Of a stretch of 50,862 nt of DNA, positions 1-50,862 are shown one piece after another. This DNA comes from Methyloprofundus sp. GTDB lineage: Bacteria; Pseudomonadota; Gammaproteobacteria; Methylococcales; Methylomonadaceae. Under the pieces are notes generated by a model. That model was not told where the DNA came from and did not search any database. It worked only from the letters and a program-made list of their open reading frames with translations. The DNA is taken from NCBI GenBank assembly GCA_014859465.1, contig JACUUF010000013.1, positions 1 through 50,862 of the forward strand, read 5' to 3'. The position numbers and the translations under genes were made by a program. How positions within the stretch are numbered: position 1 is the first letter of the stretch; each line of letters starts with the position of its first letter.

Positions 1-44
1 AATGTCGTAACTTCAATTATATTGAAAATCACAGATTTCACCCA

Positions 45-1352
45 CTACCCAAAAAGGCTATCGAGTAGGGTAAAGGTTTTATGGTGCGAGCCAACGAGTT
101 CTTTGATTTTCTCTGCATCAGAAAATTCATCATTGGCTGGAATGCGGCCTAAAATCAGGCAGGTATTCCAGAATTCTTTAAATAGTGCTTTGTGCGCTAC
201 ATAAACTAACTCAAACTTTTCTTTGCTACTCGTTGGACGTGTGGTGATTTGTTTCCAGTTATGGTGACGCTTTTGCCTATCTGCTAAAAATAATTGTTCT
301 TCTAGCTTGTCTTTAAAAACAAAGAAAATACCAGGGCCAACGGCAATGGCATTTTCATCGAGTGTATTTTCAATAAAGCCTTGTAATTCAGATTGTGAAA
401 AATATTTTTGAAAGGTGTTGAGTGAGGTAATCACGCCATCTTTATAGGGTGTGAATTTTTGGATATGCGCTTCACCAGCAATCATGGCCGATACGACTAA
501 GAGCTTCTGGGTAAGTTCAAATGCAAGATGAACGGCCTCAATACGCTCTTCACGATCTTCAATCACATTAATCACAAAGCCGATATTTACTAAATCACAA
601 GGAAAGCGATCAACTTCAGGGCGGTGCGTAGGGTCCCAGCCAGCGGCATCAATGCCGTGCGCTTCGAGTTCTTTTAAATCATCGCCTAAGCCGCAGCCAT
701 AATCGAAAACCGTATATTCACCGTTCAAGTAATTATGTTTGGCTAAAGCTTTCATGGGGGAAGACAATGATTGTCGCTGTATAGCTGTTTTATGACGGTC
801 AATTTTATTGTCTGGCGTTGCTGCGTTTATCACGGAACTTAATCTAAATAAGCGGCCATCAACTAACTCATAGCCATGTTGATGAATCACGCGCTCCCAG
901 GATTTCTTAAAACCGATAATACGACTGTTCTCATAGAGTCCAGCCGCTTCGCCTTCTTCGGTAATACTAACAAACTCAGCATAATATTCATCATCATTAC
1001 TGATAAATAACTCTTTACGATGCAATATTGGCGTATTTTCAGTGGCCGTGTAGTTTGCAACTTTCTGTGTTTTATTGTCTAAATCAACGGTGATACTATT
1101 GTGTAAAGCAGGGTAGGGGTCTTCGTAAAACTGAGGATAATTCAGGTAAGAAAGCCGAAATTGTTGGGTATGTAGCTTAATAATATTCCAATCGCTGGCA
1201 GGTATTTTCAGTGCATTAGCAATTAAAATAATAAAGTCTTTTAATTCAGAAGGTATTTCATGAAAGGCACTGATATGCAAATAGCGGGCATTGCCGACTA
1301 ATTTACCAAGCTTAACCGACTTAATCAGTTGATTGAATTGTACTGCGTCCAT
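45..1352 (-). CDS. DNA phosphorothioation-associated putative methyltransferase
   Basis: A 435-residue protein with an N-terminal region of unknown fold and a Rossmann methyltransferase core. SAM-binding motif I is visible at about residues 215-225 (VFDYGCGLGDD), with an acidic residue (D240) after the next strand. Two further blocks, around residues 111-117 (HRKELFI) and 187-205 (RHKTAIQRQSLSSPMKAL), match my recollection of the family called DNA phosphorothioation-associated putative methyltransferase, which travels with dnd sulfur-modification genes. Substrate and reaction are not known to me. The ATG lies 5 bases behind the stop of the upstream M15-like gene, so the two are probably co-transcribed. 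No dndABCDE gene is visible, but the gene ends only 44 bases from the window edge. The family call rests on motif memory, not on a search. Confidence 0.75.
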   Translation of the reverse strand: MDAVQFNQLIKSVKLGKLVGNARYLHISAFHEIPSELKDFIILIANALKIPASDWNIIKLHTQQFRLSYLNYPQFYEDPYPALHNSITVDLDNKTQKVANYTATENTPILHRKELFISNDDEYYAEFVSITEEGEAAGLYENSRIIGFKKSWERVIHQHGYELVDGRLFRLSSVINAATPDNKIDRHKTAIQRQSLSSPMKALAKHNYLNGEYTVFDYGCGLGDDLKELEAHGIDAAGWDPTHRPEVDRFPCDLVNIGFVINVIEDREERIEAVHLAFELTQKLLVVSAMIAGEAHIQKFTPYKDGVITSLNTFQKYFSQSELQGFIENTLDENAIAVGPGIFFVFKDKLEEQLFLADRQKRHHNWKQITTRPTSSKEKFELVYVAHKALFKEFWNTCLILGRIPANDEFSDAEKIKELVGSHHKTFTLLDSLFG

Positions 1353-1357
1353 AAAGC

Positions 1358-1957
1358 TTACTCTTTAAGCAAAAATTGCTCTTTCTTGATGTTTTTCGGT
1401 ATGCGCCGCTCTGTTATTGCCTGCTCTAAAAGGGTAATAGCATAACTGTTTTCAGGGGCAATACTGATATGAATCGGCCTATTTTTACCGTAAAAATACA
1501 GCCGGTCAAATGACAGGTGAGACACGATCCATTTAGCGACAGTTAAAGAGTCGGTATTGAGCGCATAAAAATCACAAGCAAATCCATCACGCTTACAAAT
1601 ACGATTGTTTTTTGAGTTAACTTCATAGCCAGCATGCTGATCTAGTTGTGGCGCTATTCCAGGCGAAGAGCGTTTCTTAATCTGAAGTAATAAATCATTG
1701 GAGCAGAGTCCGTAAGTCAGTTTTATCTCACCAAATTGCTCGACGACAGGATCTAAAATTCTAGTTGCTATATGTTCAATAGCCTCTATCGTCCTTGAGT
1801 CTTGAGGTAGATTGGCAAGCTGAATTGCTCTTTGAGTTTCACCGCAGCTTATAAAATCATTGTATTGAAAGTATTTGCTACAGCGCTCTTGTGGTGAAAT
1901 TATATGCATTGCATTAGGGAGATTAAGTGCTCTTAGCGAGGAAGTTTGAAAGTACAA
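1358..1957 (-). CDS. M15-peptidase-like hypothetical protein paired with the methyltransferase
   Basis: A 199-residue soluble protein with no signal peptide. Residues 104-108 (QLDQH), 124-130 (DGFACDF) and 151-166 (DRLYFYGKNRPIHISI) resemble the H...D...H zinc-ligand pattern of M15-type D-Ala-D-Ala carboxypeptidases, with H108, D129 and H163 as candidate ligands. The H-to-D spacing (21 residues) is longer than the classical spacing, so activity is uncertain. It may be a protein-fold relative acting on something other than peptidoglycan. The start is unclear: a TTG at 1955-1957 keeps the N-terminal sequence I remember for such proteins, while an in-frame ATG at 1907-1909 gives a shorter protein. 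Neither has a convincing ribosome binding site. It is the first gene of a two-gene minus-strand unit with the putative methyltransferase. Confidence 0.55.
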   Translation of the reverse strand: MYFQTSSLRALNLPNAMHIISPQERCSKYFQYNDFISCGETQRAIQLANLPQDSRTIEAIEHIATRILDPVVEQFGEIKLTYGLCSNDLLLQIKKRSSPGIAPQLDQHAGYEVNSKNNRICKRDGFACDFYALNTDSLTVAKWIVSHLSFDRLYFYGKNRPIHISIAPENSYAITLLEQAITERRIPKNIKKEQFLLKE

Positions 1958-1993
1958 AAATAAACATTAATCAATCTTCCTTGCTGGTTTAAA

Positions 1994-2114
1994 CCTCGGC
2001 CTTTTTTAGGCCGAAAGGAGCGCCCCGCAACAAGCGAAGCGATGTTGCTTTATCGGGCATTGGGAAGGGGATGCATATCCCTTCTCAATCATTTGCCACA
2101 TCCCAACGGGATGT
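1994..2114. repeat. cluster of four hairpins in the gloB / M15-like intergenic region
   Basis: Four consecutive inverted repeats are visible. The first has stems CGGCCT 1997-2002 / AGGCCG 2008-2013. The second pairs GCAACA 2027-2032 with TGTTGC 2043-2048. The third pairs GGGAT 2068-2072 with ATCCC 2077-2081. The fourth pairs ACATCCC 2098-2104 with GGGATGT 2108-2114. The block is more GC-rich than its surroundings and contains no ORF. It could be a gloB terminator region, a REP/BIME-like interspersed repeat or a structured RNA. The sequence alone does not decide, and I see no second copy in this window. Confidence 0.6.
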
Positions 2115-2130
2115 TTCCTTATTGCTTGAA

Positions 2131-2895
2131 CTAAAATCGGTTTTTTCGCTCGCGCAGTTCGGTAAATATGGCTAATTCGGATGCGCCTTGCATAGCTAGT
2201 ACCTTTTGTATTTCTAGGCTATTAGTCCTCAAAAAAGGATTGGTTGCTAGCTCTTGATTCAATGTGGTGGGTACTGTGGCTTGCTGATTTGCTCGGAGTT
2301 GTTTGACGCGTGCAATCGTTGTTAATAAATCTTTGTTTTCAGGCTCAACGGATAAGGCGAATTGCGCATTAGCCTCGGTATATTCATGAGCGCAATAAAT
2401 TTTGGTATCTAAAGGTAAGGCTGTGAATTTCTTTAATGATTGTTGCATTTGCTCGGCGGTTCCTTCAAATAAACGTCCACAGCCCATAGCAAATAAAGTA
2501 TCTCCGCAAAATAAGGCGTGGGCATCTGGGCTATAAAAAGCAATATGACCCGTGGTATGGCCTGTGCAGCTAATGACTTGAATTGTATAGGAACCAAGTT
2601 TTAGCGTGTCGCCTTCACTCACTTTTTGGTCTATTCCTGGAATACGTTGCATATCATTTACTGAGCCTATAATTTGGCAGTTTGTGTGTTGCTTTAGCGT
2701 TAAATTTCCTCCTACATGATCTGCGTGATGGTGCGTATTTAAGATATAAGTTAAATTCCAGTCTTTTTGTTTGAGTGTATCGAGCACAGGTTGAGCGACT
2801 GCGGGGTCGACTACAGCAGTTTCTCTTGAATCAGTATCGTGTAGCAGGTAAATATAATTATCGTTTAGGGCGGGAATTTGTTGTATTTGTAGCAT
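2131..2895 (-). CDS. gloB: hydroxyacylglutathione hydrolase (glyoxalase II)
   Basis: A 254-residue metallo-beta-lactamase-fold enzyme that hydrolyses S-D-lactoylglutathione to D-lactate and glutathione, the second step of methylglyoxal detoxification in the cytoplasm. The binuclear metal motif THHHADH is at residues 54-60. Further expected ligands are visible in the CTGHTTGH block, the FCGDTLF block and CAHEYT. The length matches the family. It is a single minus-strand gene between the degQ terminator and the hairpin cluster, so it is probably transcribed on its own. Confidence 0.96.
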   Translation of the reverse strand: MLQIQQIPALNDNYIYLLHDTDSRETAVVDPAVAQPVLDTLKQKDWNLTYILNTHHHADHVGGNLTLKQHTNCQIIGSVNDMQRIPGIDQKVSEGDTLKLGSYTIQVISCTGHTTGHIAFYSPDAHALFCGDTLFAMGCGRLFEGTAEQMQQSLKKFTALPLDTKIYCAHEYTEANAQFALSVEPENKDLLTTIARVKQLRANQQATVPTTLNQELATNPFLRTNSLEIQKVLAMQGASELAIFTELRERKNRF

Positions 2896-2920
2896 AAGAA
2901 AATACCTTGAAAAATACTAT

Positions 2921-2964
2921 ATCGGTTACGCTTATCTGTATTATGCCAGAGCAGCGTAACCGAT
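2921..2964 (-). terminator. intrinsic terminator of the HtrA protease gene
   Basis: A perfect 11-bp inverted repeat (ATCGGTTACGC 2921-2931 with GCGTAACCGAT 2954-2964) with a 22-nt loop lies 19 bases after the stop of the minus-strand protease gene. Read on the minus strand, the stem is followed by a T-rich tract (TAGTATTTTT). Confidence 0.75.
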
Positions 2965-2982
2965 TTGAAGTAGGAGCTTTGC

Positions 2983-4362
2983 TTATTTAATCACAAAATA
3001 TAAGAAACTCTGGCCGCGCTGCAAGTGAATTAATAACTGTTTACTTGATAGGCTAGCTGCCTTGTTCAAATCTTTTAGTGTTTTCACTTTCATTTTATTG
3101 ACCGCTAAAATAATATCCCCCTCCATTAAACCAACTTGTGCCGCCGGACTATTTGCTTGTAGGTCAGTAATTAATAGACCTTCAGTTGCGCCTTGGTAAG
3201 GCTGGGTAATCGTTAGTTCTTTTAACGTAGCGCCTTTTAATAGGGGCATATTCGTAGAAGAAGTCGCTAATTGTCCCGATGCTGTACTACCAATGTTAGT
3301 GGTTAGGGTTATGGCTTGTTTATTGCGCACTAAGTCAATTTGTACTTTTTCCCCGACGCGTTTTAGGCCAATAGTAGTACGTAATGCACTAGAACCGGTG
3401 ATTTTTTTGCCATTAATAGCGGTAATGACATCACCCGCTTTAATGCCGGCCTTATCTGCTGCGCTATCTGGCGTAACGCGCGAGACTAGGGCGCCATGAG
3501 TGCCTGATAAATCCATCGCTTCAGCAAGATCAGGGGTTAAATCTTGAATTTGTACACCTAAAAGGCCGCGTTTAATTTCACCATGATCCAATAATTGATC
3601 CATGATTTTTTTGGCCATATTAATAGGAATAGCGAAGCCAATACCGACATTGCCGCCTGAAGGTGCAACAATGGCTGAGTTAATGCCAATTAAATGACCA
3701 CGTAAATCAATTAAAGCACCACCTGAGTTGCCAGGATTAATTGAGGCATCGGTTTGGATGAAGTTTTCATAGCCTTCAATACCCAAATCGGTGCGTCCCA
3801 TGGCGCTAACCATCCCAGAAGTAACGGTTTGGCTTAGGCCAAATGGGTTACCGATAGCGACTACAAAATCACCTACTTGTAAATTATCGGAATCACCCAA
3901 AGCTATTTCCGTCAGGTCTTTGCTATCGACTTGTAATACGGCAATATCGGTTTCTGGATCGGTACCGATAAGTTTGGCCTTTAATTTTTGCTTGTTGGTT
4001 AAAGTCACAAAAATCGTATCAGCATTCGCAATAACATGATTGTTAGTCATGATGTAGCCTTTTTTGGCATCAATAATAACGCCGGATCCTATGCCTTGTG
4101 TTTGTCGTTCTGTTGGCATTTGCGGGGCAAAACGTCGGAAAAATGGATCATTCATCAGCGGGTTTTGTTTGAGGCTAATGGTTCCCTGCGTAGAAATATT
4201 TACCACGCTAGGCAAGACCTTTTTTAGCATCGGTGCAAGCGTCGGGATTGGCTGGTCTGGCGATAAGTTATAGCTGCCATTTGGCGAGTCGCTGAAAGCT
4301 GAGACAGGGCTACTTATGATGGCCATGGCTAGAGTTAAACCTAATAAAAGCTGTTTGTTCAT
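2983..4362 (-). CDS. degQ: Do/HtrA-family periplasmic serine endoprotease (DegQ/DegP type)
   Basis: A 459-residue exported protease for quality control of misfolded envelope proteins. A Sec signal peptide ends near residue 22 (SPVSA). The trypsin-like domain carries the catalytic triad H109 (TNNHVI), D139 (PETDIAV) and S213 (GNSGGA). Two PDZ domains follow, at about 260-355 and 380-455; the first begins after the RGLLGVQI block. The loop before the triad histidine is short, without the long Q-rich insertion of DegP, which favours DegQ, but separating the two by motif is not safe. It stands alone, with its own terminator downstream and an AT-rich leader upstream. Behind that leader lies the remains of an unrelated lipoprotein gene. 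Confidence 0.93.
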   Translation of the reverse strand: MNKQLLLGLTLAMAIISSPVSAFSDSPNGSYNLSPDQPIPTLAPMLKKVLPSVVNISTQGTISLKQNPLMNDPFFRRFAPQMPTERQTQGIGSGVIIDAKKGYIMTNNHVIANADTIFVTLTNKQKLKAKLIGTDPETDIAVLQVDSKDLTEIALGDSDNLQVGDFVVAIGNPFGLSQTVTSGMVSAMGRTDLGIEGYENFIQTDASINPGNSGGALIDLRGHLIGINSAIVAPSGGNVGIGFAIPINMAKKIMDQLLDHGEIKRGLLGVQIQDLTPDLAEAMDLSGTHGALVSRVTPDSAADKAGIKAGDVITAINGKKITGSSALRTTIGLKRVGEKVQIDLVRNKQAITLTTNIGSTASGQLATSSTNMPLLKGATLKELTITQPYQGATEGLLITDLQANSPAAQVGLMEGDIILAVNKMKVKTLKDLNKAASLSSKQLLIHLQRGQSFLYFVIK

Positions 4363-4498
4363 GTTGATAGCACCTTTGTGGTGAATGTGAAAATTAAAAA
4401 AGCATAAATCTATTCGTCATACGTACCGACAGAATATTAAAAATAACATGGGGGTAGGTCAAGTCATATGCAAATGTTATTTTGCTAATTAACTGATG

Positions 4499-4981
4499 CT
4501 ACCCAGCCTTATATTTATGCAGCTCTGCATAAGCTTGCTGAGTTGCCTTGATGTACAGCTTTGCTCGCATGTGAAGCCATTGCTACTCATTAAGTGGTTT
4601 GCATAAAAGTCTAATTTTTCTCTGTCCATACAGAAATCATACTGCTTTTTCAGTTTTGGTGCGTAACATCAGTTAGGATAACAAAACCCTCATGATGAGT
4701 AATATCGGCTAGTGCTAGTTCATTGTTTGCAGTAATTTTTTCGGCTTTATTAAGATGCATAATTGAAATGCTACCTTTGGCGGAGAAAAATTCTTTTTTT
4801 GCCGGATCAAACTAGAAATGTTCGCCTTCATTGGCAATTAGTGCAATATGCCCTTGTTTGGCGAAGACGATAGCATCGGAGTTGTAGCCAAGTGGTGCAG
4901 TGGCCATTTTGTTGGAGAGCTTGCTACGCAGGCAGATAATAGTGCTGATAAAATAATGAGATAGATAAATGACTTAGACAA
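4499..4981 (-). pseudogene. decayed lipoprotein gene with frameshifts and an in-frame stop
   Basis: On the minus strand, a TTG at 4979-4981 opens a lipoprotein signal peptide (SKSFIYLIILSALLSAC, lipobox LLSAC). That frame is lost at the A-run 4907-4910. The body continues in another frame (MATAPLGYNSDAIVFAKQ onwards, from 4907). It meets a TAG at 4812-4814, then carries on with 53 coherent residues to a TGA at 4650-4652. Further protein-like pieces (KQYDFCMDREKLDFYANHL, later YIKATQQAYAELHKYKAG) appear in other frames and end at a TAG at 4499-4501. The reconstructed product is a lipoprotein of about 155 residues that I do not recognise. At least one frameshift plus one nonsense codon, and probably two more frameshifts, argue for decay. 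This accounts for most of the 800-base space between degQ and gatB. Confidence 0.72.
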
Positions 4982-5071
4982 GAGAGTTTCCAAAAGACTG
5001 AGTGAGCTGGAAATAAGGTCTATTATAATAGTTGTCTGTCTGAGCGTAGATGAGTTTATAGCAAGCAGTAG

Positions 5072-5115
5072 AAAAAAGGCACAGATAAGGCAGTTGTCTT
5101 CTGCTTTCTCTGTGC
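5072..5115 (-). terminator. terminator of gatCAB
   Basis: The stem GCACAGA 5079-5085 / TCTGTGC 5109-5115, with further inner pairing (GGCAG/CTGC), lies on the minus strand 46 bases after the gatB stop. A run of six T on that strand (A-run 5072-5077 on plus) follows it. The inner stem has two mismatches. Confidence 0.7.
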
Positions 5116-5161
5116 TCTGTGTGGTTATAAACTTGTCCTGATTAAAGCTAGCAGTTGCAAA

Positions 5162-6595
5162 TTAGCGCTTCAATTTATTTTGCAAAATCTTATTTACTTC
5201 GCCTGGATTAGCCTTGCCTTGTGATTCTTTCATGGTTTGGCCAACAAAAAAGCCAAAAACTTTATCTTTACCACTAAGGTATTGCTCTACTTGGCCTGGA
5301 TTGTCAGCAATTATTTTATCGATAATCGCTTCGATAGCACCGCTATCAGTAATTTGCTTTAGACCTTGAGACTCAATGATTGTATCCGCACTATCTGCGC
5401 TATTAAGCATAGCTTCAAAGACTTGTTTGGCAATTTTTCCGGAAATAGTGTTATCGGCAATGCGTTGCAATAAGCCGGCTAGTCGTTCATAAGAAATAGG
5501 CGACTGATTAATATCTAAGCTTTGCTTATTTAGTGCGCCCAATAAATCTCCGATTACCCAGTTGCTGCAAGTCTTTGGGTCACAACCTGAGGCTTTAACT
5601 AAGGCTTCAAAATAATGTGCGAGTTGTTTGGCACTAGATAAAATGCCTGCTGTTTCGGCATCTAATTGATACTCGGCAATAAAGCGTTGTCTTTTGGCCT
5701 GAGGTAATTCAGGTAAATCAGCCTTAACTTGCGCGCGTAACTCATCACTGATAAATACAGGCAATAAATCTGGATCAGGAAAGTAGCGGTAATCATTGGC
5801 TTCTTCTTTGCTGCGCATGGAGCGAGTTTCATTTTTGTCGGCATCATACAAGCGGGTTTCTTGAATTATTTTGCCGCCGTTTTCAATGATTTCGATTTGT
5901 CGTTCAACCTCGATATTGATCGCTTTTTCAACAAACTTGAAAGAATTGATGTTTTTCAATTCAGTCCGGGTACCAAATGCAATTTGGCCTTTAGGGCGTA
6001 CAGAGACGTTCGCATCACAGCGGAATGAGCCTTCCTGCATATTGCCGTCGCTAATATCTAAGTATTGTACGAGTTCGTGAATCTTGCGCATATAGGCGAT
6101 AGCTTCTTTTGCTGAACGCATATCCGGCTCAGAAACGATTTCTAGCAAAGGCGTGCCTGCGCGGTTTAAATCAATCCCTGTTAAGCCATGAAAATCAGCG
6201 TGTAGTGATTTCCCTGCATCTTCTTCTAAATGGGCGCGAGTAACGCCGATGCGTTTAGTGACACCATCGACTTCAATATCCATATGGCCGATGCCGACGA
6301 TAGGGTGGTCCATTTGGCTGATTTGATAGCCTTTAGGCGAATCGGGGTAGAAATAGTTTTTTCTGGCAAAAACGGATATATCGGCAATCTCTGCTTCAAT
6401 CGCCAGTCCGAATTTAACCGCCATGCGTACGACATCTTCATTTAGTACTGGCAATACACCGGGTAAGCCTAAATCAACGGCACAGGCTTGGGTATTTGGC
6501 TCGGCCCCATAAGCAGTAGCCGCACCGGAAAATATTTTTGATTTTGTTGCCAGTTGGGTGTGTATTTCTAACCCAATAACAGTTTCCCATTGCAT
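5162..6595 (-). CDS. gatB: Asp-tRNA(Asn)/Glu-tRNA(Gln) amidotransferase subunit B
   Basis: A 477-residue subunit of the GatCAB transamidosome that converts mischarged Glu-tRNA(Gln) and/or Asp-tRNA(Asn) to the cognate amide using ammonia delivered from GatA. The N-terminal cradle domain starts with [10 protein letters not shown] and contains the [14 protein letters not shown] block that phosphorylates and positions the substrate. The C-terminal part from about residue 330 is the helical YqeY-like tRNA-binding tail, ending LQNKLKR. Length is normal. It is the last gene of gatC-gatA-gatB, 10 bases after gatA, and is followed by a terminator. Confidence 0.97.
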
Positions 6596-6605
6596 AGTAA
6601 TCTCC

Positions 6606-8057
6606 TTACTCGAAACCTTTCGGTATTTGTTGATGCCAGTCGGTAACTTGTTGATATTGGTGGGCGACGTTCAGCAGTTTTGCTTCGTCAAAGTAATCGC
6701 CAATAATCTGTAAGCCTATGGGTTTATTATCAATAAATCCCGCCGGAATGGACATGGCCGGTAAGCCTGCTAGATTAATCGCAATCGTATAAATATCGGC
6801 TAGATACATTTCGATAGGATCATTAGTTTTTTCGCCTATGCCAAACGCGGGTGTAGGAGATACTGGGCCCATAATGACATCAACTTGCTCTAGCGCTTGT
6901 TTGAAATCATCACTAATTAAACGACGGATTTTTTGCGCTTTTATATAGTACGCATCGTAATAGCCTTCCGATAGGGCATACGTGCCGACTAAAATGCGAC
7001 GTTTGACTTCGGTGCCAAAAGCTTCGCCACGAGAACGTATATATAAGTCGTTTAAATCAGCAGGATTTTCACAGCGATAACCATAGCGTACGCCATCAAG
7101 ACGAGAAAGATTGGCTGAACATTCCGCGGGGGCAATCACATAATAAGCAGGAATGGCCAGTTTTAAATTAGGCATGGAAACTTCGATGATTTTTGCGCCC
7201 ATTTTTTTGTATTCATTGATAGCTGTTTCAATAGCCGCAGCCATCTGGCTGTTTAACGCTTGGTCAAAGAATTCTTTAGGCAGGCCAATTTTTAAACCCG
7301 CTAGGGAATTATTTAAGTTTGCACTGTAATCAGGTACTGCGCAATCCACGCTAGTGGAATCTTTAGCATCAAACCCGGCCATCGCTTGTAGCATGAGCGC
7401 AGCATCTTCAGCGGTTTGCGCCATGGGACCACCTTGATCTAGACTGGAAGCATAGGCAATTATGCCATAACGTGATACGCGGCCATAAGTGGGTTTTAAA
7501 CCGGTAATGCCGCAAAGCGCTGCTGGCTGACGAATAGAGCCTCCGGTATCTGTACCTGTTGCTCCAGGAATTAAACGTGCTGCAAGGGATGCTGCTGAGC
7601 CGCCAGAGGATCCTCCGGGTACGCAATTTGTTGCCCAAGGGTTTTTGACTGCACCATAGAAGCTGGTTTCATTGGATGAGCCCATGGCGAATTCATCCAT
7701 ATTCAATTTGCCCAGCGAAACGGCACCAGCGGCATTGAATTTTTCCACGACAGTGGCATTATAAGGCGAGAGGAAATTATCCAGCATTTTTGAACCGCAA
7801 CTGGTTTTAACACCTAGTGTGCAAAAAATATCCTTGTGTGCTATCGGTACCCCAGTTAAAGAGGGGGCATCGCCGGCAGCGAGCATCGCATCAGCTTGTT
7901 TGGCGGCGGCGATCGCTTGATGTTCTGTCACGGTAATAAAGCTATTTAGATCTTGGTGCTGTTTAATGCGCGCGAGATAAGTTTCGGTGAGTTCTTGGCT
8001 GGAATAGTCGCCTGCGCGTAAGCCTTTAACGAGTTGGGTAATGGTTTTAGTGTGCAT
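6606..8057 (-). CDS. gatA: Asp-tRNA(Asn)/Glu-tRNA(Gln) amidotransferase subunit A
   Basis: A 483-residue amidase-signature enzyme that releases ammonia from glutamine for the GatCAB complex. The Ser-cisSer-Lys triad is intact: K75 (AHKDIF), S150 (GGSSGGSAA) and S174 (TDTGGSIRQ). Length and motifs are standard. It sits 11 bases after gatC and 10 bases before gatB, so the three subunits are made from one message. Glutamine and/or asparagine tRNA charging in this organism probably uses the indirect route; the window does not show whether glnS or asnS also exists. Confidence 0.97.
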
Positions 8058-8068
8058 GAGTTTTTACC

Positions 8069-8356
8069 TTATTCAATGACTTTGGGCACAAGATATAAGC
8101 CTGCTTCAACTTGCGGCGCAATGGCTTGGAAGGCTTCACGGTTGTTGGTTTCACTGACTAGGTCGGGGCGTAAGCGTTGTGTCTGATCAAGGGGATGTGC
8201 CATAGGCATAACATCATCAGTATTGACTGCGCTCATTTGAGCAACTAGCTCCAACATGCCCGTGAGGTCTTTGGCATAAGCTTCGGTGTCCTGGGCATCT
8301 ATGCCCAGACGCGCTAAATACGCAATTTTATTAACATCATCTACTGTTAACGACAT
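8069..8356 (-). CDS. gatC: Asp-tRNA(Asn)/Glu-tRNA(Gln) amidotransferase subunit C
   Basis: A 95-residue small subunit that wraps around GatA and stabilises its contact with GatB. It begins MSLTVDDVNKIAYLARL, the helical start typical of GatC, and contains the VMPMAHPLDQTQRLRPD block that threads through the complex. It is the first gene of gatCAB and is divergent from mreB. The roughly 170 bases between the two starts must hold both promoters; I could not single out a strong pair of hexamers. Confidence 0.96.
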   Translation of the reverse strand: MSLTVDDVNKIAYLARLGIDAQDTEAYAKDLTGMLELVAQMSAVNTDDVMPMAHPLDQTQRLRPDLVSETNNREAFQAIAPQVEAGLYLVPKVIE

Positions 8357-8494
8357 TTTAACTCCATTACTCGGTGGGGTTCTTAGGTAATTTAATCGTC
8401 TTGCATAGGTTGTGCTGCTGAGACTCTATAAAGGCGAATAGCGGAATATGATACTTTATATCTTGCCCAAATACCTTATTGATTGATAAAGTAG

Positions 8495-9571
<1,077 letters not shown>

Positions 9572-9836
9572 TCTTGTCTTGTTCGTTATTAAATAATCCG
9601 CATTCCAAAACTTCAATGTGGACTGCATGGATAAGCGGAGGCAGAGAGCTTGTTTTTTTTGTGCTTGAATGAGAATTCAAGATTCCTTTTAAAGTGGGAA
9701 TGCCCATTTTTATGCTTTCATGGTTATAAAATGCAGGCATAAGATTGCTTATTTAGTTAGTATTTGGTCATTGCGGCTAGTTCAATGCCATTATTTTGTT
9801 TTGTTTTAATGCTTCAGTTTCGCTAGGGTAGACACT

Positions 9837-10709
9837 ATAAAACTTTTATTTGCCACTGGCCCCTCAATTAATACGCGTTTTTTGATTGTGGTCTTATTGT
9901 CTGTTTTTTTTCTCGTCACTGAGCAATATAGTGATAAGTTAAACCCTTTGCGCAATATTCTTTCGGTCTTTGTTTATCCGATTCAATATATCGTTGATGT
10001 GCCTACACGCTTATTCAATGATGCACTTGATTCTGTTGAAAGTTACGAGCAACTATTAAGTGAAAATAAAGTATTAAAGCAACAGCAATTGATTAATAGC
10101 GCAAGGTTATTGAAATTTTCGGCCTTGGAGAAAGAAAATATTCGCTTACGCTCCTTGTTAGATAGCTCCTTTAAATTAGGTGAACAGGTTTTGATTGCTG
10201 AATTGTTGTCGGTTAATCTTGCTCCCTATGAGCATGTGGTTGTCGTCAATAAAGGCAGTCGATTTGGCGTATATGCTGGGCAGCCGGTGTTGGATGCAAA
10301 TGGTATCGTTGGGCAAGTGGTTAAGGCTTTGCCTCTGAGCTCGGAGATTATTTTAATTACGGATCCAAATCATGCCATTCCTGTGCAGGTTAATCGCAAT
10401 GGCTTGCATACTATTGCGATCGGTAGTGGTCAGTTAAATAAGCTAAATTTACCTTTTTTGCCTAATAATGCCGATATAGTGCCCGGTGACTTATTAATTA
10501 CTTCTGGTTTAGGGGGCGTTTTTCCGCAAGGCTATCCTGTTGCGGTGGTTGAGTCTTTTGTTGAACAGCCTGATAAACCTTTTGCAGTTATACAGGCTAC
10601 ACCAACTGCGGCCTTGAATACCAGTCGAGAACTGCTAATTGTTTGGAGTAATAGCCAGGTTATTCCTTTAAATAATCCACCGAGTGGACAAGAGCATGGC
10701 CAAGATTAA
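9837..10709 (+). CDS. mreC: rod-shape-determining protein MreC, apparently with an AUA start
   Basis: A periplasmic scaffold of the elongasome, anchored by one N-terminal membrane helix, with a coiled coil (about residues 65-105) and a beta-rich C-terminal domain. The first standard start in frame is TTG at 9882, but it lacks a ribosome binding site and would begin inside the membrane helix. The 15 codons before it read IKLLFATGPSINTRF, which aligns with the conserved MreC start (MKPIFSRGPSLQIRL in E. coli). That puts ATA 9837-9839 exactly where the initiator belongs. AGGG at 9825-9828 sits 8 bases ahead of it. No ATG, GTG or TTG occurs between the preceding in-frame stop and 9882. From 9837 the protein has 290 residues. 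MreD overlaps its 3' end. Confidence 0.9.
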   Translation: MKLLFATGPSINTRFLIVVLLSVFFLVTEQYSDKLNPLRNILSVFVYPIQYIVDVPTRLFNDALDSVESYEQLLSENKVLKQQQLINSARLLKFSALEKENIRLRSLLDSSFKLGEQVLIAELLSVNLAPYEHVVVVNKGSRFGVYAGQPVLDANGIVGQVVKALPLSSEIILITDPNHAIPVQVNRNGLHTIAIGSGQLNKLNLPFLPNNADIVPGDLLITSGLGGVFPQGYPVAVVESFVEQPDKPFAVIQATPTAALNTSRELLIVWSNSQVIPLNNPPSGQEHGQD

Positions 10710-11169
10710 ATTACCGATACTGATTGCTTATTGGCTAACCATTGCCGTTGCTATGGCATTGAATATTACGCCGTGGGCGGCTCCTTTTTTGATGGCGGCA
10801 CCTGACTGGGTACTTTTGACTTTAATTTATTGGACGCTTGCTGCGCCAGAAACAGCTGGTGTTGGAAAGGCGTGGCTGGTTGGTTTATTAGTCGATGTGC
10901 TTACCGGGCAATTACTGGGACAGTATGCATTGGCTTATGCGCTCAGTGTTTTTCTTGGTGTAAAGCAACATAAGCGTATACGGCAGTATCCTATTATTCA
11001 GCAGAGCTTGGCTGTTTTTGCTTTCTTGTTGCTCGCTCGAGTTATGATTTTTTGGATCGAAAATATTAATCATCAAACGGTGTCGATAAATTTTTGGTTG
11101 CCAGTTCTTACTGGGGCTGTCGTTTGGCCAGTAGTCAGTTTATTATTGCGTAACATACACATTGTCTAA
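10696..11169 (+). CDS. mreD: rod-shape-determining protein MreD
   Basis: A small polytopic membrane protein of the elongasome. It is 157 residues from the ATG at 10696; an upstream in-frame GTG at 10684 would add four residues. Hydrophobic segments cover most of the protein, with about five predicted membrane spans. Blocks such as APDWVLLTLIYW and GLLVDVLTGQLLGQYAL match the MreD family (P.W..L.L.YW, G...D...G...G). It overlaps the end of mreC by 14 bases, indicating translational coupling. A roughly 100-base gap follows before mrdA. Confidence 0.94.
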   Translation: MAKIKLPILIAYWLTIAVAMALNITPWAAPFLMAAPDWVLLTLIYWTLAAPETAGVGKAWLVGLLVDVLTGQLLGQYALAYALSVFLGVKQHKRIRQYPIIQQSLAVFAFLLLARVMIFWIENINHQTVSINFWLPVLTGAVVWPVVSLLLRNIHIV

Positions 11170-11267
11170 AAAATTTAATAGCAATGGCGCGGTTCATAAT
11201 GCTTGCTGGGTGTGCAACGATGAGTGTGTGCTCTGTCCTTGCGTCAATAGTAAAGTATTAGGTAGTT

Positions 11268-13112
11268 ATGCATCGTTATCAGGTAATTAAAGATCGATTT
11301 TTAGAAAATCGCATTTTTTTAAGTCGAGCTGTCATCCTATTTGCATTTATGTTGCTGCTAGTTGCAGGCTTGGTTGGTCGTCTAGTTTATTTACAAGTAC
11401 TAGGGCATAAGCTTTATCATAATATGGCGACCAATAACCGAATTAAAGTGTCTTCAATACCGCCTACTCGAGGTATTATTTATGATAAGCATGGCCAAGT
11501 TCTCGCGGAAAATTTGGCTTTTTACAGCTTAGAGCTTATTCCTGATGAAGTGCCTAATATGGATGATACTTTGCAGCGATTGCAATTGGCGTTAAGTATT
11601 CCACAGGAAAAAATTGCAGCCTTTAATAAGCAAAGAAAGCACTACAAGCATTTTGATAGCATCCCTTTGCTATTGCAGCTTAATAAGGCTGAGGTTGCTA
11701 AATTTGCCGTGTTGCGTCATACCTTTCCAGGTGTTGATATTCATGCTCGGTTATTACGTCATTACCCCTTTGCTGAGTTAACAGCACATCTTGTCGGTTA
11801 TGTTGGGCGCATTAATGAAAGCGAACTAAAAACATTGCCTGAAGCAGAATACCGCTCCATGTATACCATAGGTAAAACAGGTATTGAGCTGGCCTATGAA
11901 GATGTTTTACGCGGACATGCAGGTTATGCGGAATTAGAGGCGAATGCCCAAGGTAAGCCTATTAACGAGTTAGGTAGAATTGATTCGATACCAGGCGCAG
12001 ATATTTATTTAACCATTGATATGGAGTTACAGCGCACTGCTTACGATGCCTTAGCTGAATATAACGGCGCTGTAGTGGCGCTTGATTTAGATACGGGGGG
12101 TGTTTTAGTTCAGGTGAGTAAAGCGAGTTTTGACCCTAATTTGTTTGTCACAGGTATTAGTTATAACGATTATGATCGGCTGAATAATTCTAAAAATAAG
12201 CCGCTATTTGACCGTGTTTTGCGTGGTCAATATCCACCAGGGTCAACATTAAAACCCTTTATTGGTCTAGCGGGCTTAGAAAATAACATTACCCATACAC
12301 ATCAGACGATATTTTGCCCCGGGTATTATCGCTTGCCGAATAAGGATCATAAATACCGAGATTGGAAAAAATGGGGGCATGGCAAGGTCGATTTAGATGA
12401 GGCTATTACTCAGTCCTGTGATGTCTATTTTTACGATCTGTCGCTGGCATTAGGAATAGATAAAATGTCAGAGTTTTTGCATAAATTTGGCTTTGGCCAA
12501 GAAACAGGCATTGATTTGAACGGTGAAAAATCCGGCCTATTGCCGTCAAGAGAGTGGAAGCGTATTCATCGTGAGCAAGTATGGTATCCTGGCGAGACTT
12601 TGATTACAGGGATAGGGCAAGGATTTGCTCAGGTCACTCCTTTGCAATTGGCGCGAGCGACCGGTACTTTAGCTAAACGCGGGCAAGTTGTCGCACCGTA
12701 TTTGGCGGAGCGCATTGACTATCAAAACCGATCGGTTGAGATCGAACGCCCAGCACAGGAGCGCATCGATTTAAAAGCTGGAAATGTTCAGGATATTATT
12801 AATGCTATGGTGCGCGTTGTGCACTCGGCGAAAGGAACGGCAAAAAGAATTGCTGAAGGCATTGACTATCAGATCGCCGGAAAAACCGGAACTGCGCAGG
12901 TTTATACGATCAAACAAGACGAAGAGTATGATGAGGCAGAGATCGAATTCAATATGCGAGATCATGCCTTATTTATTGCTTTTGCCCCCGCAGACAATCC
13001 TAAAATTGCTGTGGCGGTGATAGCCGAGCATGGTAGTCATGGTAGTTCCATTGCTGCACCTATTGCGGCCGAGGTTATTAAAAAGTATTTGAACGCAGGT
13101 AATAAGCGATGA
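11268..13112 (+). CDS. mrdA: penicillin-binding protein 2 (peptidoglycan DD-transpeptidase)
   Basis: The class B transpeptidase that cross-links peptidoglycan for cell elongation, working with RodA. It has 614 residues: an N-terminal membrane helix (about 20-42), a pedestal domain with the PPTRGIIYD block (65-73), then the transpeptidase domain. The penicillin-binding motifs are S326-T-L-K329 (PPGSTLKP), S383-C-D and K539-T-G (AGKTGTA). Length matches PBP2. Its stop overlaps the start of mrdB by 4 bases, so synthase and polymerase are translationally coupled. Confidence 0.97.
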   Translation: MHRYQVIKDRFLENRIFLSRAVILFAFMLLLVAGLVGRLVYLQVLGHKLYHNMATNNRIKVSSIPPTRGIIYDKHGQVLAENLAFYSLELIPDEVPNMDDTLQRLQLALSIPQEKIAAFNKQRKHYKHFDSIPLLLQLNKAEVAKFAVLRHTFPGVDIHARLLRHYPFAELTAHLVGYVGRINESELKTLPEAEYRSMYTIGKTGIELAYEDVLRGHAGYAELEANAQGKPINELGRIDSIPGADIYLTIDMELQRTAYDALAEYNGAVVALDLDTGGVLVQVSKASFDPNLFVTGISYNDYDRLNNSKNKPLFDRVLRGQYPPGSTLKPFIGLAGLENNITHTHQTIFCPGYYRLPNKDHKYRDWKKWGHGKVDLDEAITQSCDVYFYDLSLALGIDKMSEFLHKFGFGQETGIDLNGEKSGLLPSREWKRIHREQVWYPGETLITGIGQGFAQVTPLQLARATGTLAKRGQVVAPYLAERIDYQNRSVEIERPAQERIDLKAGNVQDIINAMVRVVHSAKGTAKRIAEGIDYQIAGKTGTAQVYTIKQDEEYDEAEIEFNMRDHALFIAFAPADNPKIAVAVIAEHGSHGSSIAAPIAAEVIKKYLNAGNKR

Positions 13113-14242
13113 AGGTGGAGTTAAGAGCGGAGCAGTTTAAGGAGCATTCTTTGCTTGGTAGTTTGTTACGTAAATTGCATGTAGATATTCCTTTGCTAAT
13201 GGGTTTGCTCTTATTGTTGGTTTTGAGTTTTATGATGCTATATAGCACGGGTAACAAAGAAACCGCCTTGCTGATACGTCAAGCGGCGCGTATGGCGATT
13301 GCTGGTTTTTTGATGATTGTGTTAGCGCATATTAATCCGCGTCAATTCCAGCGTTATTCAGTACCTTTGTATAGTTTAGGGGTGGTTTTATTAATGGCTG
13401 TTTTACTGGTAGGCGATGTGGGCAAGGGGGCGCAGCGCTGGTTAGATTTGGGGTTGTTTCGTTTTCAACCGTCAGAAATGATTAAAATTACCACGCCAAT
13501 GATGGTTGCGTGGTATTTAGCGAGGCATGATATACCGCCTAAATGGCGACATATAGGCATAGCCACGCTTTTTATCGTGATTCCTACGCTATTAATTGTG
13601 CGTCAGCCGGATTTAGGGACATCTTTATTAGTGGCAAGTTCCGGTGCCTCTGTTTTGTATTTTGCCGGTCTTTCTTGGCGCTTTTTGCTGGTTACTATTC
13701 TTGGCTTGAGCGCGCTTACTCCTCTTTATTGGCAATTTTTTATGCGCGGCTATCAAAAGGATCGAGTGCTGACTTTTTTGAATCCAGAGGCTGATCCTAT
13801 GGGCAAGGGCTATCATATTATCCAATCTAAAATTGCCATAGGCTCCGGCGGACCTTACGGAAAGGGATGGCAGGGTAATACCCAGTCACACTTGGATTTT
13901 TTGCCCGAAAGTTCAACCGATTTTATTTTTGCCGTTTTTGCCGAAGAATTTGGTTTGGTCGGTTGCTTAGGTTTGCTCGCTATCTATTTATTGATTATTG
14001 CCCGCGGTTTGTATATTGCTGTGCAAGCGCAGGACACCTATAGTCGCTTGCTTGCAGGTAGTTTGGTGTGTACGTTCTTTGTTTATGTGTTTGTTAATAT
14101 CGGTATGGTTATCGGGATTTTGCCGGTGGTCGGCGTACCTTTGCCTTTAATTAGTTATGGCGGGACATCAATGGTCACCTTGTTTGCAGGCTTTGGCATT
14201 TTGATGTCCATTCATACGCATAAGAAGATGTTATCGCATTAA
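13109..14242 (+). CDS. mrdB: RodA, SEDS-family peptidoglycan glycosyltransferase
   Basis: A polytopic SEDS protein that polymerises lipid II into glycan strands as partner of PBP2. It has 377 residues with about ten membrane spans. Family blocks are present: GKGAQRWLDLGLFRFQPSE (catalytic-region entry), RQPDLGTSLLVA with the conserved Asp, and PVVGVPLPLISYGGTSM near the C-terminus. It overlaps mrdA by 4 bases and ends the shape operon. A 39-base convergent gap separates it from the next minus-strand gene, and no clear terminator hairpin is visible there. Confidence 0.96.
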   Translation: MKVELRAEQFKEHSLLGSLLRKLHVDIPLLMGLLLLLVLSFMMLYSTGNKETALLIRQAARMAIAGFLMIVLAHINPRQFQRYSVPLYSLGVVLLMAVLLVGDVGKGAQRWLDLGLFRFQPSEMIKITTPMMVAWYLARHDIPPKWRHIGIATLFIVIPTLLIVRQPDLGTSLLVASSGASVLYFAGLSWRFLLVTILGLSALTPLYWQFFMRGYQKDRVLTFLNPEADPMGKGYHIIQSKIAIGSGGPYGKGWQGNTQSHLDFLPESSTDFIFAVFAEEFGLVGCLGLLAIYLLIIARGLYIAVQAQDTYSRLLAGSLVCTFFVYVFVNIGMVIGILPVVGVPLPLISYGGTSMVTLFAGFGILMSIHTHKKMLSH

Positions 14243-14281
14243 CAAGTCATTTCACGTGGCTATATCAATTGGGTTATCAGC

Positions 14282-14785
14282 TTAGTAAAGTTTTCCAGTA
14301 AGGTCCAAGTAAGTCAGATACAGGCGCATATCAAATTCTAATTGGTGATAATGCGGTTCCATATGCTGACATAATTGATAAAAGGCCTTATTGTGCTGTT
14401 TTTCCTTTATATGCGCCAATTCATGGACGGTGATCATTTTTAAAAATTCTATAGGTACTTTTTTAAATACTGAGCCTATCCGAATTTCATTTTTTGCTTT
14501 TAATTTACCGCCTTGAACCCTAGCAACAAAAGAATGTAAGCCTAATGCCTGATGTAATACATCGAGCTTGTCGTCATAAACTACTTTACTTAGTGGCTCA
14601 GATTTGCGAATAAATTGGTTTTTTAAGCTCATAACATAAGCGTAAAGTGCTTTATCGCTTCTGATTTCATGGGCAGCAGGATACTTTTTTAGCAGGAATT
14701 CGCCGAGTGTGTTGTTGCTAATTAGCCTCTGTACTTGCTCTTTTACTGGCGCAGGATAGCCGCTTAAGTATTTTAGTGTGTTCAT
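14282..14785 (-). CDS. YgjP-like (DUF45) zinc metallopeptidase-domain protein
   Basis: A 167-residue cytoplasmic protein whose C-terminal half carries a gluzincin-like HExxH motif: H121-E-L-A-H125, with a third histidine at 131 (HNKAF). This block, together with KVPIEFLKMITVHELAH, is characteristic of the YgjP/SprT-like predicted metal-dependent hydrolases. The substrate is not established by sequence. The N-terminal 80 residues are helical and charged, unlike the shorter lead of E. coli YgjP. It is the last gene of a minus-strand run behind moaC, tupB and the DUF5710 gene; spacing to the DUF5710 gene is 34 bases, so co-transcription is possible. Confidence 0.8.
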   Translation of the reverse strand: MNTLKYLSGYPAPVKEQVQRLISNNTLGEFLLKKYPAAHEIRSDKALYAYVMSLKNQFIRKSEPLSKVVYDDKLDVLHQALGLHSFVARVQGGKLKAKNEIRIGSVFKKVPIEFLKMITVHELAHIKEKQHNKAFYQLCQHMEPHYHQLEFDMRLYLTYLDLTGKLY

Positions 14786-14819
14786 TTGATGTGCTGTTTT
14801 TTAGCGTCCAGTATGCGTA

Positions 14820-15101
14820 TTAAATCCAAGGCGGCTGATCGCCGCTGTAGGCAATAAATTTTTTATCTTTTGCCGATGTCACCACGCCAAGTAATATTTT
14901 ATTAGTTGAGCTCTGTGTCTTTGGCTTTGATGATTTAGTGGCGTTGCTAGGTGCTTCTGTTTGCCACTTGGCAAAGCTACTTAAATTAGCTCCTGCCGGC
15001 GCATACCACTTCTTTTGTGCGGCATCCCATTTTGCGCCTAGTGCTTTTGCAGCATCTTTTTCTGCATAAGGTACAGTGAGGTAGGTTTTTGAATTAGGCA
15101 T
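14820..15101 (-). CDS. DUF5710-domain small protein
   Basis: A 93-residue protein from the ATG at 15099-15101; an upstream TTG at 15134 adds eleven residues without support. The first 50 residues (TYLTVPYAEKDAAKALGAKW, then a Trp-rich KKWYAPAG block) match the DUF5710 domain. That domain is often attached to primases, DNA-processing proteins or phage proteins and is thought to bind nucleic acid or nucleotides. The rest is a Ser/Thr/Lys-rich low-complexity linker and a short conserved-looking tail (KFIAYSGDQPPWI). Function is unknown. It follows tupB by about 40 bases on the minus strand and may be read from the moaC message. Confidence 0.7.
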   Translation of the reverse strand: MPNSKTYLTVPYAEKDAAKALGAKWDAAQKKWYAPAGANLSSFAKWQTEAPSNATKSSKPKTQSSTNKILLGVVTSAKDKKFIAYSGDQPPWI

Positions 15102-15141
15102 ATTAGTTTTTCTTTGTGCGTTATAAATAATCAAGTCACTG

Positions 15142-15837
15142 TTAGTGGCTATTTTCTGGTGTAAGTTGTTGTAGTATAAAATTCACACCAAAGGCTACAC
15201 TTAATAAGACGATGCCGAGTGCCAAGCCTAGGACAAAGTCGCCTTTACTTGTTTCTAGTGCAATGGCAGTGGTCATAGTGCGCGTAACGCCGTGTATATT
15301 TCCACCTAGCATCATGGCGGCACCTACTTCGCCAATGGCGCGGCCAAAACCGGTAATGATTGCAGCGAGAATAACGTAACGTAACTCGGTTAGTAGCGGC
15401 AATACTAATTGTGCTTGCTTAGCACCTAAAGATTTTAGGGTGGGCAGCAGGCGGTTATCAGCTGACTGTACAGCGACGACGGTCATATTAATAATAATCG
15501 GTAAAATTAAGCTAGCTTCGCCTAATATTAACGCGGTTTCGGTGTATAAAAGCCCATAATCACCGAATATTCCTCGGCGACTCAGTAGGCCATAAAAAAT
15601 TAAGCCGATCATTACCGTTGGCATGGCCATTAGTGTGTTCAGTAGTTGTAATAATAAGCGTTTGCCGATAAATTCATTAATAGCAATATAAATCCCCGCA
15701 GGAATAGCTAAACTGGCGGCCAGTGCTGTTGCTATGAGTGCAATTTTTAAAGAAGTCCAAACAATAAAATATACTTCGGGGTTGAATTGTAATAAAAGCT
15801 GTATCGCTCCTACTAGCGCGTCGGTAAAATAATTCAC
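15142..15837 (-). CDS. tupB: tungstate-type ABC transporter permease (TupB family)
   Basis: A 231-residue inner-membrane permease with five to six spans and the EAA loop (SLGAKQAQLVLPLLTELR, then GFGRAIGEVGAAMMLGGN). The block GEVGAAMMLGGNIHGVTRTMTTAIALETSKGDF, here quoted only in part as GGNIHGVTRTMTTAIALETS, is typical of tungstate permeases (TupB/WtpB) rather than ModB. It starts with GTG four bases behind the moaC stop without a clear ribosome binding site, suggesting translational coupling. The partner binding protein TupA and ATPase TupC are not in the window. Placement next to moaC and moaDE links it to molybdenum or tungsten cofactor supply. Confidence 0.85.
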   Translation of the reverse strand: MNYFTDALVGAIQLLLQFNPEVYFIVWTSLKIALIATALAASLAIPAGIYIAINEFIGKRLLLQLLNTLMAMPTVMIGLIFYGLLSRRGIFGDYGLLYTETALILGEASLILPIIINMTVVAVQSADNRLLPTLKSLGAKQAQLVLPLLTELRYVILAAIITGFGRAIGEVGAAMMLGGNIHGVTRTMTTAIALETSKGDFVLGLALGIVLLSVAFGVNFILQQLTPENSH

Positions 15838-15841
15838 CGGA

Positions 15842-16327
15842 TTAATCAGAGGTACTGCGTTGCCATTGGCCAGATTTACCCCCTGATTTTTCTTCGAGGC
15901 GTACGTTTTGAATGCACATGCCCCGATCCACGGCTTTACACATATCGTAAATAGTCAGTAAGGCGATTTGCGTGGCGGTGAGTGCTTCCATTTCTACACC
16001 TGTTTGACCGTTGGTTTTTACGGTTGTCTGGCAGTGCACTCGATTGTTTTCTGGGTCGGTATGAAAAGTGACTTCGACATGGGTAAGGGGCAGTGGGTGG
16101 CAGAGAGGAATCAGATCGGCTGTTCTTTTGCTGGCCATAATGCCAGCAATACGGGCAATGGAGAGTACGTCGCCTTTTTTATGTGCGCCACTTTGAATTA
16201 ATGCTAAGGTACTGGGTAACATTTCGATATAGCCACTGGTCACGGCCGTGCGTTGGGTGATGGCTTTTTGACCAACGTCAACCATGTGGGCTTCGCCGGA
16301 TTGATTGAAATGAGTGAGTTTTGTCAT
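15842..16327 (-). CDS. moaC: cyclic pyranopterin monophosphate synthase
   Basis: A 161-residue enzyme that, after MoaA, converts 3',8-cyclo-GTP into cyclic pyranopterin monophosphate, the first stable molybdopterin intermediate. Conserved blocks are visible: [16 protein letters not shown] at the start, [14 protein letters not shown] with the active-site histidines, and [22 protein letters not shown] with the catalytic Asp/Lys region. Length is normal. It is divergent from moaD across 67 bases and co-directional with tupB. The intergenic region is too short for a Moco riboswitch plus promoters. Confidence 0.97.
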
Positions 16328-16394
16328 GATATAGAAAGGTGTACATGAAAGTATCTCTATATTATCTATTGTTTTGCTGATTGAGTGAATAATT

Positions 16395-16628
16395 GTGTCG
16401 ATAAAAGTGCGTTATTTTGCAAGTTTAAAAGAGTTGTTGGGGCGTTCTGAAGATACCCTGGCATTTGAGCAAGATTTAAGTGTGGCCGATGTGTGGGCAA
16501 AAGCAACTCAATTACACGTTATGCCTGAAAATACCTTGGCTGCGTTGAATATGGAATATGTTGCCTTAGACTGTGCCGTTGCGGACGGTGATGAGGTGGC
16601 TTTCTTTCCGCCAGTGACCGGAGGGTAA
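16395..16628 (+). CDS. moaD: molybdopterin synthase sulfur-carrier subunit
   Basis: A 77-residue ubiquitin-like sulfur carrier ending in the required Gly-Gly (PPVTGG), whose C-terminal thiocarboxylate donates sulfur to precursor Z. It begins with GTG ([15 protein letters not shown]). It lies two bases before moaE, its enzymatic partner, and is divergent from moaC. The thiolation enzyme MoeB is not in view. Confidence 0.95.
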
Positions 16629-16629
16629 T

Positions 16630-17076
16630 ATGATTAAAATTGTGGCTATGGAGTTTGATCCCTTTGCTGAGGTTCAGGCTTATCAAGAAAAGCAGCAAGC
16701 CTTATCGGGGAAATATGGTGCAACTAATATTTTCATTGGTACGATGCGTGATTTTAATGAGGGCGAGCTAGTGAAAGGCATGACCTTAGAGCATTATCCA
16801 GGTATGACGGAAAAGCAGTTGGATGCAGTGGTGCAAGAGGCTGGCCAGCAGTGGGCTTTATTGGATGTTTTAGTAATGCATCGTGTCGGTGATGTTTTCC
16901 CTGATGATGTTTTGGTGCTAGTCGCTGTTTGGTCGGTGCATCGGGGCGATGCTTTTGATGCGGGGCGTTTTATTATGGAAGCGTTAAAGTCTAAAGTGCC
17001 TTTCTGGAAGAAAGAGATATTAGCCAGTGATCAACGTCGTTGGGTAGCGAAAAATACCGATGGTTATAGTCTATAG
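16630..17076 (+). CDS. moaE: molybdopterin synthase catalytic subunit
   Basis: A 148-residue large subunit of molybdopterin synthase that transfers two sulfurs from MoaD thiocarboxylate onto cyclic pyranopterin. Typical blocks are GATNIFIGTMRDFNEG near residue 35, VLVMHRVGDVFPDDVLVLVA and the C-terminal KSKVPFWKKE with active-site lysines. It directly follows moaD and is closed by a bidirectional terminator shared with ppa. Confidence 0.96.
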   Translation: MIKIVAMEFDPFAEVQAYQEKQQALSGKYGATNIFIGTMRDFNEGELVKGMTLEHYPGMTEKQLDAVVQEAGQQWALLDVLVMHRVGDVFPDDVLVLVAVWSVHRGDAFDAGRFIMEALKSKVPFWKKEILASDQRRWVAKNTDGYSL

Positions 17077-17084
17077 CCAAAGGT

Positions 17085-17118
17085 TTTAGCTGTGCTTAAA
17101 GTGCAAGGCACAGCTAAA
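17085..17118. terminator. bidirectional terminator between moaE and ppa
   Basis: A perfect 11-bp stem (TTTAGCTGTGC 17085-17095 with GCACAGCTAAA 17108-17118) with a 12-nt loop lies in the convergent gap. T-rich sequence follows on plus (GTTTTATATT) and the complement on minus is also T-containing (ACCTTTGG). Confidence 0.75.
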
Positions 17119-17146
17119 GTTTTATATTGCTGTATGCGTTTAAATC

Positions 17147-17695
17147 TTAGAACGCAGGTTTTTGAGTAGTATTGTTGTAACGCTCAATACTAGATAAGAT
17201 TTCAGCTTCAGCAGATTCAATGCCTTCCCAGCCTTCAATTTTAACCCACTTACCTTTTTCTAAATCTTTGTAATGTTCAAAGAAATGCGCGATTTTATCT
17301 AAATCTGCTTCTGGGAAGTCTAGGTAAGTTTCGATTTTATTGTAGTACTGAGTCAGCTTCTGTATTGGCACCGCTAAGATTTTTGCATCTTCGCCTGCTT
17401 CGTCAGACATTTTCAAAACGCCAATCGGACGACAACGAATAACACTGCCACTTAAGATGGGGTGTGGTGTGATAACTAATACATCAACTGGGTCGCCGTC
17501 ATCCGATAAAGTGTGTGGCACATAACCATAGTTTGCTGGGTACTGCATCGCTGTGCCCATAAAACGGTCTACTGTTAAAGCGCCTGTCTCTTTATCGACT
17601 TCATATTTAACTGGATCGCTGTATGCAGGGATTTCAATAATGACATTGATGTCGCTAGGGACATCTTTGCCGGGTTTAACGTTTGTAAATGACAT
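17147..17695 (-). CDS. ppa: inorganic pyrophosphatase (soluble, family I)
   Basis: A 182-residue cytoplasmic enzyme that hydrolyses pyrophosphate and so drives biosynthetic reactions. Family I signatures are present: [19 protein letters not shown] with substrate-binding Lys/Glu/Tyr, and the metal-binding block [10 protein letters not shown] (Asp triad) around residues 66-75. Length is close to the E. coli enzyme. It is a single gene on the minus strand, convergent with moaE. Confidence 0.96.
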
Positions 17696-17801
17696 GCGAT
17701 TTCTCTTATGTTGGGAAATTAATAACTATGTAATTATACCCATATTCTTTATACTTTGAGCGCTAATTGTTGTGAAATTATTGAAGTTTTGGAGAGTTGA
17801 A

Positions 17802-18617
17802 GTGCTAGGTACATTGCGAAAAATGCTAACTGAATTGCAAGCACCCGTTAAATATCAGTTACCGCTAGGTGAGCAGTTAATCGAATTAAATCCTTTTATC
17901 GGTAAAAAGATAAAACTGAGCTATACGGGTAATATTGCTTGTGTGCACTGTCAGCGGGCCATTAATAAAAGCTTTAATCAGGGCTTTTGTTATCCCTGCT
18001 TTATTTCGTTAGCGCAATGCGATATGTGTATTATGAAACCAGAGGCTTGTCATTATGCGGCGGGAACTTGCAGAGAGCCTTCGTGGGGTGAGGCGTTTTG
18101 TTTTCAGCCGCATTATGTGTATTTGGCTAATTCATCAGGCGTTAAAGTCGGCATTACAAGGCATACACAAGTGCCAACGCGTTGGATAGATCAGGGCGCT
18201 GTTCAGGCTTTGCCGATTTTTAAAGTGCAGTCACGTTATTTGTCAGGCTTGGTTGAGGTTATTATTGCGGAGCATATAAGTGATAAGACCAGTTGGCAGA
18301 AGATGTTGAAAAATGGTCAGGATGATGTTGATTTAATAGCTAAACGTGATGAGTTGGTGATGCTTGTTCAGGAGCGCTTAAAAGCGTTAAAAAAACAGTT
18401 TGGTGAGCAGGCTATTGAGTTTTTGTTGGCGCAGCAGGTGATCGATATTCATTACCCGGTAGATCAGTACCCTAGCAAAATTAAATCTTTTAATTTTGAT
18501 AAAAATCCAGTAGTTGAGGGTGTGTTGCATGGTATTAAAGGGCAGTATTTACTACTGGATACCGGTGTGATCAATATTCGTAAATTTACCGGCTATGAAG
18601 TGGCGTTTTCTGTATGA
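17802..18617 (+). CDS. DUF2797-family zinc-ribbon protein
   Basis: A conserved protein of unknown function, 271 residues from the GTG at 17802. A GGAG at 17791-17794 sits seven bases before that GTG. An upstream in-frame GTG at 17772 adds ten residues but has no ribosome binding site. The N-terminal half holds Cys pairs forming one or two zinc ribbons (CVHCQRAINKS, CYPCF, CDMCIMKPEACHYAAGTC). The middle block YVYLANSSGVKVGITR recalls the nucleic-acid nuclease GIY-YIG core, though catalytic equivalence is not shown. It overlaps def by 4 bases (ATGA), so the two are translationally coupled. Confidence 0.85.
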   Translation: MLGTLRKMLTELQAPVKYQLPLGEQLIELNPFIGKKIKLSYTGNIACVHCQRAINKSFNQGFCYPCFISLAQCDMCIMKPEACHYAAGTCREPSWGEAFCFQPHYVYLANSSGVKVGITRHTQVPTRWIDQGAVQALPIFKVQSRYLSGLVEVIIAEHISDKTSWQKMLKNGQDDVDLIAKRDELVMLVQERLKALKKQFGEQAIEFLLAQQVIDIHYPVDQYPSKIKSFNFDKNPVVEGVLHGIKGQYLLLDTGVINIRKFTGYEVAFSV

Positions 18618-19144
18618 GTAAGGTGCGAGAAATTGCTCAATTAGGTGCAAAAGTATTACGCTTGCGCGCGCAAGAAGTGCAAGATATTGATGCACCTGAA
18701 ATGCAGGAGGTTATTGGTGATTTATTTATTAGCCTAGCAAGTACTAGCGGTGTCGGTTTGGCTGCGCCACAGATTTCCGCTTCTTGGCGGATGCTGATTA
18801 TCGCTTCGAGACCATCAGTACGTTATCCGTATGCACCGAAAATGGAGCCGACGCTGATGATTAACCCTAGTTTTGAGTCTTTGAGTGAGGTGCGAGAGAA
18901 AGACTGGGAAGGGTGTTTAAGTATTCCGGGTATCCGCGCAAAAGTGCCTAGGTATAAAGATATTAAAGTGCATTATACAAATGAACTCGGAAAAGCAGAG
19001 ACTCAGAATTTAAGTGGTTTTGTGGCTCGGGTATTTCAGCACGAATATGACCATCTGGATGGCTTGGTGTATTTAGATAGAGTCGAGAATAATAAGGATA
19101 TTATTTCTGAAAGCGAATTTCTTAAGTTAATTGAAAATCGTTAG
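18614..19144 (+). CDS. def: peptide deformylase
   Basis: A 176-residue metalloenzyme that removes the N-formyl group from nascent proteins. All three signature motifs are present: GVGLAAPQ (about 49-56), EGCLSIPG with the metal-binding Cys, and QHEYDHLDG with the two metal histidines and catalytic Glu. It overlaps the DUF2797 gene by four bases. It is not in the usual def-fmt order, so the genome may hold a second deformylase next to fmt. Confidence 0.95.
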   Translation: MSKVREIAQLGAKVLRLRAQEVQDIDAPEMQEVIGDLFISLASTSGVGLAAPQISASWRMLIIASRPSVRYPYAPKMEPTLMINPSFESLSEVREKDWEGCLSIPGIRAKVPRYKDIKVHYTNELGKAETQNLSGFVARVFQHEYDHLDGLVYLDRVENNKDIISESEFLKLIENR

Positions 19145-19318
19145 GTTAAATTCAGTCTACATTATAAGTCGTAGCTTATTAAAGCTTTGGTCATTCCCGA
19201 GGTTTTTTTATTGAGAGTCTAAGGGTTGTTAATAGATTCCTGCTAAAAGCCTGTAGGAACGGTGCATACACCAACAGGGTTAACCAAAACTACATATTGC
19301 AAAATAGACGCGATTTAG

Positions 19319-19349
19319 CAAAGCGCTACGGTTGATCTGTGGCGCTTTG
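19319..19349. terminator. bidirectional terminator between def and ispH
   Basis: An 8-bp stem (CAAAGCGC 19319-19326 with GCGCTTTG 19342-19349) with a 15-nt loop is followed on plus by TTTAGATTTT. It lies 13 bases from the ispH stop. The remaining part of the 217-base convergent gap shows no ORF or other structure I can support. Confidence 0.65.
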
Positions 19350-19361
19350 TTTAGATTTTAA

Positions 19362-20315
19362 TTAACGATTATCCATGTGCATCTTTAGTTCTTTGGGTAA
19401 AGTAAAGACCACTTTTTCTTCAATGCCTAGGTTTTCTATAGCGGTTTCTCCGCCCCATGCTTGTAATTGTTTGATCACTTCTTGTACTAATACTTCGGGT
19501 GCTGAAGCCCCCGCTGTTACCCCCACTACATCAGCGCCAGCAAACCATTCTTCTTGCATGTCTTGAGCGGTATCAATTAGGTAAGCTGGCTTGCCTAATT
19601 GCTCGGCAATTTCTCTTAAACGGTTTGAATTAGAGCTGTTAGTAGAGCCAACAACCAAGATAATATCAGACGTCTCGGCAAGGTCATGCACTGCATCTTG
19701 GCGATTTTGCGTGGCATAGCAAATGTCATCTTTCTTTTGTTCTTGAATCGAAGGAAAGTGCTCATGTAATGCGTCAACCATAATTTGTGTATCAGTCATG
19801 GACAGTGTGGTTTGTGTTACATAAGCCAAATTTTCAGGATTGTTGACTTTCACTGTTCTGACATCTTCGGGTGTTTCGACAAGATAAATAGCGCCATGTT
19901 CAGTGCATTTTTCATATTGCCCCATAGTACCTTCAACTTCAGGGTGGCCAGCATGGCCAATAAGAAAAACTTCCCTGTCTGCTTTGGCATGTTTAGCTAC
20001 TTGGATATGTACTTTGGTCACTAAAGGGCAGGTTGCATCGAAAACAGTCAGTTTTCTTTCTATGGCTTCTTTTTGTACTTTTTTCGACACGCCATGTGCG
20101 CTGAAAATAAGATAAGAGCCTTCGGGCACATCGCTCAGTTCTTCGATAAAAATAGCTCCTTTTGCTCGTAGGCCTTCGACAACAGTACGGTTATGCACTA
20201 CTTCATGGCGGACATAAATGGGTGCACCAAAGGCTTCAATGGCACGATCTACGATTTCAATAGCGCGGTCTACGCCAGCACAGAATCCACGTGGATTAGC
20301 GAGTTCAATTTTCAT
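19362..20315 (-). CDS. ispH: 4-hydroxy-3-methylbut-2-enyl diphosphate reductase
   Basis: A 317-residue iron-sulfur enzyme of the MEP isoprenoid pathway that reduces HMBPP to IPP and DMAPP. The three conserved cysteines that hold the 4Fe-4S cluster lie in [28 protein letters not shown] and [11 protein letters not shown]. The HVVHN-like block (RHEVVHN), SAHGVS and the TNSSNSNRL phosphate-binding block are intact. It is probably transcribed alone or with the upstream trhP, 73 bases away. Confidence 0.97.
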
Positions 20316-20388
20316 ATTTTTAGATTTAGAATAGTTTTATGCAAAGATTTTAAGTACAAAGGAGGATATCGAAAGAATTCCTTTTTGT

Positions 20389-21735
20389 TTAAATATAGCG
20401 CGCCAATAGGCCAAGTTTATTAGTGCAGGCGGGTAGGGGGATTTTTACCTGATAGCCGCCACCTGATGCTTCATGCATTTCATTGCCGTGCATGTCTTCC
20501 ATGCGTTCCACGATAATATCATGATTTCCATCAGGATGTATAAACTCGAGTTTATCTCCGACAGAGAATTTATTTTTAACTAAAATTTCAGCTATGCCGG
20601 TGCTTTCATCGTAGTTGCTTATTTCGCCGCAGAACTGTTGTTGGTGACTTTTAGAATAGCCGGTGATGTAATTTTGCTGCTCATGAGTATGATGACGCTG
20701 ATAAAAGCCATCGGTATAGCCGCGATTAGCAAGGTTTTCTAAAACACCAATCAGCTCGGCTTGAAAGGCTTTACCAGCTAAGGCATCATTAATCGCTTGC
20801 TTGTAGGTTTGTGCTGTTCTAGCCACATAATAATGCGACTTAGTGCGGCCTTCAATTTTTAAGCTATCGACGCCAATCTCAACAAGGCGCTGCACGTGTT
20901 CTATGGCGCGTAAATCTTTGGAGTTCATTATATAAGTGCCATGCTCGTCTTCCATAACCGGCATCAGTTCGCCAGGGCGACCTTCTTCTTCTAAAAAATA
21001 CACCTCATCAGCGAGTGGGTGGCGTGCCGCGCCACCACAGCTTGCTGTGGCAGAATTTAGATCGTTCATCGAGATTGTCCCACCCTCTAAGACAAAATCA
21101 CCTTCAGCATTTTCATGCGCGGGTTTGGTGTCATATTTCCAGCGACAGGCGTTGGTGCATGTGCCTTGATTAGGGTCGCGATGATTAAAGTAGCCAGATA
21201 GTAAGCAGCGACCCGAGTAAGCAATGCATAGAGCGCCATGAACAAAAACTTCAAGTTCCATATCAGGGCATTCTTGACGAATTTCAGCAATTTCATCTAA
21301 AGAAAGTTCGCGCGATAGGATAATGCGCTCTACCCCCATTTTTTGCCAGAATTTAACGGCAGCGAAATTAACTGTATTTGCTTGTACAGATAAGTGTATC
21401 GGCATATCTGGCCATTGTTCTCTAGCCAGCATAATTAAGCCGGGGTCTGCCATAATCAGTGCATCAGGTCTCATGGCAACAATAGGCGCAATATCTGTGA
21501 TAAAAGTTTTAACTTTGGTGTTATGTGGAATGACATTAGCGGCTAAAAAGAATTTTTTTCCTAAGGCATGTGCCTCGGCAATACCTGTGGCGAGATTTTC
21601 ATCAAGAAAGTCATTGTTGCGCACACGCAGGCTGTATCGCGGTTGTCCTGCATAAACGGCGTCAGCACCATAAGCGAAAGCATAGCGCATGTTTTTTAAA
21701 GTGCCTGCTGGGGATAGAAGTTCAATTTTTTTCAT
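20389..21735 (-). CDS. trhP: U32-family tRNA hydroxylation protein TrhP (YegQ)
   Basis: A 448-residue member of the peptidase U32 family that, in E. coli, is needed for 5-hydroxyuridine formation at tRNA position 34. It begins KKIELLSPAGTLKNMRYAFA, contains the U32 signature (EVFVHGALCIAYSGRCLLS) and several cysteines expected to bind an iron-sulfur cluster (CTNACRW). The ATG at 21733-21735 is preferred; a TTG six bases upstream would add only two residues. It is divergent from rpsF across about 240 bases that contain the strong rpsF promoter. Confidence 0.92.
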   Translation of the reverse strand: MKKIELLSPAGTLKNMRYAFAYGADAVYAGQPRYSLRVRNNDFLDENLATGIAEAHALGKKFFLAANVIPHNTKVKTFITDIAPIVAMRPDALIMADPGLIMLAREQWPDMPIHLSVQANTVNFAAVKFWQKMGVERIILSRELSLDEIAEIRQECPDMELEVFVHGALCIAYSGRCLLSGYFNHRDPNQGTCTNACRWKYDTKPAHENAEGDFVLEGGTISMNDLNSATASCGGAARHPLADEVYFLEEEGRPGELMPVMEDEHGTYIMNSKDLRAIEHVQRLVEIGVDSLKIEGRTKSHYYVARTAQTYKQAINDALAGKAFQAELIGVLENLANRGYTDGFYQRHHTHEQQNYITGYSKSHQQQFCGEISNYDESTGIAEILVKNKFSVGDKLEFIHPDGNHDIIVERMEDMHGNEMHEASGGGYQVKIPLPACTNKLGLLARYI

Positions 21736-21868
21736 GTGCAAGAAAATCTCAAAGGGTAGTAATTAGCGGTATTCTACCTGATAGCTTGCTTGCAAAATAG
21801 TTTAGTTATTATGTGTAAATAAGATTGTTTTATGTTGGCCTAGTTTGCCCATAATTATAGAAACTACT

Positions 21869-21896
21869 TTGCAATTAGTTGAATATAAACTATAAT
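21869..21896 (+). promoter_or_regulatory. sigma-70 promoter of the rpsF operon
   Basis: A -35 TTGCAA (21869-21874) and a perfect -10 TATAAT (21891-21896) are separated by 16 bases, about 80 bases before the rpsF ATG. The hexamers and spacing are identical to those in front of the tRNA-Thr near the window end. Confidence 0.75.
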
Positions 21897-21897
21897 T

Positions 21898-21978
21898 GAG
21901 GGCTTTTAATGGGGTTTAAACGCCCTCCTTGTCTTACTGTCAAATACTGATAGAAGGCTATAACCCGAAAGGAAAATT
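21898..21978 (+). promoter_or_regulatory. structured 5' leader of rpsF, candidate S6:S18 autoregulatory element
   Basis: The leader can form GAGGGC 21898-21903 / GCCCTC 21922-21927. It can also form a second helix CCTT 21927-21930 / AAGG 21954-21957 enclosing CTGTC 21937-21941 / GATAG 21949-21953 with a six-base 5' bulge. The rpsF ribosome binding site (AAGGA in CCGAAAGGAAAATT) follows. Ribosomal S6:S18 is known to regulate rpsF through a leader RNA in many bacteria. That this structure serves that purpose is inference, and the typical CCG bulge is not placed convincingly. Confidence 0.4.
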
Positions 21979-22392
21979 ATGCGACATTATGAAATTGTCT
22001 TTTTAGTTCATCCTGATCAGAGCTCTCAAGTACCTGCCATGATAGATCGTTATCGTGCAACTATTGAAGGCGCGTCAGGAGCTATCCACCGTCTTGAAGA
22101 TTGGGGTCGTAGGCATCTTGCTTACCCAATTAAGAAACTGCAAAAAGCACACTATGTATTAATGAATATTGAGTGTGATCAAGCAACTCTTGCAGAGTTA
22201 GAAAGTAGTTTCCGTTTTAATGATGCTGTGCTACGTAGCATGACTTTACTAAGAAAAGCTGCGATTACAGAAGCATCAGTGATTGCAACTGAAACTGCTG
22301 AACAAGCTAAATATGCCGAGAAACCAGTAGCTACAGTAGCAGAAGACGCATCAGAAGAAAAAACTGATTCTGAAGCGTCTGATTCTGAATAA
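21979..22392 (+). CDS. rpsF: 30S ribosomal protein S6
   Basis: A 137-residue small-subunit protein that binds 16S rRNA together with S18. The N-terminal [19 protein letters not shown] and [20 protein letters not shown] blocks are characteristic. From about residue 105 a Glu/Ala/Ser-rich acidic tail follows; such tails are common in proteobacterial S6 and may be glutamylated by RimK in some species. It is first in rpsF-rpsR-DUF2232-rplI, with a canonical promoter and a good ribosome binding site. Confidence 0.97.
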
Positions 22393-22418
22393 TTTAATAA
22401 ATACATAGGGGATAGCTC

Positions 22419-22649
22419 ATGGCACGTCAAATGAGACGCAAAAAGCAATATGCTTTTGGTGAAGCAGGTGAAGCAAATGCAATTGATTATAAAAACATCG
22501 ATATGCTAAGTGAATTCGTAACTGAAACAGGCAAAATTGTGCCAAGCCGTATTACTGGCACAAGTGCAAAAAATCAAAGACAAATAACAACCGCTATTAA
22601 ACGCGCGCGTTATATTGCTTTGGTGCCTTTTTGTGATGCGCACGAATAA
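22419..22649 (+). CDS. rpsR: 30S ribosomal protein S18
   Basis: A 76-residue basic protein that binds the platform of the 30S subunit with S6. The family core is clear: [19 protein letters not shown], then [19 protein letters not shown] and [15 protein letters not shown]. It follows rpsF by 26 bases with a purine-rich ribosome binding site (AGGGGATAG). Confidence 0.97.
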
Positions 22650-22671
22650 TTAAAATATAAGGTCGGCATTA

Positions 22672-23559
22672 GTGAAATTTTTAGCCAGTTATATTATGAA
22701 AGGAAGAATGCAGGCCATGGCTGTTGCCTCTTCTTTAGCATTGCTATCTTTACTAATGCCTCCTGTCAGTATTGTAAGTTCAGCTACGGTAGCATTGGTA
22801 ACATTGCGTCGTGGATGGTACGAAGGCTTGTTAGTTTTGTTGAGTGCGTGTGTTGCTGCTGCTATTCTAGGTGTTATAGTTTTAGGTAATTATCAATTTG
22901 CCTTCGGTTATGCACTTATTTTGTGGTTACCTGTTTGGTTGCTTTCTATAGTGTTGCGTGAGGGGCGTCATTTGTCTCTGGCATTAGAAATTTCCTCGGT
23001 ACTGGGTGCATTAGCTATTTTAGGTTTTTATTTGTTTGCTCAAGATCCTGCTGTTTATTGGCAGTCAGTTTTGAATCTCATGATTGAACCTATGATGCAA
23101 GCATCTGATGCGCCTGTAGAGCAAGTTAAGCAAACAATTGCCATGCTCGCTCAATATATGACCGGTATTCTTGCAACAGGGTCAGTCACTGGCTTGTTAT
23201 TGGGTTTGTTGTTAGCTCGTTGGTGGCAAGCAAATTTATATAATCCAGGTGGCTTTGGTGTCGAGTATCTTTCTTTGCGCATGCCTTTACGATTTACTAT
23301 AACGACAGTGTGTGTATTTATTGTCGCTATGGTCACAGATGGTGTAATTTCTGAGATAGCTTGGAACATAGGTGTTATTTTATTTATGTTGTATGCCTTT
23401 ATTGGTACGGCTATTGCCCATGCATTAATATCAGCCACAAAAGCAAAGCGTTTTTTATTGCCGCTTTTTTATATGTTGATATTTGTTGTGCCGCATCTGG
23501 TTGTGCCGGTCGCGATTATTGGTCTCAGTGATACTTGGTTGAATTTACGAAAAACATAA
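22672..23559 (+). CDS. DUF2232 polytopic membrane protein
   Basis: A 295-residue membrane protein with about eight hydrophobic spans and almost no soluble part, beginning with GTG. It sits between rpsR and rplI, the place where a DUF2232 (YybS-like) membrane protein occurs in many gammaproteobacteria. Its role is unknown; a transport or membrane-organising function is only a guess from topology. Blocks such as LLMPPVSIVSSATVALVTLR near the start and LPLFYMLIFVVPHLVVPVAI near the end fit the family. Co-transcription with the ribosomal genes is likely given the 22-base gap to rpsR. Confidence 0.8.
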   Translation: MKFLASYIMKGRMQAMAVASSLALLSLLMPPVSIVSSATVALVTLRRGWYEGLLVLLSACVAAAILGVIVLGNYQFAFGYALILWLPVWLLSIVLREGRHLSLALEISSVLGALAILGFYLFAQDPAVYWQSVLNLMIEPMMQASDAPVEQVKQTIAMLAQYMTGILATGSVTGLLLGLLLARWWQANLYNPGGFGVEYLSLRMPLRFTITTVCVFIVAMVTDGVISEIAWNIGVILFMLYAFIGTAIAHALISATKAKRFLLPLFYMLIFVVPHLVVPVAIIGLSDTWLNLRKT

Positions 23560-23591
23560 AACCCCCATCGAGCATTTAAATATGCGGTGGA

Positions 23592-23605
23592 ATCGGTATA
23601 CCGAT
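23592..23605. promoter_or_regulatory. 14-bp perfect palindrome in the rplI leader
   Basis: ATCGGTATACCGAT is a perfect palindrome 20 bases before the rplI ATG. It lies just after a possible weak hairpin (CCATCGAGCAT with ATGCGGTGG). It could be an RNA hairpin affecting rplI translation or an operator; nothing in the sequence chooses between them. Confidence 0.4.
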
Positions 23606-23624
23606 AAATTATGAGGATTATAAG

Positions 23625-24074
23625 ATGGAAGTTATCCTTCTTGAGAAAGTTGTAAACTTAGGTAATCTAGGTGATAAAGTAAATGTGAAATCTGGATATG
23701 CTAGAAATTTCCTTATTCCACAATTAAAAGCTGTCATGGCAACAGCACAAAAAGTTGCTGAATTTGAAGCTCGTAGAGCAGAACTTGAAAAAGCTGCTGC
23801 TGAAAAATTAGCTGGCGCACAAGCTAGAGCAACTGCACTAGGTAAAATTGAGGTTGTTATTGCTCATAAGGCGGGCGATGAAGGTAAATTATTCGGTTCT
23901 GTTGGCACGCATGATATTGCTGATGCAATGACAGCAGCCGGCGTAGCCGTTAATAAAAGCGAAGTACGTTTACCAGCAGGTATTATTCGTCAAATTGGCA
24001 GTTATGCTATCGACGTTAATCTTCATGCTGATGTAACCGCAACCGTTAATGTTCAGGTTGTTGCAGAAGCCTAA
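23625..24074 (+). CDS. rplI: 50S ribosomal protein L9
   Basis: A 149-residue two-domain protein at the L1-stalk base of the 50S subunit. The N-terminal domain begins [20 protein letters not shown], with the signature GYARNFLIP, and is joined by a long helix (about 41-75) to the C-terminal domain ([15 protein letters not shown], then the [17 protein letters not shown] block). It is last in the ribosomal operon and has a terminator hairpin downstream. Confidence 0.97.
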
Positions 24075-24136
24075 GTAATTAGGTCTTTAAGTTTACTGGT
24101 GTGATTATTTATAGTTACATCAGTAACACTAAGTTT

Positions 24137-24168
24137 ACCGTAGCTTACGGTTCAGTTTATTATTTTTT
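24137..24168 (+). terminator. terminator of the rpsF-rplI operon
   Basis: ACCGTA 24137-24142 pairs with TACGGT 24146-24151 around a 3-nt loop, followed by TCAGTTTATTATTTTTTT. Two further perfect short hairpins lie downstream before waaA: GTCGCT/AGCGAC 24201-24215 and AATCAGT/ACTGATT 24233-24247. Confidence 0.65.
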
Positions 24169-24262
24169 TCAGTATATCATTCTGACTATACTGTTCTCTG
24201 GTCGCTGGTAGCGACAAATTCCCTAGTATTTTAATCAGTCACTGATTGTGGATAATTGAGTC

Positions 24263-25549
24263 ATGTATTATTTTTATGTTGCTTTATTTTATCTACTATT
24301 ACCTTTTTTGTTGGTGTTTCGCTATTTTAAAGGCTTAAAGTCGCAGAACTTTAATGCGCGCTTTTATGAGTGTTTAGGTTTTTATACGCAAAAGCATGCG
24401 CAAGGTGTTGTTTGGTTACATGCCGCCTCAGTCGGAGAGGTCGAAGCGGCGCATGTGTTAATTGAATATTTACGCAAAAACTACCCTTATAAAGTTTTAG
24501 TCACGACCGGGACGGCGGCTGGTTATGAGCGTGTGCGTGCCTTGCAGGATGGCCAGGTGGAGCATGTTTATTTGCCTTATGATATGCCGAGAGCTGTGGA
24601 GCGATTTATTAAGCATTTTCAGCCTAGGATCGCCATTATTATGGAGACTGAAATTTGGCCTGTTTTATTTGCCAGGTGTAATCAGCATGAGATTCCTTTA
24701 TTTATTGTTAATGCGCGGTTAACGGAAAAGTCGCGTAAGGGCTATGTTAAATTAAAGGGTTTTTTGGCTAAGGCTTTTGCTGGGATTTCGGGCGTTGTCG
24801 TGCAAACCTCATTGGATGCACGTCGTTATCAGGAGATTGGTGTCTTGGCAGAAAAAATTAGCATTTCAGGTAATATTAAGCTCGATATGCCTATTGCCGA
24901 TACCCTTAAAGTTTCCATGAAGCAAGTAAAACAAGCTTTATTACCAGGTCGTCAAGTATTTGTTGTAGGTAGTACTCATGCCGGTGAGGATGAGATTTTT
25001 TTGCAGGTTTATCGACGTTTAAAATCGAAATTCCCCGAACTTTTGCTGGTGTTAGTGCCGCGTCAGCCTAAGCGTGCCTCAGAAATTAAAAAATTATGCT
25101 TAAAAAATAAGCTGAATGTGCTGGCGCGAACCGAGCATAAATCTTGTGATTCAGTTATTGACGTCTATTTGGTTGATACGCTCGGTGAGTTAAAGCAAAT
25201 GTATGCCTTGGCGGATTTTAGTTTTGTTGCTGGAAGTATGGTGCCTGTTGGTGGGCATAATATTTTTGAACCGATTTTATTAGGTGTGCCTGTGATGTTT
25301 GGTCCTTATATGCAAAACGTTGAACTGCTTGCAAAGCAATTGCTTGAGGCGCAAGGTGCGATTCAATGTGCTACTGAGTCAGATATAGTGCTGGCCATTA
25401 CGCAGATGATCGAGGACCCTCAAGAAAAGCGGCGTTTAATTAGTAATGCACAGGTTTTCGTGGAAAAAAATAATGGGGCCATCGGTCGAACTATCGCACT
25501 TATTGATCCATTTTTGCGCGCGCACAAAGCCACACATCTACCCGATTAA
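24263..25549 (+). CDS. waaA: 3-deoxy-D-manno-octulosonic acid transferase (Kdo transferase)
   Basis: A 428-residue membrane-anchored GT-B glycosyltransferase that adds Kdo to lipid IVA during lipid A core synthesis. An N-terminal hydrophobic anchor (2-22) precedes the acceptor domain with HAASVGEVEA and the ETEIWPVLFARC block carrying the catalytic Glu region. The C-terminal donor domain contains VVGSTHAGED, LVPRQPKRA and GGHNIFEPILLGVPVMFGP, the CMP-Kdo site. Length is standard. Its last 50 bases overlap the convergent comF-type gene. Confidence 0.95.
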   Translation: MYYFYVALFYLLLPFLLVFRYFKGLKSQNFNARFYECLGFYTQKHAQGVVWLHAASVGEVEAAHVLIEYLRKNYPYKVLVTTGTAAGYERVRALQDGQVEHVYLPYDMPRAVERFIKHFQPRIAIIMETEIWPVLFARCNQHEIPLFIVNARLTEKSRKGYVKLKGFLAKAFAGISGVVVQTSLDARRYQEIGVLAEKISISGNIKLDMPIADTLKVSMKQVKQALLPGRQVFVVGSTHAGEDEIFLQVYRRLKSKFPELLLVLVPRQPKRASEIKKLCLKNKLNVLARTEHKSCDSVIDVYLVDTLGELKQMYALADFSFVAGSMVPVGGHNIFEPILLGVPVMFGPYMQNVELLAKQLLEAQGAIQCATESDIVLAITQMIEDPQEKRRLISNAQVFVEKNNGAIGRTIALIDPFLRAHKATHLPD

Positions 25550-26222
25550 TTCCGGCTGATTTTAATAATCTAGCAAGCTCATTGGCAGTGGCACCTGTGG
25601 TCATGACGTCATCTAAAATGGCAATATGATTAACCTTTGGTAGTTTGGTTAGTTGAAATGCATTGTTAATATTTTTACGTCTTTGTTTGGCGGTCAGTGA
25701 GATTTGGTGGGGGGTGTTTTTTATTCGCCGGCAACTGGATAGGTCGATAGCTAAGTTGAGCTCTTTAGCGATAGTCTTTGCTATTTCGTGCGTTTGATTA
25801 AAGCCTCTTTGTTTGTATCGATTGGTATGCAAAGGAATGGGCATAATAAGCTCGGGCAATTCGGCATTTTTATTGAGATAGTCAGCAAGTAATAAGCCTA
25901 GTAGTCGTGAGTTTTTGTACGCACCATTAAATTTCAGTTGATTAATTAAATAGCGCATTGCGCCTTGATGAATAAAAGGACTGTAGGTTTTGTTAAAAGC
26001 CGGTGGGTTCTTTTGGCATTGCCCGCAAAGTCGGGGTGTTAAACTTTGAACGGCAAAAGGTTTTGCGCAGCAATAACACTGATCTTCTATTTTTTCCAAT
26101 GCATCATAGCAAGCTGCGCACAAATCTATGTGCTTCATTCCAGCTTTGTTACATAAGATACAGCTAGTCGAAAGCAAACTATATTGTATAATGTCGAACC
26201 ACTTGTTTACCGTTTTTATCAT
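25500..26222 (-). CDS. ComF-family phosphoribosyltransferase-like protein
   Basis: A 240-residue protein of the ComF/GntX family, implicated in DNA uptake in naturally competent bacteria and of unknown role elsewhere. The N-terminal 70 residues carry a double zinc-finger arrangement (C21-x2-C24, C35-x2-C38, C49/C52, C66-x2-C69). The C-terminal domain is a type I phosphoribosyltransferase with the PRPP loop ILDDVMTTGATANEL near residues 203-217. The lysine/arginine-rich block RGFNQTHEIAK is a family hallmark. It overlaps the waaA 3' end by 50 bases and is divergent from bioB. Confidence 0.88.
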   Translation of the reverse strand: MIKTVNKWFDIIQYSLLSTSCILCNKAGMKHIDLCAACYDALEKIEDQCYCCAKPFAVQSLTPRLCGQCQKNPPAFNKTYSPFIHQGAMRYLINQLKFNGAYKNSRLLGLLLADYLNKNAELPELIMPIPLHTNRYKQRGFNQTHEIAKTIAKELNLAIDLSSCRRIKNTPHQISLTAKQRRKNINNAFQLTKLPKVNHIAILDDVMTTGATANELARLLKSAGINRVDVWLCARAKMDQ

Positions 26223-26286
26223 GTTAGGTTGATCAATATTAAGTCGTCATCATCTAACTATAGTCCAGACCTTGGAGATTAACAGA

Positions 26287-27270
26287 ATGTCAGCAGATTC
26301 AATCAATAATCATGCCGTGTTGCGCCATGATTGGCAATTAGATGAAGTCAATGCTTTATTTGCTCAGCCGTTTAATGATTTGCTTTTTCAAGCACATACA
26401 AGCCATCGCGCTCATTTTGATCCGAACGAAGTGCAGATCAGCAGTTTATTAAGTATTAAAACCGGTTCTTGTTCCGAGGATTGCGGTTATTGTCCACAAA
26501 GTGCGCGTTATGATGCTGATTTAACGCCCGAAGCACTCATGCCTATTGATGAAGTTTTAAAGGCAGCGCAAAATGCTAAAGATCAAGGTGCGTCACGTTT
26601 TTGTATGGGCGCGGCATGGCGTAGCCCTAAAGATAAAGATGTCGATCGTGTCGTGGAAATGGTCAAAGGTGTGAAAGCAATGGGCATGGAAACCTGCGTG
26701 ACTTTGGGCATGTTAACTGATCAACAAACTAAAACGCTGAAAGAAGGCGGCTTAGATTATTACAATCATAATTTGGATACTTCAGAAGATTATTATTCTG
26801 AAGTTATTACCACCAGAACTTATCAAGATCGTTTGGATACACTGGGTCGTGTGCGTGATGCCGGTATTAATGTTTGTTGTGGTGGGATCGTAGGCATGGG
26901 CGAAAATGAAACGGACCGGTCTAAATTATTAATTGAATTAGCTAATTTACCTAAACACCCAGAAAGTGTGCCAATTAATATGTTGGTACAAGTGGAGGGT
27001 ACGCCATTAATGGGCTCTGAAACATTAGATCCTTTGATGTTTATTCGTATGATTGCGGTAGCGCGTATTTTAATGCCTTTATCACGCGTTAGATTATCAG
27101 CAGGGCGCAATGATATGTCAGATGAAATGCAGGCGATGTGTTTCTTTGCGGGTGCCAACTCTATTTTTTATGGCGATAAGTTATTAACCACCGACAATCC
27201 AATGACTAATCATGATTTGGCTTTATTTGAGCGTTTAGGTGTGCGTTCTGCTGGATCAAGCTACGCGTAA
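26287..27270 (+). CDS. bioB: biotin synthase
   Basis: A 327-residue radical SAM enzyme that inserts sulfur into dethiobiotin. The radical SAM cluster motif is in [13 protein letters not shown] and the downstream family blocks ([20 protein letters not shown], then RLSAGR with the Arg of the auxiliary 2Fe-2S cluster) are intact. The ATG at 26287 has GGAG nine bases ahead; an in-frame TTG at 26272 adds only five residues. It is first in bioB-F-H-C-D. No BirA-type palindromic operator is visible in the 64-base divergent region with comF. Confidence 0.97.
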
Positions 27271-27274
27271 GTGC

Positions 27275-28441
27275 ATGACAGTAAAAGATAAGCAATTACA
27301 CGCAGCACTGGAGCAATTAAAGCAAGCTGATTTATATCGCTCCAGACGCGTTATAGATTCTGCGCAAGGCATTTATTTGCAGGTCGATGGACAGCAAGTA
27401 TTGAACTTTTGTAGCAATGATTATTTGGGCTTGGCTAATCATCCTGAGGTGATTCAAGCCTTTAAAGCCGCGGCTGATCGTTATGGTGTTGGTAGTGGTT
27501 CTGCGCATTTAGTGTGTGGTCATGGCCTTGAGCATCATGCTTTAGAAGAAGAGTTGGCTGATTTTACTGGGCGCGAACGGGCATTATTGTTTTCTACCGG
27601 CTATATGGCTAATTTAGGTGCGATAGCGGGTCTGATGGCTAAAGGTGATGTGGTTTATGAGGATAAATTAAATCATGCTTCTTTGCTCGATGGTGGTTTG
27701 CTGTCGGGCGCTACATTTAAGCGTTATTTGCATAATGATTTGCATAATTTGCAATTAAAAATGCAAGGGCAAGCGGCGCAACAAAATGCCATGATTGTCA
27801 CCGATGGCGTGTTTAGTATGGATGGTGATGTGGCTTGCTTGCCTGATTTAACTGTGCTCGCCAAACAACAAGGTGCGTTGTTATTAGTTGATGATGCGCA
27901 TGGTTTTGGTGTTTTGGGGCAATCGGGTGGCGGTATTGTTGAGCAATGCCAGTTAACTCAGGAGCAAGTACCTTTGCTCGTGGGTACCTTTGGTAAGGCA
28001 TTTGGAACCAGTGGGGCGTTTGTTGCCGGTTCTGAAGTTTTAATCGAAACTTTGATTCAGAAGTCGCGCACCTATATTTATACTACCGCCTTACCGCCTG
28101 CCATTGCGGCAGCAACGCGAACCAGTTTGCGCTTGTTGCAAGCTGATGCTTGGCGTCGGGCTAAGTTGCATCAGTTGATTGCGCATTTTAGGCGCGGAGC
28201 TGAGCAGTTGGGTTTGCATTTAATGCCGTCTGCATCGGCCATTCAACCTATTATCTTAGGTGAGAGCCAAAAAGCGATGCAAGCAAGTGCTGCTTTGTTA
28301 GGGCAAGGGATCTGGGTGAGTGCCATACGTCCTCCGACCGTTGCTCAGGGTAGTGCGCGATTGCGCATTACCTTTTCCGCTGCGCATGATATCGCGCATG
28401 TGGATCAATTATTGAGTGCTTTGGCCGAGATTTCTCTGTGA
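27275..28441 (+). CDS. bioF: 8-amino-7-oxononanoate synthase
   Basis: A 388-residue PLP enzyme that condenses pimeloyl-ACP (or CoA) with alanine. The start is the ATG at 27275, four bases after bioB; an upstream in-frame GTG would overlap bioB. Family motifs are present: [44 protein letters not shown] and the PLP lysine in [11 protein letters not shown]. The stop overlaps the bioH GTG start by 4 bases. Confidence 0.96.
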
Positions 28442-29214
28442 CTTATCTGCATAAAGAAATCTATGGGCAAGGTGAGCCGGTCGTGATGTTGCATGGTTGG
28501 GCAATGCATAGTGGCTTATGGCGTGTTTTTGCTGAGCACTTAGCTGTTGATTGGGAAGTGATCTGCCTTGATTTGCCAGGTCATGGTCGAAGTGAAACCC
28601 TTCAGCCTTATGCTTTAGAGGCTTTGGTTGATGAATTAGCGTTAGCTGTACCTGAAAAACCTAGTCATCTAATTGGGTGGTCTTTAGGTGGCGCGCTCGC
28701 TTTACGTTTAGCTGAAAAATATCCACATAAAGTTAAATCTTTAAGCTTAATTGCAAGTAACCCGCATTTTCTGAGCGCCCAAGATTGGTCGGGTGTAGCA
28801 CCCAATATAATGGCTGAATTTGCTAGCAATATACAAAAAAATGCCTCTGTGACTTTGCTGCGCTTTATGAGTTTGCAAGTGCAAGGAATGCTAGATATGA
28901 AGGTTTCTTTAAAGCAGATTAAGACGGCATTACAAGAATGTGTCTTGCCTGAGTTAGAGGTTTTGATGAGTGGATTGCAGATTTTGCAAACGGCAGATCT
29001 AAGAGGTGGATTAGTCGCTTTAGCATTGCCGGTGCAAATGATTTTTGGTGAATATGATAGTTTAGTGCCTGTGCAGGTTGGCGAGCAATGCAAATCTTTA
29101 GCGCCGCACATCGAAATACAGGTTATCGCAGAAGCGGGGCATGTGCCTTTTATCTCTCATGAGCAGCAAGTTTTGGCATTAGTGCGCGATTTTTTGCTGC
29201 GGAGTGATATTTAA
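28438..29214 (+). CDS. bioH: pimeloyl-ACP methyl ester esterase BioH
   Basis: A 258-residue alpha/beta hydrolase that removes the methyl group from pimeloyl-ACP methyl ester, ending the BioC-BioH pathway. The nucleophile elbow is GWSLGG, the oxyanion region [10 protein letters not shown], the acid lies in [10 protein letters not shown] and the catalytic histidine in [10 protein letters not shown]. It starts with GTG inside the bioF stop and ends in TAATG with bioC, so three genes are translationally coupled. BioH inside a bio operon is common in pseudomonads and methanotrophs. Confidence 0.93.
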
Positions 29215-30002
29215 TGGCTGTTTCTGTGCTGGATAAAAAGCAAATGCGCCAATCATTTGGGCGGGCATCGCAGAGCTATGATGGTATGGCGATTTTGCAA
29301 CGACAAGTCGGGCGTGAATTGGTCAATAAGGTTTCGCTTGCTAATGATGCGCTGGTCTTAGATGTGGGCTGTGGCACCGGATTTTTTACTCGGCAATTGC
29401 GCGAAGTGGCCGGTTTGGAAAATATCTTAGCTTTAGATATTGCCTTGCCTATGTTGTTAAAAACACGGCAACGCGCTGAATGCGCTAATGTGCCGTTAAT
29501 TTGCGCTGATGCGGAGCAATTACCTTTGATTGATCGTTGTGTTGCGGGTGTGGTTTCTAATTTAGCCTTGCAATGGTGTGCTAATTTAGAGGCCATGTTT
29601 GCTGATATTAAGCAGGTATTACAGTCTGAGGGGCAGTTTGTGTTTTCGACCTTTGGCACCAGTGCTTTGCATGAATTAAAAACAGCGTGGGCTGTCGTTG
29701 ATGATTATCCACATGTTAATGAGTTCTGTGTCATGGAGGAAATTGGCGAAAAGTTACAGGCAGCAGGTTTTATCGATGTGTGTTTAGAAAGGCGAATTTA
29801 TCAAAGTAAATATGCGAATGTTATTGAGTTGATGCGCGAGCTAAAGGGGATTGGTGCGCATAATGTGAGTTATCAGCGCAATAAAGCGTTAACCAGTAAA
29901 GGTCAGATTCAAGCGATGTGTGCTGCCTATCCAGTGGATGCGGATGGTCAGATAACGGCAAGTTTTGAAATAATTTATGTTCAAGCAAGGAATAAGGGGT
30001 AG
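29214..30002 (+). CDS. bioC: malonyl-ACP O-methyltransferase BioC
   Basis: A 262-residue SAM methyltransferase that methylates the free carboxyl of malonyl-ACP so it can enter fatty acid elongation as a disguised primer. SAM motif I is LDVGCGTGFFTRQL; the acidic loop LALDIALPML and the VSNLALQWC block follow. The N-terminal KKQMRQSFGRASQSYD is typical of BioC. It overlaps bioH by one base and precedes bioD by two. Confidence 0.95.
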   Translation: MAVSVLDKKQMRQSFGRASQSYDGMAILQRQVGRELVNKVSLANDALVLDVGCGTGFFTRQLREVAGLENILALDIALPMLLKTRQRAECANVPLICADAEQLPLIDRCVAGVVSNLALQWCANLEAMFADIKQVLQSEGQFVFSTFGTSALHELKTAWAVVDDYPHVNEFCVMEEIGEKLQAAGFIDVCLERRIYQSKYANVIELMRELKGIGAHNVSYQRNKALTSKGQIQAMCAAYPVDADGQITASFEIIYVQARNKG

Positions 30003-30004
30003 CT

Positions 30005-30676
30005 ATGGCGCAAGGTTATTTTGTAACTGGTACGGATACAGGTATTGGTAAAACTTGGACAACAGCTGCGCTCATGCAGTATTTCAAAAATCAGGGTAAG
30101 CGTGTTATTGGTATGAAGCCCATTGCTTCTGGCTGTGAGCAGTTGGATGGTCAATTGCGCAATGCAGATGCCTTGTTATTGCAAGAGCATGCCTCAGTAG
30201 CGTTACCTTATCAAGATATTAACCCTTATGCATTTGCATTGCCAGTATCACCGCATATTGCGGCCGAGCAAGCTGGTGTTGTCATAAACATAGCAAGCAT
30301 TGTCAAAACATATCAGAGGCTTGAAAAAAAAGCAGATATTGTGCTGGTTGAGGGGGTCGGTGGTTGGTTGGTGCCAATTAATGCACGGCAAGATGTTGCT
30401 GATTTGGCGCAAGCTTTAAATTTGCCGGTGATTGTGGTGGTTGGTATGCGTTTAGGTTGCATTAATCAAGCGAAATTAACCTTTGCAGCAATAAAGCAAA
30501 ACAATGTCGCCTGTAAAGGCTGGATTGCAGCGTGTGTGGAGCGGGATATGTTGATGCTTAATGAAAATATTCAGGCGCTTCAGAGTGCTACGAATATACC
30601 ACTGCTAGCTGTATTTCCTAATGAAGATAAGCTGGATGTAATAAAATTTTCTGAAAAAATTAATAAAACCTTATAA
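30005..30676 (+). CDS. bioD: dethiobiotin synthetase
   Basis: A 223-residue ATP-dependent carboxylase that closes the ureido ring of dethiobiotin. The P-loop is GTDTGIGKTW at about residues 8-17; the catalytic KPIASG block and VEGVGGWLVP follow. It is the last gene of the bio operon. A candidate promoter for the next gene overlaps its 3' end. Confidence 0.95.
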   Translation: MAQGYFVTGTDTGIGKTWTTAALMQYFKNQGKRVIGMKPIASGCEQLDGQLRNADALLLQEHASVALPYQDINPYAFALPVSPHIAAEQAGVVINIASIVKTYQRLEKKADIVLVEGVGGWLVPINARQDVADLAQALNLPVIVVVGMRLGCINQAKLTFAAIKQNNVACKGWIAACVERDMLMLNENIQALQSATNIPLLAVFPNEDKLDVIKFSEKINKTL

Positions 30677-30698
30677 CCATAATGTTTTTATGTATAAT
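30671..30698 (+). promoter_or_regulatory. candidate promoter of the bacteriohemerythrin gene
   Basis: A perfect -10 TATAAT (30693-30698) has a weak -35-like TTATAA at 30671-30676, spaced by 16 bases. It overlaps the bioD stop. The gene downstream has its own terminator, which supports an independent transcript. Confidence 0.4.
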
Positions 30699-30728
30699 AT
30701 CCTCTCTTATAATAAATAGGAGAGAATA

Positions 30729-31127
30729 ATGGCTTTAATTACTTGGACTGCGGAACAATATGCGACTAATGTTGCTTTTGCTGACGATGAACACAAAATA
30801 TTATTTGATAAGTTAAATAAATTGTATGACTTGGCAACCGGTGGTGCTGAGCGTAATGAAATAGGGCGTGCGCTGGACGGTTTAATTGATTATGTCGTTG
30901 AGCACTTTGCTCATGAAGAAAAAGAAATGCAGGCTAAAAATTATGCGGGCTATGTTGCACATAAAGCTGAGCATGATGCTTTAGTCGGTATTTGTGCTGG
31001 TTTGCAAGCAAAATTTCATGCGGGCGAAGGTGATGTAACAGAAGATACTGGCGCTTTAGTAAAAGGCTGGTTGGATAGCCATATTCCTACTTTTGATAAA
31101 GCCTATGCGGATGTATTGAATAGCTAA
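30729..31127 (+). CDS. bacteriohemerythrin
   Basis: A 132-residue single-domain hemerythrin that binds O2 at a non-heme di-iron centre. All expected ligands are present: H22 (DDEHK), H59 and E63 (VEHFAHEE), H78 and H82 (AHKAEH), H118 and D123 (SHIPTFD). Related bacteriohemerythrins in Methylococcus are reported to supply O2 to particulate methane monooxygenase. Placement just ahead of a terminal oxidase operon suggests a role in O2 handling here too, which is inference. It has a strong ribosome binding site (AGGAGAG) and a strong terminator, so it is probably monocistronic. Confidence 0.93.
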   Translation: MALITWTAEQYATNVAFADDEHKILFDKLNKLYDLATGGAERNEIGRALDGLIDYVVEHFAHEEKEMQAKNYAGYVAHKAEHDALVGICAGLQAKFHAGEGDVTEDTGALVKGWLDSHIPTFDKAYADVLNS

Positions 31128-31153
31128 TAAAAAATTAGTAAAGAATGATATAG

Positions 31154-31186
31154 GGCCTGTAAGGTTTAACTTTACAGGCCTTTTTT
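31154..31186 (+). terminator. strong intrinsic terminator after bacteriohemerythrin
   Basis: GGCCTGTAA 31154-31162 pairs perfectly with TTACAGGCC 31172-31180, followed by six T. Confidence 0.92.
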
Positions 31187-31374
31187 ATGTATGTAACAAA
31201 GTTTTTTATAAAACGCCTCGTATTGTCTAGCTTAGCAAGAGCGCATACGGTAAAATTGCAGAGTTTGTTTGTGGCAAGAATAAAAAGGACAGATCTAGTA
31301 AGGGAATAAGTCTAGAATCACAATCATAATATAATGCATTCAATCAGTTTCTAACTTTTAGGGGAGGCTACTCC

Positions 31375-32532
31375 GTGATGAAAACAAAGCAATTATTCGC
31401 CAGTCTGCTCCTTATGGCTTATGGCCTAGGGACAGCTCAGGCGGACTACACTCTTAACTTGATGGAGGGGGTAACATCAATTAGTAAAGATGTTTACGGC
31501 CTGCATATGTTGGTGTTGTGGGTGTGTGTATTCATAGGTATCGTTGTATTCGGTGCTATGTTTTACTCCATCTACTTTCACCGTAAGTCGAGAGGACACC
31601 AGGCATTAAATTTCCATGAAAGTACTAAAGTGGAAATTATCTGGACTATTATTCCAGCAGTTATTTTAATTTTATTGGCGATTCCTGCTACTAAAGTTAT
31701 GCTGGCAATGGATGATATCAGAGACTCAGAAATGACCGTTAAAGTCACAGGGTGGCAATGGAAGTGGGAGTATGAATACCTAGATAGCGGTATTCGTTTT
31801 TTTAGTAGCTTAGATGAAGCCAGCAATAAAGCGAGACAACTTAATTCTGGTATTGATCCGCGTACTGTGCCGCATTATCTTTTAGAAGTTGATAAGCCTT
31901 TAGTTGTACCGATTAATACAAAAATCCATTTTCTTTTTACAGCGGCTGATGTGATTCACTCTTGGTGGGTTCCTGAGTTAGGCTGGAAAAAAGATACAAT
32001 TCCAGGTTTTATTAATGATGCCTGGACTTCGGTTGAAAAGGCTGGGACTTATCGTGGTCAATGTACTGAGCTTTGTGGTAAAGATCATGGCTTTATGCCG
32101 ATTGTCGTTATTGCAATGGAAAAAGCTGATTACGAGAAATGGGTTATTGAACAAAAAGGTGAAGTAGTAGCTAAAGCCGCTGCAGCAGAACAAGATTGGA
32201 CTCAAGAGGATTTAATTGCGAAAGGCGAGAAAGTTTATGCTAATAATTGTGCATCGTGCCATATGGCAGATGGTGCTGGTATGGCGGGTACTTTTCCGGC
32301 AATTACGGCGAGTGCTGTAGTGACTGGTGATTTAAATGCGCAAGTGGACTTATTGCTAAAGGGTAAAGGTATGATGCCTGCTTTTGGACAAATGTTAGAT
32401 CCTGTTGATTTTGCAGCGGTAACAACATTTATTCGTAATGGCTTAGGTAATGCGGTGGGTGATTCAATTCAACCGGCTGCAGTGAAAACTTTGCAAGCAG
32501 CGATTCCAGAAATCGTTTATGACGACGAATAA
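31375..32532 (+). CDS. coxB: cytochrome c oxidase subunit II with fused cytochrome c domain
   Basis: A 385-residue subunit II that takes electrons into the binuclear CuA centre. A signal peptide ends near residue 23 (GTAQA), followed by two membrane helices (about 43-67 and 86-108). CuA ligands are H195, C230, C234, H238 and M241 (CTELCGKDHGFM). A C-terminal cytochrome c domain has C292-A-S-C295-H296 and the probable axial M334 (GMMPAF). GTG 31375 lies seven bases after GGGGAGG; the adjacent ATG at 31378 is also possible. A -10-like TATAAT is at 31330-31335, but no clear -35 is seen. It is first in the oxidase operon. Confidence 0.96.
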   Translation: MMKTKQLFASLLLMAYGLGTAQADYTLNLMEGVTSISKDVYGLHMLVLWVCVFIGIVVFGAMFYSIYFHRKSRGHQALNFHESTKVEIIWTIIPAVILILLAIPATKVMLAMDDIRDSEMTVKVTGWQWKWEYEYLDSGIRFFSSLDEASNKARQLNSGIDPRTVPHYLLEVDKPLVVPINTKIHFLFTAADVIHSWWVPELGWKKDTIPGFINDAWTSVEKAGTYRGQCTELCGKDHGFMPIVVIAMEKADYEKWVIEQKGEVVAKAAAAEQDWTQEDLIAKGEKVYANNCASCHMADGAGMAGTFPAITASAVVTGDLNAQVDLLLKGKGMMPAFGQMLDPVDFAAVTTFIRNGLGNAVGDSIQPAAVKTLQAAIPEIVYDDE

Positions 32533-32588
32533 TGTTCGTTGTTGTGTTTGAAGCAAATCTTTTTTAAGTATTAAATGAGGTATTTACT

Positions 32589-34202
32589 ATGTCTGCTGTA
32601 ACAGCTGAGCATAAACATGATGATCATCACGATCATGGACCTGAAAAAGGTCTTCTAAGGTGGATAATTACCACTAACCATAAAGATATTGGCACGCTTT
32701 ATTTATTATTTGCGTTAGCGATGTTTTTTGTGGGTGGCCTAATGGCATTAGTTATTCGTGCTGAATTATTTGAGCCGGGTATGCAGTTTGTTAGCCCACA
32801 GTTCTTTAACTCAATGACCACCATGCATGCGTTAGTCATGGTATTTGGTGCGGTAATGCCTGCTTTTGTTGGTTTTGCTAACTGGCAAATCCCTTTAATG
32901 ATTGGCGCGCCTGATATGGCATTGCCTCGTATGAATAATATGAGTTTTTGGTTATTAGTGGCTGGGGTACTTTTATTAGCGAGTACTTTCTTTATGGAAG
33001 GTGGTGCGCCAGCATCAGGTTGGACTTTATATCCACCGTTGGTATTGCAAACAGGTGCCGCTTTGCCTTTTGCTATTTTTTCGGTGCATTTATTAGGTAT
33101 CTCATCAATTATGGGCGCGATTAATATTATCGCGACTATTTTTAATATGCGTGCCCCTAAAATGACATTGATGAAAATGCCATTATTCGTTTGGACTTGG
33201 TTAATTACCGCTTTCTTACTGATTGCAATTATGCCAGTTTTTGCCGGTGCGGTAACGATGCTATTGACGGATCGTTTCTTTGATACCAGCTTTTTCAATG
33301 CGGCGGGTGGCGGTGATCCTGTGCTGTATCAACATATTTTCTGGTTCTTCGGGCATCCAGAAGTTTATGTAATGATTCTGCCAACATTTGGCATAGCTTC
33401 AACGATTATTCCTGTCTTTGCACGTAAGCCATTATTTGGTTACAGCTCTATGGTTTATGCGACGGCTGCGATTGCATTTTTGTCATTCATTGTTTGGGCG
33501 CATCACATGTTCACTGTGGGTATGCCTATTGCAGGTGAGTTGTACTTTATGTATGCAACGATGTTAATTGCGATTCCTACAGGCGTGAAAGTGTTTAACT
33601 GGACCGCAACTATGTGGCAGGGATCAATGACTTTTGAAGCTCCCATGTTGTTTTCAATTGCTTTCGTAGTATTGTTCACTATGGGCGGATTTACTGGATT
33701 AATGATGTCTTTGGCACCTATTGATTTTCAGTATCATGATACTTACTTTATCGTCGCGCATTTTCATTATACTTTAGTACCTGCTTCAGTTTTTATCTTG
33801 ATGGCGGGTGGTTATTTCTGGATCCCTAAATGGACTGGGAATATGTATGATGAAAAATTAGCTAGATTACATTTTTGGTTATCAGCTGTTTCAGTAAATA
33901 TTTTATTTTTCCCTCAGCATTTCTTAGGGTTAGCTGGTATGCCACGACGTATTCCTGATTATGCCGTGCAATTTGCTGATTGGAATATGGTATCTAGTGT
34001 TGGTGCATTTATTTTCGGTTTTAGCCAGTTATTATTTGTCTATATAATGTATAAAACTGTTAAAGGTGGTACGGGCGAGAAAGTGTCTGATGAAGTATGG
34101 GAAGATGCTCATAAGCATGGTTTGGAATGGACGTTGCCTTCTCCATTGCCATACCACACCTTCAGCACTCCTCCAGATAAAATCCCAACGGAACATTTCT
34201 GA
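32589..34202 (+). CDS. ctaD: cytochrome c oxidase subunit I (aa3 type)
   Basis: The 537-residue catalytic subunit that reduces O2 to water and pumps protons. It has twelve membrane spans. Heme a ligands are H80 and H393; H391 binds heme a3; CuB ligands are H256, H305 and H306, with Y260 (GHPEVY) as the cross-linked tyrosine. The GHPEVY and [13 protein letters not shown] blocks fit A-type oxidases. A His/Asp-rich N-terminus ([10 protein letters not shown]) precedes the first helix, a feature seen in other proteobacterial CtaD proteins. It follows coxB by 56 bases. Confidence 0.97.
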
Positions 34203-34213
34203 AGGGACTAATA

Positions 34214-34249
34214 ATTTTGCCCCTATTTATATCTAAAGAGGGGCAAAAT
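34214..34249 (+). other. intra-operon hairpin after ctaD
   Basis: ATTTTGCCCCT 34214-34224 pairs perfectly over 11 bases with AGGGGCAAAAT 34239-34249, with a 14-nt loop. No T-run follows, so a full-strength terminator is unlikely. It could be a partial terminator or a 3' stabilising stem between structural genes and assembly factors. Confidence 0.65.
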
Positions 34250-34261
34250 AATGGTGAAATA

Positions 34262-34360
34262 ATGAAGATTAAAACAAAAAATATTTTGACAGCAGCTGCG
34301 TTAGCAGCTGTGGCAATTATTATTTATGTATTTGCTGTAATGAAAGCTATTTCGTCTTAA
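34262..34360 (+). CDS. 32-residue single-span membrane protein, probable cox small assembly protein
   Basis: A short ORF (MKIKTKNILTAAALAAVAII onwards, ending VFAVMKAISS) has a basic N-terminus and one hydrophobic helix. It lies exactly between ctaD and ctaG, where proteobacteria often encode a tiny cytochrome oxidase assembly protein, and is two bases from ctaG. The ribosome binding site is weak. Identity is by position and topology only. Confidence 0.6.
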   Translation: MKIKTKNILTAAALAAVAIIIYVFAVMKAISS

Positions 34361-34362
34361 GT

Positions 34363-34887
34363 ATGGATTTAAATCGGAAGAATAAAAAAACGCTCCATAG
34401 CTTGCTATTTTTAGTGCTGGTGATGGTTTTATTTGCTGTTGCTTTGATCCCTCTATATGATATTTTATGTGAGATCACGGGTATTAATGGAAAAATTAAG
34501 AAAACTTCAACCGATTTAAATTATGTAGTGGATACGCGCCGAGAAATAGCATTTGAGTTTATTGCTTCAGCAGCTTCAGGGACTCACTTAGATGTTAAAG
34601 CGGATGAGTATGAAATAAAAGTTCATCCGGGCGGAGTAATAAATATAGGCTATACAGTAACAAACAAAACAAGCAAACGTATGTTGACTAGGGCAAATCC
34701 AAGTATTACACCTGGACCTTCAGTCAGATATGTTAAAAATACTGAATGTTTTTGCTTTGAAAATCAGGTTTTTGAAGGGGGGGAAACGAAGCATCTTGAG
34801 GTGCAATTAGTCGTTGACTCTGCTTTGCCTGAGAGATATAAGCGAATAGCATTTGGACTTACATTTTTTGATATTACTAATAAATAG
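34363..34887 (+). CDS. ctaG: cytochrome c oxidase assembly protein CtaG/Cox11
   Basis: A 174-residue membrane-anchored copper chaperone that delivers Cu to the CuB site of subunit I. One membrane helix (about 14-35) precedes the periplasmic domain. A juxtamembrane Cys lies in YDILCEITGINGK and the copper-binding pair is in ECFCFENQ, matching the Cox11 CFCF motif. Length is slightly short but complete. It lies between the small membrane protein and ctaE. Confidence 0.94.
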   Translation: MDLNRKNKKTLHSLLFLVLVMVLFAVALIPLYDILCEITGINGKIKKTSTDLNYVVDTRREIAFEFIASAASGTHLDVKADEYEIKVHPGGVINIGYTVTNKTSKRMLTRANPSITPGPSVRYVKNTECFCFENQVFEGGETKHLEVQLVVDSALPERYKRIAFGLTFFDITNK

Positions 34888-34896
34888 GGGATTATG

Positions 34897-35763
34897 ATGT
34901 CTACACAAGACGCATATTACATTCCACATAAGGCAACATGGCCGATTGCAGCTGTTGTTGGCTTGGTGACTTCGTTGGCAGGTTTTGCTAATTACCTTAA
35001 TGGTAATGCTGCTGGTTATACTTTCATGTTGGTCGGCTTGGCAATTTTTATCATCATGATTGGCGGTTGGTTCACTTTACAGGCAGGAGAAAGTGAAACT
35101 GGCATGTATAACAAAGGCGTAGGTATTTCCTATCGCATGGCAATGATGTGGTTTATCTTTTCTGAAATCATGTTTTTTGCAGTATTTTTCGGTACGCTTT
35201 GGTATACGCGTAATTTATCGGTCGATTGGTTGGCTAATATTGGTGATGGGCCGGGGCGTTCATCAGGTATGCTATGGCCTTCTTTTGAGTCTGTATGGCC
35301 TACTAATGGTCCAGGTCATATTGGTGGCGAATTTGAGCCTATGGGTGCTTTCGGCTTGCCTTTGTTGAATACTTTAATCCTGTTAACTAGTGGTGTTACG
35401 TGTACTTGGGCGCATCATGGTTTAATCGAAAAAAATCGCAGTCAATTGATTAAGGGTTTAGCGGCAACGGTTGCTTTAGGGTTTTTATTCGTTGCTTTTC
35501 AAGCGATAGAATATCAGGAAGCTTACCATGAAATGGGTTTAACTTTGGGTTCTGGAATCTATGGTTCAACTTTCTTCATGTTAACGGGTTTTCACGGTTT
35601 TCACGTTTGTGTGGGTGCTATTATTTTAACCGTAGTTTTATTTCGCAGTTCAAAAGGGCATTTTACACCTGAAAATCATTTTGCTTTCGAGGCTGCGGCT
35701 TGGTACTGGCATTTTGTTGATGTTGTTTGGTTAGGTTTATTTGTTTTTGTTTATATGATGTAA
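34897..35763 (+). CDS. ctaE: cytochrome c oxidase subunit III
   Basis: A 288-residue, seven-span subunit III that stabilises the oxidase and protects proton uptake. Family blocks include MMWFIFSEIMFFAVFFGTLW, GFHGFHVCVGAIILTV and the C-terminal AAWYWHFVDVVWLGLFVFVY. The second of two adjacent ATG codons (34897) is better spaced from the AGGGG ribosome binding site. A strong terminator follows, closing the structural part of the oxidase operon. Confidence 0.96.
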   Translation: MSTQDAYYIPHKATWPIAAVVGLVTSLAGFANYLNGNAAGYTFMLVGLAIFIIMIGGWFTLQAGESETGMYNKGVGISYRMAMMWFIFSEIMFFAVFFGTLWYTRNLSVDWLANIGDGPGRSSGMLWPSFESVWPTNGPGHIGGEFEPMGAFGLPLLNTLILLTSGVTCTWAHHGLIEKNRSQLIKGLAATVALGFLFVAFQAIEYQEAYHEMGLTLGSGIYGSTFFMLTGFHGFHVCVGAIILTVVLFRSSKGHFTPENHFAFEAAAWYWHFVDVVWLGLFVFVYMM

Positions 35764-35786
35764 AAAACCTTACTGGACTAAAAAAA

Positions 35787-35817
35787 GCACTACCTGCAGA
35801 GGTAGTGCTTTTTTTTT
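35787..35817. terminator. bidirectional terminator between ctaE and the DUF2909 gene
   Basis: GCACTACCT 35787-35795 pairs perfectly with AGGTAGTGC 35800-35808 around GCAG. It is preceded by six A and followed by nine T, so it serves both strands. Confidence 0.92.
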
Positions 35818-35853
35818 GCCTTGATAAATAGTAATAACGCTAGTGGTTGTTTT

Positions 35854-36099
35854 TTATCTGTTTTGTTGCTGCGCTGCTTTTTGTAGTTGCATTTGCATGC
35901 CAATACCTGACGGCTGGATTAATCCAGTCATAAAAGCAATTGATAGTAAGATAAATAAAGCCAAAGAAATTCCGATACGGTAGGTGAGTGCTTTAACCAT
36001 TTTTGCAGATGATTCTTTATGCATTATAAGGTGGTAAAGTGCGGTGCCAAGACTGACAAGAATAATTAAAAAAACAAGAATAATAAGAATTTTTAGCAT
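35854..36099 (-). CDS. DUF2909 twin-transmembrane protein
   Basis: An 81-residue membrane protein with two hydrophobic helices (about 2-25 and 44-63) linked by a short basic loop (KESSAKMVKALTYRIGI). The block VKALTYRIGISLALF matches DUF2909, a family found beside surf1 and cox genes in Gammaproteobacteria. The C-terminus is Gln-rich. The role is unknown, though context suggests oxidase assembly. It is divergent from surf1 across 120 bases. Confidence 0.8.
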   Translation of the reverse strand: MLKILIILVFLIILVSLGTALYHLIMHKESSAKMVKALTYRIGISLALFILLSIAFMTGLIQPSGIGMQMQLQKAAQQQNR

Positions 36100-36219
36100 A
36101 GTGGTAAGATAGTCTATTAATTAATGGGTGAGTTTGCTGGATAGTCAATAATTATAAGCCCAGTCAAGATTTTAATTAAGCAATGATACTGTTATCGACT
36201 TTATTTTGGGTATTAACTG

Positions 36220-36963
36220 ATGAAACTGAATTTGTTTAACTATACCTGCAAAATTAACTTTATTCCTTTTATAGTTTTTATCGCGGTATTAGCTGTTTTG
36301 CTGCGTCTTGGTTTTTGGCAGTTAGCTAGAGCGGATATTAAGCGTGCATATTTGGCGACGCAACAAACACAAAGCTTAATGCCCCCCGTTGCCCTTACTG
36401 AGCTTTTAGCGCTTGGTGCGGATTTGAGATATAGGCAGGTGCAATTGGTGGGGCGTTATGATGTAGCGCATCAATTCTTAGTCGATAATCAAATACTAGA
36501 GGGTAAGGTCGGGGCATTTGTTTTGACCCCTTTTATATTGGCAGGTAATAATACGCTGGTTTTGGTTAATCGTGGTTGGGTAGCCATGAGTAAAGGCGCA
36601 CAGCAGTTACCTGATATTGATTTTAAACCCGCTTCTGGTGAGTTAGTGCTAAACGGTATGCTCAATGACTTTCCTGGAGTTGGTCTGGTTTTGGCGGGGG
36701 CTGACGAGCCTAGCGATTCATGGCCGTCAGTTGTGCAAATAATCAATAATGCCAAGATTGCAAGCAAACTTAATCAGCCTATTTTTGATTTTCAGGTGCA
36801 ATTATTGGCTGATCAGCCGAATGGTTATACTAGAAATTGGCAGATAAATAGGCGTATGCCGCCAGAAAAACATATTGCTTATGCAGTGCAATGGTTTGCT
36901 TTGGCAATTACATTAATATTATTAATACTTTGGATAAGTTGTAAAAAAAATAAAGATGATTAA
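36220..36963 (+). CDS. SURF1-family cytochrome oxidase assembly protein
   Basis: A 247-residue protein with one membrane helix at each end (about 14-33 and 222-241) and a periplasmic domain between, the standard SURF1 layout. It assists heme a insertion into subunit I. Family blocks include LGFWQLARADIK, DLRYRQVQLVGRYD and LVNRGWVAM. It overlaps the next gene by 8 bases and stands upstream of heme A synthase, consistent with a heme a hand-over module. Confidence 0.92.
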   Translation: MKLNLFNYTCKINFIPFIVFIAVLAVLLRLGFWQLARADIKRAYLATQQTQSLMPPVALTELLALGADLRYRQVQLVGRYDVAHQFLVDNQILEGKVGAFVLTPFILAGNNTLVLVNRGWVAMSKGAQQLPDIDFKPASGELVLNGMLNDFPGVGLVLAGADEPSDSWPSVVQIINNAKIASKLNQPIFDFQVQLLADQPNGYTRNWQINRRMPPEKHIAYAVQWFALAITLILLILWISCKKNKDD

Positions 36964-37552
36964 TCAACAAAAACACAATCAGCGCACGATTATTATTTTA
37001 GCGTTAATGACCGCTATTCCTTTCTCAATTGCGTGGTATTTAACAAAAAATCCTGATTTTCAGCCTATGGCAACAAATAAAGGTGAGCTAATTGTTCCTG
37101 TGATAACAACCGAAAGGAGTGACTTGCTCGGGGTCGATGATTTTTCTGTGAAAAATATTAAAGAGCTTGAAGGGCATTGGGTTATTTTAAATATTATTCC
37201 TAATAAAGACTGTCATCAGCTTTGTATTGATACGATTCATGCAACTAAGCAATTACGCTTAATGCTTAATAAAGATTTGCCTCGTGTTAGACGTGCTGTC
37301 ATTTTAGTGCAGGGTAGCCAAGAGGAAAGTTTTCAGCCGTGGTGGGATGCGGATGATCGATTATTAAAGGTTAAACCTAGCCCGGCATTACTGGAGAAAA
37401 TTAAGCAAAAAATGACCATAGAACTTACTGATGGAATGATAATATTAATGGATCCGCTAGGTAATTTGATGATGCAATATAAATCAGGTTTCGATCCTTA
37501 TGCTATTAAGAGTGATTTGACAAAATTACTTAGAATTTCTCAAATTGGGTAA
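36956..37552 (+). CDS. SCO-like membrane-anchored thioredoxin-fold protein
   Basis: A 198-residue protein with an N-terminal anchor (about 11-29) and a thioredoxin-like periplasmic domain. The strand GHWVILNIIP is followed by C86-H-Q-L-C90, a CxxxC like the copper site of SCO proteins rather than the CxxC of thioredoxins. The late block LTDGMIILMDPLGNLMMQYK resembles the SCO end with its fold-closing strand, but the conserved copper-binding His is not obvious. A gene of this type sits between surf1 and ctaA in many pseudomonads without an assigned function. Copper delivery or disulfide reduction for CuA is plausible inference. Confidence 0.7.
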   Translation: MINQQKHNQRTIIILALMTAIPFSIAWYLTKNPDFQPMATNKGELIVPVITTERSDLLGVDDFSVKNIKELEGHWVILNIIPNKDCHQLCIDTIHATKQLRLMLNKDLPRVRRAVILVQGSQEESFQPWWDADDRLLKVKPSPALLEKIKQKMTIELTDGMIILMDPLGNLMMQYKSGFDPYAIKSDLTKLLRISQIG

Positions 37553-37558
37553 GTAGGT

Positions 37559-39526
37559 ATGTTTAGAGTTTTTACTGTTTTAGTGGGTTTTTTTATTTTA
37601 TTGCTTGCTGGTACTGGCGCATATCAGCGTCTTATGCCGTTTGATGGTGGCTCCTGTACAGAGCTTTCAAGTTGTTATACACAAATAGTGCAAATACTTA
37701 GTCAGCCAGTAATTGAGAGTAATCAATTTATTGGTTTAATGCATTCGTTTGGTGCTTTGGCGCTTGTTGTTTTGCTGGTTATGATGTTGTTGAGTAGTTT
37801 GTGGCTAAAAAGTGCGCGTTTGAGCTCTGTGATTTACATAGTGGCTTTAATGGGCTTAGTAAGTTCGCAAGTTGCATTGGGCTTGCATTCGAGCTGGTTG
37901 GGTACTGAGGCCCTTAATCAGTTAGCTCATTACTTATTGAGTGTGCTTGCCTTGTGTGTGGTTGTGCATATTTATTTGCATAGTAAAGCAGGCTACGTAA
38001 AACGTAATGATGGTACTAAATCATGGCTTATTTCTAGTGCTATTGTGGCTCTGGGCTTGCAGTTATTATTGGGTGCTTGGCTTGCAGCAAATCATGCGGG
38101 TTTAGTTTGCGGTGGATTTCCTCAGTGTTTAAACTCGTGGTGGCCGCAAGCAAACTACCTAACTGGGTTTAACTTTTTAGCCCCTTTATCTTTTGATGCA
38201 AAAATCGCGGTGCACTGGGTGCATCGTATTTTTTCAATTATTGTTTTTATTAGTTTAACGGGATTAATGCTATCTGCCACTAGCAGTCGTATTAAATCGG
38301 TACGTTGGGCTGGTGTCGCAATAAGTTTGTTATTACTGATTCAGTTTGCTAGTGGGGTTGTGCTTGTTAAGCTATCGATGCCTGTATGGGGTGTCGTGGT
38401 ACATGGTCTTGCGGCTATGATTTTGATGATACCTTTATTGCTAATTAGGTTTCATGCAAAATATAAAGCAGTAGATGACTTTCAAGTGACTTTACCGGCA
38501 GAAGATTTTGCAGTTTTTGAGGGGCTAAGGGAAGCCGAGCAATCAGCACTTACTGTTAAAGATGAAGTGCAAATACTTGCTCCTGAGCTAGTTGAGCCTG
38601 AGTCTTTATATTTGCGTTTAAAGTCACAGCTTGGAAAAACGCGTACAGGTTTAGGTGCCGCGTTATCGGTGGTAACCTTTGCGAATCGCAAAATTGACCA
38701 AGACTTGCTGGAAGAAATAGAGACCAGTTTATTAATGGCTGATGTGGGCATGGATGTGACCACGGACATTATTGCTAAATTGGAGCAGAATGTTGAAAAA
38801 CATCAGTTGCAGGATGTTAATGCCTTGTCTGGGCTGTTAAAGCAGCAGTTATTGGAATTATTAGAGCCAGTGAGTCAGCCTTTGGTTATACCTGAAAAAA
38901 AAGGTCCTTACGTGATTTTAGTTGTCGGTGTTAATGGCGCTGGCAAGACAACAACGATTGGTAAGCTGGCGCAAAGATTACAGCAGCAAGGGCATAGCGT
39001 TATGTTGGCCGCTGGCGATACCTTTAGAGCGGCAGCCGTTGAGCAATTACAGGTTTGGGGTGAGCGCAATAAAATTCATGTTGTAGCGCAGCATACAGGT
39101 GCAGATTCGGCATCGGTTATTTTTGATGCGGTACAGTCTGCGCAAGCAAAAGGTATTGATGTGTTGATTGCTGATACGGCGGGTCGTTTGCACACCAAAT
39201 CAAATTTGATGGAAGAGTTGAAGAAAATTAAACGCATTATAGGTAAGCTGGATGAAACTGCTCCTCATGAAGTGTTATTGGTTTTGGATGCGGGGACAGG
39301 ACAAAATGCACTGTCACAAGCGGAACATTTTAACAAAGCAGTTGAGTTGACTGGCATTGCCCTAACTAAATTAGATGGTACAGCAAAAGGCGGGATTATT
39401 TTCGCTTTAGCAAAACAAGTCGGCGTGCCTATCCGTTTTCTGGGGGTGGGTGAAGGGATTAATGATTTGCAGGATTTTAATGCGAAGCATTTTATTGATG
39501 CCCTGTTTAACCAGGATAAAGACTAG
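37559..39526 (+). CDS. ctaA-ftsY: fusion of heme A synthase (CtaA/COX15) and signal recognition particle receptor FtsY
   Basis: A single 655-residue ORF. Residues 1-298 are a complete CtaA: eight membrane spans with H62, H124, H219/H222 and H282 at the heme-ligand positions and loop cysteine pairs C33/C39 and C184/C190. Residues 299-345 form an acidic linker resembling a short FtsY A domain. Residues 346-655 are the full FtsY NG GTPase: P-loop G457-VNGAGKT464, DTFRAAA 487-493, DTAGR 539-543 and TKLDG 603-607. No stop or ATG separates the halves; an internal GTG at 38486 (V310) could start a separate FtsY but has no ribosome binding site. ctaA belongs to the upstream cox genes, and ftsY to ftsE-ftsX downstream. 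One polytopic anchor for the SRP receptor is the likely result. Confidence 0.9.
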   Translation: MFRVFTVLVGFFILLLAGTGAYQRLMPFDGGSCTELSSCYTQIVQILSQPVIESNQFIGLMHSFGALALVVLLVMMLLSSLWLKSARLSSVIYIVALMGLVSSQVALGLHSSWLGTEALNQLAHYLLSVLALCVVVHIYLHSKAGYVKRNDGTKSWLISSAIVALGLQLLLGAWLAANHAGLVCGGFPQCLNSWWPQANYLTGFNFLAPLSFDAKIAVHWVHRIFSIIVFISLTGLMLSATSSRIKSVRWAGVAISLLLLIQFASGVVLVKLSMPVWGVVVHGLAAMILMIPLLLIRFHAKYKAVDDFQVTLPAEDFAVFEGLREAEQSALTVKDEVQILAPELVEPESLYLRLKSQLGKTRTGLGAALSVVTFANRKIDQDLLEEIETSLLMADVGMDVTTDIIAKLEQNVEKHQLQDVNALSGLLKQQLLELLEPVSQPLVIPEKKGPYVILVVGVNGAGKTTTIGKLAQRLQQQGHSVMLAAGDTFRAAAVEQLQVWGERNKIHVVAQHTGADSASVIFDAVQSAQAKGIDVLIADTAGRLHTKSNLMEELKKIKRIIGKLDETAPHEVLLVLDAGTGQNALSQAEHFNKAVELTGIALTKLDGTAKGGIIFALAKQVGVPIRFLGVGEGINDLQDFNAKHFIDALFNQDKD

Positions 39527-39532
39527 TCTGTG

Positions 39533-40195
39533 ATGTTGACTTTTGATCATGTTTTTAAGCGTTATGCGGATGCAGGAGATACTTTAATTGATCTTAGTTT
39601 TCATCTTGATAAAGGTGAAATGGTATTTCTTACGGGGCATTCGGGGGCAGGAAAAAGTACCTTACTTAAATTAGTGGCGATTATTGAGCGTTGCACACGA
39701 GGCCAGATAATGGTTGATGGGCAAAATATTTGTCGTATGCATGATAGGCAAATTCCCTATCTACGGCGTAAGTTAGGCTTGATTTTTCAGGATTATAAAC
39801 TGCTCTTTGAGCGCACTGTTTTTGATAATGTTGCGCTACCTTTAATTGTTGCGGGTGTCGGTCGGCATGAGGTGGCGAGACGCGTCCGTGCGGCACTTGA
39901 TAAAGTGGGTTTGTTGGCTAAAGAAAATAAATTTCCTTTGGCTTTATCGGGTGGAGAGCAGCAGCGCATTGGTATTGCACGAGCTGTTGTGAATAAACCT
40001 GCGTTAATCTTGGCTGATGAGCCTACAGGAAACTTAGATCCGCAGTTATCAGCAGAAATTATGCATTTATTTGAGCAGTTTAAACAAGTGGGTGTGACGG
40101 TATTAATTGCCTCGCATGATATTGAATTAGTGACAAAATTGGATCATAGAGTTTTGCAATTGGATCATGGCGCGCTTATTAAGTATCAATTATGA
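39533..40195 (+). CDS. ftsE: cell-division ABC transporter ATPase FtsE
   Basis: A 220-residue ATPase that, with FtsX, activates periplasmic murein hydrolases at the septum. Walker A is GHSGAGKSTLLK, the signature LSGGEQQRIGIARA and Walker B LILADEPTGNLD. The ATG at 39533 is preferred over the adjacent GTG at 39530. It follows the ctaA-ftsY stop by six bases and overlaps ftsX by four, keeping the classical ftsY-ftsE-ftsX order. Confidence 0.96.
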   Translation: MLTFDHVFKRYADAGDTLIDLSFHLDKGEMVFLTGHSGAGKSTLLKLVAIIERCTRGQIMVDGQNICRMHDRQIPYLRRKLGLIFQDYKLLFERTVFDNVALPLIVAGVGRHEVARRVRAALDKVGLLAKENKFPLALSGGEQQRIGIARAVVNKPALILADEPTGNLDPQLSAEIMHLFEQFKQVGVTVLIASHDIELVTKLDHRVLQLDHGALIKYQL

Positions 40196-41190
40196 AGTCA
40201 GCTAGAAAGAAGTCTATAGAGCCGCCACGGCAAGTTAAGCCAGAAGGTTACCAAAGGCGTAAGCCTTCTGGCTGGCTAAGTATTAATTTGCTATTGCATA
40301 GGGAGGCCTTAGGTGCGAGTTTGCGTCGATTGTTGTTAGCTCCTTTTACTTCGGCTATGGCTATTATAGTTATGGCTATTGCGCTGTCTTTGGCAGGCAG
40401 TTTTTATGTTTTAGTGAATAATGCTCAGCAATTAGTCGATAACTTGCACACAGGCAAGCAGTTTTCCTTGTTTTTACATGAACGTATTTCTGATAAGCAA
40501 GCAGCCAATTTGGCGCAACGACTACAGGCTTATCCAGGAGTGGCTAATGTTGTGCTAATTTCTAAGCAGCAAGCTTTAGCAGAATTTCAGCAATACAGTG
40601 GCTTTGGTGCTGCGCTGAATGCACTGGAAAGTAACCCATTACCGGCGGTCATTCAGGTTTTTCCTATTCAAGAGATAACTGAAACATACCAACTAACGCA
40701 ACTGTTGGAGCAAGCAAAAAATGAACAAGAAGTTGATTTTGCGCAAATTGATATGGATTGGGTGGCACGTTTACAGTCAATTATGCGCATAGCAAATCAA
40801 GTGGTCATGTTACTATCTAGCTTGTTAGCTGTTGCTGTGATTTTTATTACTGGAAATACTATACGCTTAGAGTTGCAAACACGTAGAGATGAGGTTGTCG
40901 TAGAAAAATTAGTAGGGGCAACAAATGCATTTATATGTCTGCCTTTTCTGTATAGTGGTTTTTGGTTTGGCTTTATAGCAGGGTGTTTTGCTTGGTGCAT
41001 TATTGCCATGATGTTATTTATGGTTAGTTCTCCAATTGCCCATTTATCTCTGCTTTATCAGAGTCAATTTCAATTGCATTTTATGAATTTATTGGAATCA
41101 GTGGGTTTGATTTTCGGTGCTTCAGCGCTCGGAGTATTGGGTGCCTCAGCAATAGTGAGTCACCAACTTAGATTATTAAAACCAGAGTAG
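40192..41190 (+). CDS. ftsX: cell-division protein FtsX
   Basis: A 332-residue membrane partner of FtsE. A long basic cytoplasmic N-terminus (1-50) precedes four membrane helices (about 55-80, 205-225, 245-275 and 295-318), with a periplasmic domain of about 115 residues after the first. Blocks LQAYPGVANVVLISKQQALA and NTIRLELQTRRDEVVVEKLVGA are characteristic. It ends the ftsE-ftsX unit; rpoH, which often follows, is not here and hfq begins instead. Confidence 0.94.
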   Translation: MKSARKKSIEPPRQVKPEGYQRRKPSGWLSINLLLHREALGASLRRLLLAPFTSAMAIIVMAIALSLAGSFYVLVNNAQQLVDNLHTGKQFSLFLHERISDKQAANLAQRLQAYPGVANVVLISKQQALAEFQQYSGFGAALNALESNPLPAVIQVFPIQEITETYQLTQLLEQAKNEQEVDFAQIDMDWVARLQSIMRIANQVVMLLSSLLAVAVIFITGNTIRLELQTRRDEVVVEKLVGATNAFICLPFLYSGFWFGFIAGCFAWCIIAMMLFMVSSPIAHLSLLYQSQFQLHFMNLLESVGLIFGASALGVLGASAIVSHQLRLLKPE

Positions 41191-41308
41191 GGCTTGATTT
41201 TTAACTTTGCGTACCTATATCTTGTAAATCGGCTTAATTATCGGTAAGGTATCCGAATATGCTTTGAGCTGATTGCAGAATAATAAAAATAACAATAGGG
41301 AGATATGT

Positions 41309-41545
41309 ATGTCAAAAAGCCAAAATTTGCAGGATACTTTTTTGAATGCGCTAAGAAAAGAACACACGCCAGTATCAATTTTTTTAGTTAATGGCATTAA
41401 ATTACAAGGTCGTGTTGATTCATTTGATCAATATGTCATTATGCTAAAAAATACAATGTCACAAATGGTATATAAGCATGCGATTTCTACGATTGTGCCC
41501 GGTAAGCCAGTCACTATGATTAATAAAGAGAGCGACATTGAATGA
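41309..41545 (+). CDS. hfq: RNA chaperone Hfq
   Basis: A 78-residue Sm-like hexameric protein that pairs small RNAs with mRNAs. The start is the ATG at 41309 with GGGAG six bases ahead; an in-frame CTG-region upstream to 41273 is not conserved. Sm1 ([19 protein letters not shown]) and Sm2 ([12 protein letters not shown]) are intact, and the Q in [12 protein letters not shown] and the KHA motif form the RNA-binding faces. The C-terminal tail is very short. It leads the hfq-hflX-hflK-hflC run. Confidence 0.97.
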
Positions 41546-41574
41546 ATTAAAAGTATCGGTTAAGGAGATAGAGG

Positions 41575-42840
41575 TTGTTTGATCGTCCTGAATCCGGAGA
41601 AAGAGCTGTCCTAGTACATATTACGTTGCGTGACGGACAAGAAGATTTAAATGAATTAAAAGAATTAGCGAGTTCAGCAGGTGCTGAAGTCGTTCATGTA
41701 CTTACTGGTTCTAGGAGTTATCCTGACCCAAAATATTTTATTGGTTCTGGAAAGCTAGATGAATTAAGAGCTATTATCGAAGCGACAGAAGCAGATCTTG
41801 TCATTTTCAATCATGTTTTAACACCTAGCCAAGAACGTAATCTTGAAGCTGCTTTAGAGTTTCGAGTCGTAGATCGTAATGGTTTAATTCTTGATATTTT
41901 TGCCTTGCGGGCAAAAACTTATGATGGCAAGTTGCAAGTTGAATTAGCACAATTAAATCACTTATCTTCACGTTTAACGGGGGGCTGGACGCATTTAGAT
42001 CGCCAAAAAGGCGGTATAGGTATGCGTGGGACAGGTGAGACACAGCTAGAAGATGATAGACGTCAGGTTGGCGCACGTATAAAATTAGTGCAAAGCCGAT
42101 TAGAAAAAGTAGTCAAGCAACGCCACCAAGGGCGAGTTAGGCGTAAACGCTCTGATACGCCTAGCGTGTCTTTAGTTGGCTATACTAATGCAGGTAAGTC
42201 GACTTTATTTAATCGTTTAACCGGCGCAGATATTTATGTCGCAAACCAATTGTTTGCTACCCTTGACCCTACTATGCGTCGTTGTCGATTAGCGAACAAT
42301 TCAGAGATTGTTTTAGCCGATACTGTGGGTTTTATTCGTCATCTACCGCATGAATTAGTCGCGGCTTTTAAGTCAACACTACAAGAAGCGGCAGATGCTG
42401 ACTTGTTGTTGCATGTCATTGATGCCAATGACGAGTATCGTAATGAAACGATTTATGAAGTAAATCGTGTTTTGAAGGATATAGGCGCAGATAAGAGTCC
42501 TCAGTTAGAGGTCTTTAATAAAATTGATTTACTAGATGATTTTGCGCCACGAATAGATAGAAATGATCAAGGTAAGCCTGTACGAGTCTGGTTGTCAGCA
42601 CAAACAGGGGCCGGAATGGATTTGCTGTTACAGGCCTTGGCTGAAATATTTTCTGCAACAAGAGTAAGAAGGTTATGCCATCTGTTATCTAGTCAAGGTG
42701 GTGTGCGTTCGCAATTGTTCTCAGTAGCCAATATTTTGCAAGAAGATTGTACCGAAGAAGGTGGTTGGGACTTATTAGTGGAAATTGATCAGCAGTATTT
42801 AGGTGTTTTACGCGAGGTTGAAACAGAAGAAATTGTGTAA
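41575..42840 (+). CDS. hflX: ribosome-splitting GTPase HflX
   Basis: A 421-residue GTPase that splits stalled 70S ribosomes under stress. It starts with TTG, supported by GGAG upstream and the conserved N-terminus FDRPESGERAVLVHI. The HflX domain holds ADLVIFNHVLTPSQERNLE and GGIGMRGTGETQLE. The G domain has P-loop GYTNAGKSTLFN, DTVGFIRHLPH and NKIDLLDD. It follows hfq by 29 bases. Confidence 0.96.
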   Translation: MFDRPESGERAVLVHITLRDGQEDLNELKELASSAGAEVVHVLTGSRSYPDPKYFIGSGKLDELRAIIEATEADLVIFNHVLTPSQERNLEAALEFRVVDRNGLILDIFALRAKTYDGKLQVELAQLNHLSSRLTGGWTHLDRQKGGIGMRGTGETQLEDDRRQVGARIKLVQSRLEKVVKQRHQGRVRRKRSDTPSVSLVGYTNAGKSTLFNRLTGADIYVANQLFATLDPTMRRCRLANNSEIVLADTVGFIRHLPHELVAAFKSTLQEAADADLLLHVIDANDEYRNETIYEVNRVLKDIGADKSPQLEVFNKIDLLDDFAPRIDRNDQGKPVRVWLSAQTGAGMDLLLQALAEIFSATRVRRLCHLLSSQGGVRSQLFSVANILQEDCTEEGGWDLLVEIDQQYLGVLREVETEEIV

Positions 42841-42940
42841 TTATGTATTTTTTAGGATAATTACCAAGTAAAATCATAAGAATTACATATTTTTATAAAT
42901 TCTCATTAATTTTTTTGCTGTACAAATGTGGAGTTAGCAA

Positions 42941-44143
42941 ATGTCTTGGAATGAACCAGGCGGTGATAAGAAGAAAGACCCGTGGAGTGGTCGCAACGAG
43001 GACAATGGTCCTCCTGATTTAGATGAGGCGATTCGTTCGCTGCAAGATAAATTAGGCGGCTTATTTGGCGGCAATAGAGGGGGCGGTAATAATAATGAAA
43101 TATCACCTCCTTCACTAAAAGGTCTTGGATTTTTAGCGCTCGGTGCTGTTGCTCTTTGGGGCGCAAGTGGCTTTTATATCGTTGATGAAGGAAATCGTGG
43201 CGTTGAATTGCGTTTTGGTAAGTATATCGCGACAACTCAGCCGGGTTTGAACTGGCGCTTACCTTCGCCTATTGAAACAGTAGAGATTGTTAACGTTTCT
43301 CAGCAGCGATTTTTAGAGGTTGGTTATCGCTCTAGTGGTGGTCGTACCGCTGAGGGACAAGGTTCGGTAGCAAAAGAAGCGCTAATGTTAACTAAAGATG
43401 AAAATATAGTTGATGTGCGTTTAGCGGTTCAATATCAAGTTAATGATGCTAAAAAGTATTTGTTTAATATCTTAAATCAAACAGCGACATTAAAGCAGGT
43501 TACGGAAAGTGTGGAACGTGGTGTGATCGGAGGTAATACTATGGACTTCGTACTAACTGAAGGCCGTAGTCAGATTGTTGCTGATATTAAGGCGGAAATT
43601 CAGCAGGTAATGGATTCCTATGATTCTGGTATTCAAATTGCAAGTGTCAACTTACAAGATGCCCAGCCACCTGAACAAGTACAAAATGCTTTTGAAGATG
43701 CGATTAAAGCGCGTGAAGATAAGCAGCGATTAATTAATGAAGCTGAAGCTTACGCAAATGATGTCGTACCTAAGGCGCGTGGTGCTGCAGCAAGACTAAC
43801 GCAACAATCAGAAGGTTATAAATCACGTATCATTTCCGCTGCAGAAGGGGATGTGAGTCGTTTTAGGCAGATTTTAACTGAGTATAAAAAAGCGCCAGAA
43901 GTGACTCGTAAGCGTATTTATTTAGATGCCATGGAGTCCGTCATGAGTGGTACTGATACAGTGATGGTCGATGTTAAGGGGGGTAATAATTTAATGTATT
44001 TGCCTTTAGATAAGCTAGCAGCTAAATCACAAGCTAATATAAGTGATGGTTACGTGCAAACGGCACCTTCAGCTACGCAAACATATACGACAACCAATAC
44101 GGCGCGACCTTCAGCGCGTGGACGTACAGAGAGAGGGCGCTAA
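42941..44143 (+). CDS. hflK: FtsH-protease modulator HflK
   Basis: A 400-residue SPFH/band-7 protein that, with HflC, forms a large membrane cage around FtsH. A Gly/Asn-rich cytoplasmic N-terminus (about 1-55) precedes a single membrane helix (about 63-83), then the SPFH domain (NRGVELRFGKYIATTQPGLN onwards) and a long helical region rich in Glu/Ala. The C-terminal tail is low-complexity Thr/Arg-rich. It ends one base before the hflC start. Confidence 0.95.
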   Translation: MSWNEPGGDKKKDPWSGRNEDNGPPDLDEAIRSLQDKLGGLFGGNRGGGNNNEISPPSLKGLGFLALGAVALWGASGFYIVDEGNRGVELRFGKYIATTQPGLNWRLPSPIETVEIVNVSQQRFLEVGYRSSGGRTAEGQGSVAKEALMLTKDENIVDVRLAVQYQVNDAKKYLFNILNQTATLKQVTESVERGVIGGNTMDFVLTEGRSQIVADIKAEIQQVMDSYDSGIQIASVNLQDAQPPEQVQNAFEDAIKAREDKQRLINEAEAYANDVVPKARGAAARLTQQSEGYKSRIISAAEGDVSRFRQILTEYKKAPEVTRKRIYLDAMESVMSGTDTVMVDVKGGNNLMYLPLDKLAAKSQANISDGYVQTAPSATQTYTTTNTARPSARGRTERGR

Positions 44144-44144
44144 A

Positions 44145-45002
44145 ATGTCACAAAATAAAATTTTAGTGGGTCTTGGTGCTTTATTTGTCGTTGGTATGAT
44201 GTCTGTTTTTACTGTTTCTGAAACAGAAAAAGCGATTAAATTTAAATTTGGGGAAATTGTTGCCTCTGATTATCAGCCGGGTTTACATTTTAAGATTCCT
44301 TTTATTAATAATGTTAAGAAATTTGATTCGCGTATTCTAACTTTAGACACTTCACCAGAGCGTTTTTTAACGGCTGAAAAGAAAAATGTAATTGTTGATT
44401 CGTTTGTAAAATGGCGTATTAGCGATGTCACAACTTTCTATACCTCAGTAGCCGGTGATGCTTATCAAGCAAATGTGCGTTTAGATCAAGTTATTAAAGA
44501 TGCATTTCGTAGTGAATTCAGTAAGCGCGACATCAAGCAATTGGTATCCACCGATCGTAGCGCTGTGCGTAACGCTTTAATTGCTAATACAAAAGACGCT
44601 GCGGCTAAATTAGGTATTGATATTGTTGATGTGCAGGTTAAACGTATTGATTTACCTAGTGAAGTCAGTCAGTCAGTTTTTAGTCGTATGGAAGCTGAGC
44701 GTGCTCGAGTTGCACGTGAGTTTAGATCGCAAGGTTCGGAAGCTGCAGAGCGTGTTCGGGCTGATGCTGATAAACAGAAAGAAATTATCTTAGCGAATGC
44801 TTATCGTGATGCGGAAAAAACTAAAGGTCAGGGCGATGCCAAAGCCTCTGAAATTTACGCAAACGCATACGGTGCCGATATTGAGTTTTATTCGTTTTAT
44901 CGTAGTATGGCTGCTTATAAACAAACATTTAGTCAATCAGCTAATATCATGGTGACCGAGCCAGATTCTGATTTCTTTAAATATTTCAAAAAAATGAAAT
45001 AA
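44145..45002 (+). CDS. hflC: FtsH-protease modulator HflC
   Basis: A 285-residue SPFH partner of HflK. The start is the ATG at 44145, right after the hflK stop; an open frame extends upstream inside hflK but has no family support. An N-terminal membrane helix (about 6-24) is followed by the band-7 domain (ETEKAIKFKFGEIVASDYQP) and a coiled helix with VDVQVKRIDLP and EFRSQGSEAAERVRADADKQ. A terminator follows. Confidence 0.95.
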   Translation: MSQNKILVGLGALFVVGMMSVFTVSETEKAIKFKFGEIVASDYQPGLHFKIPFINNVKKFDSRILTLDTSPERFLTAEKKNVIVDSFVKWRISDVTTFYTSVAGDAYQANVRLDQVIKDAFRSEFSKRDIKQLVSTDRSAVRNALIANTKDAAAKLGIDIVDVQVKRIDLPSEVSQSVFSRMEAERARVAREFRSQGSEAAERVRADADKQKEIILANAYRDAEKTKGQGDAKASEIYANAYGADIEFYSFYRSMAAYKQTFSQSANIMVTEPDSDFFKYFKKMK

Positions 45003-45033
45003 TTAGCTCATTTATTTGAATTGAATAACTAAG

Positions 45034-45058
45034 CGCTCCGCTCAGGCGGGGCGTTTTT
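45034..45058 (+). terminator. intrinsic terminator after hflC
   Basis: CGCTCCGC 45034-45041 pairs with GCGGGGCG 45046-45053 (one G-T pair) around TCAG, followed by five T. It ends only 20 bases before the hisZ ATG. Confidence 0.88.
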
Positions 45059-45078
45059 GTGTGAATTGGAAAATTATT

Positions 45079-46272
45079 ATGTTGCAGAGAGATCCTTGGT
45101 TATTGCCAGAAGGTGTTGAAGAGGTATTACCTGAAGATGCGCGACATTTAGAGGCTTTACGTCGTCAATTGTTGGATGTCTTTGAGTGTTGGGGTTATGA
45201 AAAGGTGATTCCGCCTTTTATTGATTACTTGGATTCATTGTTAACAGGGTCGGCACGCGATCTGAACTTGCAAACATTTAAGCTAACGGACCAATTAAGT
45301 GGTGAAATGCTTGGTATTCGTGCTGATATGACGCCGCAAGTGGCAAGGATTGATGCGCATAGTTTAAGTCATCAGCAGCCATCACGCTTATGTTATGTAG
45401 GTACAACTTTGCATACCCGAGGCGATGCCTTAGATAAAACGCGCATTCCAATGCAAATTGGGGCAGAATTGTTCGGTCATGCAGGCATTGATAGTGATGC
45501 AGAAGTCGTCCAGTTAATGCTTGAAGTATTAGCAATGGCGGGTCTAAAAAATGTCCATCTGGATTTAGGTCATGTTGCTATTTATCGCGGCTTGGTAGCG
45601 CAGGCTCAGTTAACGGAAGAGCAAGAACTAGAGTTATTTGAAATTTTACAGCGTAAATCAAATAGTGAGCTCAGCGATTTATTAGTCAGTTATGCGCTGT
45701 CTGAAGAATTACAAGCTATATTTTTAAGCTTGCCCAAATTAAATGGCGACAAATCCATTTTAGCAAGCGCACATAATGTTTTTACAGCAGCAGATGAATC
45801 GGTAAAACTAGCTCTGGCAGAATTGCTTGAACTAGCTGATTTATTGCATGCTTATTATCCTGAACTAACAATCAGCTTTGATTTGGCTGAATTGCGTGGG
45901 TATCATTATCATACGGGCGTGGTTTTTTCTGCCTTTGTTCCTGAAATGGGTAAGGAAATTGCCCGTGGTGGGCGCTATGATAATATCGGTCAAATTTTTG
46001 GTCGTGCAAGACCGGCAACTGGCTTTAGTGCGGATTTAAAAATACTGGCTGCGTTAACTAAGGTAGATAGACTTGCTGAGCCTGTTGTTAAAGTTTTAGC
46101 GCCTATAGCACAAGGCGATCTTGCTTTAGATGAAAAAATACGCAATCTTCGTGCAAGTGGTTGTATCGTAATCAAGGTCTTATCGGGGCAGCAGGTCAAT
46201 GCGCATGATTTGGGTTGTAAGCAAATATTAGAAAAAAGTGGTGAGAACTGGGTTCTTGTCCCGTTAAATTAA
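45079..46272 (+). CDS. hisZ: ATP phosphoribosyltransferase regulatory subunit HisZ
   Basis: A 397-residue class II aminoacyl-tRNA-synthetase-like protein that activates short-form HisG in the first step of histidine synthesis. It begins with the ATG at 45079; a GTG at 45061 adds six residues. The block DPWLLPEGVEEVLPEDARHLE and the FKLTDQLSGEMLGIRADMTPQ motif 2 region identify it. It lacks the anticodon-binding domain of HisRS. It precedes purA by 12 bases, the order seen across Gammaproteobacteria. Its presence implies a short HisG elsewhere. Confidence 0.93.
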   Translation: MLQRDPWLLPEGVEEVLPEDARHLEALRRQLLDVFECWGYEKVIPPFIDYLDSLLTGSARDLNLQTFKLTDQLSGEMLGIRADMTPQVARIDAHSLSHQQPSRLCYVGTTLHTRGDALDKTRIPMQIGAELFGHAGIDSDAEVVQLMLEVLAMAGLKNVHLDLGHVAIYRGLVAQAQLTEEQELELFEILQRKSNSELSDLLVSYALSEELQAIFLSLPKLNGDKSILASAHNVFTAADESVKLALAELLELADLLHAYYPELTISFDLAELRGYHYHTGVVFSAFVPEMGKEIARGGRYDNIGQIFGRARPATGFSADLKILAALTKVDRLAEPVVKVLAPIAQGDLALDEKIRNLRASGCIVIKVLSGQQVNAHDLGCKQILEKSGENWVLVPLN

Positions 46273-47577
<1,305 letters not shown>

Positions 47578-47661
47578 AACAAGTTAAAATCCTTTCTTTA
47601 TCAGTTGCCTGGAAATGAGTATTACTCTTTCTCGTTTCTAGGTGCTGAGATTCAAAAAAAC

Positions 47662-47712
47662 ATCACTCGGCAAGTGTAGATTAAAATGGGTTGAGTGATC
47701 TGTTCTTTTTTC
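47662..47712 (+). terminator. possible terminator of hisZ-purA
   Basis: ATCACTC 47662-47668 pairs with GAGTGAT 47693-47699 across a long 24-nt loop, followed by CTGTTCTTTTTTC. A second weak stem with a bulge lies upstream at 47613-47632. Confidence 0.4.
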
Positions 47713-47816
47713 TAAGATCAAGCCTTAAAATCTAAATGCGTTTTAGTTCTTAATGGCGAGCCTATTGCTTGGTATGGCATGCTTTGCTTCTCTATTGTTT
47801 TATTTTTTATCTGCTT

Positions 47817-48620
47817 ATGTACAAATATGAAGGTTTACTTGTTTATCAAGAATATGATGAGCAAGGTGTCATTGAAATCGTTGAGACGGCCGGCGTGCGT
47901 GCTTTGCACTTTGGTACCAGTCCAAGGCAAAGTAGTATGTTGATTAGTGCGCCCAATGAATTACATTCTGCTTATGCCCGAGCTATGATGGTTTGGTGGC
48001 TATTTAAAGAGAAACCCAATGATGTTTTGATGGTTGGCTTGGGGGGTGGTTTATTAACTAAATATTTACTGCATCATTTTCCTGATTGCCAAATTCATAC
48101 CATAGAATTTCGTAAGGCAATGGTTAAAATTGCCCGGCGTTTTTTTACTTTGCCGCTAGAATCACGCTTAAAAATAAAAATAGCTGATGGCGCTTTACAT
48201 ATTAAGCAGCAAAGCCTGCAAACACCTGAGAAACATGACCTTATTATGATCGATGCTTTTGATCCTGTAGGTATGGCGGAGACGATGCAAGGGGTTAGTT
48301 TGTTTGCTGCCTGTAAAGAGTTGCTTACTGATCAAGGTCTATTAGTCATTAATTTATGGGGTACAGAAAAAGATTTATTTAAGCAAATTGCCTGGGAAAT
48401 GGGTACCACGTTTAATTGGAAAGTATTATTTCTGCCTGTTCGTGGACGTGGTAATGTTATCGGTCTAGCATTTGCTGAAGGTCATAGTAAATTTTCCATG
48501 AAAGCATTACGCCAGCGAGCCAAAGATTTAGAAGAGCAATATCAAATTGAGTTTTTAGATTTTATTAAAGATTTAAAACGCAATAATGCCAGTGTGTTAG
48601 GAAAGGTAATAACCGCATGA
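47817..48620 (+). CDS. spermidine-synthase-like (SpeE-fold) methyltransferase
   Basis: A Rossmann protein of the spermidine synthase superfamily. From the ATG at 47817 it has 267 residues; an in-frame TTG at 47769 adds 16 hydrophobic residues. Neither start has a clear ribosome binding site. The SAM/dcSAM loop [16 protein letters not shown] and the acidic block [10 protein letters not shown] are present, after an N-terminal [15 protein letters not shown] that resembles the SpeE substrate loop. Proteins of this size and context are usually annotated only as spermidine synthase-like. Polyamine synthesis is not proven, and no speD is nearby. It overlaps the ygiQ start by four bases, suggesting co-translation. 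Confidence 0.75.
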
Positions 48621-50761
48621 ATATTTTAGACGCCAAAAATATCTTCTCGTATCGGAAATTTTGGGCGCATCGCTTTGGTGTCGCTCCTGAATTGCCGATG
48701 AGTCGAGATGAAATGGAACAACTGGGCTGGGATAGTTGTGATGTCATTCTGGTGACGGGAGATGCTTATATTGATCATCCTAGTTTTGGTATGGCACTGA
48801 TCGGGCGTTTATTGGAGGAACAAGGCTTTCGTGTTGGTATTATTTCTCAGCCAGATTGGCATAGTGCCGAAGATTTTAAGCGCTTGGGGCGACCGAATTT
48901 ATTTTTTGGGGTAACCGGTGGCAATATGGACTCTATGGTTAACCGCTATACCTCGGATAAAAAAATCCGCTCTAATGATGCTTACACAGCTAATGGCGAT
49001 GGCGGCAAGCGTCCGGATAGAGCGGTTAATGTTTATTCGCACCGCTGTCGTGAGGCGTATAATGATGTGCCTATTATTATTGGTGGGATTGAGGCTAGCT
49101 TGCGACGTATCGCGCATTATGATTACTGGACTGATAAAGTCAAAAAGTCGGTATTATTAGATGCTAAGGCAGATCTACTGGTTTACGGTAATGCTGAACG
49201 ACAAATTACCGAGATTGCTCACCGTTTAGCAGCAGGCGAAGCGGTTGCTGATTTAAAAGGCATCCGAGGTACGGTGCATTTTGTTAAACAAGTGCCGACT
49301 GGGTGGACAGTTAAAGACTCATCTGATATTGATCAGCCTGGTTTAGTGATTAAGCCTAAAAACCCTTATCTGATGGAAGATGAGGCGGTGTGCGCGGAGA
49401 AAAGCAAAGAGGAACCTGATAGGTCATTAATTGAGCCTCAACATGTCCGAATCAGTAATGATCAGCGTCACAAAACAGTGATTCGCTTGCCTGATTTTGA
49501 GACCGTTAAAGATGATCCGATTCAGTATGCGCACGCATCTCGGGTGATGCATGGTGAAACTAATCCAGGCAATGCACGGCCCTTATTGCAAAAGCATATG
49601 CAGCGTTATCTATGGGTTAATCCCCCGCCAGTGCCTTTGACCATGAGCGAAATGGATGGCGTCTTTGGTTTGCCTTATTCGCGTTTGCCACATACTGAAT
49701 ATGGCAAGGCCAATATTCCCGCATTTGAAATGATCCAGCATTCTGTCAATATTATGCGTGGCTGTTTTGGTGGCTGCTCATTTTGTTCTATTACTGAGCA
49801 TGAGGGGCGAATTATTCAAAGTCGTTCGGAAGATTCGATTATTAAAGAAATTGAGGCTATTCGTGACACTTCACCTAATTTTACCGGTAATATTTCCGAT
49901 TTAGGCGGGCCGACTGCTAATATGTATCGCTTGGCGTGTAAAGATGAAAAGATTGAAACCGCTTGCCGTCGGCCTTCCTGTGTGTTTCCTGGGATTTGTG
50001 AAAACTTAAATACCGATCATGCACCGTTGATCAAATTGTATCGACGTGCGCGTGCTTTACCGGGCATTAAAAAGATTCTGATTGCTTCAGGGCTGCGCTA
50101 TGACCTTGCGGTTGAATCACCTGAATATGTTAAAGAATTAGTGACGCATCATGTCGGTGGTTATTTGAAAATTGCTCCAGAACATACCGAAGAAGGCCCG
50201 TTATCCAAGATGATGAAACCAGGTATGGGCACTTATGATCGCTTTAAGGAAATGTTTGAGCAATATTCCAAAGAAGCAGGCAAAGAGCAATATTTGATTC
50301 CTTATTTTATTGCCGCACATCCGGGTACCGAAGACACTGACATGCTTAATTTAGCCCTATGGTTAAAGCGTAACGGCTTTAGAGCGGATCAAGTGCAAGC
50401 TTTTTTGCCGTCGCCTATGTCTATAGCCACAGCAATGTATCATTCAGGTAAAGATACGCTAAGTAAAGTAAGTCGTACGGCAGCGGATATGCCAATCCCT
50501 AAATCAATTAAGCAGCGTCGTTTACATAAGGCTTTCTTACGTTATCATGACCCCAAAAACTGGCCCTTGTTACGTGCAGCATTAAAAAATATGGGACGTG
50601 CTAATCTGATTGGTAATGGTAAGCAACATCTCATTCCAAACTGGCAGCCGAAAGAGGGTGGCAAGGACGATAAGATTATTGATAAGAGTAAATCCTTTAG
50701 AACACAAAGGACGGAAAACCATCAGCGCCGTGCTCCTAGTAAAAATCATAAAAAAAGATAA
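48617..50761 (+). CDS. YgiQ-family radical SAM protein
   Basis: A 714-residue radical SAM enzyme of unknown substrate. An N-terminal cobalamin-binding-like domain ([20 protein letters not shown]) precedes the radical SAM core, with cluster ligands C383, C387 and C390 ([11 protein letters not shown]). The C-terminus is a Lys/Arg-rich, probably disordered tail (residues about 670-714). Typical family blocks are [19 protein letters not shown] and [11 protein letters not shown]. It is translationally coupled to the SpeE-like gene and is followed by the tRNA promoter. Confidence 0.93.
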
Positions 50762-50768
50762 AAACCCT

Positions 50769-50796
50769 TTGCAATTTATAAATAACGTCTTATAAT
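50769..50796 (+). promoter_or_regulatory. sigma-70 promoter of the tRNA-Thr gene
   Basis: A -35 TTGCAA (50769-50774) and a perfect -10 TATAAT (50791-50796) lie 16 bases apart, with the -10 ending 12 bases before the tRNA. It begins eight bases after the ygiQ stop. Confidence 0.8.
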
Positions 50797-50808
50797 ACCG
50801 GTTCTTTA

Positions 50809-50862
50809 GCTGGTGTAGCTCAATCGGTAGAGCAACTGATTTGTAATCAGTAGGTCGCGGGT
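50809..50862 (+). tRNA. tRNA-Thr (anticodon UGU), 3' part beyond the window
   Basis: The acceptor 5' strand (GCTGGTG), D arm (GCTC...GAGC) and anticodon arm are complete. The anticodon stem ACTGA 50835-50839 / TCAGT 50847-50851 holds the loop TTTGTAA with anticodon TGT at 50842-50844. The T arm and acceptor 3' strand are cut by the window end. Confidence 0.93.

Follow-up and report, generated by a model that had tools for sequence, protein, structure and literature searches.

The DNA analysed here (the window) is an entire contig of 50,862 bases from a 4.77-Mb draft genome of 418 contigs with 7% contamination. It carries one gene in which a heme A synthase (CtaA) region is followed in frame by the SRP receptor FtsY. 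This gene and its neighbours are given below, with neighbour counts over the 50 fused loci of this study, some of which end at contig or fetched-region ends.

32589–34202, + strand: ctaD, aa3-type oxidase subunit I, in the cox cluster (TIGR02891, 683.6 bits)
36220–36963, + strand: SURF1, oxidase assembly (PF02104; upstream in 42 of 50 fused loci)
36956–37552, + strand: short hypothetical protein between SURF1 and the fusion (without Pfam match; upstream in 43 of 50 fused loci)
37559–39526, + strand: ctaA-ftsY fusion gene (655 residues plus stop, ATG start, no internal stop)
39530–40195, + strand: ftsE (ABC_tran; downstream in 43 of 50 fused loci)
40192–41190, + strand: ftsX (PF18075 and PF02687; downstream in 44 of 50 fused loci)

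The order SURF1, hypothetical gene, fusion, ftsE, ftsX agrees with the initial annotation, which had placed the gene at a junction of a cox cluster (upstream) and an fts cluster (ftsE-ftsX, downstream). The single unbroken reading frame with CtaA and then FtsY is likewise borne out by the ORF and by the Pfam and NCBIfam matches. In the window protein, Pfam COX15-CtaA was matched at residues 51–291 (78.2 bits, cut-off 29.9), SRP54_N at 375–431 and SRP54 at 450–650 (259 bits), and the NCBIfam ftsY family TIGR00064 reached 364.9 bits at residues 378–650 against a curated cut-off of 260.7. The FtsY part had been called complete, and we agree: the NG region lies over the TIGR00064 cut-off, and the P-loop, DTAGR and TKLDG motifs, which we take to be marks of FtsY, can be read in the window translation.

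The same architecture, which the initial annotation had suggested seeking in relatives, turned up in 50 of 61 genomes (the window genome and 60 relatives) as a single ORF matching both domains; seven genomes have separate genes and four are undecided (in G002 the FtsY piece stops at a contig end; no FtsY was found in G003, G016 and G021). The seven genomes with separate ctaA and ftsY belong to families f7 and f8 (family and genus labels, f1–f8, g14 and g306, are working codes of this analysis). Across the order, 291 of 301 genomes were matched, and among the matches listed all rows span both domains; the fusion is also present in single-contig genomes (e.g., G538, G526 and G454). Matches were weak in G469, G481 and G629, and at a threshold of E 1e-60 ten of the 301 gave none, including G599 and G660, which are listed as 100% complete. 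No fusion outside the order was found among the matches listed for samples of 369 genomes of the class and 398 of the phylum; these reach down to about 396 bits (class) and 319 bits (phylum), so weaker distant fusions could be missed. Among the matches listed from open-licence literature, there was no earlier description of a CtaA-FtsY fusion. Because an AMO/pmoA-family gene is widespread in the order (the window genome and 46 of the 60 relatives, members of f7 and f8 included), its members are probably gammaproteobacterial methanotrophs.

In a tree of the FtsY NG domain, whose bootstrap is unsettled and whose root is rough, 28 fused rows lie on one side of a branch and 35 others on the other side (support 100/98). 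The 35 others are six sequences from f7 and f8 and 29 from other families of the class; the fragments G002 and G049 were left out. In the CtaA tree the separate f7 and f8 copies nest inside the fused ones beside G040, perhaps through a long-branch effect, and the FtsY tree was used to place the fusion instead of this ambiguous, long-branched one. The sequences argue for a single ancient origin of the fusion, which has been kept across families f1–f6. In five of the seven separate-gene relatives, ftsY and ctaA lie about 4–9 kb apart on opposite strands, which fits a rearrangement; the two genes of G042 and those of G049 sit on different contigs. The arrangement in G056 (f7) is ftsY-ftsE-ftsX and cyoE-ctaA-hypothetical-SURF1, about 9 kb apart on opposite strands (some names assigned by eye), from which removal of cyoE and inversion of one cluster would lead to the fused gene order. 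The initial annotation had raised loss of the ftsY A domain as part of a possible neutral fusion. Loss of a large A domain is not evident, as in the unfused FtsY of G056 the NG+1 helix is preceded by only some 20 residues and there is no large A domain.

Conservation was scored in 107 full-length fusions, comprising 47 of the 50 fused genes and 60 picked from the listed order matches for varied genera and full matches; these 107 are not a random sample. Left out and inspected separately were G012, which stops at a contig end, and G024 and G030, whose regions were truncated at retrieval. Residue numbers of Bacillus subtilis CtaA were transferred through alignment to the structure 6a2j. phmmer with the CtaA half of the window protein found no match among solved structures; a profile of less decayed relatives does match 6a2j. 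An AlphaFold model made from four sequences (mean pLDDT 37.7) served for the helix count only, and the secondary structure of this low-confidence model predicts eight membrane helices; hydropathy gives nine segments in the window protein and eight in G040. The parts of the fused protein are as follows.

37559–38002, + strand: N bundle, TM1–4, residues 1–148, apparently the former heme O/catalytic half, decayed (helices from the low-confidence model; omega 0.17–0.29)
37733–37735, + strand: Gly59 at the position of the catalytic Glu57 of B. subtilis (by alignment; Glu in 42 of 107 fusions)
37742–37747, + strand: His62-Ser63 at the positions of His60 (kept) and Arg61 (lost) (by alignment)
37928–37930, + strand: His124 at the position of His123 (by alignment; His in 78 of 107 fusions)
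38003–38464, + strand: C bundle, TM5–8, residues 149–302, heme b half with its site kept (omega 0.08–0.15)
38108–38128, + strand: Cys184 to Cys190, the loop 3 pair C191/C197 (107 of 107 fusions; missing in G024, outside the 107)
38222–38227, + strand: His222-Arg223 (H216/R217), predicted heme b ligand (His in 107 of 107, Arg in 106 of 107; mapped to 6a2j)
38402–38404, + strand: His282 (H278), predicted heme b ligand (107 of 107; mapped to 6a2j)
38465–38599, + strand: acidic linker, residues 303–347 (omega 0.29–0.54)
38600–39523, + strand: FtsY NG+1 domain, residues 348–655, with N-terminal amphipathic helix (Pfam, NCBIfam; omega 0.024–0.030)

The description of CtaA as complete, with all expected residues, holds in part. 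The four histidines and four cysteines are present, while Glu57 of the ExxHR motif in TM2 is replaced by Gly59 and Arg61 by Ser63, and the loop motif CPDWPGC is degraded. According to PMC12808453 and PMC8239418, the N bundle of the enzyme binds heme O through H60 and H123, with E57 proposed as catalytic, and the heme b ligands are H216 and H278 of the C bundle; the window protein retains histidines (His62 and His124) at both substrate heme ligand positions. Of the 107 fusions, 42 retain Glu57, 69 Arg61, 75 His60 and 78 His123, and 30 have all four, while Cys191, Pro196, Cys197, His216 and His278 are kept in every one and Arg217 in 106. All seven separate CtaA retain every scored residue. On the FtsY tree, at least 19 changes are needed at Glu57, 15 at His60, 14 at Arg61 and 16 at His123, against none at His216, His278, Cys191 and Cys197 (Pro196 was not counted). 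The members of the window's own genus have Gly, Ala, Trp, Ser or Gln at the Glu57 position, and in three of them neither His60 nor His123 is left. PMC8239418 lists naturally occurring CtaA sequences with E57N, E57K, H60N and H123N, so decayed fusions without those residues may still be active.

Of the sites that are invariant in the seven separate CtaA, none of the 79 in the N half but nine of the 62 in the C half, including the heme b set, stay in at least 95% of the 107 fusions. The mean site retention of the two halves is close (0.52 for the N half and 0.59 for the C half), so the contrast sits in the heme b site rather than in the whole half. All four parts of the fusion are under purifying selection in four close pairs from the window's genus (Nei–Gojobori omega 0.024–0.030 for FtsY, 0.08–0.15 for the C bundle, 0.17–0.29 for the N bundle and 0.29–0.54 for the linker). 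The median ratio of N-bundle to C-bundle distance is 0.75 in unfused CtaA (15 pairs), 0.85 in intact fused copies, 1.18 in decayed ones and 1.48 in the own genus (87 pairs). The N bundle is constrained as a scaffold would be, more loosely than the C bundle, which is the reverse of unfused CtaA. A neutral fusion, offered initially as an alternative, is unlikely given the one origin, the retention in f1–f6 and the heme b ligands that are unchanged in 107 fusions. The linker is 28–58 residues long across the 107 fusions, with a median net acidic charge of 4. In the FtsY half, the P-loop reads N[GA]xGKTTT in 97 of the 107, and four of the remaining ten, on inspection, read GKTTS; the NG+1 amphipathic helix aligns with that of E. 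coli FtsY (through G040).

Of the three sequences inspected separately, the contig-end fragment of G012 retains the whole heme b set. In G030 (genus g14; 5000–8600 of C52), about two N-bundle helices are missing and the whole heme b set is intact. The most diverged CtaA half seen is that of G024 (2500–5600 of C297), which has no Pfam COX15-CtaA match; its loop-3 cysteines and Arg217 are lost, and both heme b histidines still align.

The initial annotation had named a second intact ftsY and ctaA in the genome as evidence against its reading; a standalone CtaA was found there, and a second FtsY was not. The standalone CtaA lies at G000:C154:3222–4112 and scores 195 bits, against 77.5 for the fused copy, and ctaB is on another contig. 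The only two other FtsY matches in the window genome were taken as Ffh and FlhF from score and length. At least two PF02628 matches, a few of the extras being fragments, were obtained in 176 of the 181 genomes outside f7 and f8 with completeness of at least 95%; the five with a single match are G024, G599, G535, G550 and G620. In G013 the second CtaA is split over contigs. The standalone type keeps the first cysteine pair only, together with Glu57, His123, His216 and His278, and has Asn at His60 (51 sequences, 96% threshold), resembles a type in Table 1 of PMC8239418, and forms its own clade (16 rows, 100/100). A 702-residue ORF, L110, was considered as a second CtaA fused to CtaB and rejected, its extension having no Pfam match. 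By eye, the neighbours of the standalone gene in the window genome look like HDOD and YgfZ genes, with no cox genes.

No CtaA besides the fused one was detected in G040 (94% complete), G050 (85%), G620, G535 and G550 (g306, 99%). Glu57, His60, Arg61 and His123 are all retained in G040, G620, G535 and G550 and not in G050; that its sole detected CtaA is decayed either goes against a strict rule or reflects the incompleteness of this genome. The same quartet is intact despite a second CtaA in G023, G028, G032, G036 and G060, so the fused enzyme may still be used there. Genomes of genus g306 are 1.5–2.3 Mb, and all four fused copies have the whole active site; one of the four, G568, was outside the PF02628 search and is not among the single-CtaA genomes.

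These observations (the fusion, its spread and single origin, the loss of catalytic residues and the retention of the heme b site), all read from sequence, are probably best explained if an ancient ctaA-ftsY fusion became a multispan, heme-b-bearing membrane anchor of the SRP receptor. The ancestor of f1–f6 would have joined ctaA in frame to ftsY once. Since FtsY works in vivo when a transmembrane domain tethers it (PMC2780400), CtaA could have served as an anchor from the first day; the initial suggestion that a CtaA-derived membrane domain could anchor FtsY is consistent with the membrane spans predicted in the same polypeptide as the NG domain. The FtsY half would have to work because no other FtsY was found in the genome, and the protein, containing the sole SRP receptor, would have to be kept. 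Because a standalone CtaA of another type can supply heme A, the catalytic N bundle of the fused copy may have decayed many times, own genus included, while selection would maintain the C-bundle heme b site with its two histidines and the loop-3 cysteines. We infer a pseudo-enzyme that binds heme b, has lost heme A synthesis and holds the SRP receptor permanently in the membrane through its heme-b-loaded bundle. This anchor may oligomerise as heme A synthases do; C bundles are the trimer core of the Aquifex enzyme in an excerpt of PMC7327177. The acidic linker and the NG+1 helix would let the GTPase reach SRP-ribosome complexes and SecYEG. The initial annotation had seen a working enzyme of oxidase cofactor synthesis in the anchor, which is not supported in this organism: its fused copy, like most of those examined, has an altered catalytic site, and its genome encodes a standalone CtaA as well. 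The heme may be purely structural or may act as a sensor too.

There is a real possibility, short of probable, that the CtaA half is a passive multispan tether whose heme b is kept solely for folding or insertion, with no signalling and no catalysis. This explanation overlaps with the heme-b-bearing anchor and differs only in denying the heme a role of its own. It is in line with the functional transmembrane-tethered FtsY described in part of PMC2780400, with the tolerance of the N bundle to the loss of about two helices in G030 and to strong divergence, and with the embedding of heme in a rigid core bundle (excerpt of PMC7327177). However, any hydrophobic segment would do as a tether, and zero heme-ligand losses in 107 fusions against 14–19 changes at the four catalytic-half residues exceed what hydrophobicity needs.

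It is unlikely that the fused protein is still a heme A synthase or a helper subunit of one, making heme A alone or in mixed oligomers with standalone CtaA and supplying cofactor beside co-translational insertion of CtaD. The catalytic quartet is intact in 30 of the 107 fusions, including four of the five genomes in which only the fused CtaA was detected, SURF1 lies upstream in 42 of 50 fused loci, and such enzymes form oligomers (PMC7327177, in part); but Glu57 is lost in 65 of the 107, the own genus is substituted there, and a second CtaA is usual. The link to CtaD insertion, raised in the initial annotation, is not needed: the high-scoring ctaD is far from the fused gene in four f4 genomes (G039, G054, G057 and G060), and near it in G046, which also belongs to f4.

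A more far-reaching version of the heme-b-bearing anchor would make the SRP receptor heme- or redox-responsive, with FtsY anchored, clustered or active only with heme b in the right redox state; we regard this as a rather speculative extension that is probably not correct. If it were true, membrane-protein insertion in methanotrophs, which form stacked membranes packed with oxidising enzymes, would be tied to heme supply or respiratory state, and the order would present a natural series from bifunctional enzyme-receptor to cytochrome-receptor.

It is more doubtful still that the fusion is genetic only, with internal initiation or proteolysis in the linker freeing FtsY. The linker evolves faster than any other part, GTG and TTG codons in frame lie within it or close by, and the NG+1 helix is retained, which would all suit two products. 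Nevertheless, a Shine–Dalgarno-like sequence precedes such a codon in 20 of the 107 fusions, at differing positions, and nowhere in the window gene, by a scan that is weak in that it found one before the start of the ORF itself in only two of 107. An assembly or annotation artefact, or contamination, which a draft of 418 contigs with 7% contamination might bring to mind, is hardly credible, and assembly error was rejected, given that 50 of 61 genomes share the fusion, that genomes assembled as a single contig have it too, and that purifying selection acts on either side of the junction.

The fused protein can be compared with several known systems. Like heme A synthase CtaA/COX15 (B. subtilis, 6a2j and 6ied), the window protein combines two four-helix bundles with four histidines and two pairs of loop cysteines; unlike B. 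subtilis CtaA, it is changed at the Glu57 and Arg61 positions and has a C-terminal FtsY, and a second CtaA is usual. CtaA is also joined to another protein in the CtaA-CtaB fusions of Halobacteria and others (excerpts of PMC12808453 and PMC8239418), but those partners catalyse consecutive steps of one pathway, whereas FtsY belongs to protein targeting. Membrane-tethered FtsY is known from some Gram-positives and archaea, where a transmembrane helix does the tethering, and FtsY-NG has been fused to an unrelated membrane polypeptide (Zelazny 1997, as cited in PMC2780400; both from that article). The fusion resembles these in having predicted membrane spans in the same polypeptide; it differs in being tethered by a naturally occurring multispan domain that derives from an enzyme, has conserved heme ligands, arose once and is spread over f1–f6 of a gammaproteobacterial order. 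As in bacterial FtsY (E. coli FtsY NG+1), full N and G domains and the NG+1 helix are present, the gene is single copy here and ftsE-ftsX lie downstream, but in place of the soluble N-terminal A domain of E. coli FtsY there is a CtaA-derived membrane domain, about 300 residues long.

FtsY has a central part in protein targeting, and its need to cycle off the membrane has long been argued. In most of a bacterial order, the SRP receptor in use appears to be a multispan protein that stays in the membrane permanently. The fusion would also be a clear natural case of an enzyme turned scaffold, in which the catalytic half decays repeatedly and one cofactor site stays fixed, and it opens to experiment the idea that co-translational insertion can be controlled by a heme site. 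For annotation, caution is advisable, as the names 'ctaA' and 'ftsY' can refer to a single protein in these genomes.

Two minor observations concern the flanks of the fused gene. Directly after ftsX, the window contains genes named by eye as Hfq, HflX and HflK-like (41273–44143), without rpoH between them. The hypothetical protein at 36956–37552, which looks SCO/thioredoxin-like by eye, is also present in the unfused G056.
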